Below, in pieces: positions 1 through 64,000 of a stretch of 64,000 nt of DNA; positions within the stretch are counted from its first letter, which is position 1, and the number at the start of each line of letters is the position of its first letter. The stretch comes from an uncultured Desulfobacteraceae bacterium (lineage in GTDB: Bacteria > Desulfobacterota > Desulfobacteria > Desulfobacterales > UBA5852), in the NCBI GenBank assembly GCA_913060875.1, contig CAJXSL010000009.1, positions 1 through 64,000 on the forward strand, given 5' to 3'. The notes beneath the pieces were generated by a model. It searched no databases and was not told the origin of the DNA. It was given only the letters and a program-made list of their open reading frames with translations. A program made the position numbers and the translations under genes.

Positions 1-77
1 GTAGGATTCGAACCCACGGAGGTGTTACCCTCAACGGTTTTCAAGACCGCCGCTTTCGACCACTCAGCCATCCCTCC
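1..77 (-). tRNA. tRNA-Ser (TGA), 3' end cut by window edge
   Basis: Read on the minus strand, the molecule starts GGAGGGATGGCTGAG, has the long variable arm of a class II tRNA, and carries anticodon TGA in the loop CTTGAAA. The T-arm GGTTCGAATCC is present. The window begins before the last acceptor-stem bases, so the 3' end is missing here. It is transcribed away from the gene at 259. Confidence 0.93.
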
Positions 78-258
78 CTGCAATGAAATTTGCTTTTTAT
101 CAAGACAGGCGGACGGGGTCAATAATTTTTCATACCCCCATGCGTTTTGAAGTTGACATGCCATTTTGAATATGGTTTCCAAGGGCCAAAAAGCGTCTCA
201 ATCCCCGTAGAACCCGCCGACAAAACATTCATAGCGCTGTCGGCCCAAGGAGTTTTAT

Positions 259-732
259 ATGAAACAAAAATTCCATATTCGCAAAAATGATGCTGAACAA
301 ATTCTCGTTATCAGGGAAAGCGCCGAACTGGATAAAGATGTCATGTCCCTTTTGTGCGAAGTCACCTTGCCCGCGGAAGCAATTCAAAATGCCATTGAAA
401 ACGGTCGCGAGGCGCTGATTGCCGCCCTGCGAACCCGCAACATGTATCCGCCCCGGGCATACGCCGAAATGATTGCGGATGCGGTGCAAAATCTTTACCA
501 GTCCCCGGACAGTGACACAGCGGAATTGATGTTTGACGATCTCGACCTTCTCAATCACGAGCGGGCCGCTGCGACGGTGCTTGATGACATTGAGGAAGAG
601 GCCGGTGAAATTGACGAGCTTCTCGATGACGGTTTCGATTCCGATTATGAGCAAAACGGCAATATCAAGAAAATCAACTCGCCCATAAAAATCGATGACG
701 AAAACGCCTCGGATGTTGACGAAGGATTGTGA
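259..732 (+). CDS. Acidic conserved-hypothetical protein
   Basis: This encodes 157 residues with no motif I recognise. The first 100 residues look helical and globular. The C-terminal third is strongly acidic, with runs of D and E (for example the stretch around residues 110-133), and is probably disordered. There is no signal peptide or membrane segment, so it is predicted cytoplasmic. AAGGAG sits 7 bases before the ATG, which supports this start. It stands alone between tRNA-Ser and the hydrogenase genes, with about 500 bp before the next gene. No function is proposed. Confidence 0.7.
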   Translation: MKQKFHIRKNDAEQILVIRESAELDKDVMSLLCEVTLPAEAIQNAIENGREALIAALRTRNMYPPRAYAEMIADAVQNLYQSPDSDTAELMFDDLDLLNHERAAATVLDDIEEEAGEIDELLDDGFDSDYEQNGNIKKINSPIKIDDENASDVDEGL

Positions 733-1233
733 TTCCGCAGGCGCCTGTATTCTATAGGATTATCCACAACGGACTTTGCCGGCAAGCAGCTAGCGTGCGG
801 ATCTCTGCACCACCGGCCCCGTTGTGGCTGACTGAAATTTAGCGCTGACCGGCGCCACAAAAGCGCCCCGAATATTCTGGCGGCCTCCTCCGTTTATAAA
901 TCCAAACGGCCTCAGGGTCATTGCCACCCGCATAAGCCGTTTCGCCATGTTCCTTTTCGCCCCCCCGCTTAGGCCATAATATATCGATATTTTATATGAT
1001 TCAGGGATGCTAAACGCCGTCTCCCGAAGATAACTATTGACTTGCGGGATGCTATCTTTTAACCATAGTCAGTTTATTTTATTTCCTTTTTTTCAGAAAA
1101 ATGGCAATCAAGCATCCTTGGGACATATGCCGGCAGATCGAGCCGGAATTATGTGATAGGCGTTATCCGGACCAGTTTTCTTTTATTCTCGCGCGAGGTA
1201 TCAGGCGTTTTTAACCGCATCAAGGAGGTGCTG
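733..1233. other. Long intergenic region before hydrogenase operon
   Basis: This is about 500 bp without a convincing gene. It becomes AT-rich from about 975, with a small palindrome ATATCGATAT near 981. A possible sigma70-like promoter is TTGACT at 1037-1042 with a poor -10 (TAACCA) 17 bp on. No clear sigma54 or FNR site was found. It probably holds the hydrogenase promoter and a long 5' leader. Confidence 0.35.
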
Positions 1234-2175
1234 ATGGAAAAGGAGAAGGAGTTCTACGAACGTTTGAATTCAAAAGGAGTCTCTCGCCGGGACTTCATGA
1301 AGTTCTGTACGTTCCTCACGGCAACCATGGGTTTGTCGTCGTCCTTCGTGCCCAAAGTGGCCGAAGTCTTCGCCGCCCCGAAACAGCGACCACCGGTCGT
1401 CTGGCTGCATTTTGGTGAATGCACGGGGTGCTCAGAGGGCCTTTTGCGATCCATGTATCCCTGGATAGACGAACTGGTTCTCGAAATTTTGTCGGTGGAG
1501 TACCATGAAACCATCATGGCCGCGGCCGGTCATCAGGCCGAAGAAAACCTGCACAACGCGGTTGAAAAATACGCCGGCAAATTCATCTGCGTTGTCGAAG
1601 GTGCCATTGCAACCAAGTTCAACGGCGGATATGGCAAAGTGGCAGGCAAAAGCTTCCTTGAAATTGCTCAGGAAGTGGTGCCCAAAGCCGCTGCCACCGT
1701 CTGTATCGGATCATGCTCCAGTTTTGGTGGTATTCCCGCAGCCAAACCCAATCCCGGCGGCTACAAGGGTGTCGGTGATGCCTTGGGTATCAAAACCCTC
1801 AACCTGCCCGGATGCCCCCCCAATCCGATCAACCTGGTGGGAACCATTGTCAACTATCTCCTCCTGGGCAAACTGCCCGCCCTGGATGAACTGGGACGTC
1901 CCCTGTTTGCCTATGGCAAAACCATCCACGACACCTGCCCACGGCGTGCGCACTTTGAAAATGACGAATTCGTCGAAGAATTCGGCTCCGAAGAAGCGGC
2001 CCTGGGTTACTGTTTGTACAAAATGGGCTGCCGGGGACCGGAGACCTACAACAACTGCGCCGTCGCCAAATTCAACGATGGTACCAGTTGGCCGGTGGAA
2101 GCAGGCCATCCCTGTATTGGCTGCAGCCAACCGGATTTCTGGGACAGCATGACGCCATTCTATGAAGAACTGTAG
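1234..2175 (+). CDS. hynB: Periplasmic [NiFe] hydrogenase, small (FeS) subunit
   Basis: This is the electron-transfer subunit of a group 1 [NiFe] hydrogenase, carrying the FeS relay from the Ni-Fe site. I chose the ATG at 1234 because AAGGAGG lies just upstream; the open frame extends to a GTG at 1153 without a ribosome site. The 313-residue product has a Tat signal (SRRDFMKF, residues 17-24, then a hydrophobic stretch). It also has the proximal-cluster motif CTGC (63-66), CIGSC, GCPPNP, a His/Cys distal region around HDTCPRR, and HPCIGC near the end. It stops at FYEEL without the C-terminal membrane helix seen in HyaA/HybO. The enzyme is therefore likely soluble in the periplasm, as in Desulfovibrio HynAB, feeding a cytochrome c. 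The large subunit follows 56 bp downstream, and export as a complex is expected. Confidence 0.96.
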   Translation: MEKEKEFYERLNSKGVSRRDFMKFCTFLTATMGLSSSFVPKVAEVFAAPKQRPPVVWLHFGECTGCSEGLLRSMYPWIDELVLEILSVEYHETIMAAAGHQAEENLHNAVEKYAGKFICVVEGAIATKFNGGYGKVAGKSFLEIAQEVVPKAAATVCIGSCSSFGGIPAAKPNPGGYKGVGDALGIKTLNLPGCPPNPINLVGTIVNYLLLGKLPALDELGRPLFAYGKTIHDTCPRRAHFENDEFVEEFGSEEAALGYCLYKMGCRGPETYNNCAVAKFNDGTSWPVEAGHPCIGCSQPDFWDSMTPFYEEL

Positions 2176-2231
2176 GATCCGAAATTTAAGGGAATGACAA
2201 TCAGCCCTTTTCAGGAAGGAAAGGAGAACAT

Positions 2232-3881
2232 ATGGGCAAGAGAATTGTAGTTGACCCAATCACCCGAATCGAAGGGCATCTTCGCATCGAGGTGGAAATC
2301 GCGGGAGGCAAAGTCGTCAACGCCTGGAGCTCCGGGCAGATGTTCCGCGGGATTGAAATGATACTTCAGGGACGCGACCCTCGCGATGCCCATCATTTTG
2401 TACAGCGCTCCTGCGGTGTATGTACCTACGTCCATGCGGTTTCTTCCGTCCGGGCCGTGGAAAATGCGGTCGGCGTCAAGATCCCGGCCAATGCACGCCT
2501 GCTCCGGAACCTGCTGCACGGTGCCCAGTATCAACACGACCATATCGTCCACTTCTATCATCTGCATGCCCTCGACTGGGTGGACATCGTCAGCGCCCTC
2601 AGCGCTGATCCCAAGAAAACCGCTGCGCTGGCCGACAACGTCAGTGAAGCCCCCTGGGGCGGAACCGCCTACTACAAAAGCGTCCAAAATCGCATTAAAT
2701 CCTTCGTGGACAGCGGCCAACTCGGCCCGTTTGCCAACGCCTACTGGGGCCATTCCGCTTACAAGCTGCCGCCTGAAGCCAACCTGATGGCCACGGCCCA
2801 CTATATCGAAGCGCTGCGCCTCCAGGCCAAAGCCGCCCGTATGCACGCCATCTTCGGCGGCAAGAACCCCCATCCCCAGTCCCTGGTCGTCGGCGGCATC
2901 ACAGCCATCCGCGACCTGAGTCCTGACCGCATCGCCGAATTCCTGTACCTCACCCGTGAGACCCAGGACTTTGTGAAAAAAGTCTATATTCCGGACTTGC
3001 TGGCCGTGGCCTCCTTCTACAAAGACTGGGGCGGCATCGGTGGCACCACCAACTTCCTGGCTTATGGCGATTTCCCGGAAACCGACGCCGAGCCGGAAAG
3101 CCTTTACATGCCGCGCGGCCTGATCGCCAACCGCGATGTGGGCGCTTTGAAACCGGTGGATCAGGCCAGTGTCACCGAAGACGTCACCTACGGCTGGTAT
3201 GAAAAGGGAGATGCCAAACATCCCTGGAGCGGTGAGACCAAACCCATTCAGGAAGATCCCGAGTATCGCCCGGGCAGCGGCCAGTACACCTGGCTCAAGG
3301 CCCCGCGCTACGAGGATCTTTCCTCCGAAGTGGGTCCCCTGGCCCGGGTCCTGGTGGCCTACGGCAAGGGGCACAAGGATATCAAACCCCTGGTGGACAG
3401 CACCCTGCAAAAACTGGACGTTCCCGTTACGGCCCTGTTCTCCACTCTCGGCCGTACGGCCGCCCGCGGGCTGGAAACGATCGCCATTGGCAACCGCATG
3501 GAAACCTGGATGGGTGAACTGCTGGCCAATGTCAAAGCCGGCGATACCAGCACCTACGAACCCTGGGAAATGCCGGACAAAGCCCAGGGCTTCGGGCTGA
3601 ACGACGTGCCGCGCGGCGCCCTGGGACACTGGATCGATATCGAGGGCGGCAAAATCAAAAACTACCAGTATGTCGTTCCCTCAACCTGGAACTTTGGCCC
3701 CCGGGACAGCAAAGGGGTTTTGGGCCCTGTGGAGGAATCCCTTATCGGTACCCCCATCGCGGATCCGAAAAAACCGCTTGAAATCCTGCGGACCGTGCAC
3801 TCCTTCGACCCCTGCATCGCCTGTGCGGTGCATGTGATCGATCCGGATTCCAACGAAGTGATTAAAGTCAACGTTCTGTAA
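2232..3881 (+). CDS. hynA: Periplasmic [NiFe] hydrogenase, large (catalytic) subunit
   Basis: This subunit holds the Ni-Fe(CN)2CO site that splits or forms H2. The 549-residue length is normal for group 1. The N-terminal motif RIEGH is at residues 12-16 and the first Ni-binding pair RSCGVC is at 59-64. The second pair DPCIAC is at 526-531 and is followed by AVH (532-534). A 15-residue tail starting VIDPD would be removed by the maturation protease after His534. The penultimate ligand position is an ordinary Cys codon (TGC), so this is not a selenohydrogenase. It has no signal of its own and would be exported with the Tat-bearing small subunit. AAGGAGA precedes the ATG, and a strong terminator follows the stop. 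Confidence 0.97.
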   Translation: MGKRIVVDPITRIEGHLRIEVEIAGGKVVNAWSSGQMFRGIEMILQGRDPRDAHHFVQRSCGVCTYVHAVSSVRAVENAVGVKIPANARLLRNLLHGAQYQHDHIVHFYHLHALDWVDIVSALSADPKKTAALADNVSEAPWGGTAYYKSVQNRIKSFVDSGQLGPFANAYWGHSAYKLPPEANLMATAHYIEALRLQAKAARMHAIFGGKNPHPQSLVVGGITAIRDLSPDRIAEFLYLTRETQDFVKKVYIPDLLAVASFYKDWGGIGGTTNFLAYGDFPETDAEPESLYMPRGLIANRDVGALKPVDQASVTEDVTYGWYEKGDAKHPWSGETKPIQEDPEYRPGSGQYTWLKAPRYEDLSSEVGPLARVLVAYGKGHKDIKPLVDSTLQKLDVPVTALFSTLGRTAARGLETIAIGNRMETWMGELLANVKAGDTSTYEPWEMPDKAQGFGLNDVPRGALGHWIDIEGGKIKNYQYVVPSTWNFGPRDSKGVLGPVEESLIGTPIADPKKPLEILRTVHSFDPCIACAVHVIDPDSNEVIKVNVL

Positions 3882-3897
3882 TCAACTATGTGATGGA

Positions 3898-3935
3898 AGC
3901 AGCCGCTCTGCCCTTGTAGAGCGGCTGCTTGTTTT
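3898..3935 (+). terminator. Rho-independent terminator after hynA
   Basis: A perfect 12-bp stem (AGCAGCCGCTCT / AGAGCGGCTGCT) with an 8-base loop is followed by TGTTTTC. It would separate high-level structural-gene mRNA from the maturation genes, with partial read-through possible. Confidence 0.85.
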
Positions 3936-4069
3936 CGGGCTTCCCTCCATTGCCGCCCAATGGCTCTTCCCGCTGCATATACAAGCAACCCCGCCTCATC
4001 CATGACTTGCATGCCACGGCAAACCGTACTATAGGGTGCCGGGGGTATGACCATTACGAGGATCTATTT

Positions 4070-4579
4070 ATGACGGATGAATCAAAAACCAAACCCAACA
4101 TCACCGTGCTCGGTATCGGCAACATTCTTTTAACCGATGAAGGCTTCGGGATACGGGTGGTCGAAAAGCTTCAAGAGCGCTATGAATTCCCGGATAATGT
4201 TATCCTGGTTGACGGCGGCGTTTTGGGGATCAACCTTTTAGGCGTTCTTGCCGATGCCCAGCATTTGGTCGTCGTGGATGCCGTGAAAAACAAACAGCCG
4301 CCGGGCACCCTCTATCGGCTGGAGAAAGATGAACTGCCCGAGCGCATTCTGCTGAAAAACTCATTGCACCAGACCGATTTTCTGGAAACCCTGACCCTGT
4401 GCCAGGCCATCGACAAGGTGCCCCAAACCACCGTTGTTCTCGGGGTGGAGCCGGAAGATATTCTGACCCTCAGCGTGGAAATGACCCCCACCGTGGCCGC
4501 CCGCCTCGATGACATGATGGATCTCGTGATCCAGGAATTGAATCAGCTGGGCGTCACCTGCCGGGAAAGGAGTGCGTGA
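4070..4579 (+). CDS. hynC: [NiFe] hydrogenase maturation protease
   Basis: This endopeptidase trims the C-terminal tail of the hydrogenase large subunit after nickel insertion. The open frame extends upstream to 3929, but that part lies inside the terminator. The ATG at 4070, preceded by GAGG, gives a typical 169-residue protein beginning just before the family motif GIGNILLTDEGFG. Within that motif, the Glu of DEG is a nickel ligand in HyaD/HybD. The later VDGG and HQTD segments match the other metal-ligand regions (Asp and His). It is cytoplasmic. The stop is 2 bp before hypC, and it is co-transcribed with hypC, F, D and E. Confidence 0.94.
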   Translation: MTDESKTKPNITVLGIGNILLTDEGFGIRVVEKLQERYEFPDNVILVDGGVLGINLLGVLADAQHLVVVDAVKNKQPPGTLYRLEKDELPERILLKNSLHQTDFLETLTLCQAIDKVPQTTVVLGVEPEDILTLSVEMTPTVAARLDDMMDLVIQELNQLGVTCRERSA

Positions 4580-4581
4580 CC

Positions 4582-4836
4582 ATGTGCCTTGCCATTCCAT
4601 CGAAAATCATTGAAGTCAATGACAGCATGGGGGTTATCGATGTCGCCGGCGTGCGGCGCGAGGCCAGCCTCCTGCTGATCGAGGAGCCTCAAGTGGGGGA
4701 CTGGGTCATCGTGCACGCCGGCTTTGCCATTCAGAAAATCGACGATGACGCCGCCCAGGAATCCCTGCGCTACCTGCGGGAAGCCGCCCAGTTGCTCGTT
4801 GATGACGACGACCCCGGCGCCGCTGCCAACGGTTGA
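4582..4836 (+). CDS. hypC: Hydrogenase assembly chaperone HypC
   Basis: This small chaperone carries the Fe(CN)2CO group with HypD and delivers it to the large-subunit precursor. The start is placed at the ATG giving MCLAIP, because HypC needs Cys as the second residue; an in-frame GTG lies 6 bp upstream. AAAGGAG lies 10 bases before the ATG. The 84-residue length is normal. The body has the OB-fold pattern with GDWVIVHAGFA, and the tail is acidic (DDDD). The next gene (hypF) begins 34 bp after the stop. Confidence 0.95.
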   Translation: MCLAIPSKIIEVNDSMGVIDVAGVRREASLLLIEEPQVGDWVIVHAGFAIQKIDDDAAQESLRYLREAAQLLVDDDDPGAAANG

Positions 4837-4870
4837 CGGAGAAAAACGCGCCGGCCGGCCCGGCACCATT

Positions 4871-7156
4871 ATGACGACATCGCTTGCGGCCAAACAGATC
4901 AGCGTTAAAGGCATCGTCCAGGGCGTCGGTTTCCGCCCCTATATCTACCAGCTGGCCGATCGCCATAACCTGAACGGCCGCGTTGCCAATACCGCCTCCG
5001 GCGTTCACATCCACGTGGAAGGCCCCCCGGCGGCCATCGAGGCCTTTGCCGCCAGCATTTCAGCGGAAGCCCCCCCTCTGGCCCAAATTACCGGCGTCAC
5101 CATCTCCGACGCGCCCCCCGAGCAACTGGACACGTTTACGATCGTCTCCAGCCGGAATGATACCGGCAAGTCGGCCCTGATATCCCCGGATGTGGCCATT
5201 TGCAGCGACTGCCTGGCGGAAATGCGGTCGTCGGACGACCGCCGTTTCCGCTATCCGTTTATCAATTGCACCAACTGCGGGCCGCGCTACACCCTTATTG
5301 ACGATGTGCCCTATGACCGCCCCCAGACCGCCATGCGCCATTTCCGCATGTGCGCCCGCTGCCAGGCCGAATATGACGATCCCGCCAACCGTCGTTTTCA
5401 TGCCCAGCCCAACGCCTGCCCGCTCTGCGGGCCGCATGTCCGCCTGCTCGATGGCAGGGGCCGGGCGTTGCCCTCCGCCGATCCGGTGCGTACCGCGGTT
5501 GACCTGCTCAAGGCAGGGCATATTGTGGCCATCAAGGGGCTTGGCGGGTTTCATCTGGCCGTGGATGCCGAAAACGAGGCGGCCGTGGTTCGCCTGCGCC
5601 AGCGTAAACATCGCGAGGAAAAACCGCTGGCCCTGATGGCGGCCGACCTGGAACAGGTCCGCCGCTTCGCTTGCGTGGACAGCGAAGAGGCCGCCGTGTT
5701 GTCCAGCCCCCAGCGCCCCATTCTCCTTCTGGTCAAGCAACGCCAGCATACCATCGCGCCCTCCGTGGCCCCCCGCAACCGCTATTTCGGCGTCATGCTG
5801 CCCTACGCCCCCCTGCACTATCTGCTTCTGGAAAATGATTTGGCCGCCCTGGTCATGACGAGTGCCAACCTCAGCGAAGAGCCCCTCGTGATTGCCAACG
5901 ACGAAGCGGTCCAACGCCTGGCCGGCATCGCCGATTATTTCCTGGTGCACAACCGCGATATCCGCCTGCGCTGCGACGACTCGATCGTTCGCAAGACGGC
6001 CGGCGCCACGCGCTTTATGCGCCGTGCCCGGGGCTATGTGCCCACCCCTGTTTTTCTGAGCCATGCCCCGCCGCCGGTCCTGGCCTGCGGGGCCGAGCTG
6101 AAAAACACCATCTGCCTCACCAAAGAGGACCGGGCTTTTGTCAGCCAGCATATCGGGGATCTGGAAAACCTGGCCACCTATGATGCCTTCCGCGAGACCA
6201 TCGCCCACTTGCAGCGCATTCTCGATATCCGGCCCCAGGCGGTGGCCTGCGACCTGCACCCGGACTATTTCAGCACGCGCTACGCCCAGGCGCAGGATGG
6301 GCTGCCAATTATCCCGGTCCAGCACCATCACGCCCATATCGTCAGCGGAATGGCCGAAAACCATCTGGACGACCGGGTCATCGGCCTGGCCTTCGACGGC
6401 ACCGGCTACGGACCCGACGGTACGCTCTGGGGCGGTGAAGTCCTCCTGGCGGACAAAGCCGGCTATGAACGCGCCGCCCATTTCAAACCCCTGCCCATGC
6501 CGGGAGGGGCCGCAGCCATCAAAGCCCCCTGGCGCATGGCCGTCAGCTATCTTTATCAGGCCTTTGAAGGGCGGTTCCGCCAACTGGATATCCCCTTCAA
6601 TGCCGCCATCGATCAAAAGCAGGCGGATATCCTGGTGACGATGGTTCGGCAGGGGCTTAACGCGCCCCTGACATCGAGCATGGGACGGCTTTTCGACAGT
6701 GTGGCCGCCCTGATCGGCCTGCGGCATACGGTGGCGTTTGAGGGCCAGGCCGCCATGGAACTGGAAATGATCGCTGCACCGGAGGCCGCCGGCCATTATG
6801 CCATCGAATGGGTGGAAGGCGACAGCCTCCAGATCCCCACAGTACCCATCATCCAGGGCGTCGTATCCGATCTCGAGCGCGGGTACAGTGCTGCCCGCAT
6901 CAGCCGCCGGTTTCACACCACCCTGGTTCGCCTGTTCACCGATCTTTGCGGCTGTTTACACCGCCGTACAGGATTGCATCAGGTGGTCCTGAGCGGAGGC
7001 GTGTTCCAGAATGCCATTTTGCTCCGCGAGTTGTCCTCGTCGCTAAAGAGAATAGGCTTGACCGTCTACACGCACCGCCTTGTCCCGCCCAACGATGGCG
7101 GGATTGCCCTGGGTCAGGCGGTGGCGGCCGGCGCCATGCTGAACCGCAACCCATAA
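4871..7156 (+). CDS. hypF: Carbamoyltransferase HypF
   Basis: HypF makes the thiocarbamate on HypE that becomes the CN ligands of the hydrogenase active site, using carbamoyl phosphate and ATP. The 761-residue product has the full domain order. First is an acylphosphatase domain with VQGVGFRPY near residue 17. Next come two zinc-finger-like Cys pairs (CSDC/CTNC and CARC/CPLC, about residues 110-185). A YrdC/Sua5-like domain follows, then a Kae1-like carbamoyltransferase domain with the QHHHAHI motif near 485. The frame is open upstream to 4724, overlapping hypC, but homology starts after the ATG at 4871. It is cytoplasmic. Confidence 0.95.
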   Translation: MTTSLAAKQISVKGIVQGVGFRPYIYQLADRHNLNGRVANTASGVHIHVEGPPAAIEAFAASISAEAPPLAQITGVTISDAPPEQLDTFTIVSSRNDTGKSALISPDVAICSDCLAEMRSSDDRRFRYPFINCTNCGPRYTLIDDVPYDRPQTAMRHFRMCARCQAEYDDPANRRFHAQPNACPLCGPHVRLLDGRGRALPSADPVRTAVDLLKAGHIVAIKGLGGFHLAVDAENEAAVVRLRQRKHREEKPLALMAADLEQVRRFACVDSEEAAVLSSPQRPILLLVKQRQHTIAPSVAPRNRYFGVMLPYAPLHYLLLENDLAALVMTSANLSEEPLVIANDEAVQRLAGIADYFLVHNRDIRLRCDDSIVRKTAGATRFMRRARGYVPTPVFLSHAPPPVLACGAELKNTICLTKEDRAFVSQHIGDLENLATYDAFRETIAHLQRILDIRPQAVACDLHPDYFSTRYAQAQDGLPIIPVQHHHAHIVSGMAENHLDDRVIGLAFDGTGYGPDGTLWGGEVLLADKAGYERAAHFKPLPMPGGAAAIKAPWRMAVSYLYQAFEGRFRQLDIPFNAAIDQKQADILVTMVRQGLNAPLTSSMGRLFDSVAALIGLRHTVAFEGQAAMELEMIAAPEAAGHYAIEWVEGDSLQIPTVPIIQGVVSDLERGYSAARISRRFHTTLVRLFTDLCGCLHRRTGLHQVVLSGGVFQNAILLRELSSSLKRIGLTVYTHRLVPPNDGGIALGQAVAAGAMLNRNP

Positions 7157-7245
7157 CCGGAAATTTACCGCTTGTGGCCCCCCGGCTTTTTGGCTATAGA
7201 GGCTAAGTTCTTTACATTCGCGGTTTTAACAGGAAGTGTTGAAAA

Positions 7246-8334
7246 ATGACGCTGCAACACCAGGAAGAATACCGGGACCCCCAACTTTCCCGACGGCTGA
7301 TCGATGCCATCCGCCGCACCAGCACCCGCCCGATCAATCTGATGGAAGTTTGCGGCACCCATACCATGTCCATCTTCCGCCACGGTATCCGGGACGTCCT
7401 CCCGGATACCATTCGCCTGCTTTCCGGCCCCGGATGCCCGGTATGCGTCACCGCGCAGCCGGAAATCGATACCTTTATCGCCTATGCACGGGTGGACGAT
7501 GCCATCGTCACCACCTTTGGCGATCTGCTGAGGGTTCCCGGAACGGCATCGAGTCTCCAGAAGGAAAAGGCGGCCGGCCGGGACATCCGAATCGTGTATT
7601 CCGCCTTCGACGCCCTCAAAATCGCCCAGGCCAATCCGGATAGACAGGTCGTCTTTCTGGGGGTCGGTTTTGAAACCACGGCCCCCACCATTGCCGCCTC
7701 CGTGCTGTCGGCCCGGGAAATGAATGTCACCAATTTCCTGGTGGCCTGCGCCCATAAAACAGTGCCGACCGCCCTCGAAGCCCTGATGCAGAGCGACCAG
7801 GTCCAGATCAACGGATTTCTGCTGCCGGGACATGTTTCGGTCATCCTGGGTCTTCAGGCCTACCGGCCCTTTTTTGACCAATACCAGGTCCCCAGCGTTG
7901 TGGCCGGGTTCGAGCCGGCCGACATTCTCGAAGCCGTGCGCCGACTGGTGGAACAGATCGAACAGGGGGCGCCCCGGTTGGACAATGCCTATGGCCGGGC
8001 GGTCGGCGAGGACGGCAACCCCAAAGCCCGGAGCGTGATGGCAACGGTATTTGAACCGGTGGATGCCGTATTTCGCGGCATCGGTACGATACCCGGCAGC
8101 GGGCTGCGCATCCGCCCCGCATTTGCGGCCCATGATGCGGCGATCCAACTCCCGGTGCAGGTCCCGGAGTCCCGGGAGCCGGCGGGCTGCGCCTGCGGCG
8201 AAATCCTGATCGGCGCGAAGACGCCGCCCGAGTGCCCGCTTTTCCGCAAGGCCTGCACCCCCGAGAATCCCATCGGCCCCTGCATGGTTTCCAGTGAGGG
8301 AACCTGTGCGGCCTATTACCGGTTTCACCATTAA
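7246..8334 (+). CDS. hypD: Hydrogenase formation protein HypD
   Basis: HypD is the FeS scaffold on which, with HypC, the Fe(CN)2CO unit is assembled. The 362-residue product shows the family signatures EVCGTHTMS near residue 34, GPGCPVC near 65 and GVGFETTAPT near 143. Several C-terminal cysteines (CACGE, C-P-LFRKAC, C-AAYYRF) bind the 4Fe-4S cluster. The start is an ATG after GGAAG; the preceding gap of 89 bp is the longest inside the hyp cluster. It is cytoplasmic. Confidence 0.95.
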   Translation: MTLQHQEEYRDPQLSRRLIDAIRRTSTRPINLMEVCGTHTMSIFRHGIRDVLPDTIRLLSGPGCPVCVTAQPEIDTFIAYARVDDAIVTTFGDLLRVPGTASSLQKEKAAGRDIRIVYSAFDALKIAQANPDRQVVFLGVGFETTAPTIAASVLSAREMNVTNFLVACAHKTVPTALEALMQSDQVQINGFLLPGHVSVILGLQAYRPFFDQYQVPSVVAGFEPADILEAVRRLVEQIEQGAPRLDNAYGRAVGEDGNPKARSVMATVFEPVDAVFRGIGTIPGSGLRIRPAFAAHDAAIQLPVQVPESREPAGCACGEILIGAKTPPECPLFRKACTPENPIGPCMVSSEGTCAAYYRFHH

Positions 8335-8352
8335 ACCATCGAAGGCAAACCA

Positions 8353-9366
8353 ATGACACCCGAATTGATATCCCTGGATCATGGCAGTGGCGGCAAAATC
8401 GCCCACCGCTTGACCGCCGAGTTGCTTCTGCCCCTTTTCGACAACCCAATTCTATCCGACCTGCATGATGGCGCTGTGTTGACGCTGAACGGGAACACCC
8501 GCGTGGCCTTTTCCACGGACACGTTTACGGTAACGCCCCTGTTCTTCCCGGGCGGGGATATCGGCGAGCTGGCCGTCAACGGCACGGTCAACGATGTGGC
8601 CATGTGCGGGGCCACGCCCCTGTTCATCAGCCTGGCCCTGATCATCGAAGAAGGCTTTCCCATGGCGGAGTTGACCCGTATCCTGGAAAGCATCAACCGG
8701 GCGGCAAACGCAGCGGGCGTCACCGTGGTGACAGGCGATACCAAAGTGGTGCCCAAAGGCGCTGCCGACGGCCTGTTTATCAACACCTCCGGCATCGGGC
8801 TCATCCCTGAGGATGTCCGCATCGGCAGCACCGGCGCCCAACCCGGTGACAAAATCATCCTCAGCGGCACCATGGCGGACCACGGCATGACGATCATGAC
8901 CCAGCGGGAAGGCCTGACTTTTGACAGCGCCATTGAAAGCGACTCGGCCCCGTTGAACCATATGGTGGCCAAGATCCTGGCGGCCAGTTCCAATGTCCAT
9001 GTGCTGCGCGATCCGACCCGCGGCGGGGTCGGCACGACCCTGAACGAAATCGCCGAATCGTCCCAGGCCGGTATCGTTCTGCAGGAAAGCTGGCTGCCGA
9101 TGCACGACGCCGTGGCCGGTGTCTGCGAACTGCTGGGGTTTGATCCCCTGTATGTGGCCAACGAAGGCAAACTGCTGGCCTTTGTCGCGGCCGAAGACGC
9201 GGAGGCCGTGTTGGCCGCCATTCGCTCGGACACCTACGGCCGGGAAGCCTGTATCATCGGAGAAGTTACGGCCGAGCACCCCAACCAGGTGGTACTGGAA
9301 ACCCGCATCGGCGGCCGTCGGATCGTGGACATGCTCACCGGCGAACAGCTGCCGCGCATTTGTTGA
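8353..9366 (+). CDS. hypE: Hydrogenase maturation protein HypE
   Basis: HypE dehydrates the thiocarboxamide on its C-terminal cysteine to thiocyanate, the CN donor. The 337-residue protein belongs to the PurM-like fold family. It starts with the conserved DHGSGG near residue 10 and has FSTDTFTV and DPTRGGVGT segments. It ends with the essential PRIC-stop, so the reactive Cys is present. It begins 18 bp after hypD. hypA and hypB, needed for Ni insertion, are absent from this cluster and must be elsewhere if the enzyme is made. Confidence 0.95.
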   Translation: MTPELISLDHGSGGKIAHRLTAELLLPLFDNPILSDLHDGAVLTLNGNTRVAFSTDTFTVTPLFFPGGDIGELAVNGTVNDVAMCGATPLFISLALIIEEGFPMAELTRILESINRAANAAGVTVVTGDTKVVPKGAADGLFINTSGIGLIPEDVRIGSTGAQPGDKIILSGTMADHGMTIMTQREGLTFDSAIESDSAPLNHMVAKILAASSNVHVLRDPTRGGVGTTLNEIAESSQAGIVLQESWLPMHDAVAGVCELLGFDPLYVANEGKLLAFVAAEDAEAVLAAIRSDTYGREACIIGEVTAEHPNQVVLETRIGGRRIVDMLTGEQLPRIC

Positions 9367-9400
9367 TGCTTACGACCTTAACCGAAATCGCCGTATAGTC

Positions 9401-10477
9401 ATGACCCTGTTTACGCCAACACCACCCAATCAGGCGGATATGTTTCCTCGGACCGCACGATCCGTAGGCGGGTGCCTGCTTGCCCTGGCCGCCCTGCTCA
9501 TTCTGGCCGGCTGCTCCGGTCAACGGGAAATCAAACTGGCCGGCAAGACCATGGGCACCACCTATCACATCACCGTCATCGGGGGGTATTTCACGGCGGT
9601 CGGCCCCTTGCAGAAAGCCATCGACGCGCGACTGGACGCCATCAATGCCAGCATGTCCACCTATCGCCCCGACAGTGAAATCAGCCGGTTCAATCAGTTG
9701 ACGGCCAGCGACCAGCCGCTGCCCATCGGACAGGACTTCCAGGCTGTCATGGCGATTTCGCAGGAACTGTTTCGCCTCACCCAGGGGGCCTGGGACGGCA
9801 CCCTCGACCCCCTCATCGATCTGTGGGGCTTCGGGCGATCAGCACCGGGGGAGAACCGCATCCCGGCGGCCGAAGAAATCCAGGCCCGGCTGAAGACGAT
9901 CGGCTTTCACAACATCGTCGTGCACCCGGATGGCCGTTTGAGCAAACGCCGGCCATCGGTCTCGCTGGACCTGGCTTCGGTCGCCAAGGGCTATGGCGTG
10001 GATGCGGTTGCCGCCCTGCTTGCGGATGAAGGGTTTACCGACTATCTGGTGGAGATCGGCGGCGAAGTCTATGCCGGGGGTGTGCGTATCGATGGTCAGC
10101 CCTGGCGTATCGGTATCAACAAACCCGAAGCCGGTGCGCCTTTTGACCAGGTTTACCGGGTGGTCCATCTAGAGGATCGGGCCTTTGCCACCAGCGGCGA
10201 CTATCGCATCTTTTTTGAAAACCAGGGGCGGCGCTACAGCCACATTATCGATCCCCGTACGGGCTACCCGGTGGCCAACGATGTCGTCAGCGCATCGGTC
10301 ACAGCCGACACCTGCGCCCTGGCCGACGGCCTGGCAACCGCCCTGATGGTCATGGGGGCCGAGGCCGGTGTGCAATTGATCAACAAGCTGGAAGGCGTGG
10401 AAGGCCTGATCATCACCCGCGATGACCGGGATCGTCTGCACGATCATGCCTCCCGGGGATTCCAAGCCGTCAAGTAA
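9401..10477 (+). CDS. apbE: FAD:protein FMN transferase, lipoprotein (ApbE family)
   Basis: ApbE-type enzymes attach FMN covalently to a Thr of exported flavoproteins such as RnfG or NqrC. From the ATG at 9401 the product has 358 residues. It has a lipoprotein signal with lipobox LAGC (Cys38) and the opening motif GTTYHIT. The core SLDLASVAKGYGVD and the late DPRTGYP(V) and Mg-site region (SVTADTCALADGLATALMVMG, split between strand and helix) are typical. Starts at 9401 and 9440 are both possible; neither has a strong ribosome site. It follows hypE by 34 bp. No Rnf gene is in the window, so its target is unknown. Confidence 0.92.
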   Translation: MTLFTPTPPNQADMFPRTARSVGGCLLALAALLILAGCSGQREIKLAGKTMGTTYHITVIGGYFTAVGPLQKAIDARLDAINASMSTYRPDSEISRFNQLTASDQPLPIGQDFQAVMAISQELFRLTQGAWDGTLDPLIDLWGFGRSAPGENRIPAAEEIQARLKTIGFHNIVVHPDGRLSKRRPSVSLDLASVAKGYGVDAVAALLADEGFTDYLVEIGGEVYAGGVRIDGQPWRIGINKPEAGAPFDQVYRVVHLEDRAFATSGDYRIFFENQGRRYSHIIDPRTGYPVANDVVSASVTADTCALADGLATALMVMGAEAGVQLINKLEGVEGLIITRDDRDRLHDHASRGFQAVK

Positions 10478-10529
10478 ACCCTAAACGGGAGGCGGTTGCC
10501 GACCTCCCGCAAGAAGCGACAAACCCATT

Positions 10530-11864
10530 ATGCATATTCATCTGATCAACCTCGGCTGTGCCCGCAACCAAGTGGACAGCGAAATCATGACCGGCCGCCT
10601 TAAGCAGGCCGGGCATCGGATCACGAACGATCCGGAAAAAGCCGAGACCATTATTATCAATACCTGCTGCTTTATCGAGGATGCGGCCGATGAATCCATC
10701 GATACCATCCTGGCGGCGGCAGCGTACAAAGAAACCGGACGTTGTCAGCGGCTGATCGTGGCCGGCTGCCTGCCGGAACGCTACCGCGAAGACGTCCAGC
10801 AGGCCTTGCCGGAGGCTGATTTTTTCCTGGGCACCGGTGCCTACGACCGTATCGTCGCCGCTGTGGATGGCACGCCCGAAGCACCGCTGAAGTGCCTGCT
10901 GCCCCATCCGGACACCCTGCCGCCCCAGACGGTGGACACCCCCCGGGCCCTGCCCCAGGGCCCCATGGCCTATCTCAAAATCAGCGAGGGCTGTGACCGG
11001 CATTGCACCTTCTGCATCATTCCCCGTCTGCGGGGTCATCAGAAGAGCCGTCCCATGGCCGACATTCTCCAGGAGGCCCGGGCCATGGCCGCGGCAGGGA
11101 TCAAAGAGCTGGTTCTCGTGGGTCAGGAAACCACGCGCTACGGCCATGACCGCCAGGATGGCGGACCGCAACTGGCCGACCTTTTGACGGAGCTCAGCGC
11201 CATCGATGAAGCCCTTTGGATTCGTTTCATGTACGGGCACCCCGAGAGTCTCAGCGACGCCATCCTGGAGACGGTTGCGTCCCGTCCGAATCTGTGCGCA
11301 TATTTCGACATCCCGATCCAGCACGCCAATATTGAAATCTTGCGGCGTATGGGGCGCCCCGATGACCCGCAGCACATCCACACGCTGGTCAAACGCATCC
11401 GGACCAGGATGCCCGCGGCAGCGCTGCGAACCACCGTCATCGTCGGTTTTCCCGGGGAAACCGAGGCCCATTTCGCAGAATTGCAAGAATTCATCGATGC
11501 CATAGCCTTCGACCACCTCGGCGTTTTCACCTATTCGGACGCCGAAGACCTGGCCTCGCACCGGCTCGAAGGCCATGTGCCGGCGGAAATTGCCCGGGAG
11601 CGACGTGACATTCTCATGGCCCAGCAACGCAGGATTTCCGAAGCGCGGATGGAACGCTATCTCGGGCAAACCGTTGATGTCCTGCTGGAGGAATGCCCTG
11701 AACCCGGGCTGTATCTCGGGCGCACCATGTTCCAGGCGCCGGAAGTGGACGGCCTGACTTATGTGCGGCCCCGGGAATCCCAACCGGCCCTTGCGGTGGG
11801 ACAGTTTGTCCGCACCCGCATTACCGATACCCTGGAATACGATCTGGTGGGAGAACCGGAATGA
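10530..11864 (+). CDS. rimO: Ribosomal protein S12 methylthiotransferase RimO
   Basis: This radical-SAM enzyme adds a methylthio group to the conserved Asp of ribosomal protein S12. The 444-residue product has the UPF0004 domain with cysteines at LGCARNQVD, CCF and GCLPERY for the auxiliary cluster. The radical-SAM triad is CDRHCTFC near residue 154. A C-terminal TRAM-like segment ends at about residue 440. RimO, rather than MiaB, is suggested by the MHIHLINLGCARNQVDSE opening. Its stop overlaps the next gene by 4 bp, which indicates translational coupling. Confidence 0.94.
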   Translation: MHIHLINLGCARNQVDSEIMTGRLKQAGHRITNDPEKAETIIINTCCFIEDAADESIDTILAAAAYKETGRCQRLIVAGCLPERYREDVQQALPEADFFLGTGAYDRIVAAVDGTPEAPLKCLLPHPDTLPPQTVDTPRALPQGPMAYLKISEGCDRHCTFCIIPRLRGHQKSRPMADILQEARAMAAAGIKELVLVGQETTRYGHDRQDGGPQLADLLTELSAIDEALWIRFMYGHPESLSDAILETVASRPNLCAYFDIPIQHANIEILRRMGRPDDPQHIHTLVKRIRTRMPAAALRTTVIVGFPGETEAHFAELQEFIDAIAFDHLGVFTYSDAEDLASHRLEGHVPAEIARERRDILMAQQRRISEARMERYLGQTVDVLLEECPEPGLYLGRTMFQAPEVDGLTYVRPRESQPALAVGQFVRTRITDTLEYDLVGEPE

Positions 11865-12841
11865 ATGACCTCAAGGCCCGCATTCTCGGTCTGGTGGAAA
11901 AGGATTTGACCGCCATTGAAGCCGAATTGGAACATCACCTGAATCCCCACCTGGATCTTGTCCGGGAGGTGGCCGGCCATATCCTCTTCAGCGGCGGCAA
12001 GCGGCTGCGCCCCCTGCTGCTGGTGCTCGCCGCCCGCCTGTGCGATTACCGGGGCGACTACGATAAAACCTTTTCCATATCACTGGAGTACCTCCACGCG
12101 GCCACCCTGCTGCACGATGACCTGATCGACGAAGCGGAGCTGCGGCGCGGCAAGCCGGTGGCCCATTCCATATGGGGCAATGCCACCACCATTCTGGTGG
12201 GGGACTTCCTCCTGGCACGGGCCCTCAGCATTGCCGCCGGAACCGGCAATATCGAGATCATCAAGGTCGTCTCCGGCATTACGGAAAACATGTCCCAGGG
12301 GGAAATTCATCAATTGAGCCGCAAGGGCGATTTATCCCTGGACGAAACGGAATACCGCGAAGTCATCTGGCGCAAGACGGCCGTCCTGTTCGAGGGCGCC
12401 TGCCGCTCGGCCGGGCTGCTGGCCAATGCCGATCCGGACCGGATCGAAGCCCTCTCGGCTTACGGCGCCAATCTGGGCATTGCGTTTCAGATGGCGGACG
12501 ATCTCATCGATTATACGTCCGACACCCAGGTTCTGGGGAAAAAAGCCGGTGCGGATCTGCGGGAGGGCAAGCTGACCTTGCCGGTCATCGCGGCCCTCGA
12601 GGCCGCAGACAGCCATGACCGCAAGCGGATGGCCGCCATTATCGCCAATCCGGACTTCAGCCTGGAAGACTTCGAGGCCTTGAAGGGCCTGCTGGATCAA
12701 TATGGCGGTTTGGCCTACACGCGCCAAAAAGCCCGGGAACATGTCATGCTGGCCAAGAAGGCCCTGGCGGAATTCACGCCTTCGGAAACCACTACCATAC
12801 TCAACGATCTGGCGGATTTTACGCTTCAGCGCCGCGCCTGA
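11861..12841 (+). CDS. Polyprenyl diphosphate synthase (IspB-like)
   Basis: This is a trans-prenyl chain elongase, probably making the side chain of menaquinone. The 326-residue length is typical. The first Asp-rich motif is HDDLIDEAELRRG near residue 84 and the second is DDLIDYTSD near 212. GGKRLRP near residue 45 binds the diphosphate. Chain length cannot be read with confidence from the sequence. It overlaps rimO by 4 bp. Confidence 0.93.
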   Translation: MNDLKARILGLVEKDLTAIEAELEHHLNPHLDLVREVAGHILFSGGKRLRPLLLVLAARLCDYRGDYDKTFSISLEYLHAATLLHDDLIDEAELRRGKPVAHSIWGNATTILVGDFLLARALSIAAGTGNIEIIKVVSGITENMSQGEIHQLSRKGDLSLDETEYREVIWRKTAVLFEGACRSAGLLANADPDRIEALSAYGANLGIAFQMADDLIDYTSDTQVLGKKAGADLREGKLTLPVIAALEAADSHDRKRMAAIIANPDFSLEDFEALKGLLDQYGGLAYTRQKAREHVMLAKKALAEFTPSETTTILNDLADFTLQRRA

Positions 12842-12907
12842 AGCACGGAAACCCTTATGGGGGTGTTGCCGCGCTCCCATCTCGCAAATACCAGGAGGTG
12901 TAACCCT

Positions 12908-13621
12908 ATGGATCCACGACGCTGCACGCTGTGCTGGGGCATCCTGCTTATCATCGCATTAGTGACAACCGGAATCGGAGACGCGGCCGCCCAGTCCGCG
13001 ACACCGGCCTCCAAAACCTTCGTGGTCGTCGGCAGCAGTCCGGTGCAGAAAGAAAACCCCAATGCCGCCAAAACCCAGGCCATTGCCGACAGCAAGCGCC
13101 GGGCCGTGGAGCAGATGACGGCCGAAATCGTCCCCCTGGAAGTGCTGGTCCGGCAGTTTGCGGCCGTGGACACGGTCATCTACACCCAGGCGGACAAATT
13201 CATCCAGTATTATAAAATGCTCGGTGAACGGCAGCAGAACGGCCAGTATCGCGTGCTGGTCCAGGCCAAGGTGTCCGGTCGCATGATTCAGGAAAAGCTG
13301 CGTTCGGCCGGCATCCTGACGTCCGATACCCGCCCCCTGGTGCGGCTCTCCCTCACGGTGACGGGAACGGATCATCTGTCCAGTTTCGTTCTTTTCCGCA
13401 GCCACCTGAACAAGATGCCAGGAGTGGAAAATGTCCAGGTCCGCGAAATTCTTCCCAACCAGACCACCCTTTCGGTAAACTACCGGGGAACGTCGGGTGC
13501 GTTTGCTGAAAGCTTGCTGCGGGCGCCCAAAGACGGTTTCACCACCCGGGTCTATCAGGAATCCGACAAGGCCTTCCGGATTGACCTGGCGCCGGCCGCA
13601 CCCGTCGAAAATCAGGGGTAA
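12908..13621 (+). CDS. Secreted protein of unknown function
   Basis: The ATG at 12908 is chosen for its AGGAGG; the frame is open 51 bp further upstream. The 237-residue product has an N-terminal Sec signal (a hydrophobic run ending near GDAAAQ). The domain that follows contains regularly spaced Ala/Gln/Arg (NAAKTQAIADSKRRAVEQ). This resembles the N-terminal part of FlgT/LPP20-type periplasmic proteins, but the match is weak. It lies 2 bp before a phosphatidyltransferase gene. Probably periplasmic; no function is proposed. Confidence 0.65.
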   Translation: MDPRRCTLCWGILLIIALVTTGIGDAAAQSATPASKTFVVVGSSPVQKENPNAAKTQAIADSKRRAVEQMTAEIVPLEVLVRQFAAVDTVIYTQADKFIQYYKMLGERQQNGQYRVLVQAKVSGRMIQEKLRSAGILTSDTRPLVRLSLTVTGTDHLSSFVLFRSHLNKMPGVENVQVREILPNQTTLSVNYRGTSGAFAESLLRAPKDGFTTRVYQESDKAFRIDLAPAAPVENQG

Positions 13622-13623
13622 CC

Positions 13624-14205
13624 GTGCCGCACGCGTCCGACAAGATCATCAACCTGCCCAACCTGCTGACCCTGTTGCGGATCCTGGTCACCCCGCTTTT
13701 CGTGATCTTCATGATCAAGGGGCACTACCGGCCGGCCCTGCTGGTGTTTTTCCTGGCCGGCATCAGCGACGGCCTCGATGGGTTTTTCGCCCGCAGCTTC
13801 AACCAGAAAACCACCCTGGGTGCCCATCTGGATCCCATTGCCGACAAGCTCCTGCTCATCTCCACCTTCGTGACCCTGGCCGTCCGGCAGATCATCCCCA
13901 GCTGGCTGGCCGTGGTGGTCATCAGCCGCGACATCCTGATCTTTACCGGCATCGCCATCCTGCGGTTTTTCAATGTGGCCTTCACCATCAAACCCAGCAC
14001 AATCAGCAAATGCACCACCGTTGCGCAGCTGGCGACCGCCTTTCTGGTCCTGCTCGCGTTCGAGGCCACGATCGTCCAACCGGTGCTCACGCCCCTGTTC
14101 TGGCTGACGACCGTCCTGACCACGGCGTCCGGTTTGCACTATGTTTACCTGGGCATCACGATTTTAAATCGCGAGCTTCCGAAATCCGCAAACATTAAAG
14201 ACTGA
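13624..14205 (+). CDS. pgsA: CDP-alcohol phosphatidyltransferase (PgsA-like)
   Basis: This integral membrane enzyme transfers a phosphatidyl group from CDP-diacylglycerol, most likely to glycerol 3-phosphate. The start is GTG, 2 bp after the previous stop. The 193-residue product carries the family signature D-G-x2-A-R-x8-G-x3-D-x3-D, seen as SDGLDGFFARS...GAHLDPIADK near residues 53-75. Five to six hydrophobic segments fit the family. The exact alcohol substrate is inferred from length and similarity to PgsA only. Confidence 0.85.
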   Translation: MPHASDKIINLPNLLTLLRILVTPLFVIFMIKGHYRPALLVFFLAGISDGLDGFFARSFNQKTTLGAHLDPIADKLLLISTFVTLAVRQIIPSWLAVVVISRDILIFTGIAILRFFNVAFTIKPSTISKCTTVAQLATAFLVLLAFEATIVQPVLTPLFWLTTVLTTASGLHYVYLGITILNRELPKSANIKD

Positions 14206-14277
14206 TATGGCTGGAAATCCGTCTATTTTACTTGACAGGCAAACGGTGAAATGCTAATTGCCCCTTTTACGATTTAA

Positions 14278-14352
14278 AGGCACGTAGCTCAGGGGGAGAG
14301 CGCTACCCTGACACGGTAGAGGTCGTTGGTTCAAATCCAATCGTGCCTACCA
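14278..14352 (+). tRNA. tRNA-Val (GAC), intact, forms left attachment site
   Basis: The acceptor stem AGGCACG / CGTGCCT is perfect, with discriminator A and encoded CCA. The anticodon loop is CTGACAC (anticodon GAC) on a CTACC/GGTAG stem, and the T-arm is GTTGG/CCAAT. Its 3' part from 14306 is repeated at 20388, so the gene is the integration target of the island to its right and stays intact at the left junction. Confidence 0.95.
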
Positions 14353-14402
14353 TAAAAATCAAGGGGTTATGGTTCACGCCATAGCCCCTTGTTTCGTTTT
14401 GG
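14306..14402 (+). repeat. attL: tRNA-Val 3' half plus terminator
   Basis: This 97-bp segment matches 20388-20486 with only a few differences, for example GTTGG versus GCTGG in the T-arm and one extra G in the hairpin. It starts in the anticodon stem and ends after the terminator at TTTTGG. Such a repeat flanking integrase remnants is the mark of tyrosine-recombinase integration into a tRNA gene. Confidence 0.92.
14361..14400 (+). terminator. Terminator of tRNA-Val
   Basis: A 12-bp stem (AAGGGGTTATGG / CCATAGCCCCTT, one G-T pair) with loop TTCACG is followed by GTTTCGTTTT. The same hairpin recurs in the right-hand repeat at about 20444-20485. Confidence 0.8.
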
Positions 14403-14440
14403 TCTCCATTTGGTCTCCACTCTTTCCAAAAACCGCCTTT

Positions 14441-14935
14441 TCAAGCCCTTTTGCTGCCCCCTGATTCGTGTCTTTCATCAGGGTTCAGAATCCTGATAGG
14501 CTTTTCCACAATTTCCCCCTGCCCTCTCGGTCTTTCGGCATCGCGCAGCGGATTGTAATCGATATAGCCATGCCGCACCGCATAGGCCATGATCTGGTTG
14601 AATGTCACAAGGATTTTCCGCAAGGTGAGAATGTTCATCCCTTCAAGCTGACGTTCGGTTATGAACTTTTCGACCCTGGCCGTATCGATCAGGTTAACCT
14701 TTAAATCGTCCAGATCCCCGAAATGGTTTCGGGTATGGCCTTCATAGACCGACCATGTTGAGGCGCGCAGGTTAGGCTTTTTGTATTTAAGCCACTGCTT
14801 TGCATCCTTGGAAAACAGGGGCACCTTGGCATTGGGAATGAATGTACGACGCTCCACCTGCTTTTCGAGGATTCTAACCGCTACGCCGTAATTCCGAATT
14901 TCCCGCTCAAGCGCCGCTATACGTTCCTCGGACAT
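14441..14935 (-). pseudogene. Tyrosine integrase, N-terminal remnant
   Basis: The 164-residue product carries the arm/core-binding part of a phage-type integrase (SAM-like core-binding domain, with ASTWSVYEGHTRNHFGDL near the middle). It reaches the segment IRILNPDE that normally opens the catalytic domain. It then runs into an unrelated tail and a stop, so all catalytic residues are missing. GGAGG supports the ATG at 14935; an ATG at 14947 is also in frame. The broken end lies about 40 bp from attL. A catalytic fragment of an integrase is found at 17985-18488 on the other strand. Confidence 0.82.
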
Positions 14936-14947
14936 TTCAGCCTCCAT

Positions 14948-15285
14948 TTAGAATCGATTCAGCCATATCCATACCGACATCCGTCAGAAAAATGCCGTAA
15001 TTGTGAAGGTGCCCACCAGGGGTACAGGGATTAGGTCTATTGGAACCCTCTCCGCCTCGCCCCAAAAGTCACTTTCTAAAAACATTTGCACGAAACATCA
15101 TAACTTGGTAGTTTAGACTTTCAGAGTAGGGGCCTGCTCACACCGTTACTCCTTTCCAATAGGCTTTAGACCCTCCCCCCTGTGTTGCAAAAAATCTTCG
15201 CCCCAGTGTTTTTCCAATAAAGGTTCATCTGGAATCCAAAGTTTCGCAACTCGTCGTATAATTTCATAAATCGGTGAGGTGCCCT
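14948..15285. other. Island intergenic region
   Basis: About 340 bp with no convincing gene. On the minus strand, a short frame ending just before the integrase (with a NPCTPGG motif) may be the tail of a lost phage-type gene. The part near 15060-15285 is AT-rich and probably holds the promoter of the next gene. Confidence 0.3.
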
Positions 15286-15645
15286 ATGCCGGACAGATTA
15301 AATATTAGAAGAACGATATTGGCACTTTGTTTTATGACCATTCTGGCACTAATCACGCCTTTTGTGAGTTTTTCTGCAACCCTTGTCTGGGACCCCAGCA
15401 GAGGGGTGGTCGATGGCTATATTATTTATTGGGGAACTGACAGATATAACCCAAGCGAAAATGTCGATGTTGGGCCCAGGGCAGCCTATAATTTGGACCG
15501 TCTCCCGTTGTCTGAAGGAGTTACTTACTATATCAGCGTATCGGCCTATAACTCGGCAGGCGAAAGCGCAAGATGTTCCCCAGTTGTTTATACGCCGGGC
15601 GACAATACGCCACCCGCACCACCGGTAGGCTTAAGAGCCGAATAA
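15286..15645 (+). CDS. Secreted fibronectin type III domain protein
   Basis: The ATG at 15286 follows GGTGAGG; a GTG 12 bp upstream is the other choice. The 119-residue product has a Sec signal peptide (hydrophobic residues about 10-30, ending SFSA) and then a single FN3-like beta domain. That domain has W-D-P-S, YIIYWG, YNLDRLPLSEGVTYYISVSAYNSAG-type pattern and ends in PPAPPVGLRAE, a typical inter-domain linker. FN3 modules usually occur in larger surface proteins, so this may be a truncated piece. It lies inside the island. Confidence 0.7.
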   Translation: MPDRLNIRRTILALCFMTILALITPFVSFSATLVWDPSRGVVDGYIIYWGTDRYNPSENVDVGPRAAYNLDRLPLSEGVTYYISVSAYNSAGESARCSPVVYTPGDNTPPAPPVGLRAE

Positions 15646-15992
15646 TATATGTAAGCAGCAAATGGGTCCCTATTCAAACTTAGCGGAAGGGGGGGTGGGG
15701 CCGAATCGGTGCTGATCCATCCAGAATAGTTCCCCCACAGGGTTAAAAATTTTGTAAAAGACATTTCCATGCCTTTAACGGACGAAATGGTGGACGATTT
15801 TTTCATTATGGCAACGCTAGGCGTTGTTGCTACGACTGAGTTTAGAAGGCTACGGAACCCGCGATTTTGGCTAAATTAGTTGACCGGAAAACCCTTAAGA
15901 AGAGACAAGGCATAAAACATCAATTAGGGCAGTCATGAAACGATACCGCTTCGGCATGTGATGAAACCACATCGGCGTCAACAGTGGCCTTG
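15646..15992. other. Island intergenic region
   Basis: About 350 bp without a supported gene. A 36-codon frame (15769-15879, +) starts MPLTDEMVDD and has no good ribosome site; I do not call it. A G-rich run (GGAAGGGGGGGTGGGG) lies near 15685. Confidence 0.25.
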
Positions 15993-16168
15993 TGTCAATA
16001 CTGACGAAAAACTGTACCAATTTTCCTAAACTAAAAGTGTACCACCCGGCCCTTGCCAATTAAGCGGATATGGCAGGCGGGTTATCCTCCTTTCGCAGCA
16101 GTTGCTCTTTGACAGTCGTGTGGTCCTTGAGTCGGTAGCTGTGTCCCTTGATGTTGACCACTCTAAAA
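15993..16168 (-). mobile_element. IS21-like remnant (3' end of istB and terminus)
   Basis: On the minus strand, about 36 codons ending with TAA at 16060-16062 encode RVVNIKGHSYRLKDH and a short tail. This resembles the extreme C-terminus of IstB ATPases (pattern VVxIxGxSYRLK). Beyond the stop lies a terminus-like segment: GTGGTACA, a second TGGTACAG, then GTCAGTATTGACA. No istA and no other end were found, so the element is a fragment. Its inner end abuts the truncated hicB. Confidence 0.5.
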
Positions 16169-16184
16169 GCTGTGGAGAAAAAGG

Positions 16185-16403
16185 ATGGCCGATAAACTGG
16201 CGGACAAATACACCTACCGAATTACGTGGTCAGCCGAAAATGAAGAGTATGTGGGGCTTTGTGCGGAATTCCCGTCTTTGAACTGGCTACCCCGTTGTTC
16301 GTTTTTTATCTGGATGCGTCCGCAAATCTATAGAACCGTTTCCATCCTTATGGGCAATATATTTCCCAACCACCCATTATTCGCCCATCAAAACCACGGT
16401 TGA
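16185..16403 (+). pseudogene. HicB-type antitoxin, truncated
   Basis: The first 35 or so residues (YTYRITWSAENEEYVGLCAE then FPSL) match the start of HicB antitoxins, which pair with the HicA mRNA interferase. After about position 16290 the frame continues for some 37 residues with no resemblance to HicB, and the DNA-binding end is lost. GGAGAAAAAGG precedes the ATG. No hicA is nearby, so the module is dead. Confidence 0.65.
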
Positions 16404-16591
16404 AAATTCACAACATTCTGTAAATATTATAAAAGCAATTTTATGTAAATTGCTGCACAGTTATTGCATATATTTCATAACCAAGTGATCTTTCCTGCCA
16501 TTCTTGATGCTTTCATCAATACGTTATTCTACATATCGGCGACAACCAGACAGACTGACCAACGTTAACACATTCACAAGGGGGGGATCGG

Positions 16592-17506
16592 ATGAAAACA
16601 AAGGGGTTGTTGATCGGCGCATTATTTTTATGTCTTCTGTTCCCATTCAGTACATCGGCATTTGCCTACAGCCAGATTGTCGCTTTTGGCGATAGCCTCT
16701 CCGACAATGGTGATGAAGATTTTTATGGTTTCGGTAGGTTCACAGATCCGGGTGGGCTCGTATGGGTTGACTATCTTGCCCAGGATCTTGGCGTTCCGTT
16801 GTTGGATATGGCCTATGGTGGCGCAAGGACAGATTATCATCCTGCTACAAATTCAGAAGTGTATGGGTTCAATTGGCAAGTTAATGAATACCTGAAAATA
16901 TCGGGAGGTGCTGACAGTGATACCCTCTACACCGTTTGGATTGGTGGCAATGATTTATTAAACCTTGGGGGGCAGACGCCCGAAGATGTTATTGCGAATG
17001 CCGTTCTCAATATCGGCGCTTCCATCGGTTCGCTATACATGGCCGGTGCCCGGGATATTGTATTGATGAATATGCCCAATCTTGGCGCAACGCCTTTGAT
17101 GAATGGAGAAAATTCACCGCCGTATTACGATATGCCTGAAGCGGGCCTTGCCTTGTCCACGGGATACAATGCCGCGTTAGCAATGACCCAAGCATACTTG
17201 GAAACCCTCATTCCGGATCTGAATCTATTCTCAGTCGATATATTCGCCCTAATGGAAGAATTCCTGGAAGGCTGCTATTTCGACGACACCACCGGGATGT
17301 TTGCAAACGTTTACGAAAATCCCGAATACGCCGATAAGAATTACCTTTTCTGGGACAGCATCCACCCCACCACCTACGCCCACAGTCTGATTGCCGACGC
17401 GGTCTACAGCCAAGTGGCGCCTGTACCGGAGCCGTCCACCATCCTTCTCCTGGGCCTGGGGCTCATTGGCTTGGCCGGTTATGGGAGAAAGAAATTCATA
17501 AAATAA
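16592..17506 (+). CDS. GDSL-family esterase/lipase with PEP-CTERM anchor
   Basis: This is a predicted secreted SGNH hydrolase acting on ester bonds, perhaps of surface polymers or lipids. The 304-residue product has a Sec signal (first 25 residues) and block I FGDSLSDNG near residue 33 (nucleophile Ser). The block II Gly lies in YGGARTD, block III is GGND near 111, and block V DSIHPTTYAH near 254 supplies the Asp and His. The C-terminus is a PEP-CTERM signal: VPEPST, a hydrophobic helix, then RKKF. Anchoring would need an exosortase, which is not in this window. It lies in the island and ends at a terminator. Confidence 0.9.
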   Translation: MKTKGLLIGALFLCLLFPFSTSAFAYSQIVAFGDSLSDNGDEDFYGFGRFTDPGGLVWVDYLAQDLGVPLLDMAYGGARTDYHPATNSEVYGFNWQVNEYLKISGGADSDTLYTVWIGGNDLLNLGGQTPEDVIANAVLNIGASIGSLYMAGARDIVLMNMPNLGATPLMNGENSPPYYDMPEAGLALSTGYNAALAMTQAYLETLIPDLNLFSVDIFALMEEFLEGCYFDDTTGMFANVYENPEYADKNYLFWDSIHPTTYAHSLIADAVYSQVAPVPEPSTILLLGLGLIGLAGYGRKKFIK

Positions 17507-17527
17507 AAAACTGATGGCGTTACGGAA

Positions 17528-17557
17528 CCCTGCCGGCGATTGCTGGCAGGGTTTTTT
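17528..17557 (+). terminator. Terminator after the GDSL gene
   Basis: A 10-bp stem (CCCTGCCGGC / GCTGGCAGGG, one G-T pair) with loop GATT is followed by six T. Confidence 0.85.
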
Positions 17558-17922
17558 AGTTTTCAAGTTTCGGGACAGGTATCAATTCCCTTGTAACCTC
17601 TGGTATGTTGTGGTACAGAAGATTTCATCTTTCCCCTTGTTCTTGTTAAAGAATTTCGAATTCGCAGACTGGCGGCGTTATCTTCTTTTGGCCCTGCAAA
17701 GCAGGAAGCTTCTGGAAGCCCCCTAAAATAAGGGGCAAAAAATTTTCAGCGTTTTTGATTTTTGTTTCCGATCGGAAAAAATCCTGGTCTGAAAAACCGT
17801 ATGGGCACCTCTGCCAGAAATGGCGGTAATCGACAGCAACAAACACGCAACATCCTACTCAAAGCCGGCAGCCTCCGCCCCGCAACAGGGCATTCGACCA
17901 AACTTTGAAAGGGGTGTTTTTC
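17558..17922. other. Island intergenic region
   Basis: About 365 bp of AT-rich sequence with no gene that I can support on either strand. Short frames here lack ribosome sites and recognisable motifs. Confidence 0.25.
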
Positions 17923-18084
17923 ATGTTCGGGCTTGACCACTCTCACTTGATCCTTGCGGTCATCGTTCTCCCTGTCCTGCTGTTTTGCTTCCTCTGGCTA
18001 TGCATCCGGATTCGGGACAAATTCCTGCTAAGCATTGCGGAAATCCTTTTTGGGGCCGCCGGAAACAAAAGGAGGCTTCCCTGA
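17923..18084 (+). CDS. Small single-pass membrane protein (53 aa)
   Basis: ATG at 17923 follows GAAAGGGG. The product starts MFGLDHSHLI, has one strong hydrophobic helix (about residues 9-28, LILAVIVLPVLLFCFLWL), and a basic tail ending NKRRLP. I know no family for it. It overlaps the start of the integrase fragment frame and may be a real small protein or a chance reading. Confidence 0.4.
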   Translation: MFGLDHSHLILAVIVLPVLLFCFLWLCIRIRDKFLLSIAEILFGAAGNKRRLP

Positions 18085-18488
18085 ACGGCATCGGCAGTCA
18101 TGCGCGCGATTTGAAAAAGCCTGGACCCAAGCGGGTCGCTATCCGCTGCCACGTCCCCATCCACGACGGCTTCAAAGCCGAGCTCAAAACCTGGTGGAAG
18201 GCGAACGATAAAACTGGCCCGATCATCCACTACCGCAAAAAGCCGTTCAGCAGCATCAAAACCGCCTGGGAAAACACCCTGATCCGAGCCGAAATCAAAC
18301 GCCGCCTCCGCCCCTACGACCTCCGCCACAACTTCATCACCGCCGCTTTAGAAGAGGGCGCGGACATCGGCGCCGTGGCCGCAATCGTGGGCAGCTCGCC
18401 GGAAACTATGAGAAGGCACTATCAGCATGTGACTAATCGTTTGCGTCGGCAAACTGTGGCATTGATTAAACAGATTGAGGAACGTTAA
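17985..18488 (+). pseudogene. Tyrosine integrase, C-terminal catalytic remnant
   Basis: Family resemblance starts near 18110. The fragment has LRPYDLRHNFITAALEEGAD (catalytic Arg II and neighbouring His), a Gly-rich turn GSSPETMRR, and HYQHV with the nucleophilic Tyr. The core-binding domain and the first catalytic Arg are missing, so it is not a working recombinase by itself. The annotated ATG lies in foreign sequence overlapping the small ORF before it. Together with the remnant at 14441-14935 it would make most of one integrase. Confidence 0.8.
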
Positions 18489-18517
18489 CCTTTCTTTTGA
18501 TAGGATGGCAATGCAGC

Positions 18518-18763
18518 ATGTCAAACTTCAGCGAAGATACTCTGTCAAATTGGATCAAACCACCAAGTGATTCTGAAGAAACGAAACTTTCAAATTCCGA
18601 GCGGATGGTAAAAAAAGCCCTAAGTGAGGATCCTGTTTTATCAAATAAAAGCATAGAAGTCTTTGGCCAAGGCTCCTATGCAAATGACACTAACGTAAGA
18701 TTAAATAGTGATATTGATATAAATGTGCGTTATAGGGGACATCAAGGGGACGCCCTTAATTAA
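18518..18763 (+). pseudogene. CD-NTase-like nucleotidyltransferase, N-terminal fragment
   Basis: The 81-residue product has the opening of the OAS/CD-NTase (SMODS) class of nucleotidyltransferases. It shows a helix with LSNWIKPPSDSEE, then GQGSYANDTNVRL and SDIDINVRY, which is the GS...DxD metal site. Complete enzymes have about 300 residues. This one breaks off after the DxD motif at RYRGHQGD and stops. Full-length members make cyclic oligonucleotides in CBASS defence. Here the gene is dead and no effector gene is nearby; a Fic gene follows 23 bp later. Confidence 0.65.
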
Positions 18764-18786
18764 TAAACTTCATAGTGGAATTAGTG

Positions 18787-19908
18787 ATGAATAAACCAGT
18801 AGAATACCATTATGGCAAATTCCCACCTGAAAATATTAATTGGGAAGGGCTTGTACCTTTTATCGGCCGAGCAAATGCCGCCTTGGCCCGCTATGATGGT
18901 ACTCTCTCTGCAATTCCAAATGCGAACGTATTGCTCTCACCTTTATCAACCCAGGAAGCGGTATTGTCTTCGAAAATTGAAGGCACTCAAGCTACCATGG
19001 GGGAAGTTTTAGAGTATGAAGCTGAGGAAGGGTTAAAGGACGCAAAACCTGAGCGAGCTGCGGATATTCAAGAGGTTCTGAATTATCGTCGCGCTATGTG
19101 GCAAGCTATCAATCTTTTAGAAACCCTGCCTCTTTGTCAAAGGCTGATTAAGGAAACCCACTGCAAACTAATGGAGGGCGTGAGAGGTTACAACAAATGC
19201 CCCGGTGAATATCGAAATATCCAAAACTGGATTGGGCCTCCCGGCTGTACCATGGAGGAAGCTCGTTTCGTCCCCATTTCAGCAGACCGACTGAATCAAG
19301 GTATGGATGTTTGGGAAAAATATATACATAAAGAAATCTTAGATCCTCTTGTACAATTAGCAGTTGTTCACGCGGAATTCGAAGCGCTCCATCCATTCCT
19401 TGATGGCAATGGCCGATTAGGGCGAATGTGCGTCCCCCTTTTTATGTTCAGAAGAGGGCTTATCCAAAGTCCTATGTTTTATATCAGTGCTTACTTCGAA
19501 GCACATCGAGATGAATATTATGATCGTTTGTTAGCAATTTCCCAAAATGACGACTGGAACGGTTGGTGCGCTTTTTTCTTGAAAGCCGTTGAAAAGCAAG
19601 CAAAAAACAACCAGAAGAAGGCCAAGGATATCCTGGACTTGTACGAGCAAAAAAAGAATCAGATACCAAAGCTAACAAAATCTCAATTTGGAATTCATGC
19701 ATTAGACTTTATCTTTAAATTTCCAATCTTTGTTGGCCCAAGTTTTACCAACACTCAAAGGATATCCCTACCAACCGCCAAAAGGATACTTAACCTGCTG
19801 AAATCAAGCGGAATAATTAAACAGGTAAGAGAACCCAGCGGACGTAGCCCAGCCCTATATACATTTACTGAACTTTTAAACATAGCAGAGGGAAGCGACG
19901 TCTTTTAG
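18787..19908 (+). CDS. Fic family protein (AMPylator-like) with C-terminal HTH
   Basis: Fic proteins transfer AMP or similar groups to target proteins. The 373-residue product has the inhibitory-helix motif SSKIEGTQ near residue 60 (S/T-x3-E-G). The complete catalytic loop HPFLDGNGRLGR is near residue 200. A C-terminal winged-helix-like region follows from about 300 (LPTAKRILNLLKSSGIIKQVRE). The inhibitory Glu inside the same chain suggests self-regulation, as in class II Fic proteins. The ATG at 18787 and a GTG 12 bp before it are both possible. AT-rich codon use differs from the flanking chromosome, consistent with transfer on the island. It is the only intact enzyme gene in the right half of the island. 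Confidence 0.92.
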   Translation: MNKPVEYHYGKFPPENINWEGLVPFIGRANAALARYDGTLSAIPNANVLLSPLSTQEAVLSSKIEGTQATMGEVLEYEAEEGLKDAKPERAADIQEVLNYRRAMWQAINLLETLPLCQRLIKETHCKLMEGVRGYNKCPGEYRNIQNWIGPPGCTMEEARFVPISADRLNQGMDVWEKYIHKEILDPLVQLAVVHAEFEALHPFLDGNGRLGRMCVPLFMFRRGLIQSPMFYISAYFEAHRDEYYDRLLAISQNDDWNGWCAFFLKAVEKQAKNNQKKAKDILDLYEQKKNQIPKLTKSQFGIHALDFIFKFPIFVGPSFTNTQRISLPTAKRILNLLKSSGIIKQVREPSGRSPALYTFTELLNIAEGSDVF

Positions 19909-20007
19909 ATAGCGATAGAAGCTGTTGTGGTGCTCTAACGAGTAGCAAACCACAACATATTGTATATATAATAATATAGGGATGTTAATAAGCCTTGTAG
20001 ACACATT

Positions 20008-20043
20008 ACATATGAGCCACAAAACCGTTAGTGGCTCATATGT
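20008..20043. repeat. Perfect 13-bp inverted repeat
   Basis: ACATATGAGCCAC and GTGGCTCATATGT flank a 10-base loop. A further copy of GAGCCACAAAA follows at about 20054. It may end the Fic transcript, although the following T-tract is weak, or be a protein-binding site. Confidence 0.6.
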
Positions 20044-20230
20044 TATAGTTTTTGAGCCACAAAATAGATTGATGCTAATAACTGAGCCAAGAATGAAAAG
20101 CATGTGCAACAGGAAGAAGCTGAATCGTATTACAGCCTATGGCTGAAGTAGCCACCTTGGCCCATGAGTTTGCGGTAATTCGAAACCTAAAAGGGTTAGC
20201 CATGTGGATAGCCCTGTGCAGTATTCAAAC

Positions 20231-20256
20231 CCTTCGTAAAATATTTTTTACGAAGG
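20231..20256. repeat. Perfect 11-bp inverted repeat
   Basis: CCTTCGTAAAA and TTTTACGAAGG flank a 4-base loop TATT. It lies 132 bp before attR. An island-end recombinase or regulator site is possible. Confidence 0.55.
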
Positions 20257-20387
20257 AAAGGCTCTAAGATAGGATTTCGTAATTAAACATCTATAAACGG
20301 GTCGTCGCGGCCTGGTAACACAAGCCTTTGCTACCAATGGTATCATCAATTTTTATAGTATATTTAGGTAGATCAACTACCCGCCCC

Positions 20388-20486
20388 CCCCTGACACGGT
20401 AGAGGTCGCTGGTTCAAATCCAATCGTGCCTACCATTAAAAACAAGGGGGTTATGGTTCACGCCATAGCCCCTTGCTTCGTTTTGG
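20388..20486 (+). repeat. attR: partial copy of tRNA-Val 3' part and terminator
   Basis: Near-identical to 14306-14402. It holds the anticodon stem, T-arm, acceptor 3' strand, CCA and the terminator hairpin, but no tRNA 5' half, so it is not a working tRNA. It defines the right edge of the island. Confidence 0.92.
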
Positions 20487-20761
20487 CGTCTACTTCTTCC
20501 AAGCCCATATTCTTACAATCCCACCACCCTATTCTGTAAGTAAATACTTAAAATTGAGAAATCTTTTTCGTATTTTTCAGAATAACTAAGGCATAAACAG
20601 CTGTCCCGCTCGGCTGAATCATACATATCATATTGTAAAAATTGACTATTTAATTTTCTAAAAGGAGCTGGCACAACTTTTGGATTAGGGGTGGACTGTT
20701 TCGGCATAAGCACTTCGAACGATCACGTATTTCTTTCATGCCATTAAAGGAGATTCAACGT

Positions 20762-21520
20762 ATGCGAAAACTCATGGTCGGCACCGTATTCTTATTCCTA
20801 ATCTTATGCATCTGCTCTACCGCTAACGCAACCAACATCACGGTTTCCCATTGGACAAGCGAAGCCGATGCAATTGCCGCTATGAATTCATGGCTGGGGG
20901 GGTCCACCTATACCATGCTTGAAGATTTTGAAAGCCAGGCGGCGTTTTTGCCGGGTAGTGGCGGTGTTAGTAGCTATGCCTTCGGGCCTGCCACGTTTGA
21001 GGCTGTCGATGGTGCCGGGCAGGGTGCCATGAGTTTTGACAAATCCGCTCCGAAAATCGGTGTAATGGAGCGTGATAGTGTCGGCGCCGACAATTATGGA
21101 AGGACTCTGAACTGGGCGGAAGAGAACTCCTTCTTTGGCAATCAATACCTCGATTCCGGCGATGTAATGGACGTCATCCTGAATCATAACCTCATAAGCC
21201 TTAAACTGGACACGCTGTTCTTTTTCATGTTCGATGTGGCCGATTGCAATGGCACCATGAGTGTTTTCGAGGACGATGGGTCCGCATCCCTCTTCAACAT
21301 TGCCGACAGACCGAACGGGACCATTACTTTCGTGGGTTTGCAGGCCGATATGGGAACCTACCTTGACAAAATCAGCTGGTCTATGGACAAGGCCACGGAC
21401 GGTTATGGACTTGATAATTTCGGCACAGTGGCCCCTGTGCCCGAACCGTCCACCATGGTCCTCATGGGAATAGGCCTGATGGGCCTGGCGGGTCTGGGAC
21501 GAAAAAAATTTCGCCAATAG
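20762..21520 (+). CDS. PEP-CTERM sorting-domain protein of unknown function
   Basis: AAAGGAG supports the ATG at 20762; an ATG 24 bp upstream is less likely. The 252-residue product has a Sec signal (first 23 residues, ending ANA). Its body is probably a beta-sandwich with few charged clusters. It ends with a PEP-CTERM signal: VPEPST, a hydrophobic helix and GRKKF. Many such proteins are extracellular-matrix components whose anchor is cut by exosortase. It sits just outside attR, and the PEP-CTERM tail resembles that of the GDSL protein inside the island. A terminator follows. Confidence 0.85.
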   Translation: MRKLMVGTVFLFLILCICSTANATNITVSHWTSEADAIAAMNSWLGGSTYTMLEDFESQAAFLPGSGGVSSYAFGPATFEAVDGAGQGAMSFDKSAPKIGVMERDSVGADNYGRTLNWAEENSFFGNQYLDSGDVMDVILNHNLISLKLDTLFFFMFDVADCNGTMSVFEDDGSASLFNIADRPNGTITFVGLQADMGTYLDKISWSMDKATDGYGLDNFGTVAPVPEPSTMVLMGIGLMGLAGLGRKKFRQ

Positions 21521-21540
21521 CCGGTCGCGTCTGATCACAC

Positions 21541-21576
21541 AAAGCCCGTTGCCCGCCGGCAGCGGGCTTTTTTATG
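21541..21576 (+). terminator. Terminator after PEP-CTERM gene
   Basis: A stem of about 13 bp (AAAGCCCGTTGCC / GGCAGCGGGCTTT, one G-T pair) with loop CGCC is followed by TTTTTA. Confidence 0.85.
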
Positions 21577-21707
21577 GTGACAACATGAGCCGAGCATATC
21601 CCCGAGCCTGGCACAAAATCACAAAGCCGGGGCCGCGGGCGCTTTTCATGAAACCAATCCGGATTTGCGTTTCCGGAAAAAACGCATTAAAAAAAACCGG
21701 CACGTCA

Positions 21708-21925
21708 GAAGCCATCTCAAAATTAGGGTTTTCGTTCGAGATACGGCGTGACCGAGAATTCCCGTAAAGCGGGACTTCCCATCTGTTCGATTCTTCAGCG
21801 GTGGGTGCAGCCCGCATAGGCGCCCCGAAGGAAGTACCCTTGGGGTACATACTCAAGTATGTCGAGGACTTGAGACGAGAGAACAACGCCGATATCGGGC
21901 GAAAAAACTTTTTTGAGATAGCTTC
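21708..21925. repeat. MITE-like palindromic element, copy 1
   Basis: About 218 bp with imperfect inverted ends of about 40 bp. The left end begins GAAGCCATCTCAAAA and the right end closes TTTTGAGATAGCTTC. The inside holds TATGTCGAGGACTTGAG and CGAGAGAACAACGCCG, which resemble the core of the element at 45104. No open frame is present. It lies directly before the methyltransferase gene. Confidence 0.6.
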
Positions 21926-21949
21926 TAATCTTACAAGGCAAGGCAACCC

Positions 21950-22729
21950 ATGGACTGGCATTCGATCCACCAACATGTCGAGGGTATTCCCTATATTTTG
22001 CCGGAACTGGCCCGGGACATCTACGATTTCATCCTGAAATACAAGCCCCGGCAATGTCTCGAACTGGGCTTCGGGCACGGGGCCTCGAGCTGCTATATTG
22101 CCGCGGCGCTGGAGGAGGTGGGCCACGGCCATCTGACCACCGTGGACCTGCTGCCAGCCAAAGAATGGCAGGACCCGGCCATTGAAGACCTTCTCGACCG
22201 CACCGGTCTGCAGCCCTGGGTCACCGTCGTCCGGGAACCCACCAGCTACAACTGGTTTCTGAAACGCCAAATTGCCGCACAGACCCGCGACAATAGCTGC
22301 CGGCCCGTCTACGACTTCTGCTTCCTGGACGGCGCCAAGAACTGGACCATCGACAGCACGGCGTTTTTTTTGATGGACAAGCTGCTCAAACCGGAGGGCT
22401 GGATATTATTCGACGATCTTCAGTGGACCTACGCCAGCAAGCTCAAGGAAGGGAAGAAAAAAACCGACGGGATTTCCATGCATGCCATGGGGCCGGATGA
22501 GCTGGAACAGCCCCATATCGAACTTATCTTCCAGCTCCTGGTCATGCCGCACCCGGACTATGCCAATTTTCACATCAAGGACAACTGGTGGGCCTGGGCC
22601 CAGAAAACCCGCCAGGGCGCCAAAGAGCTGACCATCACCCTGAGCCCGTCCTATAAAGCCCGCCTGGCCGCCTGGGAGACGCGCACCGGACAACGCCACC
22701 GCGCGCCCTTTGAAGCATTTCCGGATTAA
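21950..22729 (+). CDS. Class I SAM-dependent methyltransferase
   Basis: The 259-residue product has a Rossmann-type motif I (LELGFGHGAS near residue 38), an acidic residue after the second strand (TVDLLP), and a motif IV-like DFCFLDGAKNW near 122. The class matches the Methyltransf_24 type, which often modifies sugars or small molecules, but the substrate cannot be told. It has no signal peptide. It is transcribed alone, converging with the minus-strand oxidoreductase operon, and a MITE-like element separates it from the gene on each side. Confidence 0.82.
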   Translation: MDWHSIHQHVEGIPYILPELARDIYDFILKYKPRQCLELGFGHGASSCYIAAALEEVGHGHLTTVDLLPAKEWQDPAIEDLLDRTGLQPWVTVVREPTSYNWFLKRQIAAQTRDNSCRPVYDFCFLDGAKNWTIDSTAFFLMDKLLKPEGWILFDDLQWTYASKLKEGKKKTDGISMHAMGPDELEQPHIELIFQLLVMPHPDYANFHIKDNWWAWAQKTRQGAKELTITLSPSYKARLAAWETRTGQRHRAPFEAFPD

Positions 22730-22771
22730 ACCAACCGGAAATCTTTTACGACTCCCTGCAAACCTTCTATT

Positions 22772-22919
22772 TAGTGTCCGTCCATAAATGGTAGATTTTG
22801 GTTCCTGGCAAGGCCCGAGCGCGTTTTCTCAACCGGAGGAATAGTCCACTATTGCGAGGATTGAAAACGAGCGCGAACGCCGCCAGGGGCCGAAAGATGC
22901 CATTTAGGGATGGGCACTA
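22772..22919. repeat. MITE-like palindromic element, copy 2
   Basis: About 148 bp. The ends are inverted (TAGTGTCCGTCCATAAATGG and CCATTTAGGGATGGGCACTA). The inside has TTTTGGTTCCTGGCAAGGCC and GAACGCCGCCAGGGG, shared with the element at 45104-45246. Its right end overlaps the stop codon of the minus-strand gene at 22917. Confidence 0.65.
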
Positions 22920-23669
22920 TTTATGCCTTCCGGCGGTACGCACCCGATCGGAAAAAAGCTTGATGCAGGTGGGGCAGTAGCGGTGATGCTCCTTGAGATC
23001 CGGGTGGGGCGTGACCCGGTCGTGAATGTGCGCCAAAAACTTCGGGGTGGCAAACAGGGCCCCGCAGCCTTCGCAGCGCTCCAGGGGGTGGCGGCCGATC
23101 ACCTCGTCGCGGATGGAAATGGTGCGCACATTGTCCTTGTCCTCCATCCGGATGGCATCGGTGGGGCAGATATTGACACAGGTGCCGCAGCCGATGCAGC
23201 GGCCTTCGATGGGATCCACGAAGTGGCCGCCGTCGCGCTTGTGCATGACCAGGGCCCCCGGTCCCACAATTTCATCGCAAACCCGGACGCAGAGCCGGCA
23301 GCGGATACAACCGTCCGGGCGGGGGCCCAGATCGACATTCCAGCGGGCGGCCAATTCGCGCACCGCCTCCGACTGGGGGGCCAGGGTCAGCAGCCGTTTG
23401 AACGCCTGGCGGCGGGCTTTCTCGACAAGTTCTCCGGAGGTGCGCACCTCCAGGCCGTCCCGGACCCGCAGAACACAGGACAGCATGGTGGTCATGCGAC
23501 CGCTTTTCCCCTCCACCTCCACGGCGCACAGGCGGCAGGCCCCCGAGGGTTTGAGGGCCGGGTGAAAGCAAAGGGCCGGCAGGTCGATGGCGTTGGCCCG
23601 GGCCACTTCCAATACGGTCTGGCCCTCTTCGGCGTCATACGGCTGGCCGTCGATGGTAATGTTGATCAC
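22917..23669 (-). CDS. NuoG/HoxU-like 2Fe-2S and 4Fe-4S electron-transfer subunit
   Basis: The 250-residue protein starts with a plant-type 2Fe-2S domain (Cys in LPALCFHP, CRLC, and a later SCV, residues about 34-64). A NuoG-type linker with CIRCRLCVRVC follows near 121. A second 4Fe-4S motif CIGCGTCVNICPTDA is near 157. The C-terminus has a four-Cys module (CEGCG...CPTC) whose layout resembles the end of the FAD protein in the same operon. It should pass electrons within a soluble complex, like the small subunit of NAD-linked hydrogenases or formate dehydrogenases. It is the last gene of the operon, and its stop lies in a MITE-like repeat. Confidence 0.88.
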   Translation of the reverse strand: MINITIDGQPYDAEEGQTVLEVARANAIDLPALCFHPALKPSGACRLCAVEVEGKSGRMTTMLSCVLRVRDGLEVRTSGELVEKARRQAFKRLLTLAPQSEAVRELAARWNVDLGPRPDGCIRCRLCVRVCDEIVGPGALVMHKRDGGHFVDPIEGRCIGCGTCVNICPTDAIRMEDKDNVRTISIRDEVIGRHPLERCEGCGALFATPKFLAHIHDRVTPHPDLKEHHRYCPTCIKLFSDRVRTAGRHK

Positions 23670-23711
23670 AGCAATCGCTCCTTCAGGCGCCAGGGCGCAT
23701 GGTGTGGACGA

Positions 23712-23921
23712 TCAGTCCAGCGGGCGCAGACAATCCTGGGGCAGGCGATGGGTTCCCTTGCCTTCCAGGCTGATTTCCACCAGGGCATCCGGGTCGTTGA
23801 TGGCCGTGTCCGGGTCGGTCACGATGCCATGCAGGCCGACGAATTCATCCATGTACGGTTCCCAGCTCTCGTCTTCGGATTTGCGGTAAAGCTCCACTTT
23901 CTGGCCTCTACGGAAAACCAT
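23712..23921 (-). CDS. Small SH3-like protein (69 aa), oxidoreductase operon
   Basis: AAAGGAGA precedes the ATG at 23921; the frame is open further upstream but overlaps the preceding gene there. The product begins MVFRRGQKVELYR. Its strand-rich pattern, with G-x-V turns and a RLPQDCLRPL ending, looks like a small beta-barrel (SH3/KOW-like). There are no metal-cluster cysteines. It sits between the FAD and 2Fe-2S genes, so an assembly or structural role in the complex is the likely guess. Confidence 0.65.
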   Translation of the reverse strand: MVFRRGQKVELYRKSEDESWEPYMDEFVGLHGIVTDPDTAINDPDALVEISLEGKGTHRLPQDCLRPLD

Positions 23922-23950
23922 CGAACCGTCTCCTTTCTGCGGCCGAATCC

Positions 23951-26101
23951 CTATTGCTCCGGTTGCATGGTCCGGGCAGCCGCGGTACGGCCGCAGGCAT
24001 CGCAAACCGGACGGTTATCCACCAGGGGCCCGATGCCCCGGGTACGCTTGCGTACATATTCGAGATAGCGGAAAGGCTCCATCTGTTTTCCGCACAGGGC
24101 ACATTCGGTCAGGGCTTCGTGATTGAGCACCGTGCCGCACAGGGACAGCACGCGCTCGCCGTCGCAGTCCTCGATCCGCATGGCCCCGGTGGGGCAGTTG
24201 GCCGCACAGGCGCCGCACAGGATGCAGCGTTCGGCCGTCATCCGGAAATCCGTTTCCACGGGATGATCGAAATCAAAATACCCCATCTCGAGGGCGTTGA
24301 CGCCCATCTTGTCACGACAGATCTCGACGCATTTGCCGCAGCGCAGGCAGATGTCGCAGCGCAGGCAGCGTCCGGCCTCATCCCGGACATCCGTCTCGGC
24401 ATAGCCCAGTTCCACCTGCTGGAAGGTGGTCCGGCGCCGGTCGATATTGAGCAGCGGCATCTCCGGCCGCCGGGCCGTCATTTTCTGGTTGGCGGTCAAG
24501 CGCTTGCAATCGATGCGGCCGCGCCGCACCGGTACGGGCGGCAATTTGGGCTGCGGGATGCCGTGGAAATAGCGATCGATGCCTTCGGCGGCACGCTTGC
24601 CGGCGCCGATGGCCTCGATCACCGTGGCCGGTCCGGTGACCGCATCGCCCACGGCAAAAACGCCCGGAAGCGAGGTTTCCATGCTGACCATATTGGTATG
24701 AATGGTGCTGCGCCGCGTCCAGTCGAGGCCGGGCAGGTCCTTGACCCCCGCGGTATCCACCTGCTGGCCGATGGCGGGAATCAGGGCATCCGCCTCCATG
24801 ACGAATTCGCTGCCCTTGACCGGCACCGGACGCATCCGGTCGCTGCCCTCCTGGGCCACCAACTCAGCCCGCAAACAGCGCAGCCCCTCGAAATGCCCAT
24901 CCTGTCCGACGATGGCTTCCGGAATGGTGAGAAAGCGCATTTCCACACCCTCTTCCTCGGCCTGCTCCACTTCTTCCTCGTCGGCCGGCATTTCGTGCCG
25001 GGTGCGCCGATAGGCCAGAACCACGGATTCCGCACCCAGCCGCAGGCTGGTGCGGGCGGCATCGATAGCCACGTTGCCGCCGCCGATCACGACCACCTTT
25101 TTGCCGGGGACGGCCCGATTGCCCAAAGCCACTTCCCGCAGGAAACCCACGGCATCCAGGACCTGCGGGAAATCATTCTCGCCGGGGATGCCAAGCGTGT
25201 AGGCTTTATGGGCGCCAATGGCCAGCAGAAAAGCATCAAAGCCCTCCTGGCGCAGGTCGTCCAGGGTCACGTCGCTTCCCAGCCGGGTATTGAAGGCGAA
25301 TTCCACCCCCAAATCCTGCAGCATGGCCACTTCCCGGTCGATCACCTCACGGGGCAAACGATAGCGGGGAATGCCCAGCAGGATCATGCCGCCGGCATTG
25401 GGCTGGGCCTCGATTACGCGCACGCGATAGCCTTTGAGGGCCAGGTAGTAGGCCGCACTCATTCCGCCGGGGCCGGCCCCTATGATGCAGACCGACTGCT
25501 CTTTGTCCGGGGCTTTGGGCGGATTTTTGTACTGCCCCCAGGAAAGCGCCCGCTCGGCGGCAAAGGCTTTCAGGAACTTGATCGAAACCGGCGTGTCGAT
25601 GCGGCCCCGGACACACATGAACTCGCAGGGCCGCGTGCAGACCAGGCCGCACACCCAGGGGAAGGGGTTGTCCTGGCGAATTACTTCGATAGCCTCGGCA
25701 TCCCGGCCTTCACCGATCAGGGAGACATAGGTCGGCACGTCAATTCCGGCCGGACAGGTCATCTGGCAGGGCGCCGGCGCCAGGCGCACGCATTCCCCGG
25801 TGGCGCAATTATGGGTGTCGATATGGCTCTGGAAGATTTCCGCCGCCTCTTCCAGACAGTTCAGGATATGGCCGCCGGTCTTCTCACCGGCATCGGCGGC
25901 ATCCTCGCGACGCATTTCTTCCGCCAATTGCCGGATGGCCGGCACATGCTCCCGGCCGGCCCGCCCCCAGGCCACATCGTTGAGCAGGGCCAGGATTTCC
26001 TCACTGCGCCGGTAGTTTTTGGCATCGTGCAGTTGACCGGACGCCAGCGTTTGCTCCAGTTTCTGGATCAACTCTGCTACCGGACAGGTCTTTTCGGTCA
26101 T
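23951..26101 (-). CDS. FAD/NAD(P)-dependent oxidoreductase with ferredoxin domains (GltD-like)
   Basis: The 716-residue protein probably joins a pyridine nucleotide to the FeS chain. In order: a helical N-terminus; a Cys-rich domain like the N-terminus of GltD (CQMTCPAGIDVPTY near 111, CTRPCEFMC); an FAD Rossmann motif GAGPGGMSAAYY near 210; and an NAD(P) motif VIGGGNVAIDAAR near 343. A second FAD contact is GVFAVGDAVTGP near 490. Then come two 4Fe-4S motifs (CLRCDICLRCGKCVEICRD, CILCGACAANC) and a last four-Cys module (CALCG...CDACG). It starts 31 bp after the ferredoxin-subunit gene. Members of this class act as NADPH-linked partners of hydrogenases and dehydrogenases; the direction here is unknown. 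Confidence 0.9.
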   Translation of the reverse strand: MTEKTCPVAELIQKLEQTLASGQLHDAKNYRRSEEILALLNDVAWGRAGREHVPAIRQLAEEMRREDAADAGEKTGGHILNCLEEAAEIFQSHIDTHNCATGECVRLAPAPCQMTCPAGIDVPTYVSLIGEGRDAEAIEVIRQDNPFPWVCGLVCTRPCEFMCVRGRIDTPVSIKFLKAFAAERALSWGQYKNPPKAPDKEQSVCIIGAGPGGMSAAYYLALKGYRVRVIEAQPNAGGMILLGIPRYRLPREVIDREVAMLQDLGVEFAFNTRLGSDVTLDDLRQEGFDAFLLAIGAHKAYTLGIPGENDFPQVLDAVGFLREVALGNRAVPGKKVVVIGGGNVAIDAARTSLRLGAESVVLAYRRTRHEMPADEEEVEQAEEEGVEMRFLTIPEAIVGQDGHFEGLRCLRAELVAQEGSDRMRPVPVKGSEFVMEADALIPAIGQQVDTAGVKDLPGLDWTRRSTIHTNMVSMETSLPGVFAVGDAVTGPATVIEAIGAGKRAAEGIDRYFHGIPQPKLPPVPVRRGRIDCKRLTANQKMTARRPEMPLLNIDRRRTTFQQVELGYAETDVRDEAGRCLRCDICLRCGKCVEICRDKMGVNALEMGYFDFDHPVETDFRMTAERCILCGACAANCPTGAMRIEDCDGERVLSLCGTVLNHEALTECALCGKQMEPFRYLEYVRKRTRGIGPLVDNRPVCDACGRTAAARTMQPEQ

Positions 26102-26132
26102 GGCAACCTCTTTATCCTATCCCGGACAGGGG

Positions 26133-26651
26133 TCAAGTGGTGCTGATATCCAGGGCGGCCACGGCTTCGGCATGCCGTTTTTTGCGCACATTGACGATCT
26201 CATCCACGTTCGACCCGAATTCCAGGCAGTGGGTCGTGCACACCGTCACACAGGCGGGCTTGAGCCCCTGATCGACCCGCTCCATGCAGTAATCGCACTT
26301 CACGGCCTTGCCGGTTTCCGGATTCCACTGGGGCGCCCCCCAGGGGCAGGCCGTAATGCAGGCCTTGCAGCCGACACACAGGCTGTGGTCGATAAAGACG
26401 ATACCGTCCTTGGCCCGCTTCTGCATGGCGCCGGTGGGGCAGGCGGCCACGCACCAGGGATCTTCGCAGTGAAAGCAGGGCATGAAAACATAGGTGGCCC
26501 GGGGCAATCCGCCGACCATTTTGGGACCCACCGGGATGATCTGGCTGATTTTGGGTCCCAGGGGCAGATCCTTGTTGCTCTTGCATTGAATCGTGCAGGT
26601 ATTGCACCCAATGCATTTCTTGGTATCCTGAAAGAGGTAGTATTTGCTCAT
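26133..26651 (-). CDS. Four-cluster ferredoxin subunit (DmsB/HycB family)
   Basis: The 172-residue protein has four Cys groups: CIGCNTCTIQC (near 13), CFHCEDPWCVAACP, CVGCKACITACPWG, and CDYCMERVDQGLKPACVTVC. This is the pattern of the electron-transfer subunits of DMSO-reductase-type enzymes. No Tat signal and no membrane tail are present, so it should stay in the cytoplasm. It lies 33 bp after the catalytic-subunit gene. Confidence 0.93.
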   Translation of the reverse strand: MSKYYLFQDTKKCIGCNTCTIQCKSNKDLPLGPKISQIIPVGPKMVGGLPRATYVFMPCFHCEDPWCVAACPTGAMQKRAKDGIVFIDHSLCVGCKACITACPWGAPQWNPETGKAVKCDYCMERVDQGLKPACVTVCTTHCLEFGSNVDEIVNVRKKRHAEAVAALDISTT

Positions 26652-26684
26652 GAATTTCCTCCGATCATGTTCATCCGCGGTAGC

Positions 26685-28769
26685 TTAGGCCGCCTTCACG
26701 GTGACAAAGGTATCGTGCAGCGCCGGACTTCCGCCGACACGGTCGGTAATGTTTTCCTGCAGCACGCTGTCGGATACGCCCTTGTTGTAGCAGCGCGCGG
26801 CCAATTTGGCTTCGTGCCCGAAGCCGTGCACCATGAAAACCGCTTCCGGATGAATCAGATCGGTCACGTAGGCCTTGAGAACCCCGGAGCCGGCCTTGGA
26901 GGAAATCTCCACCAAATCATCGGTGCTGATACCAAGCTTCGCGGCTTTGGCCGAATTGATCCACAGAACATTTTCCGGAAAAAGCTCGTTCAGATAGGGC
27001 ACGTTCTGGGTGGACACATGGGTGTGCAGCGCCACCCGGCCCACCACCAACCGAAACACATCGTCCTTGTCCGCCGGGGCCGGCTCGTAAGCCGGGAAAG
27101 ACTCGAAACCGGCGTCTTCCAGCAGCGAGGAACGAAACTCGATTTTACCGGACGGCGTTTTCAGCTTCAGGTCCTCCAGGCGGTCCCAGAAAATCTGGCT
27201 TTTGCCATAGGCCACAAACCCCTTGGCCTCGAAATCCGCCATGGTAAACCCGGTGCCTTCCAGCTGCCATTGGACCAGTTCATCCATGGTTTCATAGGGG
27301 AAGTATGTCCCAATCCCCAACCGTTCGCACAGCTGCTTCATGATGACGGCATACTCCCGGGTGTCGTAGCGGGGCCCGACAACCTGGCGGCGCAGGAACA
27401 TCTGGGGCTTGAGGCCGTTGGCCTGCTGCACGCAGTCGGTGCGCTCCAGGTAGGTGGACTCGGGCAGGATGACATCCGCATACCAGGCCAAATCGCTGTA
27501 ATTGACGTCCACGGCCACCACCAGATCCAGCTTTTCCAATGCTTTTTTCATCTGGTTGGTATCGGGTATGGACTTGAGCGGATCGAACCGGTTGATGATC
27601 AGGGCTTTGATGGGATAGGGATCCTCGCTCAGGATGGCCGGGGCCAGCATCTGTCCGACACCGTGGGCGCTGTCCGGCAGCGGGAATTCCGGCGTTCCCA
27701 CCTTGTCGAAGCGGGGCTTGTCCGGCTTGGGCAAATCCTGCTCCACCAGCTTGCGGGCCGCTTTGCCGCCGGCCGCGCCCGGACCCTTTTTGAAGAAAAG
27801 CCCTCCGGGCGTCTCCACACTGCCCATCAGGCAGTTCAGGATCAGGATGGAGCGGCGCAGGTAAATCTCGTTGGCGTGGTGGGCCCCCCGGTAGCCGTAA
27901 TGAAAAATGACCGACGGTTTGTCCTTGCTCACCTCGCGGGCCAGGGCCCGGATCTCCTCCGCGGCAATGCCGGTTTCCGTTTCCGCCCACTCCGGTGTGT
28001 AGGAACGCACAAAGTCCTGCAGCTCGGCCAGCCCCTCCACCCAGCGTTCCACGAAGGCGCCGTCGTAGAGGCGCTCTTCAAGTATGACGTTGATCAACGC
28101 ATAATTGAGGGCCAGGTCGGTTCCGGGCCGAATCATCCAGTACCGATGCGCCTTGGTGGCGGTGACCGTGACACGCGGATCGATGTAGGTTACCTTGGCC
28201 CCCTTGTCGATCGCTTGCATCAGGCTGTTGACTTCTTTTACCGACACGGCCTCGAACATATTGCGCCCGTAAAGGATAACCTGGCGTGCATTCTTGTAGT
28301 CCATGCCCATCTGGCCGTCGGTATAGCCGAACAGGCTGCGGCAGGCCGTATTGACCGACCCCTTGCACAGGGCATCGTGGGTAAAATGGTTGGGCGACCC
28401 GATGGCCTTCAGAAACGTCTTGCTGACGTGGGTGGCCAGGTTGGCACGTTCCCCCAGCACCACACTGTGGCCGCCATGGGTATCGATGATGCCCTTGAGT
28501 TTGTCCGCCACATAATCAAGCGCCTCGTCCCACGAGGCCTTGCGCCATTTGCCCTCGCCCCGGGCCCCTTCACGGATCATCGGACTCTGAACCCTTTGGG
28601 CGTCGTACTGCATCGAAATGCCGGCGGCCCCTTTGGGACACAGGCTGCCTTCCATACCGGCAACATGCGGGTTGCCTTCAATCCACTTCACCTGCCCGTC
28701 TTTGACCTCCACCCGAATCGGGCAGCGTACCGAGCACATGAAACAGAGGCTGTAAATTGATTGCGTCAT
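26685..28769 (-). CDS. Molybdopterin oxidoreductase, DMSO reductase family
   Basis: This catalytic subunit has a Mo/W-bis-pterin site. GGAGGAGAAG supports the ATG at 28769, giving 694 residues. The N-terminal 4Fe-4S motif is CFMCSVRC...CPKG (residues about 9-44). The region HDALCKGSVNTACRS near 129 supplies the probable Cys ligand to the metal. It resembles polysulfide/thiosulfate reductase catalytic chains (PsrA/PhsA) more than formate dehydrogenase, which would show a Sec/Cys-His pair. Unlike those exported enzymes it has no Tat signal, and no membrane subunit gene is present. Substrate unknown: sulfur compounds, formate or an organic acid are all possible. Confidence 0.9.
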   Translation of the reverse strand: MTQSIYSLCFMCSVRCPIRVEVKDGQVKWIEGNPHVAGMEGSLCPKGAAGISMQYDAQRVQSPMIREGARGEGKWRKASWDEALDYVADKLKGIIDTHGGHSVVLGERANLATHVSKTFLKAIGSPNHFTHDALCKGSVNTACRSLFGYTDGQMGMDYKNARQVILYGRNMFEAVSVKEVNSLMQAIDKGAKVTYIDPRVTVTATKAHRYWMIRPGTDLALNYALINVILEERLYDGAFVERWVEGLAELQDFVRSYTPEWAETETGIAAEEIRALAREVSKDKPSVIFHYGYRGAHHANEIYLRRSILILNCLMGSVETPGGLFFKKGPGAAGGKAARKLVEQDLPKPDKPRFDKVGTPEFPLPDSAHGVGQMLAPAILSEDPYPIKALIINRFDPLKSIPDTNQMKKALEKLDLVVAVDVNYSDLAWYADVILPESTYLERTDCVQQANGLKPQMFLRRQVVGPRYDTREYAVIMKQLCERLGIGTYFPYETMDELVQWQLEGTGFTMADFEAKGFVAYGKSQIFWDRLEDLKLKTPSGKIEFRSSLLEDAGFESFPAYEPAPADKDDVFRLVVGRVALHTHVSTQNVPYLNELFPENVLWINSAKAAKLGISTDDLVEISSKAGSGVLKAYVTDLIHPEAVFMVHGFGHEAKLAARCYNKGVSDSVLQENITDRVGGSPALHDTFVTVKAA

Positions 28770-29115
28770 GCTTCTCCTCCCCAAAAAAATGAAAAACGAT
28801 AAACGCGCTTGGCAAACATCGTTAGAAAAATCCCCTCCAGGGAAACTATAGACCTGATGTGCAAAAGATACAGCGGAGAGAGAAACGCAATTAATATGCC
28901 ATTTAGAATGGAACCAGGAAGAAAATGTGATTGAGATTCACCGCTGAAATAATATTGAATAATTCCATAGCATAAATCAAATAAAAAAATAGAACAGCGG
29001 TTTCGAGGGCAAGCGCGTCGAGGGGTGGTGACAGGGAAAAATCGCCATCATCAATTGGCAGTGCCAAAAAAATATGGCGTAATTACAATGATATATAGCT
29101 CATAACCTTATTCCG
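28770..29115. promoter_or_regulatory. Divergence-free intergenic region with palindrome TTGGCA-G-TGCCAA
   Basis: About 345 bp upstream of the Mo-oxidoreductase operon. It is AT-rich in the middle and probably holds the operon promoter. A perfect 6-1-6 palindrome (29055-29067) is a candidate operator. No ModE-type site and no clear sigma54 promoter were seen. Confidence 0.4.
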
Positions 29116-29853
29116 TCAGTCATGCCGATGGGGGACCTGCCCGTGGCGATGGGCATGCACATGCTCGTGGAAATGGACCTCCTCATCGAGAAGGATGCGC
29201 CCGTCTTCCATGGAATACGTCCTGTCGGCGGTTCGGGAAAGAAACCGGGCATTGTGGGAAATCAGCACATAGGCCAAATCCAGTTCGCCGATCACATGGG
29301 TCAGGGTGTGGCGCGTATGGTCGTCCAGGCCGGTGGTGGGTTCATCCAGCAGCAGCACCTCCGGCTCCATGGCCAGGATCGTGGCCAGCGAAACCAGCCG
29401 CTTTTCACCGCCCGAAAGACGAAAGGTGACCCGGTCTTCGAAACCGGAAAGTCCCAGGCGTGCGAGGGTCTTTTGGGCCACGGCGACGGCCTCCTCCCGA
29501 TCCTTGCCCAGGTTGAGCGGACCAAAGGCCACATCTTCCAAAACCGTCGGACTGAAAAGCTGGTCGTCGGCATCCTGAAACAAGAGACCGATGCGCCGGC
29601 GCGTGGCCGCGAAATCCGCTTCCGTGGCAACCGGCTGTCCGAACAGCGTGATCGTGCCCCGGGTCGGCTTCAAAAGTCCCATGATCACATGGAACAAGGT
29701 GGTCTTGCCGCTGCCATTGGGGGCCACCAGCCCCACCCGCTCGCCGGGGAAAAGGTCGAAATCCAGATTCTTGAGAATGGGCGCCCCCCCCGGATAGGCG
29801 AAGTGAATGCCACGCAGAGAGATGAGCGGTGCGGCCTGTGCTTCCGTTGTCAA
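29116..29853 (-). CDS. cbiO: ECF-type nickel/cobalt transporter ATPase CbiO/NikO
   Basis: This ATPase drives an energy-coupling-factor metal importer. The 245-residue product has Walker A APNGSGKTT near residue 44, a Q-loop LLFQDADDQLF, signature LSGGEKR near 146, Walker B VLLLDEP and the switch His in ISHNA. The last 18 residues are very His-rich (HFHEHVHAHRHG...HRH), a feature of nickel-handling proteins that may store or sense the ion. It starts 10 bp after the cbiK stop and is the end of the operon. Confidence 0.93.
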   Translation of the reverse strand: MTTEAQAAPLISLRGIHFAYPGGAPILKNLDFDLFPGERVGLVAPNGSGKTTLFHVIMGLLKPTRGTITLFGQPVATEADFAATRRRIGLLFQDADDQLFSPTVLEDVAFGPLNLGKDREEAVAVAQKTLARLGLSGFEDRVTFRLSGGEKRLVSLATILAMEPEVLLLDEPTTGLDDHTRHTLTHVIGELDLAYVLISHNARFLSRTADRTYSMEDGRILLDEEVHFHEHVHAHRHGQVPHRHD

Positions 29854-29863
29854 TTAATACCTC

Positions 29864-30658
29864 TCAGTCCAGTTTCAGGGGAGGGCCTGCCATGGCCGTC
29901 CTGATGTGACGGCCGAAGATAGCGATGGCCATCGAATGATCCCCCAACCCTTCACCTTCCGGGATAACGGTCAGCCCCTTCTGCTCCAGCTGGGCCTGCC
30001 AGGATGTCGGCCGGTCGCCGGCGATATCCTGCATGAAATGGGCCCCGGCCACCAGCATGAACGGCCGCAAGTGCACGCGGCGGCAGCCGGCCGCCGCAAG
30101 GCGGGATGCAACGGTGGCTGGCGTGGGGTCCCCTTTTACCTGGCCCAGTACAATCTTGGGGCCGAAACGGGCCGTTATCCTCTGGGCCAAAACCGCATAC
30201 GCCATCCAGGCGGGATGCTTTGTCCCATGCCCCACCAGCACCAGGGCATCCTCCTCTGCAGGGGGTCGCACCTCGGCCAGCCAATCCAGGACCGCATCGA
30301 AATCTTCAGGGGTCGTAAGCAGGGGCAGGCCAAGATGGATATCCAGCGGGCTCCGGGCCGCCTTCCAGGCCAGTTGGTGGAATTCGATCCCACCGATCAG
30401 ATGCAGGGACTGCGCCACCGCTTTCGGATAACCGGCCCGCAGCAATTGATCGAAAACCGCTTCCGGTGTTGCCGTCGACGTGCCGTCCTTAGCCTGCACC
30501 CGTTTGCGAATGGCGCGTGACGAAAAGGCCAGCTGAATCGGATGTTCCGGGAAAAGCCGCTGACATTCCGCTTCGATGCGGCGATAGACGGTGGCGGCCG
30601 TCGTGGCCGTACCGGATGCCACCAGAACGATCGGTATCGGCCGGGTATCCTCAGGCAT
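29864..30658 (-). CDS. cbiK: Sirohydrochlorin cobaltochelatase CbiK, cytoplasmic form
   Basis: CbiK inserts Co(II) into sirohydrochlorin in the anaerobic B12 path. The 264-residue protein starts without a signal peptide. It has the family segments LVASGTAT near 13, SLHLIGGIEFH near 86 (metal-binding His), LVGHGTKHPAW near 141 (catalytic His) and MLVAGAHFMQDI near 206. A second paralogue with a signal peptide is encoded at 38743-39624. Its place between cbiQ and cbiO suggests shared metal supply. Confidence 0.93.
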   Translation of the reverse strand: MPEDTRPIPIVLVASGTATTAATVYRRIEAECQRLFPEHPIQLAFSSRAIRKRVQAKDGTSTATPEAVFDQLLRAGYPKAVAQSLHLIGGIEFHQLAWKAARSPLDIHLGLPLLTTPEDFDAVLDWLAEVRPPAEEDALVLVGHGTKHPAWMAYAVLAQRITARFGPKIVLGQVKGDPTPATVASRLAAAGCRRVHLRPFMLVAGAHFMQDIAGDRPTSWQAQLEQKGLTVIPEGEGLGDHSMAIAIFGRHIRTAMAGPPLKLD

Positions 30659-30713
30659 ATGTTTCCCTCACGCGCATGCGATTTAACGCTGCGGCGTCGA
30701 TGGTTTCAGATCT

Positions 30714-31466
30714 TCAGTCCATCCACTCCAAGCCAACGAGGAGGATCATAGCAAAAGCCGCGGCAAGCGCAAACCATTGATTGGCCGGATGGGGCGGAAA
30801 GGTCGCCAGCGAGTGAAACCGCCCGTCGAACCCCCGGCACCGCATGGCCTGGTACACGCGATCGGCCCGGGTGGCCGCCCGTACAAAAAGCATGCCGATC
30901 AAATACGCATAGCTGCGATAGGTGTGGAGATTGGTCCGGGGGCGAAATCCCCTGATTTTCATGGCGGCCACCAACCGGTGGTATTCCTGTTCGATGACAA
31001 AGATATACCGATAACACATGAGCAAAAGGTAGACGAGTTTGGCCGGAACCCCCAGGCGGGCCAGGGACTGCCCCAGGGTATTGACGGGAATGGTGGCCAC
31101 CAGGGTGGTAAAAACCGCAATGATGGCCAGGGATTTCAGCGTAATCTGCGCCGACAGCCGAACGCCGGGCCAATAGATGGAGACAACCCCTATCTTGGCC
31201 GCGATAGCGCCTTCATAGGTCAGGGGCAGCAGGCACCACAGCAGCAGCAGGAACCACACTACCACCATCAGCCGTCGCCCGGTTTCCCGGAAATTCAGGC
31301 CGGGCACCAGCAACAGCACCAACGCGGCCAGACAAGCCGCCGACAGGGCCGTAAACGTCTGGAAAACCGCCACCGCACATGAAAAAAAGGCCGCGGCCAG
31401 GACGCGCAAGCGGGGATCGATACGATGCAGCAGGGAGTGCCCCTGGGCCATGGTTTCGGCAATCAT
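30714..31466 (-). CDS. cbiQ: ECF transporter transmembrane component CbiQ/NikQ
   Basis: This is the EcfT-type membrane scaffold of the Ni/Co importer. The 250-residue product has four to five hydrophobic helices. The cytoplasmic coupling motif is near residues 165-215, seen as AMKIRGFRPRT and AMRCRGFDGRF (two A-x-x-x-R-G boxes), which contact the CbiO ATPase. It starts 4 bp after the preceding gene. Confidence 0.93.
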   Translation of the reverse strand: MIAETMAQGHSLLHRIDPRLRVLAAAFFSCAVAVFQTFTALSAACLAALVLLLVPGLNFRETGRRLMVVVWFLLLLWCLLPLTYEGAIAAKIGVVSIYWPGVRLSAQITLKSLAIIAVFTTLVATIPVNTLGQSLARLGVPAKLVYLLLMCYRYIFVIEQEYHRLVAAMKIRGFRPRTNLHTYRSYAYLIGMLFVRAATRADRVYQAMRCRGFDGRFHSLATFPPHPANQWFALAAAFAMILLVGLEWMD

Positions 31467-31470
31467 GGCG

Positions 31471-32112
31471 CTATCCGGACTTCCGGCGGGACTGCAGATA
31501 GGCCGCCAGGCCGACCAGGCCGAGGATATAACCGATGCCGCCGATAATATCGTTCAGGGATGGGCCGGTATCGACAGCCCCCAGCCGGTGCAGGATGGGG
31601 GCCAGTTTCTTGTCCAGCGACTGCTCGACCAGGGCCTGAAGCTCGTCGGGGGACAGGGAAATGGTGGTGCGGTCGGTGTCCGTGGACACGGCCGCCTGGG
31701 GTTCGGGTGCTGCGGCCACAACCGGCGTGGGGGTGGGCGTCGCCGTTGCGCCGTTTCCAAATTCATCTGCCGCCACCCGCCATTCGTTGCGGTGGCCGGC
31801 GCCGGCCAGCAGCACGATGCGCAGGGCTTCCGGCTGCGGCGGTTGGAAGGCGAATTTGCCCTGGTCGTCCGTCTGCCCTTCCAGCAGTTTGTCCCCCGCC
31901 ATATTATAGACCTCAATGCGGGCATTTTTGGCCACGCGCCCCCCACTGAACTTGCTTTCCGTGAAAACCGTATGGCCTTCCACCCATGCAAAAACGGTAA
32001 CCTTATGGGCCAGGGCCGCGTTGGGGGCCAACAGGAGCCCGAAGATACAGATTCCCACCAGCCAATTCCCGATCCGAATTCGACCTGCCGCCATCTCAAA
32101 TTGGGCCATCAT
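31471..32112 (-). CDS. Nickel ECF transporter accessory protein (NikL/CbiL-like)
   Basis: The 213-residue product has a Sec signal ending ALA, after which the mature chain begins HKVTVFAWVEG. A free N-terminal His is typical of this accessory family and probably binds the metal. A beta domain to about residue 110 is followed by a Pro/Thr/Ala-rich linker and a C-terminal helix (LNDIIGGIGYILGLVGLAAYL) that anchors it. It overlaps cbiM by 4 bp. Its presence, with the NikK-like gene, points to nickel rather than cobalt. Confidence 0.82.
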   Translation of the reverse strand: MMAQFEMAAGRIRIGNWLVGICIFGLLLAPNAALAHKVTVFAWVEGHTVFTESKFSGGRVAKNARIEVYNMAGDKLLEGQTDDQGKFAFQPPQPEALRIVLLAGAGHRNEWRVAADEFGNGATATPTPTPVVAAAPEPQAAVSTDTDRTTISLSPDELQALVEQSLDKKLAPILHRLGAVDTGPSLNDIIGGIGYILGLVGLAAYLQSRRKSG

Positions 32113-32750
32113 GCTTCATTCCTTTCCTGCGGTGCGGCCATATCAGCCACCCGGGCACCCGGCAGAAGATCCGGCTGAACCCGCCGGAAAAAGGCGACGC
32201 AGAACACCGTAATCATCCCCTCGATCACCATAACGGGTATGTGGGCGGAGACAATGAGCAGGGTGACTTCCAGGAAGTTTTCCTCCGTGAACATCAGCGC
32301 GGCCCCGGCCACCACGGCTCCCAGGAGAATGCTCACGAACCCGCAGGCAAACGCCGCCGGAAGCGCAACGGCACGTCGCCCGTGCACCAGGCGGCCGAAG
32401 AGATAGAAGCAGATTACGGCCGGGGCGGCCATGATCATGGTATTGACCCCCAGGGTGGTCAGCCCGCCGAACTGGAACAGGATCCCCTGGAGCAACAGCG
32501 CCACCACGATGGCCGGGAAAGCCCCCCATCCCAGCATCAGCCCGACGATGCCGCTTAAAATCAGATGCACGCTGGAGGGACCGATGGGCACGTGAATCAG
32601 CGAGGCCACAAAAAAGGCGGCGGACAGCAAGCCCGCCCGGGCAATGCGGTCGTAGTCCAGCTTTTTCAGCCCGATAGCCGTGCCGGCCGCTGCCAGGGCG
32701 CCGCCGGAAAGCAACACGGGGCCCGACAGGACACCTTCGGAAATATGCAT
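32109..32750 (-). CDS. cbiM: ECF transporter substrate-binding component CbiM/NikM
   Basis: This is the membrane S-component that binds Ni(II) or Co(II). The 213-residue protein begins MHISEGVLSG; the N-terminal Met-His pair plus a second His (SLIHVPIGPSSVHL near 53) form the metal site. Six to seven helices follow. Specificity between Ni and Co cannot be read from this chain alone. A long stem-loop precedes its start codon. Confidence 0.93.
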   Translation of the reverse strand: MHISEGVLSGPVLLSGGALAAAGTAIGLKKLDYDRIARAGLLSAAFFVASLIHVPIGPSSVHLILSGIVGLMLGWGAFPAIVVALLLQGILFQFGGLTTLGVNTMIMAAPAVICFYLFGRLVHGRRAVALPAAFACGFVSILLGAVVAGAALMFTEENFLEVTLLIVSAHIPVMVIEGMITVFCVAFFRRVQPDLLPGARVADMAAPQERNEA

Positions 32751-32772
32751 GGTCGCGATCGCTTCCGTTGGG

Positions 32773-32818
32773 CCGGTTGTCCGTCGCCAATTCAGGACAC
32801 CTGCGGGCGGACAACCGG
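32773..32818 (-). promoter_or_regulatory. Stem-loop in leader of cbiM
   Basis: Perfect 11-bp arms (CCGGTTGTCCG / CGGACAACCGG) with a 24-base loop that holds CAGGTGTCCTG. It ends 22 bp before the cbiM start. A TTGACT...GATAAT-like promoter lies just upstream (about 32830-32856). It could be a transcript stabiliser or attenuator. Confidence 0.4.
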
Positions 32819-32871
32819 CAAGACCATTATCAATTAACAGTTTCGTAAGAAGTCAAAATTCCCGATTTTAC

Positions 32872-32943
32872 GTCATTCCGGCAGAAGCCGGAATCTATTG
32901 ATATCAAAATGTTAGAGATTCCGGATCAAGTCCGGAATGACAG
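32872..32943. repeat. REP-like palindrome pair
   Basis: Two units of the GTCATTCCGG...CCGGAATC type, facing each other (32872-32895 and 32915-32943). The same motif occurs in many other gaps of the window. Confidence 0.75.
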
Positions 32944-32988
32944 ATAAATGACTTTTTACGATTCCATCACCTGAAGGGGCAAAACGCT

Positions 32989-33771
32989 TTATTTACCCTG
33001 CCAGGCTTCGAATTTCACCCAGATAACCGCCCCCAATTCCACGTCTTTTTCCACGCCATCGGCTTTGAGCTTGTAATCCGCCGTATTCAGCGCGGCAAAT
33101 CCCCACCAGCCACTCCGGGGGGCGGCGTAGGAAAAAACGCCGTTCGCATCGGCCTTGACGGTCTGGGTGACCATGTAGTCCGTGGGGGCGGCGGCATCCT
33201 TGTCCTGATTGTAGTATTCGACTTCCACCTCGGCATAGGGCACGGCTTGACCGCCAAGCTTGACGATGCCCTGAAAAAGATTGCCGGCGTACAAACCGTA
33301 GGGTTTGGACAGGGGCACGATCTCGGTGGCCAGCCCGACCTCTTCATCCCAGCCCTCGTCATCCCCGAAAGCCGTCACCACCGTTTTGGTGTAGTGAATG
33401 ATAAAGCAGTCTTCCGCCGGCTCCCAATAGGGCTGCGGCTCCATGACGAACATGTAGACCCCCGGCCGTTTGACCCCGTAGGTGGCTTTCCAGGCCCCAT
33501 GCTCCATAACCCGAGCGGCCTGCAGATTGGGCACAAGATCCTGCATCTGGCCATTGGCCCGGACACTGAACGCTTTGGGCTTGACAAGTTCCATGCCGGC
33601 CATTTCCATGGGATGCGAAAAACTCAGGGTCAATGTAACACTGCGCCCATCTTCCTGCATGACCATGTTGTCCGAGGGAATCACCATGCCGAAATGGGCC
33701 CCGGCCGTCCCGCCCAACAAAAGAACCAGCACCACCGCCACAAACCCAACACTGCCTTTCAAACGTAACAT
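32989..33771 (-). CDS. NikK-like secreted accessory protein (DUF4198)
   Basis: GGAGGAAGACA supports the ATG at 33771, giving 260 residues. A Sec signal (ending AGA) is followed by a mature N-terminus HFGMVIPSDNMV. The leading His again suggests metal binding. The rest is a beta-rich periplasmic fold with DUF4198 features: MEPQPYWEPAED, a middle strand set and WWGFAALN. Such proteins accompany NikMQO nickel importers in sulfate reducers. It is separated from cbiM by 238 bp of REP repeats and has its own structured leader. Confidence 0.82.
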   Translation of the reverse strand: MLRLKGSVGFVAVVLVLLLGGTAGAHFGMVIPSDNMVMQEDGRSVTLTLSFSHPMEMAGMELVKPKAFSVRANGQMQDLVPNLQAARVMEHGAWKATYGVKRPGVYMFVMEPQPYWEPAEDCFIIHYTKTVVTAFGDDEGWDEEVGLATEIVPLSKPYGLYAGNLFQGIVKLGGQAVPYAEVEVEYYNQDKDAAAPTDYMVTQTVKADANGVFSYAAPRSGWWGFAALNTADYKLKADGVEKDVELGAVIWVKFEAWQGK

Positions 33772-33795
33772 TGTCTTCCTCCATGCCATAAAAAA

Positions 33796-33856
33796 CGCCA
33801 CGCAAGCCGCCCGCCTTCAAGGGGTTGGGCACCTTCGTGGCGCATATGCCGTGGCG
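33796..33856 (-). promoter_or_regulatory. Possible metal-responsive leader or attenuator of nikK-like gene
   Basis: In the minus-strand RNA, CGCCACG occurs twice (33856-33850 and 33842-33836). Either copy can pair with CGTGGCG (33802-33796), which is directly followed by TTTTTT. The loop can fold further (GCCC/GGGC, CCTTGAAGG). One pairing therefore looks like an intrinsic terminator 18 bp before the ribosome site. It does not match a riboswitch class I know. Confidence 0.4.
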
Positions 33857-33951
33857 AAAAAAGTTACCGTTAGAAATCAAACACGCGTCGGGGTTCGCCC
33901 CGCAATTGAACCGGCACTGTATAAAAAAGCGGGATTCGGGTCAACAGCGAA

Positions 33952-35007
33952 TTAGCCCACCAGGAAGTAAACCGCACCCGCCAGCGCAACGCTGCCCACC
34001 CGCAGGGCCTGCCCCATGACCAGCAGCTGAGCCCCCATTTTGGGTTCGAAGATACCCATGTAGTGGGGCAGCTGATGGCGCAGGGCCCGGATGGGAAAGG
34101 CCAGGATATTGCCCGTGAGAAGGGCCAGGACCGTTTGCTTGACCGTCAGGACCCCGGCATCCAGCAAGGCGCCGGCCGCGGCGAACCCGGACGTGAATTC
34201 GGCCACGAAACTCAGGACCACCACGGACAGGCTCTCCACCGGGATGAAAGACGACACCACCAGGTGCGCCAGGGCATCCCGCATGAAATCAAACCACCCC
34301 ATGGTGTTGGCCATGAACACCGCCACATAGATGGGCACCACGTAAACGGCCACCATGGTGATGCGCCGGGGCAGTTTGCGGCGGACGCCGGCCAGCATAT
34401 CCTTCCAGCGGGCCCCTCGGGTGGGGCGGTCGTCCGTGGCCGTCGCGGGCGCTTCGGCCGGCGGCAGCGGCAAGCGCAGGCGCCCGTAGCACAGCAGCAG
34501 GAGGGTGCGCAGCAGCGCCGCGGCAAAGGTCAGGAGGAAATAAAGGGCCCCGGCCCGCCCGGTCAGGGGCATCACGATAAAAAAAGTGGTGGGCAGATGC
34601 AGGAAAAAGGCCGGGAACTGGTTGACGAAATTGGTCAGAAAAAGCTGTTGGCGGGTTATCTTGCCTTCCCGGAAGAACTCCACCAGCATGGCGTTGGCCG
34701 TCACCCCGGAAACAAACGCCGCCATGAAGGCCGCCCCGCAGCGGTGGCCGAGGCGGCCGAAGCGAAAGACCGGACGGGCCGCCAGGGCCAGGGCGCGGGT
34801 CCAGCCCATGGCCTCGATCATCTGGCCCGCCGCGAGCCCCACCAGAATAAAGCCCAGCAGGCGCACAAGGGGGCGTATGAGCCGTCCACCCACCACCGGC
34901 CAGCTCAGGGTCTCCAGGCCATAGACGCCGGCCGTCAGCATGATCAGCGTCAGACCGAGGGATACCGCCAGATCGCGATAGGGGTGCTTAGCTTTTTTGC
35001 GGGCCAT
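33952..35007 (-). CDS. Gate-domain (nucleoside-recognition) membrane protein
   Basis: The 351-residue protein has about eight to nine hydrophobic helices in two halves. The first half carries GFILVGLAAGQMIEAM and a Gate-type core FVSGVTANAMLVEFF near 100; the second repeats the pattern (FVAEFTSGFAAAGALL near 268). This is the family that includes spore maturation proteins and nucleoside-transporter gates. It overlaps cobI by 20 bp and is the last gene of the riboswitch-controlled operon, so a role in cobalt or corrinoid transport is inferred. Function not proven. Confidence 0.75.
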   Translation of the reverse strand: MARKKAKHPYRDLAVSLGLTLIMLTAGVYGLETLSWPVVGGRLIRPLVRLLGFILVGLAAGQMIEAMGWTRALALAARPVFRFGRLGHRCGAAFMAAFVSGVTANAMLVEFFREGKITRQQLFLTNFVNQFPAFFLHLPTTFFIVMPLTGRAGALYFLLTFAAALLRTLLLLCYGRLRLPLPPAEAPATATDDRPTRGARWKDMLAGVRRKLPRRITMVAVYVVPIYVAVFMANTMGWFDFMRDALAHLVVSSFIPVESLSVVVLSFVAEFTSGFAAAGALLDAGVLTVKQTVLALLTGNILAFPIRALRHQLPHYMGIFEPKMGAQLLVMGQALRVGSVALAGAVYFLVG

Positions 35008-35725
35008 GGGGCGACGATTTCTTGGCGATGATCAGGGTCCAGTAGTTGGGTTCGCGCTCCAGCAGCGTGGTCACATCCCGGATCAGCTCCTGGCCGGGCT
35101 GGGAGCAGTTCACCACACCGGCGGCATGGCCCAGCATATCGGCATCATCCAGCGCCGCGCAGATACTGGGCACGTTCCGGTAGGCTTTCATGAACACCAC
35201 ATTGTCCGGCTTGTGCCCGTTGCCCCGCAGCCGATCGCCGCCCTGGGCGCCGGACAGCACCAGCAGGGATTCCTCGCCTTCCACCAGCGGCATATTGAGG
35301 GCTGCCGCCGAGGCCTGGTAGGACGTAATCCCCGGCACGGTTTCCACGGGGATATCAGGATAACGTTCCGCGATCTGTCGCAGCAGATAACCAAAGGTGG
35401 AAAAGGTGAGGGAATCTCCCAGGGTGAGAAAGGCCGCGTCATGGCCCTGGCGCAAAAAATCGACCACGATATCGGCATTGGCAACCCAGGCGTCCTGCTT
35501 GGCGGCGGCATCCCGCGTCATGGGAAAGGCAAGGGAATGGATGCGGGCATCTTCGGGGATGTGGGGCCGGGCGATTTCCAGTGCCAGACTGTAGTCGTTT
35601 TTGGAAGAGGCCGCCGTGAAAACCACCGACACCTGCTGTAAAACTTTAACGGCCTTGAGGGTCAAAAGGTCGGGGTCGCCGGGACCCACGCCGATGCCGT
35701 AGAGTTTACCGATTGGATTGTTCAT
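34988..35725 (-). CDS. cbiL: Precorrin-2/cobalt-factor-2 C20-methyltransferase
   Basis: This SAM-dependent enzyme methylates C20 of the corrin precursor. With CbiK present, the anaerobic (cobalt-factor II) form is the better choice. The 245-residue product begins with the tetrapyrrole methylase signature GIGVGPGDPDLLTLKAV near 10. It has TLGDSLTFSTFGYL near 101 and PGITSYQASAA near 130. It overlaps btuF and the Gate gene by 20 bp each, which implies tight coupling. Confidence 0.93.
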   Translation of the reverse strand: MNNPIGKLYGIGVGPGDPDLLTLKAVKVLQQVSVVFTAASSKNDYSLALEIARPHIPEDARIHSLAFPMTRDAAAKQDAWVANADIVVDFLRQGHDAAFLTLGDSLTFSTFGYLLRQIAERYPDIPVETVPGITSYQASAAALNMPLVEGEESLLVLSGAQGGDRLRGNGHKPDNVVFMKAYRNVPSICAALDDADMLGHAAGVVNCSQPGQELIRDVTTLLEREPNYWTLIIAKKSSPHGPQKS

Positions 35726-36743
35726 GGGAATCCTTCATCTGGGTCATGTTGAAATTTTCTCCGGCCTCGGCAGCGCCCAGAGCGGCTTCGGCCTTACGCA
35801 GGATCCCTTCCCCGTTGCCCTGAAAATGCTCCGGATAAAGCAGGATCCCGATCTGATGGATACCATAGAGCAGCCGCCAGGTCGGCCGCGCGACAAGGGC
35901 TTCGTCGATGATGAATATCTGGTCGTCCCGGACCGCCTTGATCACCTCGTAGCCGGGCTCCCGGCGGATCATTTCCGGGGTCGGCTGGTTCATGGCGCCC
36001 CGCTGGGCGAGGTAGACGTCGATTACCCCGGCCCGGCTCAGGATGCGTTCCTTGCCGTAAAAAGCGATATTGGTGGTGCGCACCTGGGCCGCATCCGCCG
36101 CCACATTCAGGCCCCCGGCGGTTTCCAGGGCAAATATGGGCATGGAGCCGGGGGTGAATGTTTTCATCCGTTTGTGAATGGCTTCGAAATACACCCGCTT
36201 GCGCTGGCCGACGGATGCGGTCAGGGCCTCGAAATCGGCCACCGCCTGCTGAAAGGCCGTTACCATGGCGGCCGCGCGGTCTTCCCGTCCGGTCAGACGT
36301 CCCAGGGTGCGCCAGTAGGCATACATCGCCTCAATGGAACCGGGCTGCAGGGAAACCACCGCAATGCCGTTTTGTTCCAGACCGGCAATGAGCGGTGCAT
36401 AGCCGCGATCGATCATAGGGCGAATGAGGACCAGGTCCGGCGATGCGGCCAGGAAACGCTCCAGCCCGTCATGATAGGAGAACACCGGTTTGCTTCGAAC
36501 GGCGGCCGGATAGCGGTCATGCCGGCTGACCCCCATAACCGCCCGGCCCGCGCCCAGGGTGAACAGGTTTTCCGTGTGCGCGCCATAAAGCGAGACAATC
36601 CGCTCGAAGGGGACCGCCGCGTTAACGACCCGGCCGGCGTTATCCTTGACACCAATGGCAAGGTTGTCTGCCACCACGGTTTCCAGACCGGATAGGGCTA
36701 AAAAACACGCCAGAACAATCAGGATTTGCGCCAGCCGTTTCAT
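35706..36743 (-). CDS. btuF: Periplasmic corrinoid/siderophore-type binding protein (BtuF-like)
   Basis: This substrate-binding protein serves the BtuCD-type importer. The 345-residue product has a Sec signal (residues 1-25) and the two-lobed class III binding fold. RIVSLYGAHTENLFTLGAG opens lobe one near 48, SPDLVLIRP is near 100, and a long helix near 140-170 links the lobes. The ligand could be cobalamin, a corrinoid or a metal chelate; the riboswitch upstream favours a corrinoid. It overlaps btuD by 4 bp. Confidence 0.88.
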   Translation of the reverse strand: MKRLAQILIVLACFLALSGLETVVADNLAIGVKDNAGRVVNAAVPFERIVSLYGAHTENLFTLGAGRAVMGVSRHDRYPAAVRSKPVFSYHDGLERFLAASPDLVLIRPMIDRGYAPLIAGLEQNGIAVVSLQPGSIEAMYAYWRTLGRLTGREDRAAAMVTAFQQAVADFEALTASVGQRKRVYFEAIHKRMKTFTPGSMPIFALETAGGLNVAADAAQVRTTNIAFYGKERILSRAGVIDVYLAQRGAMNQPTPEMIRREPGYEVIKAVRDDQIFIIDEALVARPTWRLLYGIHQIGILLYPEHFQGNGEGILRKAEAALGAAEAGENFNMTQMKDSHEQSNR

Positions 36744-37525
36744 CGTTTGAAATCCACCTGGGGAAGCCCGTATTCCGTATGCGGCCGGATCCGGCCTTCG
36801 ACCCCGTAGATGGCCTGCAGGATCTCCGCCTTCATCACTTTGTCGGTGGGCCCCTGAGAGGCGATCCGGCCGTCCTGGAGAAAGAGGAGTTCATCGCAGT
36901 ACAGGGCCGCCAGGTTCACATCCTGAAACACCGCGATGACGGTCTGCCCGCCGTTGCGGACACGCTCCCGGGTGCGGCCGAGCAGCGCCAGGGTATGCCG
37001 GATATCCAGATTGGCCGTGGCCTCGTCCAGCATGAGCACCCCGGTGTTTTGGGCCAGGGCCCGGGCAAACACCACCCGCTGGCGTTCCCCGCCGCTCAAA
37101 GCGGTGACCGATTGGCGGGCAAAGCGTACCGTGTCCGTAATCATCATGGCGTTTTGGACCTGGCGGTGATCGTCGGCGCCCGGATGGGCAAAGCGCGGGA
37201 GATGGGGATAGCGTCCCATCATGACCACGTCATGTACGGTAAACGGGAAATTGATATAAAAATTCTGGGGTACGAGGGCAATCTCCCGGGCCAGTTCCCG
37301 GCGGCGATAGGCGCCGAGAGGGCGCCCCCGGAAGGCGATCGTTCCGCTGTCCGGTTGCTTCAGGCCGGCCATCAGGTCCAGCAGGGTGGTCTTGCCGCAG
37401 CCATTGGGTCCCAACAAGCCGTAGAAACGTCCGCCCGACAGGGTCAACGAAGCCCCATCCAGAACCGGGCACTGCGGATAGCCAAACGTCACATCATGAA
37501 TTTCAAACACGGGGACGACGCTCAT
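36740..37525 (-). CDS. btuD: ABC importer ATPase (BtuD-like)
   Basis: The 261-residue product starts MSVVPVFEIHD, with AAGGAG about 8 bases upstream. Walker A GPNGCGKTT is near 39, the Q-loop is ALVPQNF, the signature LSGGERQRVVFARAL is near 145, and Walker B is VLMLDEA. A Thr or His is normal after the D-loop; here the switch residue lies in IAVFQDVNLA, where Gln replaces the usual His (I-A-V-F-Q versus typical H-D). The frame is open far upstream, but that part is the shadow of btuC. It overlaps btuC by 4 bp. Confidence 0.9.
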   Translation of the reverse strand: MSVVPVFEIHDVTFGYPQCPVLDGASLTLSGGRFYGLLGPNGCGKTTLLDLMAGLKQPDSGTIAFRGRPLGAYRRRELAREIALVPQNFYINFPFTVHDVVMMGRYPHLPRFAHPGADDHRQVQNAMMITDTVRFARQSVTALSGGERQRVVFARALAQNTGVLMLDEATANLDIRHTLALLGRTRERVRNGGQTVIAVFQDVNLAALYCDELLFLQDGRIASQGPTDKVMKAEILQAIYGVEGRIRPHTEYGLPQVDFKR

Positions 37526-38628
37526 AGGGCCTGCTCCTTCTGGCGCTTGCGGAACACGTAGCAGAAGAAGGGCCCCCCCACGAGAGCCGTCAGCACCCCG
37601 ATGGGAATTTCCTGGGGCAGCACCGCCCGGGTGAGGGTGTCGGCCCCCAGCAGCAACAGGGCGCCGGCGAGCATGGATACCGGCAGCAGCCCACGGTTGT
37701 CCGGTCCCACCAGCATGCGCATGAGATGGGGCACCAGCAGTCCCACAAAACCGATAATGCCGGAAACGGCCACACAGACGGCCGCCACCAGGGACGCCGT
37801 GACCAGGAGCACCAGGGTCACGCGCTGGAAATCGACCCCCAGGGCGGCGGCCGGCCGCTCCCCCAGGGCCAGCAGGTTCAGGTCCCGCGCAAAAAAAGTG
37901 CAGACCGCCGCCCCCAGGCTTACGGCCATGGTCACCAGGCCCACATCCGTCCAGGTGCGGGCGGCAAAGCTGCCCATGAGCCAGAAGATGATCACACTCA
38001 CCTGCTCGTCGGCCACATACTTGATGAAACTCAGACCGGCCGAAAGGATGGCGGCCACAATGATGCCCGCCAGGATCAGGTTGGTGGAGGAAAGCCCGCT
38101 GCCGTCGGAAGACAGATAAATCACCACAAACAACGTCGCTGCGGCACCGGCAAAAGCAAACAGGGGCACCGAAAAAAAACCCAGCATGGCGATATTGAGC
38201 AGTAACGCCACGGCGGCGCCGAAGGCGGCCCCGGCCGACACTCCCAGGGTGTAGGGATCGGCCAGCGGGTTGAGCAAAATGCCCTGGAACACCACGCCGC
38301 ACATGGCCAGCCCGGCCCCCACCACGGCGGAGCACAGGATCCGGGGCAGGCGCACCTCGGTGACCACCACGGACCAGATCGGATCATAGGCGGTCAGCCA
38401 ATCGGGCTGGTCGCAAAGATGGGCCCCCATGATGTGGAGAACAGCTGAAAACGGCAGACGGATGTAACCCAGGGATGCCGCCGCCGTGATCGCGGCGGCC
38501 AGAATAAATCCGAGAACGGCCAGCGACCCGCAAACGGATCGTGAGGCCCGGGTGTGGTGGTCAGGGGCCTCGTTGGCAGGTATCGGGGTCCCGTCGACGG
38601 GATTGTCGGGTGTGGGGGTTGTGTTCAT
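37522..38628 (-). CDS. btuC: ABC importer permease (BtuC/FecCD family)
   Basis: From the ATG at 38628 the product has 368 residues and about ten helices. Family marks are RLPRILCSAVVGAGLAMCGVVFQG (read around residues 100-125), NPLADPYTLGVSAGAAFGA, and the C-terminal GFVGLLVPHLMRM with the coupling helix. Starts at 38661 and 38721 are in frame too, and none has a strong ribosome site. The leading 40 residues are polar and probably cytoplasmic. Confidence 0.9.
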   Translation of the reverse strand: MNTTPTPDNPVDGTPIPANEAPDHHTRASRSVCGSLAVLGFILAAAITAAASLGYIRLPFSAVLHIMGAHLCDQPDWLTAYDPIWSVVVTEVRLPRILCSAVVGAGLAMCGVVFQGILLNPLADPYTLGVSAGAAFGAAVALLLNIAMLGFFSVPLFAFAGAAATLFVVIYLSSDGSGLSSTNLILAGIIVAAILSAGLSFIKYVADEQVSVIIFWLMGSFAARTWTDVGLVTMAVSLGAAVCTFFARDLNLLALGERPAAALGVDFQRVTLVLLVTASLVAAVCVAVSGIIGFVGLLVPHLMRMLVGPDNRGLLPVSMLAGALLLLGADTLTRAVLPQEIPIGVLTALVGGPFFCYVFRKRQKEQAL

Positions 38629-38742
38629 CACCACGAGCACCAAGCCGGTCCGGACGGACATACCGAACCGGCCTGAAGGGTCTCCTTGTCTGTTTCGACC
38701 CCATTGCCCCCATTCCCGCAACGGGAAATGGGCAGGATCTGA

Positions 38743-39624
38743 TTAGAAGTGGCTCAACGGCCCGCCGACATGATCGACCCAGATGTCGACGAATTCATCG
38801 AATTCCGCCGTTCCCTTGAGAACGGGTACACAGTCGATCCCGGCTTTGGTCAGGATGGACTTCCACGAGTCCTCTTCGTCACCAGCCATGTCGTTTTTGG
38901 CATGGTCGCCGGCCACCGACATGAAGGGCACCAAAAAGGCTTTCTTGATCTTTTTTTCAAGCATCATCGACTGGATCAAATCCAGTCCGGGGTAGCCTTC
39001 CACCGTCCCGACGAAGATATTGGGATCCTTGAGCTGCAGCTGAAACATCAAGGCCGCATAAAAGGCATTGGAGGGATGATGGGTGCCATGGCCCATGAGC
39101 ACGACCGCTTCGTCTTTTTGGCGCTCCTTGGGGATGGTGGCCAGGATGGCATCGACAACACGCTCCATATCCTCCTGGGTGGCCAGGAGGGGGTAGGCCA
39201 GAATGACGTGTTCGAAACCGCCCATGACCTTGAAAGCGCCGACCGAACGCCTCAGGTCGTGGTATTCAGCCCCGCCGATGGTGTGCAGGGAGGCCACGGC
39301 CACGTGGGTGAATCGTTCATCCCGCATCTTGGCCAGGGCCACTTCCGGCGAATCCAGAATCCGCCCTTCCTTGGCCAACTTCTTGCGGATAATGTGGGAC
39401 GTATAGGCCCAGCGCACCGGAATATCCGGGTAAGCCTGCTTGACCTTGCGGTCGATGTTCTCGAAGGAAACCTGGGCCGAATCCTCGCTGGAGCCAAAGG
39501 CCACCAGCAGGATGCCCACCTTCTTGGAGAGCTTTTCACCGTGCCCGCCGGCCATGACCACCGTCGTCATGAAGAACACCATCATCAGCGCCGCCAAAAC
39601 CCTGCAACATCTTCTCTGCAACAT
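38743..39624 (-). CDS. Periplasmic CbiK-type cobaltochelatase (CbiK-P)
   Basis: GAGGAGA supports the ATG at 39624, giving 293 residues. Unlike the other CbiK it has a Sec signal (hydrophobic segment ending VVMAGGHG). The body keeps the catalytic residues: SLHTIGGAEYH near 132, LMGHGTHHPSN near 190 and FMSVAGDHAKNDMAGDEEDSW near 250. In Desulfovibrio vulgaris a periplasmic CbiK of this type has been described and proposed to work in heme or iron/cobalt traffic rather than B12 synthesis. Being first after the cobalamin riboswitch, it is B12-controlled here. Confidence 0.92.
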   Translation of the reverse strand: MLQRRCCRVLAALMMVFFMTTVVMAGGHGEKLSKKVGILLVAFGSSEDSAQVSFENIDRKVKQAYPDIPVRWAYTSHIIRKKLAKEGRILDSPEVALAKMRDERFTHVAVASLHTIGGAEYHDLRRSVGAFKVMGGFEHVILAYPLLATQEDMERVVDAILATIPKERQKDEAVVLMGHGTHHPSNAFYAALMFQLQLKDPNIFVGTVEGYPGLDLIQSMMLEKKIKKAFLVPFMSVAGDHAKNDMAGDEEDSWKSILTKAGIDCVPVLKGTAEFDEFVDIWVDHVGGPLSHF

Positions 39625-39734
39625 CTCAATCTCCTCGCTCAAGAATAAGGGTTGATAATACGGGCGTCCATTTTCGAAGCACACTGTGTCCGGCGACCAC
39701 CAAGAGGGAACCGCAATACCGGAAAAGATCCGAA

Positions 39735-39771
39735 TAAAAAAAGCCCTTCAAGCGTATCGGCTTGAAGGGCT
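39735..39771 (-). terminator. Terminator of the cobalamin riboswitch
   Basis: An 11-bp stem (AGCCCTTCAAG / CTTGAAGGGCT) is followed, on the minus strand, by seven T. It lies between the riboswitch and cbiK-P, as expected for a transcription-terminating switch. Confidence 0.88.
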
Positions 39772-39853
39772 GCACCCAGCTTTCTTGGCCCTGTATGTCG
39801 TTGAATCCCGGCTGCCGCTGTCGATAGTGCGCCGCAAAGGCAGAACCCGATCC

Positions 39854-40010
39854 GCAAGGCAGGTCTTCTGGCTTCCGGATCCATCTACCTCCCGACCCTT
39901 CCCGCAGGGGGCATCCCCGCAGTGGATGTGTCAGGTTTCGTCCCCGGTTACAGCGGCGGGACCGCTCCCGAATTGCACGGGATTTCCTATTGAGCCGCAC
40001 GGCACCTTGC
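39854..40010 (-). ncRNA. Cobalamin riboswitch
   Basis: The minus strand has the ordered AdoCbl-riboswitch elements: GCAAGGTGCCG, AATAGGAAATCCC, GTGCAATTCGGGAGCGG, TCCCGCCGCTGTAACC (B12 box), and GCCAGAAGACCTGCCTTGC. The outer ends pair (GCAAGG / CCTTGC). With the terminator below it, it should switch off the cbiK-P, btuC, btuD, btuF, cbiL and Gate operon when cobalamin is plentiful. Confidence 0.95.
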
Positions 40011-40255
40011 TGGCCTCTAATTATGGGAACCCCATCGCCTTGTCAAGACGCGATTGGAAGGCCAAACAGGCGATAGTCGCAAACCGTTTCTTGAAAAGCA
40101 GAGGTGATTGTGCGATAGGATACGTTTTCGTAACAGCGGCCGCGTAAGGGGCCTTCAGGCCGGCACCGCGTGCGGCGCTACCGATACCAACCCTGCGGCG
40201 GACATCCGATTGCGCTGAGTCCGCCGTTTGTATTCGCAGGAGAACGCAACCACAT

Positions 40256-41923
40256 ATGATCAAGAGCAAACTCAAACACATCGTCCGGGAGGCGGCCCGG
40301 CAGGCACACGCCCAAGGCCAGCTGCCCTCCGATGCCTTTCCGGAAGTCGAAATCGAAGAGCCCAAAAATGAAGCCCATGGTGATTTTTCCACCAACCTGG
40401 CCATGATCATGGCCAAGGTGCAGAAAATGCCCCCCCGGAAAATTGCCGAAATCCTGCAGGCCCACCTCCAGGACGCCGCCGACTGGATCCTCAAAACCGA
40501 CATCGCCGGGCCGGGTTTCATCAATTTCTTCATTGCCCCCGGCGCCTGGGGGCCCGTCCTGGAAGCGATCCATGCGGCCAACGACCAATACGGCGCCTCC
40601 ACCATGGGGCAGGGCCACAAAGTCCAGGTGGAATTCGTCAGCTCCAACCCCACCGGTCCGCTCCATGTGGGGCACGGGCGCGGCGCCGCCGTGGGCGACA
40701 GCACGGCCCGCATCCTGGCCTTCAGCGGTTACGACGTGCAGCGGGAATATTATATCAACGACTCGGGCCGCCAGATTCGCACCCTGGGCCTCTCCGTGCT
40801 GCTGCGCTATCGGGCCCTTTTCGGTGAAAATGTGGATTTTCCCGATACCTGCTACCAGGGCGACTATATCACGGACATGGCCCGGGCCATGAAGGACAAA
40901 CATGGCGACGGTCTGCTAGCCCAGACCGAGGATGATGCCGTTACCACCTGTGCCCGCTATGCCGCCGGCCTGATCATCGAGGGGATCCGGCAGGATCTGG
41001 TGGACTTCGGGGTTTCCTTTGACCAGTGGTTCAGCGAGCAGAGCCTTTACGACAGCGGACGGGTGGACGCCTGTATCGCCGCCCTGCGGGAAAAACAGCA
41101 GGTCTACGAAAAGGATGGCGCCCTGTGGTTCAAAAGCACCGACTTCGGGGATGAAAAAGACCGCGTGGTGGTGCGCAACAATGGCATTACGACCTATTTT
41201 GCCTCGGACATCGCCTATCACCAGGAGAAATTCGAGCGGGGCTTCGACACGGTCATCGATGTCTGGGGGGCGGACCACCACGGTTACATCCCCCGCATGA
41301 AAGCGGCCGTGGAGGCCTCCGGCACCAACCCCGAACAGTTCCAGGTCATTCTGGTCCAGTTGGTCAACCTGCTAAGAAGCGGCGAACCCGTGGCCATGTC
41401 CACCCGCGCCGGCGAATTCGTCACCTTGCAGGATGTGGTCAAGGAAGTGGGCCGGGACGCCGCCCGTTTTCTGTTTCTCACCCGCCATTACGACAGCACA
41501 TTGGATTTCGATCTCGAAGTCGCCAAGCAAAAATCCAACGACAACCCGGTTTACTATGTCCAGTATGTGCATGCCCGTATCGCCAGCATCTGCCGCAAAG
41601 CCGCCATCGACGTCACGGATGATGAAACCCTCGACGCAAAAGCCCTGGCAACCCTGACCACCCCGGAAGACGTCCAGTTGATCAAACAGTTGAATCGATA
41701 TCCGGACATCATCGCGGCCAGCGCCCGTTTCCGGGAACCGCACCGGGTGACCTTTTATCTGATGACCCTTGCGGGGGCTTTCCATTCCTATTATAACCGG
41801 CAACGGGTATTGACCGACGATCCAATGGCGACCAAGGGTCGTTTGTATCTGGTAACGGCCGTCCAAAAAGTCATTCGCAACGGTCTGGCCCTGCTGGGAG
41901 TATCCGCTCCCGAGCGCATGTGA
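40256..41923 (+). CDS. argS: Arginyl-tRNA synthetase
   Basis: This class I aminoacyl-tRNA synthetase charges tRNA-Arg. The 555-residue product has the N-terminal Add-1 domain ([13 protein letters not shown]...), and the HIGH-box variant HVGHGRG near 138 after [13 protein letters not shown] is replaced by [10 protein letters not shown] near 382, as in many ArgS. A C-terminal DALR-type anticodon-binding domain ends the chain. The start follows AGGAGAACGCAACCAT. Upstream lies a 245-bp gap that separates it from the divergently read riboswitch. Confidence 0.96.
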
Positions 41924-41989
41924 CGCCAGGACCGCAACCATTGACACCGGCGGCTTCCGGCATTCCGGCCACCTGAGCCTGCAGGCACC

Positions 41990-42733
41990 ATGGCGAAAAC
42001 CAAAACCACCTCCCCGAAACGCAAGCCCGTCTGGCAACTCTCCCGGCGAGGGGTTTACGGCGCCATGGCCCTGGTGCTGACCGCCTGCGCCTGGACCTTT
42101 TTCCTGGGGGTGCTGGTGGGCCGGGGCACCACACCGGTCAAGTTCGACATGGAAAAACTCGGCCAGGATCTGCAGGCCCTGCGGGAACAGGTCCAGCAGC
42201 AGCAGACCCGGCAGTTGGAGGCCTATTCGAGTGCCGTTGAAAACAAATCCGACCTGGATTTCTATGAAGACTTGAAGCAGTCCGGGGAGGATCCGGCCAT
42301 CGCCCCCAACATGACCCGATCCCTGCCGAAGCCCACGGTCCTGGCGGAGACACCCCCGAAAAGCGAAGACCCGGTAGCGACAGCGCCTTCCGGTATCCCC
42401 GTTATAGAACGCATGCCCGGTTTGCAGCCCAAAAAAAAAGGGGCTGCCCGGCCACAGCCGGCGCCGGCAGCCGCCTCCCCTCCGGCAGCGACAGCACCCT
42501 CCGGATCGCTGACCCTGCAGGTGGCCTCGTTGCGGGATGCTGAAACAGCCGATGCAATGGCGGCACGGTTGCGCCGGGAAGGATACAGTGTCAAACGCGT
42601 CAGTACCACCATACCCGGCAAAGGCCGGTGGCACCGCGTGCAGGTGGGCCGCTTTGCCAGCCGGGAACAGGCGGTCAAAACGATCAACGCCCTGGAGGCC
42701 AAAGGGTTGAAACCCATTTTGGTATCGCCATGA
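41990..42733 (+). CDS. SPOR-domain membrane protein
   Basis: The 247-residue product has a short cytoplasmic N-terminus, one membrane helix (about residues 24-44) and a Pro/Ala-rich periplasmic stalk. A C-terminal SPOR domain (from about 172: LTLQVASLRDAETADAMAARL) binds denuded septal peptidoglycan. It resembles FtsN-like or DedD-like proteins without more detail. It lies 66 bp after argS. Confidence 0.85.
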   Translation: MAKTKTTSPKRKPVWQLSRRGVYGAMALVLTACAWTFFLGVLVGRGTTPVKFDMEKLGQDLQALREQVQQQQTRQLEAYSSAVENKSDLDFYEDLKQSGEDPAIAPNMTRSLPKPTVLAETPPKSEDPVATAPSGIPVIERMPGLQPKKKGAARPQPAPAAASPPAATAPSGSLTLQVASLRDAETADAMAARLRREGYSVKRVSTTIPGKGRWHRVQVGRFASREQAVKTINALEAKGLKPILVSP

Positions 42734-42897
42734 GGATCGGACAGCCGCTATGCCCATTGACGGTAATCATCGCCGAGTTCCAGGGCCCCAAAGGATCACA
42801 GGGCCGATGCAAGTAAAATGTTAAACCACTTTTTATAATTGTTGGTCTGGTAGCCGTAAAACACGCTCAGTTAAATTACAAAGAAGGACGATGCGTC

Positions 42898-43185
42898 ATG
42901 AAAATCACCCGCGAAGAAGTTCGCCATGTGGCCCGACTCGCCCGCCTGGATCTGGATGACGACACCCTGGACACCATGGCGGGGCAATTGGCCGGCATCC
43001 TGGAATACATGGATACCCTGAACCGTGTGGACACCGAAGGGGTGGCCCCCACGGCCCATGCCGTGTCCCTGACCACTCCGCTCCGGGACGACCAGCGACG
43101 CCCCCATCTGGACCGCGAAGCCGCCTTGGCCAATGCGCCGGAACGGGATGAGGAAAGCTTTCTGGTGCCCCGCGTCATCGGTTGA
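42898..43185 (+). CDS. gatC: Asp/Glu-tRNA amidotransferase subunit C
   Basis: GatC stabilises GatA in the GatCAB complex that turns Glu-tRNA-Gln (or Asp-tRNA-Asn) into the amide form. The 95-residue length is normal, with KITREEVRHVARLARL at the start and RDDQRRP near 62. A REP-like repeat separates it from gatA. gatB lies 8 kb away on the other strand. Confidence 0.95.
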   Translation: MKITREEVRHVARLARLDLDDDTLDTMAGQLAGILEYMDTLNRVDTEGVAPTAHAVSLTTPLRDDQRRPHLDREAALANAPERDEESFLVPRVIG

Positions 43186-43191
43186 TTATCC

Positions 43192-43222
43192 GTCATGCCG
43201 GCGAAAGCCGGCATCTCAGAGC
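43192..43222. repeat. REP-like palindrome between gatC and gatA
   Basis: GTCATGCCGGCGAAAGCCGGCATC, a variant of the GTCATTCCGG family with TGCCGG arms. Confidence 0.7.
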
Positions 43223-43262
43223 CGACGCAACCTGGTAACACCGCTTAAGGGAACATCGCATT

Positions 43263-44723
43263 ATGGATTTGAATAAACTCACGATTGAAGACGCCCATAC
43301 CAAACTCATCCAGGGGGAGCTTAGCGCCGTGGCGCTGACCCAGGCCGTACTCGACCGCATCGAAACGCTGGAACCCCGCATCGCGGCCTATATCACCCTG
43401 GATGCCGAAGGCGCCCTGGAACAGGCCGCTGCCGCCGACCAACGCATCGCCGACGGGGATGTCACGCCCCTGACCGGCATCCCGATGGGCATCAAGGATG
43501 TCATCTGCACCCGGGGCCTGCGTACCACCTGCGGTTCACGCCTGCTGGAGAATTTTATCCCCCCCTACAATGCCGCCGTAATCGACAAATTAGAAAAGGC
43601 CGGTGCGGTCTTTTTAGGCAAGCTCAATATGGACGAATTTGCCATGGGATCCTCCACCGAAAACTCGGCCTACCAAATCACCCGCAATCCCTGGAACCTG
43701 GATCATATTCCCGGTGGTTCCAGCGGTGGCTCGGCGGCCGCCGTGGCCGCCGGCATGTGCCTGGGGGCACTGGGCTCCGACACCGGCGGCTCCATCCGCC
43801 AACCCGCCGCCCACTGCGGCGTGGTGGGGCTGAAACCAACTTACGGGCGCGTTTCCCGCTACGGCCTGGTGGCCTTCGCCTCCTCCCTGGACCAGATCGG
43901 CCCCATGGGTAAATCGGTCCGGGACTGCGCCCTGATCATGAATGCCATCAGCGGCCACGACGAACGGGACTCCACCTCCGTGCCCGAACCCGTGCCGGAT
44001 TACAGCCGGTTGTCCAGTGGCGCCTTCAAAGGGCTGCGGGTGGGGCTTCCCAAGGAATATCACGAAGCCGAGGGACTCCATCCAGATGTCCGGCACGCCA
44101 TGGCCAACGCCATTGAAACCGTAAAATCCCTTGGCGCGGAGACCGTGGACGTGTCGCTGCCCCACACCGAATATGCTGTGGCCGCCTACTACATCATCGC
44201 CCCCTGCGAGGCCAGTTCCAACCTGGCGCGCTATGACGGTGTGCGCTATGGTGTGCGCAGCAAGGATCACACCGGCATGCTGGACATGTTTCGGCAGACG
44301 CGGACGGCCGGTTTCGGGGCCGAAGTCCAGCGCCGCATCATCCTGGGAACCTATGCGCTATCGGCCGGTTATTACGATGCCTACTACGGCAAGGCCTCCC
44401 AGGTGCGCAGCCTGCTCATCCAGGACTTCCGTCAGGCGTTCGCGCAATGCGATGTCGTGCTGGGTCCGGTGGCGCCGACACCGGCCTTCCGGATCGGGGA
44501 AAAAACCGACGATCCGCTGACCATGTACATGTCCGACGTGTTCACCCTTTCGGCCAACCTGGCCGGCATACCCGGCATCTCGGTACCCTGCGGCCTGTCA
44601 TCCGGCGGACTGCCCATCGGCTTGCAGATCATGGGCCCGCATTTCAGCGAAGAGCGTCTGCTCCGGGCGGCCCATGACTTCGAGCAGCACACGGATTTTC
44701 ACAACCAAACACCCGCGCTATAG
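43263..44723 (+). CDS. gatA: Asp/Glu-tRNA amidotransferase subunit A
   Basis: GatA is the glutaminase half of the amidotransferase. The 486-residue product has the amidase signature: Lys in GIKDVICT near 78, then [14 protein letters not shown] near 152 and [12 protein letters not shown] near 172, which give the Ser-cisSer-Lys triad. The length is typical. It is followed 11 bp later by a 59-residue gene. Confidence 0.96.
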
Positions 44724-44734
44724 GAGAACGCCAT

Positions 44735-44914
44735 ATGAGCACGATCCAACCCCAGGGGGAAGACATTCGCAAAGCGGTCAAATGGATTTCCGAAGAGCGT
44801 CAGGCCGGAACAGCCATGAGCAACAGCAAGCTGGTGGAAGAGGCCGCGGTCAAATTCAACCTGTCGCCCAAGGACGTGGAATTTTTGACCAAGTTTGTCA
44901 GGGAGGAATTATAA
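44735..44914 (+). CDS. Small helical protein of unknown function (59 aa)
   Basis: TAGGAG is just before the ATG. The product starts MSTIQPQGED and ends VREEL. It is predicted all-helical and highly charged, with a central SKLVEEAAVKFNLSPKDVEFL. I know no family name. Good ribosome site, short spacing to gatA and balanced codons support a real gene, probably co-transcribed with gatCA. Confidence 0.65.
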   Translation: MSTIQPQGEDIRKAVKWISEERQAGTAMSNSKLVEEAAVKFNLSPKDVEFLTKFVREEL

Positions 44915-45103
44915 TTTCGTAAAACCGTAAATGATTCTATGCCCTGAGTTTTATCATTCCGGAGAAATTCGAGGATTACAGACAGATCGCAGCTTCTGCC
45001 GGGATGGAAACGAATCGCAAACGACTTTCAAATCTCATACCGCGATCGAACTCAGGGCATAACGTGCTTTATACAATCTTTGGTTTTGTACCAGCAACCA
45101 ACC

Positions 45104-45246
45104 ATGCCCGTTTCCAAAGGGTAGGTTTTGGTTCCCGGCAAGGCCGCAGCCCATTGGGCACCGCAGGCGTAGCTGCGCTACGTCGAGGACGAACAATGGG
45201 CGAGAACGCCGCCGGGGGACAAAAGATGCCTTTTGGAAGCGGGCAT
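45104..45246. repeat. MITE-like palindromic element, copy 3
   Basis: About 143 bp with inverted ends ATGCCCGTTTCCAAAGG and CCTTTTGGAAGCGGGCAT. The core shares TTTTGGTTCCCGGCAAGGCC and GAACGCCGCCGGGGG with the element at 22772, and TACGTCGAGGAC with the one at 21708. It lies within the 348-bp gap before mutL and probably carries part of its leader. The gap before it (44915-45103) holds only a degenerate REP-like piece near 44952. Confidence 0.65.
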
Positions 45247-45262
45247 ACAATGGAATTGACGA

Positions 45263-47044
45263 ATGCCCCGTATCCGCATCCTCCCCGACATCCTTTCCAA
45301 CAAAATCGCCGCCGGCGAGGTAGTGGAACGCCCGGCCTCGGTGGTCAAGGAACTGGTGGAAAACGCCATCGATGCCGGCAGCCGCAGGATCGTGGTGGAA
45401 ATCGAAGCGGGCGGCCGGCGCTTGATCAGTGTCGGGGACGACGGCCGCGGCATGGACCACGACGATGCCCTGCTGGCCTTGGAGCGCTACGCCACCAGCA
45501 AGATCGCCAGCGATGAGGACCTGTTTGCCATCCGCACCCTGGGATTCCGGGGGGAAGCCTTGCCCAGCATCGCCTCGGTGTCACGCCTGACCCTGGTCTC
45601 ACGCCCGGCCGGGCAGTCGTCGGGCACCGAAATCAAGGTGGAGGGCGGCCGCATTCTGAAGGTGACGGAAACCGGCGCCCCTCCCGGCACCCTGGTGGCG
45701 GTCCGGGATCTGTTTTTCAACACCCCGGCCAGGCGTAAATTCCTCAAAACCGTGGCAACGGAAATGGGGCATATCGGCGACGGCTTGACCAGCCTGGCCC
45801 TGGGCCACCCCGAGATCGATTTCCGTCTGATTCACAACGGGAAAACCACCCGGCGCTGGCCGGCCGTCAGCGACAGCGCGGACCGAGTGGCGGATGTACT
45901 GGGCCGCGCCCTGCAGAATGAGCTCTTTCCGATAGCCCTGGAGAACGAAGTCGCCGCCGTCAGCGGGTGGGTGGCCTCCCCCCGGGTCAACCGCAGCACC
46001 TCCCGCGGGGTGCATCTTTTTGTCAACGGCCGTCACGTCAAAGCCCGTTCCCTGCTGCACGCCGTCATGCAGGGCTACCGCCAGCGCCTCATGAAGGGTC
46101 AGTTCCCGGTCGCCGTGTGCCACGTCAGCGTGCCGGCCGGCCAGGTGGACGTCAACGTCCATCCCACCAAGCATGAAGTGCGCTTTGCACGCCAGCGGGA
46201 CGTTCACGGGGTGGTGGCGGGTGCCGTGGCGGCGGCTCTGGAGCGGGCCGACCGTGGACGGCGGCCGGGCACGATGCCCTCCGCCCCAGCCGAGCGTCCC
46301 CTGCCGTCGCGAGTGAATGAAACCATGACGGGATTCCCTCCGCCACCTATCGATCGCCCGGTGTCATCGGCCCTTGGGGAAAACACGGCGCTGCCGGCTT
46401 TCGTCCGGCCGGCGCCAGCGCCAATCAAGCCGCAGCAAACCGATCTCTGGCGGCAGGGACGCTTTGCCCGCTTGAATGTCATCGGCCAATTCCGCCGCAC
46501 CTACATCCTCTGCGAATCGGACGAGGGGCTGGTCATCATCGACCAGCATGCGGCCCACGAAAGGGTCTATTACGAGCAACTGCACCAGCGGCGCCAATCG
46601 GCCAATGCGGCGGCCCAGAAACTCCTGATCCCGGAGACCTTGGAGCTGAGCCATCGGGAGGCGGCTCTGTTGGAGGAACTGCAGGAAGCGCTGGCCCCCC
46701 TGGGATTTGAAATCGACCCCTTCGGCGGGACCACCTTTGCCATCAAGGCCGCCCCGGTGATGCTGTTGAACGGGGAAATCGGACCGGTCATCCGCGAAAT
46801 TCTGGAAAAAGCCCTGGCGGCCGGCCGCCAGGCCGACCCGGAAGGAGTGCTGGACGAGGGGATCAAGATCATGGCCTGCCACGGCGCCATCCGGGCCCGC
46901 CAGGCTCTGGACGAACGCCAGATCCGCCGGCTGCTCCAGCAGATGGACGAATGCGCCAACCCCTCCCACTGCCCCCACGGCCGGCCCACCTGGATCCGCT
47001 GGACGGAGAAGGAACTGGAAAAGGCTTTCGGCCGGCTGGGGTGA
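45263..47044 (+). CDS. mutL: DNA mismatch repair protein MutL
   Basis: MutL couples mismatch recognition to strand incision. The 593-residue product has the GHKL ATPase start (IAAGEVVERPASVVKELVENAIDAG split over residues 15-39, then DDGRGM and TLGFRGEAL). A Pro-rich linker spans about 310-400. The C-terminal dimer domain has the endonuclease motif DQHAAHERVYYE near 430 (DQHA-x2-E-x4-E), ACHGAIRA and CPHGRP. It is thus of the nicking type, as in bacteria without MutH. No mutS is in the window. Confidence 0.95.
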   Translation: MPRIRILPDILSNKIAAGEVVERPASVVKELVENAIDAGSRRIVVEIEAGGRRLISVGDDGRGMDHDDALLALERYATSKIASDEDLFAIRTLGFRGEALPSIASVSRLTLVSRPAGQSSGTEIKVEGGRILKVTETGAPPGTLVAVRDLFFNTPARRKFLKTVATEMGHIGDGLTSLALGHPEIDFRLIHNGKTTRRWPAVSDSADRVADVLGRALQNELFPIALENEVAAVSGWVASPRVNRSTSRGVHLFVNGRHVKARSLLHAVMQGYRQRLMKGQFPVAVCHVSVPAGQVDVNVHPTKHEVRFARQRDVHGVVAGAVAAALERADRGRRPGTMPSAPAERPLPSRVNETMTGFPPPPIDRPVSSALGENTALPAFVRPAPAPIKPQQTDLWRQGRFARLNVIGQFRRTYILCESDEGLVIIDQHAAHERVYYEQLHQRRQSANAAAQKLLIPETLELSHREAALLEELQEALAPLGFEIDPFGGTTFAIKAAPVMLLNGEIGPVIREILEKALAAGRQADPEGVLDEGIKIMACHGAIRARQALDERQIRRLLQQMDECANPSHCPHGRPTWIRWTEKELEKAFGRLG

Positions 47045-47079
47045 TACCCCTTGATCCGATACTTAAGCTACCCATGGCT

Positions 47080-47158
47080 GTCATGCCGGTGGAAACCGGC
47101 ATCTCAGGGCCAACGCCCGTCGGACTTGAAAGAGATCCCGGTTTGCACCGGGATGACA
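47080..47158. repeat. REP-like palindrome pair after mutL
   Basis: Units at 47080-47111 (GTCATGCCGGTGGAAACCGGCATC) and 47131-47158 (GATCCCGGTTTGCACCGGGATGAC), in opposite orientation. Confidence 0.7.
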
Positions 47159-47168
47159 AACAAATAGG

Positions 47169-47198
47169 AAGGGGCATCCACAAGACGCCCCTTTTCTT
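47169..47198 (+). terminator. Terminator after mutL
   Basis: Arms AAGGGGC / GCCCCTT with an 11-base loop are followed by TTCTTG. It lies between converging genes and could act on both strands weakly. Confidence 0.6.
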
Positions 47199-47206
47199 GT
47201 GCTTTG

Positions 47207-48922
47207 CTACTGGGCCGGCGCCTGGTCCGCCTGCTGATAGGGATCCCAGGACACCAGGTAGCTCTTGGAGTCTCCGGACATGGGATCGCCGATCTTTTTC
47301 ACTACGGCAAAAACAAGCTCCGTTTTGCCATCGTTGTCGATATCCCCCAGATTGTAATCACTGATGTAGCCGGAGAACTTGCGGGTGCGCCAAAGGGCCC
47401 GCAGGCCCACATTGTCCCAATCCAGACATTCGAAACGGCCTTCCCGATAGGATCGGACTCGCGACATGAGCCCTCCGGTGACATCCTCATTTTTTACCAC
47501 CAGGGCTTCATTGCGTCCGTCCTGGTCAAAATCCGTCATAATGATCCGCTGGGGAATGAAAAACAGCTGATCGGGCAAAGGATCGATAAATGTACGGCTA
47601 AGCTTCTGGCCTTTGCGGTATTCTTCAGCGGTTATCAGATAGGCGTACTTACCACCATATTTTTCGGCGCTGGTCCATTCTTCCCGGCCACTGGCAGTGG
47701 ATAACCGCAATTCATCCTTTGGGGTGAATATCATCGAATTTTCGACACCGTCATGGGTCATGTCACCGTAGGCAAAACCGAGCACGTTGCCTTCTTTGGG
47801 CAGTTTGATTCTGTCCTGGGGTTCAATCACACCGTTGATCCACGCCATCGAATAAACCGGGCCGGCAAAAATGGATCGGGTCCCTCCCTTCTGCCCGTAC
47901 AGCCTCGCCCGACCCGACTGCGGGTCGTGCAGCACCCTCAGATACCATGATGGCGCCGTGTGAATGGTCTGAAAGGCCGTGCCGTCCCATTCCAATACAG
48001 CGGCGCGGGGGAAATAATTTTCTGAACGCAGGGTCAGATAAATTTCAGCCTTGCCATTCCCATTGATATCCGCCACATCCACCGTCAGGCAAACCAGGCG
48101 TGGAGACAACTCGATGTCCGTCACTTTTAAAAACCCATTGTCTTTCAGCCGATAAACCGAAGCTTCCTTTTCACTGGCGAATACGACTTCCGTGTTGCCG
48201 TCCCCATCCACATCGCCCATGCCAAGACCTTCGATCACCATTTTAAAGCGACGGCTGCGCCAAAGCTTGGCGTCCGAATAGTCGGTATCCGGATTGGTGG
48301 CCTTAATCCGCATGCCGCCGTCGCTGCCCCAGATTTTCTTTTCAGGATTCATCTGATCCGGATCGGCCGGGGCCGGGGAGGCTGCCGGGGCCGGAGCCGG
48401 GGCCGCGGAAACCGTCTCGCCGGAAGAGCGGCCGAACACCCGTGTGTTGACCTCCCCGGCAAAATGGTTGATATGGTTGATCACGTCCCCCTTGCTCTGG
48501 CCGGTGTCGTTGAGGGTCACCATGACCGTGCTGGTGGCGGTCTCCACAAAGCGGGCGTCCGTGCTGATGCTGTTACCGAAAACCGTGAGGCTGCCGAAAG
48601 CCACATAATCGGCACCGACCTTGCGTCCGGCCTCGACCGCGGCCACCCGGGTCAACGGTTTCGGCAACGCCTGCAGGGTCTCTTCGGCGGCAGCCTGATC
48701 GATCATGGCCACCTTGCCCAGATCGGTGAGACGCGAAGACAACATGGCCGTTATGCCCTTCTGCAAAAAAGACATGTCCTGGTCGGAATGGATACTGAAC
48801 GGCACCACCAGCACCCGGCGTACTTCGGCCAGTCCTGGGGACGGCCACACCATCAGCAAAGCAAGGACCAGAAAAAGGCCCCCGCGTCTAAAACGACGTA
48901 AATAGTTCAACGTCTCGGTCAT
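47207..48922 (-). CDS. Secreted FG-GAP/VCBS repeat protein
   Basis: The 571-residue product has a Sec signal (first 32 residues). An N-terminal domain to about 170 (RRVLVVPFSIHSDQDMSFLQ) resembles TolB-N/CsgG-like modules that bind outer-membrane partners. After a Pro/Ala-rich linker come repeats with Ca-binding loops: DVDGDGNTE near 236, DINGNGKAE, DFDQDGRNE and DIDNDGKTE. These define an FG-GAP-like beta-propeller. Likely located in the periplasm or outer membrane; the role is unknown. It stands alone, converging with mutL. Confidence 0.75.
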   Translation of the reverse strand: MTETLNYLRRFRRGGLFLVLALLMVWPSPGLAEVRRVLVVPFSIHSDQDMSFLQKGITAMLSSRLTDLGKVAMIDQAAAEETLQALPKPLTRVAAVEAGRKVGADYVAFGSLTVFGNSISTDARFVETATSTVMVTLNDTGQSKGDVINHINHFAGEVNTRVFGRSSGETVSAAPAPAPAASPAPADPDQMNPEKKIWGSDGGMRIKATNPDTDYSDAKLWRSRRFKMVIEGLGMGDVDGDGNTEVVFASEKEASVYRLKDNGFLKVTDIELSPRLVCLTVDVADINGNGKAEIYLTLRSENYFPRAAVLEWDGTAFQTIHTAPSWYLRVLHDPQSGRARLYGQKGGTRSIFAGPVYSMAWINGVIEPQDRIKLPKEGNVLGFAYGDMTHDGVENSMIFTPKDELRLSTASGREEWTSAEKYGGKYAYLITAEEYRKGQKLSRTFIDPLPDQLFFIPQRIIMTDFDQDGRNEALVVKNEDVTGGLMSRVRSYREGRFECLDWDNVGLRALWRTRKFSGYISDYNLGDIDNDGKTELVFAVVKKIGDPMSGDSKSYLVSWDPYQQADQAPAQ

Positions 48923-49278
48923 AGGTTTCTCCTGATCATTTTCCTGACAGCTTGCTTAACCTGTATCGGGTTGTCATTTCGGCACGGAATGCCTTGTATA
49001 GGGCAGGTACTCTGCCGAGGGCCTTATACCATCCGCCCGGCCGTAATCCAACCCCCGATTGCATTGGTGGAGCGACCCGTACCCACCATGAGGTCATCCC
49101 ATGCAAACCGGGATCCAGCGGTTCCGTCACGCCCGGGTGAAAACGCCGGTGCTCCCGCCAGCCAAAACCCGTCAAAAACGCCGCCGAACCTTGACTTGCC
49201 GGAATTTAACTGATAATGATTCAACGATTCGTCCTGTACGTGCGGACGGATCCATTCTGCGTCGGAAAGGAGGTGCCT
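48923..49278. other. Intergenic region with REP-like unit
   Basis: About 355 bp with no supported gene. One REP-like unit lies at 49091-49118 (AGGTCATCCCATGCAAACC then GGGATCC). The far end leads into the porin leader. Confidence 0.35.
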
Positions 49279-49352
49279 TTAGGTTAGGAGACGTCACCGT
49301 GTTAGGTTATGTTACAAAGGTTAGGTTTAATTAGGTTAAGGTTAGGTTTTTT
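49279..49352 (+). repeat. Cluster of TTAGGTT motifs in porin leader
   Basis: At least five copies of (G)TTAGGTT or TTAGG occur in 74 bp, spaced unevenly, with the last followed by TTTTTT. The cluster stands 32 bp before the porin ribosome site. It could be a binding site array, a transcript leader element, or slippage-prone DNA. Confidence 0.6.
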
Positions 49353-49353
49353 A

Positions 49354-49374
49354 CCGGCGGCTGGTTACCGCCGG
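49354..49374 (+). promoter_or_regulatory. 5'-leader hairpin of porin gene
   Basis: CCGGCGG / CCGCCGG with a 7-base loop, 10 bp before AAGGAGG. Stable hairpins at this place protect abundant outer-membrane protein mRNAs, as in ompA; this is an inference. Confidence 0.5.
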
Positions 49375-49397
49375 CAACTCGTTAAGGAGGAATTCTA

Positions 49398-50690
49398 ATG
49401 AAGAAGTTTTCGATTTTGGCGTTGGCCGCTCTTCTGGTCATCGCATTTACCGTTCCGGCCGCCGCGCTGGAGAATGAATTCGGTGGTTACTGGCGTACCC
49501 GTTTCTTCAACCAGGGTCATTTCAACGGCGAAGACGACGACGCCACCAACCTGCGCCGGACCGACACCCGGACCCGTCTCTACTACACTGCCAAGCTTAA
49601 CGACAACCTGAAGTTCGTCAATAAGTTCGAGTTTGACGCGGTCTGGGGCGACCCGACGAGTTATGGCCGGGTCGGCGCCGATGCGATCGCTGTCGAAGTC
49701 AAAAACAGCTATGCGGATTTCAACCTGGGCCCGGTCAACGTCACCGTGGGTGCGCAGCCCTATGCCCTGTTCCGTGAATTTTACATCTCCGACGATGCCT
49801 CCGGTATCATCGCCCGCTGGAAAGTGCTGGACAACGTGGTTCTGGCCGGTTCTTGGCTGAAAAACTGGGAAGGCGGCGCTGGTTCGGGCAACAACGAAGA
49901 CGTTGACGCCTACACCCTGAGCTCGGCGATCTACTTCAGCGAAAACATCTCCATCAAACCCAGCATTTCCTACGCGCGTTCTTCCGAGCTGGGCCCCGTC
50001 ATCGGCACCGGCCTGCTGGCCAATGTTGCTGGCACAGCGCTTGCCGCACCGCCCTGGGGCGAAGTGGAGCTGTTCACCTACGGGTTTGATTTCGATGCGT
50101 CCTTCGACAACTTCGGCATCTGGGCCACCCTCGTGGGCCAGACCGGTGACGTCGAACAGAATACGGCCGGTCTCAGCGACCTGGATCTCAAAGGCTGGCT
50201 GGTCGCCGTCGGCGGCAGCGTCGGCTTCGACATGTTCGACATCCACGGCCAGGTCATGTACACCCCGGGCGACGACGATGCGCTTGACAGCGACATCGAC
50301 ACGTTCTTCTGCCCCAGCGGCTCCTACTACTGGTCGGAAATCATGGGCCTGGGGATGTTCGACAACAACAACCCCACCAACACCCCCGGCGACAAGATCC
50401 AGAACGTGCTGGCCGTCAATCTGGGGAGCAAAATCACCCCCATGGACAAGCTGAGCGTTACCGTGGATCTGTGGTATGCCAAGCTGGATGAAGACGTTGT
50501 CTTCGCCACCGGCGCTTCCGAAGACGATCTGGGAACCGAGCTGGATGTCAAGGTCACCTATGAACTCGTGGAAGGCCTGAACCTGGATCTGGTTGGTGCC
50601 TATCTGTGGGCCGGCGATGCCGTTTCCGCTGATGGCGACAACGACGACGATCCTTATGAGTTCGGCGCCCGCCTGAGCCTCAGCTTCTAA
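49398..50690 (+). CDS. Outer-membrane porin
   Basis: The 430-residue product has a Sec signal (MKKFSILALAALLVIAF, cut after AAA). The rest alternates in beta-strand style with many acidic loops. It starts ENEFGGYWRTRFF and ends in YEFGARLSLSF with the C-terminal Phe that outer-membrane insertion needs. No sharp specificity motif is seen. It should form a general or anion/cation channel. The strong ribosome site, leader hairpin and terminator suggest high expression. Confidence 0.85.
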   Translation: MKKFSILALAALLVIAFTVPAAALENEFGGYWRTRFFNQGHFNGEDDDATNLRRTDTRTRLYYTAKLNDNLKFVNKFEFDAVWGDPTSYGRVGADAIAVEVKNSYADFNLGPVNVTVGAQPYALFREFYISDDASGIIARWKVLDNVVLAGSWLKNWEGGAGSGNNEDVDAYTLSSAIYFSENISIKPSISYARSSELGPVIGTGLLANVAGTALAAPPWGEVELFTYGFDFDASFDNFGIWATLVGQTGDVEQNTAGLSDLDLKGWLVAVGGSVGFDMFDIHGQVMYTPGDDDALDSDIDTFFCPSGSYYWSEIMGLGMFDNNNPTNTPGDKIQNVLAVNLGSKITPMDKLSVTVDLWYAKLDEDVVFATGASEDDLGTELDVKVTYELVEGLNLDLVGAYLWAGDAVSADGDNDDDPYEFGARLSLSF

Positions 50691-50733
50691 GTTTGTTCCC
50701 TGAACACGCTTGAAGTTGGTTCATAAGATGTAA

Positions 50734-50768
50734 AAACCCGGGAGGGGTTTCCCTCCCGGGTTTTTTTA
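50734..50768 (+). terminator. Strong terminator after porin
   Basis: A 13-bp perfect stem (AAACCCGGGAGGG / CCCTCCCGGGTTT) with loop GTTT and a T-run. Confidence 0.93.
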
Positions 50769-50813
50769 TATCCTCATAACCAAAACGATTGGTCTTGTAA
50801 TGATTCTCTTATC

Positions 50814-51104
50814 TGTCATTCCGGACTCGATCCGGAATCTCTAACGTCCAGGCATCAATCAATTCCGGCCTTCAAGACTTTGCCACAATTTAGTAAAGCA
50901 TTTCTTTTTTGTCCGACTTGCCGAACTTGATCCGGCATCTCGTGGGTCAAGGGTATTAAAATACCTTAGATTCCGGCTTGCGGGACTGTGTCGTAATTGA
51001 CGCATTAGGGGTTTGGCATCATTGGTCATTCCGATGGAAGTCGGAATCTGTTGCATCATCATGCTACTGGCTTGAGGAGATGCCGGCTTTCGCCGGCATG
51101 ACAG
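50814..51104. repeat. Cluster of five REP-like palindromes
   Basis: Units near 50814-50843, 50911-50944, 50967-50985, 51025-51051 and 51076-51104. All have CCGG-type arms and GTCATTCC / GGAATCT edges, in mixed orientation and with variable decay. They fill the 490-bp gap between the porin and gatB; no gene is seen there. Confidence 0.7.
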
Positions 51105-51256
51105 GCAAAAACAGGGTACCTTGTTAAATCATGACATAATCTCTTGCGCCGGAATGACTTCGACACAGAAAGTTTAACGTTTTATGAACCTATCAATTTC
51201 ATATTGATCGGATTTTATCTGTGTAAATCTGTGTCCTATTCGCTTTTTGCCCCGCC

Positions 51257-52690
51257 TTACGCCTCCAGCATCCGCTGCAGAATCTCGTTGACCAGCTTGG
51301 GGTTAGCCTTGCCGCGGGTCTCGCGCATGACCTGGCCTACGAAAAAGCCCATCAATTTCTTCTTGCCCTGGCGATAGGCGGCCACCTCGTCCGGGGCGGC
51401 CGCCAGCACCTTGGTCACCACGGCCTCCAGCTCGCCGGCATCCGAAACCTGTACCAGGCCCCGGGCTTCCACAATGGCCTGGGGGGCCTGCCCTGTTCGG
51501 GCCATTTCTTCAAAAACGGTTTTGGCGATCTTGCCGCTGATGGTGCCCGCATCGATCAACGCCAGCAGCTGCCCGAGGTGTTCCGGCGTCACGGGTGACT
51601 GGTCGATGGACCGGCCCTCGGCGTTCAGCCAGGCCATGAGCGCCCCCAGAATCCAGTTGGCCGCCGGCTTGGCCTGGGGCGCATGGGCCAGGCAGGCTTC
51701 AAAATAGTCCGCCAGGTCGCGATCCGCCGTCAGGCGGGCGGCATCGTAGTCCGTCAGGCCGAAGGCCTCCACAAACCGCTGCCGGCGGCTGTCCGGCAGC
51801 TCCGGCAGCTCACTGCGGATGGCGGCCAGCCATTCGTCGTCCACCACCACGGGCAGCAGATCCGGGTCCGGGAAATAGCGGTAGTCATGGGCCTCTTCCT
51901 TGCCCCGCATGGAGGTGGTACACTCCCGTTCGGGGTCCCACAGGCGGGTCTCCTGCACCACCGCCCCGCCGTCCAGCAGCAATTCCTTCTGGCGGCCGAT
52001 TTCGTAATAGATGGCCTTTTCAACATTGCGGAAGGAGTTGAGGTTTTTCAATTCCGCACGCGTACCAAACGGGGTGGTGCCCACCGGGCGAATGGAAATA
52101 TTGGCATCGCAGCGAAAGCTGCCCTCTTCCAGGTTGCCGTCGCAGATATCCAGGTAGCGCACGATGGTGCGCAGCTTGCGCAGATAGGCCCCGGCTTCTT
52201 CCGGAGAACGCAGATCCGGCTCACTGACAATCTCGATCAGGGGCACACCGGTGCGGTTGAGATCCACCCGGCTCACCGGACGGTCGGGATCGTGCACCAG
52301 TTTGCCGGCATCCTCCTCCATGTGAATGCGGGTGATGCCGATCCGCCGCGGCTCGCCCGCCCCGGTTTCAATATAAATTTCGCCATGCTCGGCCACGGGC
52401 AGTTCGTACTGGGAAATCTGGTAGCCCTTGGGCAGATCGGGATAAAAATAGTTTTTGCGGGCAAAGCGGCTGTCCTGATTGATGCGGCAGCCCGTAGCCA
52501 GGGCCATGCGCAGGCTGAAGGCCAGCACCTGGCGGTTGAGCACCGGCAGCACCCCCGGCATGCCCAGGCAAACCGGGCAGACATGGGTGTTGGGGGGCGC
52601 CCCGAAGGCCGTCGAGCAGCCGCAGAAGATTTTCGTTTTCGTTTTAAGCTGCGCGTGAACTTCCAGTCCGATGACCGGTTCGAATTCCAT
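51257..52690 (-). CDS. gatB: Asp/Glu-tRNA amidotransferase subunit B
   Basis: GatB holds the kinase/transamidase site that works on mischarged tRNA. The 477-residue product starts [23 protein letters not shown]. It has the Zn cysteines CGCS...CPVCLGMPG near 24-46, [22 protein letters not shown] near 149 and LKNLNSF near 210. A C-terminal YqeY-like helical domain ends in [10 protein letters not shown]. It stands apart from gatCA, on the opposite strand. Confidence 0.96.
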
Positions 52691-53122
52691 GGCGATTATC
52701 CCTGTGCTTGCAGTGTGCAGATCGTCTCAGCCGTCTGATGTCGGCCAAAGTTGAGTATAATGAATCAACCGGCGCGCAGCGTCAAGGCGTTTTCATCGTC
52801 TGTGGGATGACCGCGGCAGACCGATGGGGGAACCTGGCGTCATCGTTTCCGCTCATTTCGATAGCCGCTTTACGTTTCGATGCCATGATGCAATTTCCCG
52901 TCGCATTTGGAAAGAATCTCGACTTGCCGGACGGTGTCATAATGGCCCGACAGACATCCCGGCAGAACGTGTTATTTCGGACACCGTCCGGAATCTCAGG
53001 CTTGAAAAATGTCTCAAAATCGTGTAATCTTTTTTAGTTCGGAGAGGCACCTGAGCGACAGGTTGCAATCTCCGAACTTGTTTTAAATTTCCAAAACCAG
53101 GGCATTACCGGCGGTTCTTCGA
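52691..53122. other. Intergenic region with inverted repeat and leader hairpin
   Basis: About 430 bp without a gene. GCCGGACGGTGTC (from 52927) and GACACCGTCCGG (to 52991) form a perfect inverted repeat with a loop near 40 bases, related to the REP family. A second hairpin, GTTCGGAGA / TCTCCGAAC (53037-53077), encloses ACCTG/CAGGT and is followed by TTGTTTTAAATTT. It may attenuate the transferase gene after it. Confidence 0.5.
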
Positions 53123-54334
53123 ATGGGGCAAAACGGCACCTTCAATATTTTGATGTATTCCCACGACACGTATGGACTGGGACACATCCGGAGGACCATG
53201 GCCATCGCCTCCCAGTTGTGCAGCACGGGCATCAACATTCTGATCTTGACCGGCTCTCCCATTGCGGGCCGCTTTTCCTTCCCGGAACAAATCGATTTCG
53301 TGCGCATCCCCGGCATGATCAAAAAAACCAACGAGGAGTATCAGCCCCTCTCCATCAAGATCAATCCCCGGCACGCCCTCGATATCCGTAAAAACATCAT
53401 CACGGCCACGGCCAAAACCTTCCAGCCGCACCTGTTTATCGTGGACAAGGAACCCCTGGGTCTTAAAAAAGAGGTGCTGCCCACCCTGCGCTGGATACGG
53501 CGCTGCCTGCCCCATGCCCGCACCATCCTGGGCCTGCGGGACATCATGGACGACGCCGAAACCGTCCGCCGGGACTGGTGGAAGAAAAACGTCTATGAGA
53601 ATCTGGACAAGCTTTACAGCGAAATCTGGATCTATGGCCATCAGGATTTTTACGATCCCATCGCCGAGTATGCCATCCCGGAGCCGGTCAAAAAGAAAAT
53701 GCATTTCACCGGCTACATCCCCCGGCGGACCCCGAGCGACAGAGAAGCCGGCCGTATCCGCCGTGAACTGGGGGTGGCGCCCCATGAAAAGTTGATCGTG
53801 GTCACCACCGGTGGTGGCGGCGACGGTTTTGCCGTGATGGACACCTATTTGGCCATGCTGGAAGCCCAGCCATTGGACCACGGGATCAAGAGTGTATTGG
53901 TCACCGGGCCTTTCATGCCCCAGGAAGAGCGCAAGGGGCTTTTCAAACGGGCCCGCAAAGTCAATGCGCAAACGTTTCTCTTCTACCGCCGCATGGAAAA
54001 ACTGATGGCCGCCGCCGACCTGGTGGTCAGCATGGGCGGCTACAACACCTTGAGCGAAGTGGTCAGTCAGGGCACCCTGAGCCTCGTCATCCCCCGGGAA
54101 ACACCCCGCACCGAGCAACTGATCCGGGCCCGGGCCTTCAAAAAGCAGGGTCTGATCGATTATATCCCCTGGAACGACTTTTCGGCCCCCCTGATGCGCC
54201 GCAAAATCGACCAGATTCTGGCCAACCCCGATCCCTATTACGCAGCCCTGTCACAATTCCGCTTTACCGGTATTGAAAACATGCGCAACCGGATCCATGC
54301 CTTCAGGAGCAGAGTGAATGTTGCCGCCTGTTGA
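53123..54334 (+). CDS. MurG-like glycosyltransferase (cluster member 1)
   Basis: The 403-residue protein has the GT-B layout. The N-terminal half begins MYSHDTYGLGHIRRTMAIA (near residues 11-29), with the GLGH-x3 loop found in MurG-like enzymes. The C-terminal half has VTTGGGGDGF near 230, and the nucleotide-sugar part SMGGYNTLSEVV near 308 and IPRETPRTEQLIRA. No signal peptide. Sugar unknown. It overlaps the next transferase gene by 17 bp. A weak paralogue is at 56598. Confidence 0.85.
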   Translation: MGQNGTFNILMYSHDTYGLGHIRRTMAIASQLCSTGINILILTGSPIAGRFSFPEQIDFVRIPGMIKKTNEEYQPLSIKINPRHALDIRKNIITATAKTFQPHLFIVDKEPLGLKKEVLPTLRWIRRCLPHARTILGLRDIMDDAETVRRDWWKKNVYENLDKLYSEIWIYGHQDFYDPIAEYAIPEPVKKKMHFTGYIPRRTPSDREAGRIRRELGVAPHEKLIVVTTGGGGDGFAVMDTYLAMLEAQPLDHGIKSVLVTGPFMPQEERKGLFKRARKVNAQTFLFYRRMEKLMAAADLVVSMGGYNTLSEVVSQGTLSLVIPRETPRTEQLIRARAFKKQGLIDYIPWNDFSAPLMRRKIDQILANPDPYYAALSQFRFTGIENMRNRIHAFRSRVNVAAC

Positions 54335-55595
54335 TCCGCCGGTTCTCGGCATGATTCTCAAAGGTTTCCCCCGCATCTCGGAAACCTTTATTTCCAATGA
54401 AATTCGCCTGATCGAACAGCATGGGATCCCGGTGCACATTTTTTCCATGCGCCAGCCCCGGGAATCCTTTTGCCACCCCAGCGTAAAGGAAATCCGCGCC
54501 CGGGTGGATTATCTTCCCGAAACCATTATCAGCCGCCGGCTGCCCCGGATGCTGAAACACAATCTTCTCCTGGCGGCCCGTAGGCCCGCACGCTATGCCC
54601 GCGCCCTGGGCATCGCCGCCCGCCGCTACCGACGCACCCGCAAGTCCGCCACCCTAAAGCACCTGCTCCAGGCCGGCTACCTGGTCAATTACGGGTTGGC
54701 CAATCGCGGCATCGTCCATCTGCACGCCCACTTCGCCCACTCGCCCACGTCGGTGGCCATGTTCAGCAGCTGGCTGAGCGGCCTGCCCTTCAGTTTTACG
54801 GCCCATGCCAAAGACATCTATACGTCCAATGCCCGGCAGTTGCGGGAAAAGCTTTCCATGGCCGCTTTTGCCGTCACCTGCACCGAATACAACCGCCGCC
54901 ACCTGATGGGCCTCGGCCCCAACGGGCACACCCCCATCCACCGGATTTATCACGGCATCGATCTGTCCCTGTTCAACGGCCACGCCACCCGGACGGCACC
55001 GACACCCCCCTACCGGATTTTGTCCATCGCCCGCCTCACCGCCAAAAAAGGCCTGCCCACGGTCTTTAAAGCCCTGGCACGCCTGCAGCAGCAGGGTATG
55101 GCCTTTGAATATACCTTGATCGGTGACGGGGATGATCGCGACAAGACTCTGGGCCTGATCCAAACCCTGGGCCTGTCGGAACGGACCCGCTGGCTCGGCA
55201 CCCTGCCCCACGACGTGGTGCGGGAGCACTACCGCCGGGCGGATCTCTTCGCCCTGGGCTGCGAAGTCGCCGCCAACGGCGACCGGGACGGTATCCCCAA
55301 CGTGCTGGTGGAAAGCCTGGCCATGGGCGTCCCGGTTGTGGCCACGCGGGTTTCCGCGATCCCTGAAATCATCGCCCACGGGGAAACCGGGCTCCTGGTG
55401 GAACCCGGCCGACCGGATCAGATGGCCGACGCCATGCGCCACGCCCTCGAGGATCAGGACCTGCGCCGCAACCTCATCGCGGCCGGCCGCCGGCGCGTGC
55501 AGGCCGGCTTTGACAACGGCAAACTGGTGGAGGAGCTGGTCCAGATTCATCGGAACCAGTTGCAGGCCGTATCAGCAGGTCCACGAAAAGTTTGA
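54318..55595 (+). CDS. GT4-family glycosyltransferase
   Basis: The 425-residue GT-B enzyme begins with GMILKGFPRISETFISNEI (near 11), a start seen in colanic-acid WcaL/AmsK-type transferases. HLHAHFAHSPT lies near 133. The GT4 core is SIARLTAKKG near 235, IGDGDDRD and the E-x7-E motif GIPNVLVESLAMGVPVVAT near 325. It is cytoplasmic and probably builds a surface glycan. Confidence 0.92.
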   Translation: MLPPVDPPVLGMILKGFPRISETFISNEIRLIEQHGIPVHIFSMRQPRESFCHPSVKEIRARVDYLPETIISRRLPRMLKHNLLLAARRPARYARALGIAARRYRRTRKSATLKHLLQAGYLVNYGLANRGIVHLHAHFAHSPTSVAMFSSWLSGLPFSFTAHAKDIYTSNARQLREKLSMAAFAVTCTEYNRRHLMGLGPNGHTPIHRIYHGIDLSLFNGHATRTAPTPPYRILSIARLTAKKGLPTVFKALARLQQQGMAFEYTLIGDGDDRDKTLGLIQTLGLSERTRWLGTLPHDVVREHYRRADLFALGCEVAANGDRDGIPNVLVESLAMGVPVVATRVSAIPEIIAHGETGLLVEPGRPDQMADAMRHALEDQDLRRNLIAAGRRRVQAGFDNGKLVEELVQIHRNQLQAVSAGPRKV

Positions 55596-55709
55596 CATGC
55601 CGACGCCGGTGGCTTTGTCACAATGTGACACAATCTCGAATGATAGCCTGACCACCGCCCGCCGCCCGCCCGCCGTTCCAGCGCCCAAAGCGAAATGGGG
55701 AAGGCCTTC

Positions 55710-56348
55710 ATGAAACGGTACGTCAAGAATCACCGGACACGATTCTTCGTAATGCGACATGCCCCCACCGAATGGAACCGGGCCGGTCGTATCCAGGGCC
55801 AGGCCGATTCACCGCTGACAAAGGAGGGTGAGATCTGGGCCGATCAATGGGGGCGGCAACTGGCCAAACTCGACATGCAGCGCATTCTTAGCAGCGATAC
55901 CGGGCGGGCGGTCGCTACGGCCCACAGGATAAACCACACCCTGCAGCTGCCGCTGGATCATGATGTCCGGCTGCGGGAGCAGGACTGGGGGCAGTGGACC
56001 GGCCGGACCATGGCCGCCATTCGCAAGACCCAGGAGACCCGATTCCGGCAGCAGGAACAGCGCGGGTGGTCCTTCTGCCCCCCCGGCGGCGAAGAACGCC
56101 TGGATGTTCTCCAACGGGCCCGGGACAGCCTGCAGGCGGCCGGCCGGAAATGGCCGGGTTCCCGTTTGCTGGTGATTTGCCACGAGGGTGTTTTGAAATG
56201 CCTGGTCTATCACCTGGCCATATTGCAGAATTGCGGCGCGTCTTTCGAACCCATGGCGTCCTACCATTTACATTGTCTGGTCCTGGAAGACGAGCGCCTG
56301 GTACTTGAAAAAATGAATGCCCTGGCCTTCAAGCCGCCGGCAAAGTAA
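55710..56348 (+). CDS. Histidine phosphatase family protein
   Basis: The 212-residue product has the RHG-type motif MRHAPTEWN near 14 (catalytic His), a second Arg in SSDTGRAVATA near 63, the general acid in REQDWGQWTG near 89, and the distal His in CHEGVLK near 160. These suit phosphoglycerate-mutase-like phosphatases. GGAAGG favours the ATG at 55710; one 15 bp upstream is possible. It is embedded among glycan genes, so a sugar-phosphate substrate is plausible. Confidence 0.88.
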   Translation: MKRYVKNHRTRFFVMRHAPTEWNRAGRIQGQADSPLTKEGEIWADQWGRQLAKLDMQRILSSDTGRAVATAHRINHTLQLPLDHDVRLREQDWGQWTGRTMAAIRKTQETRFRQQEQRGWSFCPPGGEERLDVLQRARDSLQAAGRKWPGSRLLVICHEGVLKCLVYHLAILQNCGASFEPMASYHLHCLVLEDERLVLEKMNALAFKPPAK

Positions 56349-56597
56349 AGGGGCAATCAAACTTTTTGGGTATTCATCAACAATGATTTGCTCCTGAAGA
56401 GTTGGTGGATTTTTAAGGGTCCGAAGGGTCTGGGATTCAGGGGTTCAAGTGTAATGCCAAACATTACCAGAATAGAACGCCTGTTGAATTCGTTGATCAA
56501 GTCTTTGGAGAAGAAGCACGCGGCCCTTTGAATCCCCGACCCCTTGAACCCTTTTCTCCAACAAAATGGGAGTGGAACCATCCATACTAAAACCCGC

Positions 56598-57770
56598 ATG
56601 AAGATCATCATCTACTGTCAGCACGTACTGGGCATCGGGCATTTTTTCCGCACCCTGGAAATCTGCCGGGCCCTGGATCAGCATGACATCATTCTGGTTT
56701 CCGGCGGGCCGGAAACCCCGGCGCCCCTCCCGCCGCACGTACGACGCGTCCAATTGCCGGAACTGGCCATGGATCGCACCTTTCAAAACCTGCACGCCAC
56801 GGACGGGCGCCCCCTGGAACAAACCCGTGAGGATCGCCGCCGCATCCTGGAAGAACTGCTGCGTGCCGAAGCGCCGGCACTTTTCCTGATCGAACTGTAC
56901 CCCCTGGGCCGCAAAGCCTTCCGGAAAGAGCTGAACCCGATCCTGGAAAAAATCCGCACCGGCCAGCTGCCGCCCTGCCGGGTGGTCTGCAGCGTACGCG
57001 ACATCCTGGTGGAAAAGGAGGATCAGGACCGGCACGAAGCCCGGGCGCTGGAAGCCCTCAACCGCTGGTTTGACGCCCTGCTGGTCCACGCCGACCCGGA
57101 GGTCATCCGCCTGGAGAAAACCTTCGGCCGCCTGGCCGACGTCCGCATCCCGGTTGTCTACACCGGTTTCGTGGCCCCCTCCGTGCCAGCGCTCGAAGAC
57201 CGCGACGCCTGGCGCCAAGAGAACGGTATTGCTCCGGATCAGGCCCTGGTGGTGGCCAGCGCCGGGGGCGGAGCCGTGGGCTTTTCCCTTCTGAATGCCG
57301 TGGCCCGGTCCGTCCGACACCTGCCCGCGGACCTGCCGGTCCGGATGCAGGTCTTTACCGGCCCCTTCCTGTCGGCCGAAGAAACCGCCAGGCTCCAGCA
57401 GCAGAGCGATCGCCGCCTGCAAGTGGATCGTTTTACTACAAATTTTCCCGCCTGGCTGCAGGCGGCGGATCTTTCCATCAGCATGGCCGGCTACAATACC
57501 TGCATGAATATCCTGGCCACCGGCGTGCCGGCCCTGGTGCATCCCTTCGCCCAGAACCGGGAGCAAGGCTTGCGGGCCCGGTTGCTGGCTGAACGCCGCC
57601 TGTTGGGTGTCCTCGCTGAAGAAAACTTGGATCCCCGAAAAGTGGCCGACCACATCATGGATCAGCTTCGCACCCCCCGCGACGGAGGGAGCCCGGTGGA
57701 CATCACCGGGGCGGCCAACACGGCCGACTGGATCACCACAAGCCTACCCCAAACAAGGCAACGGCCATGA
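56598..57770 (+). CDS. MurG-like glycosyltransferase (cluster member 2)
   Basis: The start is set at the ATG giving MKIIIYCQHVLGIGHFFRTLEI, which aligns with the GLGH loop of the protein at 53123. The frame is open 54 bp upstream. The 390-residue product has VVASAGGGAVGFS near 215 and SMAGYNTCMNIL near 295, again like its paralogue. It overlaps the deacetylase-like gene by 4 bp. The 250-bp gap before it holds a decayed palindrome (GGATTCAGGGGTTCAAG and its complement). Confidence 0.83.
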   Translation: MKIIIYCQHVLGIGHFFRTLEICRALDQHDIILVSGGPETPAPLPPHVRRVQLPELAMDRTFQNLHATDGRPLEQTREDRRRILEELLRAEAPALFLIELYPLGRKAFRKELNPILEKIRTGQLPPCRVVCSVRDILVEKEDQDRHEARALEALNRWFDALLVHADPEVIRLEKTFGRLADVRIPVVYTGFVAPSVPALEDRDAWRQENGIAPDQALVVASAGGGAVGFSLLNAVARSVRHLPADLPVRMQVFTGPFLSAEETARLQQQSDRRLQVDRFTTNFPAWLQAADLSISMAGYNTCMNILATGVPALVHPFAQNREQGLRARLLAERRLLGVLAEENLDPRKVADHIMDQLRTPRDGGSPVDITGAANTADWITTSLPQTRQRP

Positions 57771-58549
57771 GCACACCCCCCACAGCCCTGTGGCAAGGCC
57801 TGCCCGCCGACTGGGCCAACCAACTGGCCGCCTGTATCGAACGGGCCGATAACGCCCGCCGGGACACCACCGCCGTCTTCTTCCGGGCCGACGACATTGC
57901 CGTGCCTGGGCGTCAGCTGATCCGCCTGCTGGAACTTTTCAACCGCTATGAATGCCCGCTGGGGCTTGCCGTTGTGCCGGCCTGGCTCACCGTGTTGCGA
58001 TGGAAAACCCTGCGCGGCCTGGCAGGCCCCCGGACGGACCTGTGGTGCTGGCATCAGCACGGCTGGCGGCACCACAACCATGAGCCCGAGGGCAAGAAGC
58101 AGGAATTCGGCCCCTCCCGCGGTAGAGAGGCCCTCTTCAACGATCTGGACCGGGGCCGTGGGCGACTGCAGGCCATCATGGGCGATGCGTTCGTTCCCAT
58201 TTTTACCCCGCCCTGGAACCGTTGCGACAAAATCACCTTGGCGCTGCTGCAGGAAATGGGCTATAAGGCGGTGTCACGCAGCCAGGGCAGCCAGCCGCCC
58301 CCGTCGGAAGCGCTTCCCGACCTGGCCGTAGGCGTGGATTTGCATACCGACCGAACACCATCTGCGACCGACGGCTGGCAGCGTCTGATGGACCGCCTGG
58401 AGGAAGGATTGCGCCGCCCCGCCTGCGGCATCATGATTCATCACCAGCGCATGAACGATGCGGCCTTCTGCTTTCTGGAGCGCCTGCTGGATACCCTGAA
58501 CCGGCATTCCCGGCTGCACATGATCGCCATGCAGGATTTGTTGTCATGA
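57767..58549 (+). CDS. Polysaccharide deacetylase-like protein
   Basis: The 260-residue product has features of CE4/NodB-like enzymes. FRADDIAVPG near 39 carries the Asp pair. HQHGWRHHNHEP near 96 gives two metal His. FTPPWNRCD near 145 fits the substrate-groove Arg/Trp region, and MIHHQRMND near 223 supplies a last His. There is no signal peptide, so it may act on a lipid-linked or nucleotide-linked sugar inside the cell. It overlaps both neighbours by 4 bp. Confidence 0.8.
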   Translation: MSTPPTALWQGLPADWANQLAACIERADNARRDTTAVFFRADDIAVPGRQLIRLLELFNRYECPLGLAVVPAWLTVLRWKTLRGLAGPRTDLWCWHQHGWRHHNHEPEGKKQEFGPSRGREALFNDLDRGRGRLQAIMGDAFVPIFTPPWNRCDKITLALLQEMGYKAVSRSQGSQPPPSEALPDLAVGVDLHTDRTPSATDGWQRLMDRLEEGLRRPACGIMIHHQRMNDAAFCFLERLLDTLNRHSRLHMIAMQDLLS

Positions 58550-59547
58550 AAAAAAATGTTGTCGTTCTGACCTCGATCAACCCCCCTACGCCGGCCGTGG
58601 AACGTTTCGCGGCGCTGGCCGCGTGGGACGTCCTCGTCATCGGCGACCGGAAAACGCCCCGTGACTGGCACAGCCCGGGCGTTCGTTTCGTTGCGGCCGA
58701 CCGGCAGAATAAGCTGCCGTTTAAAATCGTCCGGGCCCTGCCCTGGGATCACTACGCCCGCAAAATGATCGGGTACCTTATGGCCGCCGCGGACGGTGCG
58801 GCCCTCCTGGCCGAAAGCGATGATGACAACCTGCCGGAAAACGATTGGCAGTTCCCGGCCCTGACCGGTCGTTTCGATCAAATTCCGCCCGGAAGCGACA
58901 TTGTCAATATCTACAGCCTGTTTACCGACCAACCGATCTGGCCCCGGGGGTTTCCCCTGACCCGCATCACCGCGCCGGAAACCCGCCTTCACCCGGAAGC
59001 CCTGGCGCCGGCATCCGTCCGGATCGGTATCTGGCAGGCCCTGGCTGACGACGATCCGGATGTGGATGCCATCTACCGCCTCACCTCCAACAAGCCCTGC
59101 CGGTTTGCCCGAAGGGAACCCGCGGTGCTGCCACCGGGTACGTTTTCCCCGTTCAATTCCCAAAACACCGCCTTCCGGCGGGAGCTGCTGCCCCTGATGT
59201 ACCTCCCGGCCCGGGTGAATTTCCGGGTCACCGACATCCTGCGCAGCTACGTGGCGCAGCCCATCCTGTGGGCGGCCGGCTACCGCCTGGGTTTCCTGGG
59301 CCCCACGGTGCGCCAGGCCCGCAACCACCACGATCTGCAGGCCGACTTCGCCTCGGAACTGCCGTTGTACCAGGATGCGGAACGGATCATGACCCTGGTG
59401 AACGAAGGCGTCCGCCCGGCGGATTCCATCAGCGACAACCTCTACAATGTCTACCGGCACCTGGCCCGCCACGGCATCGTCGAAGACGCAGAAGGCGCTA
59501 TTGTTGCGGCCTGGCTGGAAGATGTGGCCGCCATCGACGGAATCTGA
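58546..59547 (+). CDS. STELLO-like glycosyltransferase (DUF288)
   Basis: The 333-residue product starts VVLTSINPPTPAVERF and has VIGDRKTP near 32, RKMIGYLMAA near 72 and ESDDDNLPE near 89, the DxD-type motif. These are the marks of STELLO/DUF288 proteins, first known from plant Golgi proteins and also found in bacteria. No membrane helix is seen here. The acceptor is unknown. It overlaps the preceding gene by 4 bp. Confidence 0.78.
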   Translation: MKKNVVVLTSINPPTPAVERFAALAAWDVLVIGDRKTPRDWHSPGVRFVAADRQNKLPFKIVRALPWDHYARKMIGYLMAAADGAALLAESDDDNLPENDWQFPALTGRFDQIPPGSDIVNIYSLFTDQPIWPRGFPLTRITAPETRLHPEALAPASVRIGIWQALADDDPDVDAIYRLTSNKPCRFARREPAVLPPGTFSPFNSQNTAFRRELLPLMYLPARVNFRVTDILRSYVAQPILWAAGYRLGFLGPTVRQARNHHDLQADFASELPLYQDAERIMTLVNEGVRPADSISDNLYNVYRHLARHGIVEDAEGAIVAAWLEDVAAIDGI

Positions 59548-59551
59548 GACG

Positions 59552-61099
59552 ATGAAACCGTTTATCTACCTGATCCAGTCGGCCGCCGGCACCCCCTATC
59601 CTGAAATTCCCCACGAATCCTGCGACCGCATCGTGCTCAACTGGCAGGCGCCGGATCCCGGAGGCCACAACATTTTCGCTCCCGGGTCCAGCTGGAACGA
59701 AGGCCGCAACCGGTTGCTGTGGGAAGCCCTCGAACGGGCCCGGTCCACCGGCAACGACTACCGCTATTACATTTTCATGGATGACGACTGCATCGTGCGC
59801 GAAGACGAGGCCCTGGCCCGGAAGCTTGCGATCCCCCTGACCGGCAATCCGTTCCGGACCTTCGAGCGGTTTCTGCTGGAATGGGAGCCGGCCATAGGCT
59901 ACACCCGCTACGACTGGCAGCATGTGGAAGCCGGTCAGGCCGTCAACCTCGGGCATAATTTCGACGGTCTGTTCAATGCCTTTCACCGGGAGACGCTCGC
60001 CTTTCTTCTTCCGTATTACACCGGCTTCGACAGCGAATCGTGGCTTTACGCCCAGCACCTCGTCAACCATCTGGCCAGCCTGATCTATCACCCCCATCGC
60101 ATCCAGTACAATCTGGTGGTCACCACCAACACCCGGCGCCAAGGCTATGCCCAGCGCAAAAAATACTGGGACATCCCCACCACGTTTCTGGCCGGAGCCC
60201 TCAAACCGGAGCTGCGCAAGGCCCTGAACACGACCGCGCCCAACACCCCCATGCCGACATCGGGACGACCCCGGAAAAAGGACCGCTCCTATCGACTTTC
60301 TTCCGATTGGATCCGTCGGCATTGGGAAGGGGACCATCCCTTTCTGAAATATCGTCGCCTCGATGCCCCGGCGCTTCAGTCCTCAACCCGGCCGGGGCAT
60401 GCCATCCGCACAGCCGTCTGTATGTCCGGGAAATGCTGCGGTTTGGACCGGGCCCATCGCAATCTTCAGCAAAACCTGTTCGCCCCCCTTGGCCATTACG
60501 ACCTTTTCATGTATGTTCTCGATGATGAGGACGCCCGGTACGCATCCCTGCTGAATCCAACGGTCTTGGACGTCGTTCCGGACCGTCATCTGGATGAAGG
60601 CCGCTTGCGCAACGGCACCGACTGCCTGTTGAAGGTCGGTCTCCAGCGCTATCTGCAGCAACTGCATGGGCTCAAAATGTGCGACCGGCTGCGTCAGGCC
60701 CACGCGCAGGCACAGGGCATTCGCTATGACGCGGTGGTGCGCTGCCGGCCGGATCTTCTGTTCGACAGCCCCTTGCCCGACCCGGCCACGCTTGATTTGA
60801 ATTACATCCACGTGCCCGACTTTCACTTATACGAGGGCAGCAACGACCGCTTTGCTATTGGCAGCCCCGAAAACATGACTATCTATATGAAGAAACTCGA
60901 TGACTGGCACGACTACGTCACCGCCTGGGGCAACACCACTGCCGACGCTCGGCCAGTCACGGCGGAAATGTTTACGGCGGGCCAGCTGCGGCAATACGGC
61001 ATCCGGACACGCCTGTTGCCGATGCGTTTCAACCGGGTACGACGGCACAAAGTCAAGACCGACTGGGAAGACGATCGTCGCAAGGCGCAACGGCGGTAG
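59552..61099 (+). CDS. Two-domain putative glycosyltransferase
   Basis: The 515-residue product starts at the ATG 4 bp after the STELLO-like stop; the frame stays open upstream in that gene. Domain one (about 1-265) has YIFMDDDCIV near 74 (DxD) and FDGLFNAFHRETLAFL. Domain two (about 280-515) has CMSGKCCGLDRAHRNLQQN, FMYVLDDED and VRCRPDLLF. This is a pattern seen in DUF7796-type or capsular-sugar transferase proteins. The two domains look like a fusion of independent transferases. Family names are uncertain. Confidence 0.7.
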   Translation: MKPFIYLIQSAAGTPYPEIPHESCDRIVLNWQAPDPGGHNIFAPGSSWNEGRNRLLWEALERARSTGNDYRYYIFMDDDCIVREDEALARKLAIPLTGNPFRTFERFLLEWEPAIGYTRYDWQHVEAGQAVNLGHNFDGLFNAFHRETLAFLLPYYTGFDSESWLYAQHLVNHLASLIYHPHRIQYNLVVTTNTRRQGYAQRKKYWDIPTTFLAGALKPELRKALNTTAPNTPMPTSGRPRKKDRSYRLSSDWIRRHWEGDHPFLKYRRLDAPALQSSTRPGHAIRTAVCMSGKCCGLDRAHRNLQQNLFAPLGHYDLFMYVLDDEDARYASLLNPTVLDVVPDRHLDEGRLRNGTDCLLKVGLQRYLQQLHGLKMCDRLRQAHAQAQGIRYDAVVRCRPDLLFDSPLPDPATLDLNYIHVPDFHLYEGSNDRFAIGSPENMTIYMKKLDDWHDYVTAWGNTTADARPVTAEMFTAGQLRQYGIRTRLLPMRFNRVRRHKVKTDWEDDRRKAQRR

Positions 61100-61243
61100 G
61101 CCGCTGTAGCGGATCACACCCTGTTCACGGTAAATGCATGCACCGCCATCCCGGCAGGGAACGAAAACCGGCAGCACCAGCCCTCGGCTGCCAGGGGATC
61201 CTGGCTTGGGCCGGGATGACCAAAGCCTCGGCGTTCCGCCCGG
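61100..61243. repeat. REP-like unit and spacer after the glycan operon
   Basis: The gap holds GGGATCCTGGCTTGGGCCGGGATGAC (61196-61220, split here by a changed centre), a degenerate REP-like unit. No terminator was recognised. Confidence 0.5.
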
Positions 61244-61993
61244 ATGAAAACGGTTTTCCCCCATCAGGACACCAAAGGGAGCTTGCGTAACGGCATGGCA
61301 ACCATCGACCGCTCCAACACAGCGACAGCGCCGCAACCTCGCATCCACCGGCAGGTTGTTCTGCCCCTGGGGAAATCATTCGAAATTGCCTTCAACAGCA
61401 TCCGGGTGCGCTTTTTCCGCTCACTGATCACCACCATGAGCCTGGTGCTGGCGGTATCGTTTTTAAGTTTTGTTTCCGTGAACACGGACGTGGCCAATGG
61501 ACTGCTTTCCACAGGGGATCCCGCCCTCCGGCAGGCACTTATTCGTTCCGGCTACGACCTGGCGCCGGAAGACACCCGGGCCGACAGCAGCCCCAAACAG
61601 CGCTGGATCGTTATTCTGTCCCTGCTGGTCTGCGTCGTTGGTATCGTCAACGCGCAATTGATGGCCGTGACCGAACGCTTCCGCGAAATCGGCACCATGA
61701 AATGTCTGGGGGCCCTGGACCGGTTTATTTTGCGGTTGTTTCTGCTGGAGGCCGGCATGCAGGGCCTGGTCGGGGCGGGTGTCGGCGCGCTGAGCGGTGC
61801 CGCCTTCGCGCTTCTGGGCAACCTGCTGCGCTTCGGTACCCGGGCCCTGACAACACCCGCCGGTGACGAAATCCTGCTTTCGGTGGCCTTTGCGACCGGC
61901 GTGGGATGCCTGCTGAGCGTTCTGGGGGTACTGTATCCGGCCTTTGTGGCCGCCCGTATGCAGCCGGTCGAGGCCATGCGGGTCGAACAATGA
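61244..61993 (+). CDS. ABC transporter permease, short FtsX/MacB type
   Basis: The 249-residue product has four helices (about 61-80, 120-142, 165-195 and 208-238). It has the FtsX C-terminal signature: VGIVNAQLMAVTERFREIGTMKCLGA, then a Pro-AxxAArM-P-E end. Between helix one and two are only about 40 residues, so the large periplasmic domain of MacB/LolC proteins is missing. An ATG at 61295 is an alternative start. It precedes an ATPase gene by 70 bp. Confidence 0.8.
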   Translation: MKTVFPHQDTKGSLRNGMATIDRSNTATAPQPRIHRQVVLPLGKSFEIAFNSIRVRFFRSLITTMSLVLAVSFLSFVSVNTDVANGLLSTGDPALRQALIRSGYDLAPEDTRADSSPKQRWIVILSLLVCVVGIVNAQLMAVTERFREIGTMKCLGALDRFILRLFLLEAGMQGLVGAGVGALSGAAFALLGNLLRFGTRALTTPAGDEILLSVAFATGVGCLLSVLGVLYPAFVAARMQPVEAMRVEQ

Positions 61994-62063
61994 ACACAAT
62001 GCCTGACCCGCTTGCCGTGAACGGCTGTGGAAAATAAAACGACTGAAACCGGGAAGGATGATC

Positions 62064-62807
62064 ATGACCAGCGTCAGGACGATCGTTAGGGTTGCCAACG
62101 TCACCAAGACTTTCCAGCTGGGTAAAATCGCCGTCCATGCCCTCAAGGGGGTCGATCTCGAAATCCCCACCGGCCAGTATGTTTCCATCATGGGACCTTC
62201 CGGATCCGGTAAAAGCACCCTCTTCAACATGATCGGCGGGCTGGACAAACCGTCCACCGGCAAGGTGTTCATCGACGAGGTGGATATTTCCCAACTCGAC
62301 GCCTACGAACTGGCCTGGCTGCGCTGCCGCAAAATCGGTTATATTTTTCAAACCTTCAACATCATTCAGGTGATGACAGCCCTGGAAAATGTCACCCTGC
62401 CCATGACGTTTGCCGGCATGCGCAGCGAACGGGCCACGGAAAAAGGCATGGAACTGCTGGAACTGGTCGGTCTGGCGGACCGCTTTCAGCACAAGCCTTT
62501 CGAATTGTCCGGCGGCCAGCAGCAGCGCGTGGCCATTGCCCGCGCCCTGGCCAACGACCCGGCCATCATTCTGGCGGATGAGCCCACCGGCAACCTCGAC
62601 CTCTCCACCGGAGAGGAAATCATCACCCTTTTGAAAAACCTGAGCCATGAACGGGGGGTGACCATTATCTCCGCCACCCACGACATCAAAATGCTCAATG
62701 TATCCGACCAGGTGGTGTGGATCCGCGACGGCCGGATCGACAAGATTGAAAGCCGTGAAGAACTGACCATTTCCGTGGGGCGCATCGATGCCCGCGCCGG
62801 AGCCTGA
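62064..62807 (+). CDS. ABC transporter ATPase, LolD/MacB type
   Basis: The 247-residue product has Walker A GPSGSGKST near 44, Q-loop IFQTFNII, signature LSGGQQQRVAIARAL near 148, Walker B IILADEPTGNLD and switch ATHD. It works with the short permease before it. AAGG lies 6 bases before the ATG at 62064; another ATG is 6 bp upstream. Such pairs move lipoproteins, peptides or act mechanically on envelope enzymes. Confidence 0.92.
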   Translation: MTSVRTIVRVANVTKTFQLGKIAVHALKGVDLEIPTGQYVSIMGPSGSGKSTLFNMIGGLDKPSTGKVFIDEVDISQLDAYELAWLRCRKIGYIFQTFNIIQVMTALENVTLPMTFAGMRSERATEKGMELLELVGLADRFQHKPFELSGGQQQRVAIARALANDPAIILADEPTGNLDLSTGEEIITLLKNLSHERGVTIISATHDIKMLNVSDQVVWIRDGRIDKIESREELTISVGRIDARAGA

Positions 62808-62811
62808 AACC

Positions 62812-64000
62812 ATGCCCATCGTGTTGATCCCCAAGGAAAGCTGCGGTGCCGCCGATCAGACGAAAAGCCGGAAGGGCCGGCCGCGCGGAAGACTTACGGG
62901 AAGCGGCCGATGGTTGACTGTCGCGGCCCTTATCATGGGATGGGTTCTGCTCGGCAATATAGCGGCAACAGCGGCAACCTCATCTCTGGCCCAGGACATC
63001 CAAACCCTTGCCGCCCATGGCGATCGGAGCACCGGCAGCGCAGGCGCCAAAAAGGCGGCCGACTATATTCAGAAAACGTTCGATCAACTGGGCTATGCCA
63101 CCACCGGCCGCTTCCGGCTGGCCCTGCCCATCCGTCAGCACACCCGCAGCGAGTTGCATCGCAGCCCGGAAGCCCCACCCTTGGCCATCCAGCCCCTGCT
63201 GGCCAACAGTATTGCACCGGGCACTCTGCCCGCGGACGGCATCCAGGGGCCGCTGGTCTATGCGGGCCGCGGCGAATTGTCTGATTTCAACGGCCTAGAC
63301 GTGGCGGGCGCCATTGTCCTGATGGAAATGACCTCCGGCAAAAACTGGTTGAACGCCGCCAATTTGGGCGCCCGGGCCCTGATCCATATCGACCGCGGCG
63401 GCACCCGGCGCCCTCTTTTTCAGGACAAGTACGAGCTCACGCCCATTGATTTCCCCCGTTTTTGGGTCACGCGTGAAGCCTTGCAGGCGTATTTGGGCCG
63501 TGAGCAAGATTTCGAACGTGCGCAACTGGCTTCCAAGGTTCGGCTGAACTCACGGATCGCATGGCAGAACACCTTTGCGGAAAATCTCTTCTGCCTGGTG
63601 CCCGGCCGCCACGAAACCCTTGGCCAACAGCTTCTGGTGGTGGAAGCTTTTTTTGACAGCACGGCCCATGTTGCCGACCGCTCCCCCGGCGCCGACGAAG
63701 CCGGCAGCATCGGCGCACTGCTGGCCCTGGCCCGCTACCTTCGGGAAAATCCGCCGGACCGGTCGGTCTTGCTCCTGGCCACATCAGGCCACGCCCAGGG
63801 TCTGGTCGGTATGCGTGAGGCGGTCTGGGGCTTTCATGCGAATTCGAAAAACCTCATCCTCAAACGCCGCCAGCTTTCACAGGACCTCAAGTGGGGCCAA
63901 AAGGTTTCCAAAAAGCTGAACCGCGCCACCCTCTCGGCGGAACCACCCGACGACGATCTGGTCAAAGCTTTCGTCGATGCCGTCAAGACCGAGTCCGATT
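62812..64000 (+). CDS. Membrane-anchored M28-like protein, probably inactive; partial
   Basis: The frame stays open to the window end (396 codons seen). It has a basic N-terminus, one helix (about 36-58, LTVAALIMGWVLLGN-type), a PA-like insert (VYAGRGELSDFNGLDVAGAIVLMEM near 150), then an M28 peptidase core. In the core the usual H-x-D-S is VEAFFDSTAHV (near 285), so the His is Phe. The bridging Asp seems kept in PGADEAGS. The E-E pair before G-l-x-G is GHAQGLVG, so the catalytic Glu is lost. It starts 4 bp after the ATPase gene and may be part of the same ABC system. Later domains, perhaps a permease, lie outside. Confidence 0.75.
   Translation, partial: MPIVLIPKESCGAADQTKSRKGRPRGRLTGSGRWLTVAALIMGWVLLGNIAATAATSSLAQDIQTLAAHGDRSTGSAGAKKAADYIQKTFDQLGYATTGRFRLALPIRQHTRSELHRSPEAPPLAIQPLLANSIAPGTLPADGIQGPLVYAGRGELSDFNGLDVAGAIVLMEMTSGKNWLNAANLGARALIHIDRGGTRRPLFQDKYELTPIDFPRFWVTREALQAYLGREQDFERAQLASKVRLNSRIAWQNTFAENLFCLVPGRHETLGQQLLVVEAFFDSTAHVADRSPGADEAGSIGALLALARYLRENPPDRSVLLLATSGHAQGLVGMREAVWGFHANSKNLILKRRQLSQDLKWGQKVSKKLNRATLSAEPPDDDLVKAFVDAVKTESD

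Follow-up and report, generated by a model that had tools for sequence, protein, structure and literature searches.

A conserved operon of Desulfobacterota encoding a candidate cytoplasmic, NADPH-coupled enzyme of the thiosulfate/polysulfide reductase family

What might a molybdenum enzyme of the PhsA/PsrA type act on when it lacks an export signal and is encoded beside an NAD(P)H-type electron module? The question is raised by five genes in a 64,000-nt stretch of contig CAJXSL010000009.1 from an uncultured Desulfobacteraceae bacterium (the window), which all lie co-directionally on the minus strand at 22917-28769, separated in operon order by 33, 31, 29 and 42 nt (Table 1). The genes are real, and their domains agree with the original prediction of a five-gene molybdenum oxidoreductase set. 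The accompanying statement that the set has no known exact match does not hold, because dozens of Desulfobacterota loci carry the same operon and the literature already annotates genes of this kind as thiosulfate reductase PhsAB. A search for the gene order in other genomes showed that the set is not unique, the complete order being present at 35 of 80 named loci, and at 32 of the 48 that have at least 5.5 kb downstream. Mean column identities among relatives are 78% for CatA, 72% for GltDC, 68% for FdxB and 67% for the NuoG-like protein, so the five-gene observation is not due to chance. FdxB adjoins CatA at nearly all named loci (79/80), at 16/17 further clade A loci and at 21/30 clade B loci. 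One genome, G161, carries the FdxB-GltDC-69aa-NuoG250 set without CatA beside it. No characterised enzyme of this five-gene composition was met in the available portions of the literature.

Table 1. Window positions of the five genes and the promoter-like site
Feature	Position	Strand	Description
CatA	26685..28769	-	694 aa; molybdo(tungsto)-bisPGD catalytic subunit, PhsA/PsrA family, without Tat signal
FdxB	26133..26651	-	172 aa; four-[4Fe-4S] electron-transfer subunit
GltDC	23951..26101	-	716 aa; NAD(P)H/FAD GltD-like
69-aa protein	23712..23921	-	predicted SH3-like small beta barrel
NuoG250	22917..23669	-	250 aa; NuoG/BfuA-like, [2Fe-2S] + [4Fe-4S] clusters, C-terminal Cys4 ribbon
Sigma-54-type promoter, TGGCATATTAATTGCG	28886..28901	-	9/10 consensus positions

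By sequence and tree placement, CatA belongs with PhsA/PsrA. It scores 622 bits with the NCBIfam PhsA equivalog model, below the curated cut-off of 694 bits, and 270 bits with the Fdh-alpha model, and its best PDB chain is 2vpw_A both by profile (9.6e-139) and by fold (TMq 0.90). A quick tree of 73 rows (partial gene L171 left out) gave long-branch warnings, and a careful tree of 53 rows was obtained by removing 20 of them: the references NapA, TtrA, DmsA, Ahy and FdhF, the rows L209 and L210, and 13 members of the Tat-free branch. In the careful tree the Tat-free CatA branch (41 rows) has a support of 100/100 and the exported E. coli SE11 PhsA is its sister (97/97), both trees being without PhsA of D. 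alaskensis, O. marinus and D. dissulfuricans.

The [4Fe-4S] motif of CatA consists of C9/C12/C16/C44, and C135 is aligned with Cys173 of 2vpw, which we take to be the Mo ligand. The aligned cysteine is missing in one member of the Tat-free branch (L204). Unlike PsrA, which has His145 in the 2vpw pocket, CatA has an arginine (Arg108) in this place. The hallmark of formate dehydrogenases is a Cys/Sec-His pair, which is present in both of the Fdh references aligned; CatA has Cys135-Lys136 instead, with Cys-Lys in the clade A rows of the alignment and Cys plus another residue in clade B. CatA is not placed with the Fdh references in either the 73-row or the 53-row tree. It falls outside the characterised formate dehydrogenase clade, and a formate dehydrogenase identity is disfavoured by tree and active site, while the predicted resemblance to PhsA/PsrA is borne out by sequence, tree and fold.

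A twin-arginine start marks E. coli PhsA. CatA lacks a Tat signal, and the one other ATG, GTG or TTG codon that lies upstream in frame is a TTG, five codons ahead of the ATG. A loose RR pattern was found at 8/47 Tat-free loci and 7/77 named loci, in none of which is it followed, as judged by eye, by a hydrophobic stretch. Because the Tat signal is absent across the branch, the enzyme is placed in the cytoplasm. Reading the open reading frames of the 20-32 kb region by eye revealed no NrfD/PsrC-type gene. The start of CatA and this reading bear out the prediction that Tat signal and membrane subunit are both absent, and the sequence supports a soluble, cytoplasmic, NAD(P)-linked enzyme.

Each of the remaining subunits has recognizable relatives or a recognizable fold. 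FdxB resembles PsrB (2vpw_B) and 9mqx_E, and supplies the four-cluster FeS B subunit that characterizes PhsABC/PsrABC. GltDC has eight invariant cysteines for two GltD-type [4Fe-4S] clusters and ends in a dicluster ferredoxin and a Cys4 ribbon; its nearest structures are the GltD parts of 9bov_A, 9n5u_A and 8oh5_C, together with NfnL. In all 12 aligned GltDC sequences a GGGN motif is followed by YRR, a feature tied to NADP, which would suggest a preference for NADPH. NuoG250 matches 9mqx_A (247 aa) nearly over its full length (E 2.6e-49 across residues 2-237 of 250) and corresponds to the BfuA-like subunit of the Bfu family. The 69-aa protein has no Pfam or NCBIfam match. It occurs in 14/297 genomes of the phylum, the window genome counted, and its gene adjoins gltDC in 13/13 other genomes, a second copy, in L025, being uninformative at a contig edge. 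Its predicted strands are SH3-like, and only this fold class is claimed because no Foldseek match reached E 0.001; the matches listed include PetP, the FTR variable chain and PsaE-type chains. Within the electron module it probably serves as a structural or docking subunit.

The genomic context points indirectly to sulfur metabolism. The CatA branch was found in 75/297 genomes of the phylum, and dsrA is present in 73 of these 75, compared with 71 of the 222 others, a co-occurrence that was counted with a 650-bit cut for the branch, set after the N-termini had been seen, and that partly tracks phylogeny. A TauE/SafE permease (PF01925) lies near CatA at 49/80 named loci, at 31/40 of those with long flanks and at 15/17 further clade A loci, but at only 8/30 clade B loci. 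No TauE gene neighbours the window locus, the five TauE matches of its genome all being on other contigs; for an ortholog of the P7-type TauE, only weak matches of 36.9 and 24 bits were obtained. The small membrane neighbours with the working labels EMC3a, EMC3b and P11 have no Pfam match. In relatives, sigma-54 response regulators are often encoded nearby, and the promoter-like sigma-54 site of the window precedes the catA start by 132 nt. Among 65 upstream regions (the window and 64 of the 80 named loci, hand-picked for usable upstream sequence), 49, including the window, have a site with at least 8/10 consensus positions, compared with a mean of 2.3 and a maximum of 7 in 50 mononucleotide shuffles.

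Among relatives, CatA and its FeS partner occur with four kinds of electron module: the GltD-like and NuoG-like pair of the window, a NuoEFG set like that of the electron-bifurcating Bfu enzymes, a NuoF-GltD fusion, and a complex I operon without NuoEFG. NuoF is found at 9/80 and NuoE at 11/80 named CatA loci, and relatives with NuoEF beside CatA might bifurcate; loci of this type include Desulfobacula L069 and Desulfosarcina L071. The complex I operon contains or adjoins CatA at 10/30 clade B loci, where the search range was 9 kb and no module was seen at 11/30.

We propose, with a probability of roughly 0.5, that the operon encodes a cytoplasmic NADPH-coupled enzyme of the thiosulfate/polysulfide reductase family, with thiosulfate as the compound most likely cleaved. 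The FAD of GltDC would oxidise NADPH, and in a complex of the subunits electrons would pass from the C-terminal clusters of GltDC through the NuoG/BfuA-like subunit and the four-cluster FdxB to the Mo site of CatA. There a sulfur-sulfur bond, most likely that of thiosulfate, would be cleaved, and the products sulfite and sulfide would enter the Dsr pathway. Thiosulfate reduction lies near -400 mV, below what NADPH can supply under standard conditions, and this may be why the sister enzymes are joined to NuoEF/Bfu or complex I modules that can add driving force; for the window enzyme, the driving force would have to come from substrate/product ratios. The substrate, originally left as unknown, is narrowed indirectly to a sulfur compound by the family, the dsrA co-occurrence and the TauE neighbours, while thiosulfate as the exact compound is our suggestion.

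In excerpts of the published work, O. marinus PhsA raised H2S formation from thiosulfate in E. coli (PMC10989961), and D. alaskensis PhsAB gave a weak thiosulfate phenotype (PMC4215793); both are tied to CatA by family name, not by tree position. According to the accessible part of PMC9751629, PhsA-1 makes up only 0.12% of protein in the thiosulfate-disproportionating D. dissulfuricans and the authors doubt a major role, thiosulfate disproportionators without an ortholog include T. dismutans and T. marina as well as ten species that have no Phs- or Ttr-type protein, and eight species with an ortholog cannot disproportionate. No biochemistry was found in the literature for the Tat-free branch. 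We counted against the proposal as a whole the Arg108 pocket change, the missing TauE neighbour at the window locus, the partly phylogenetic dsrA co-occurrence, the weak phenotypes and the CatA-less set of G161.

The same machine could instead act on polysulfide or another cytoplasmic sulfane-sulfur carrier, such as a protein persulfide or trisulfide, which we regard as rather unlikely. The polysulfide potential suits NAD(P)H better, and the closest solved structure, 2vpw, is a polysulfide reductase. Thermotoga is reported to have a polysulfide reductase that works with NAD(P)H in the cytoplasm, the enzyme presumably being of a different protein family. The Thermotoga enzyme also has thiosulfate reductase activity (PMC9431562, in excerpt), and an excerpt of PMC13047784 states that Phs/Psr sequence alone cannot tell the substrate. 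However, permeases of the TauE family point to an oxyanion or sulfonate, and the PhsA model gives the top score for CatA.

Unlikely, too, is the oxidative direction, in which sulfite and sulfide or another sulfur substrate would be oxidised and electrons passed on to NADP+, to NAD+ and ferredoxin where the locus has NuoEF, or to menaquinone by way of complex I. Low-potential donors are the usual input of complex I and Bfu modules, and this direction would fit the complex I operons of clade B. An N-module-less Nuo also rises in sulfur disproportionation, its donor being called unknown in the available part of PMC12142623. Yet the reported activities in the family are those of reductases, and the NADPH version would bring no obvious energy benefit to a sulfate reducer.

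An improbable third reading is a formate dehydrogenase, CO2 reductase or other enzyme with a non-sulfur substrate: the NuoG/BfuA-like and GltD-like partners are similar to components of NAD-linked Fdh, hydrogenase and Stn enzymes, and in T. dismutans a cytoplasmic Mo enzyme carries an Fdh annotation (PMC4911364, in excerpt), but the placement of CatA by tree, profile and fold, the replaced Cys-His pair and the dsrA linkage all speak against it. That the window complex bifurcates at the GltDC FAD in the manner of NfnAB, as its GltD/NfnL fold and clusters might suggest, is very improbable. The electron splitting that the original prediction entertained is not indicated for this set, which lacks the NuoEF (BfuBC) core, and the genome's Bfu-like NuoF (at C5) is grouped with another gene set; the operon also has no NfnA-like partner, and StnC, with a related GltD domain, is non-bifurcating in the accessible part of PMC10482914.

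We tentatively extend the thiosulfate reading to the relatives, with CatA-FdxB as a swappable cytoplasmic sulfur head. Joined to complex I without NuoEFG, it might form a reversible thiosulfate (or sulfane sulfur):menaquinone oxidoreductase with the proton-motive force driving uphill reduction; with NuoEF, a new 'Phs-Bfu' enzyme confurcating NADH and ferredoxin; and the window would hold the NADPH version. If true, CatA-FdxB would be the electron partner so far missing for the truncated complex I of some sulfate reducers and disproportionators. A single catalytic head that is combined with four types of electron module and is nearly confined to dsrA-bearing genomes in our draw is a concrete, testable candidate.

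Sulfate-reducing bacteria carry a conserved, unstudied enzyme set that would most likely split a sulfur compound such as thiosulfate in the cytoplasm with electrons from NADPH. Like PhsABC/PsrABC (2vpw, E. coli SE11 PhsA), it has a catalytic and a four-cluster B subunit that are homologous over their full length; unlike them, it lacks a Tat signal, has no NrfD-type subunit in the region read, and carries an NAD(P)H-type module instead. It shares the PhsA-PhsB pair with the 'PhsAB' without PhsC annotated in Desulfobacterota (D. dissulfuricans, D. phosphitoxidans), and the D. dissulfuricans tags PhsA-1 30490, PhsB-1 30500, Nuo 30510 and NuoB 30520 are consistent with the gene order CatA-FdxB-Nuo (PMC9751629, in excerpt). 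The annotation and the missing membrane subunit have already been noticed in print, whereas the available parts of these accounts, compared by annotation and gene order, contain no cytoplasmic branch, GltDC, 69-aa protein, NuoG250 or complex I wiring, and no description of electron modules of 'PhsAB' genes was found in them. With the type 2 Bfu enzymes (Wor-Bfu/AmWOR1, Bam) the set shares NuoG250, similar to the BfuA-type chain 9mqx_A in size and along its length, and FdxB, similar to 9mqx_E, the structure 9mqx appearing from its chain names and an excerpt of PMC13328260 to be AmWOR1; unlike them, its catalytic subunit is PhsA-like, not AOR-like, and BfuBC is absent from the window. With the Stn/Nfn-Bfu transhydrogenases (StnABC 8oh5, 9bov) it shares a GltD-type NADPH domain and NuoG-type clusters, but the GltD-NuoG fusion and StnAB that mark Stn are absent from the window set. 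StnC fuses GltD, NuoG and an inactive FdhF-like domain (PMC10482914, in excerpt), whereas in the window these are separate subunits and the Mo cofactor motifs are kept in CatA.

Five genes fill positions 28769-22917 on the minus strand, separated by intergenic gaps of 33, 31, 29 and 42 nt, and the analysis of coordinates, strand, gaps and domains confirmed the five-gene set as originally described. Further upstream, at 29116-31466, the ORF list shows by eye ABC-transporter ATPase, cobalt-chelatase-like and transporter-permease-like ORFs, which resemble a Cbi (cobalt uptake) set. Also by eye, a secreted-looking protein at 20738-21520 ends in a VPEP-type (PEP-CTERM) sorting signal.

Genes of the operon and its putative promoter
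Feature	Position	Strand	Length	Description
Sigma-54-type site	28901-28886			Upstream of operon
CatA (catalytic chain)		minus	694 aa	Fe4S4, molybdopterin and dinucleotide-binding domains
FdxB (four-[4Fe-4S] subunit)		minus	172 aa	DmsB/PsrB-like
GltDC		minus	716 aa	GltD-like NAD(P)H/FAD protein, dicluster domain at C-terminus
69-aa protein		minus	69 aa	No family match
NuoG250		minus	250 aa	NuoG-like

Scanning named genomes with a CatA alignment returned 175 relatives; the analysis covers the 80 best of them (the named loci). Wherever the record of one of these 80 gives a lineage, it is consistent with Desulfobacterota (called Deltaproteobacteria in older records), a few saying only 'Proteobacteria' or 'bacterium'; carriers include Desulfosarcina alkanivorans, Desulfosarcina widdelii, Desulfatibacillum alkenivorans, Desulfacinum hydrothermale, Desulfobacula and Desulfotignum. 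By tblastn, FdxB adjoins CatA in 79/80 named loci, and GltDC (69/80), the 69-aa protein (55/80) and NuoG250 (45/80) lie within 9 kb of it, many of the contigs being short. The five-gene order on a single strand was found in 35 of the 80 and, counting only the 48 loci that have 5.5 kb or more of downstream sequence, in 32; the earlier statement that the set has no known exact match is therefore not supported. Of these 35 loci, 22 also have a CBS-domain gene that the window operon lacks, and some loci (L046, L077 and L092) have differing gene orders. In a sample of 297 genomes of the phylum, 14 have the 69-aa protein.

With the PhsA equivalog model, whose cut-off is 694 bits, CatA scored 622 bits; the Fdh-alpha model gave 270. 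Its top solved chain, by profile (9.6e-139) and by fold (TMq 0.90; AlphaFold model, mean pLDDT 91), is the polysulfide reductase PsrA (2vpw_A). In a careful tree of 53 rows, a branch with 100/100 support separates off 41 rows that lack a Tat signal, and within it two clades are supported, A (window-like, 100/100) and B (99/95); all nine Tat-bearing rows fall outside, and the sister is E. coli SE11 PhsA (97/97), the N-terminus of which is a twin-arginine signal. The inspection of N-termini covered the window, a set of 58 loci and 77 of the 80 named loci. A loose RR pattern occurs in 8/47 Tat-free loci of the 58-locus set and 7/77 named loci, with a hydrophobic stretch after it in none of them, and a Tat-like start was seen in 11/11 of L199-L203 and L205-L210. 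In the presumed active-site columns, CatA Cys135 aligns with PsrA Cys173, the next residue being Lys versus His in the Fdh references; the position of PsrA His145 is Arg in every clade A row, preceded there by Glu, and in 28/30 clade B rows (exceptions L196 and L204). Profile, fold, tree and Tat-free N-termini support a PhsA/PsrA-like, non-exported CatA. The original interpretation is thus partly supported: its cytoplasmic PhsA-like chain stands, but not its 'no known exact match', given the 35 loci with the same order.

At a threshold of at least 650 bits, the CatA profile matched 75 of the 297 genomes, in 30 family codes. The Dsr pathway gene dsrA (TIGR02064) is present in 144 of the 297, namely in 73/75 CatA genomes versus 71/222 others, a strong association (Fisher p 4e-26, uncorrected for kinship); the two CatA genomes lacking it are G094 (80% complete) and G238 (89%). 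A TauE/SafE permease (PF01925) lies near CatA in 49/80 named loci (31/40 with long flanks), 15/17 further clade A loci and 8/30 clade B loci, and is absent from the window locus. TauE has been proposed to export sulfite and its Archaeoglobus homolog, putatively, to import it; proteins of this kind are widespread yet uncharacterised in sulfate reducers (PMC3949148, PMC5840216). Conserved small membrane proteins (working names EMC3b, EMC3a and P11), for which a Pfam search gave no match, occur near the permeases in L073, L083, L046 and other such loci. A sigma-54 response regulator is near CatA in 32/80 named loci, and a -24/-12-type site (at least 8/10 matches) precedes catA in 49/65 sequences (shuffles: mean 2.3, maximum 7).

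The surprising part is the modular wiring: the CatA-FdxB head occurs with four kinds of electron module. The first, which is that of the window, consists of GltDC, the 69-aa protein and NuoG250. The second is NuoE-NuoF-NuoG250 (NuoF at 300 bits or more in 9/80 and NuoE in 11/80 named loci); this NuoF is extended at its C-terminus by a 2x[4Fe-4S] region, its N-terminus gives a weak thioredoxin-like match under the cut-off, and its top solved matches, 9n5u_B, 9bov_B, 7q4v_B, 7t2r_B and also 9mqx_B, are subunits of bifurcating-type enzymes. The third, a NuoF-GltD fusion, was found in 10/17 further clade A loci and 2/30 clade B rows, as a single open frame in 9/10 and 2/2, respectively (L158 is shorter, toward a contig end); Pfam identified 51K, SLBB and GltD-type domains in the L159 fusion. 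The fourth is a complex I operon, with NuoD or NuoH near CatA in 10/30 clade B loci, beside which the queries used gave no NuoE or NuoF match. L176 reads catA-fdxB-nuoA-...-nuoD-nuoH-nuoI-nuoJ-...-nuoL on one strand, Pfam confirming A, D, H, I, J and L there, nuoB and nuoD in L187, and nuoH in L191. In L191 and L194, CatA sits beside the complex I operon on the opposite strand, with FdxB inside the operon. FdxB is near CatA in 21/30 clade B rows, and in 11/30 no module was detected within 9 kb of CatA.

Several further arrangements were observed. In L026 (G161:C1:2324000-2338000), FdxB, GltDC, the 69-aa protein and NuoG250 stand together without CatA, and the sole CatA-profile match of that genome, which belongs to clade B, lies ~2 Mb away; in G134 (L172), a CatA of clade B directly follows NuoG250. 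Both suggest partner swapping. The window's own genome has a second, clade B CatA paralog (L169, G000:C3:141617-143686) beside a 379-aa NuoG-like protein, with no FdxB or electron module at the cut-offs used; it also adjoins another molybdopterin oxidoreductase with one in-frame TGA, possibly selenocysteine. A different NAD(P)-linked gene set of this genome (L212, G000:C5:110000-122000) comprises NuoE and a Bfu-like NuoF, after which comes a protein of 698 aa that starts like RnfB (by eye) and contains a GltD-like region. A conserved protein of ~550 aa (start like MNIGSYTFDEYV) occurs near clade B CatA in several genomes (L191 13300-14997, L194 4773-6419, L169 10760-12391).

From gene content we infer all further steps of the mechanism: electrons would most likely pass from NADPH through GltDC (FAD, clusters), NuoG250 and FdxB to CatA, which would most likely act in the cytoplasm and cleave a sulfur-sulfur bond. 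Family and dsrA linkage make thiosulfate the probable substrate, with the TauE permeases as a hint.

Desulfobacterota PhsAB without subunit C are known through annotation and proteomics (PMC4046663, PMC9751629, PMC13047784): D. phosphitoxidans Dpo_3c03810/20 is annotated as PhsAB (PMC4046663), and related Desulfobulbaceae have Phs/PsrAB only (PMC13047784). In D. dissulfuricans, PhsA-1/B-1 (GF1_30490/30500) adjoin Nuo proteins (GF1_30510/30520) detected solely in thiosulfate-disproportionating cells, where PhsA-1 was slightly higher, though it made up 0.12% of protein (PMC9751629). Sulfur disproportionators also have a MOLY cluster, which differs from the CatA system, since it is described as likely extracellular (PMC12998232). 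The main text of the 2022 survey of the electron-bifurcating Bfu family names no thiosulfate, polysulfide or molybdopterin types (0 matches), and neither the five-gene set nor the CatA-FdxB-complex I arrangement was found described in the passages of open-access papers that were searched.

Among solved enzymes, NuoG250 matches chain A of 9mqx almost end to end; chain B is NuoF-like and chain E FdxB-like, and we infer that 9mqx corresponds to AmWOR1, a bifurcating enzyme (PMC13328260). For GltDC, the nearest solved relatives are the GltD parts of 9bov_A, 9n5u_A and 8oh5_C. In StnC (8OH5), the GltD part passes NADPH electrons via clusters of the NuoG type; StnC has an inactive FdhF-like domain and does not bifurcate (PMC10482914). 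The window complex therefore resembles a StnC-type NADPH input that is not fused but joined to a Mo subunit with its cofactor motifs kept. The gene set is not categorically new; it is a new Phs/Psr family variant.
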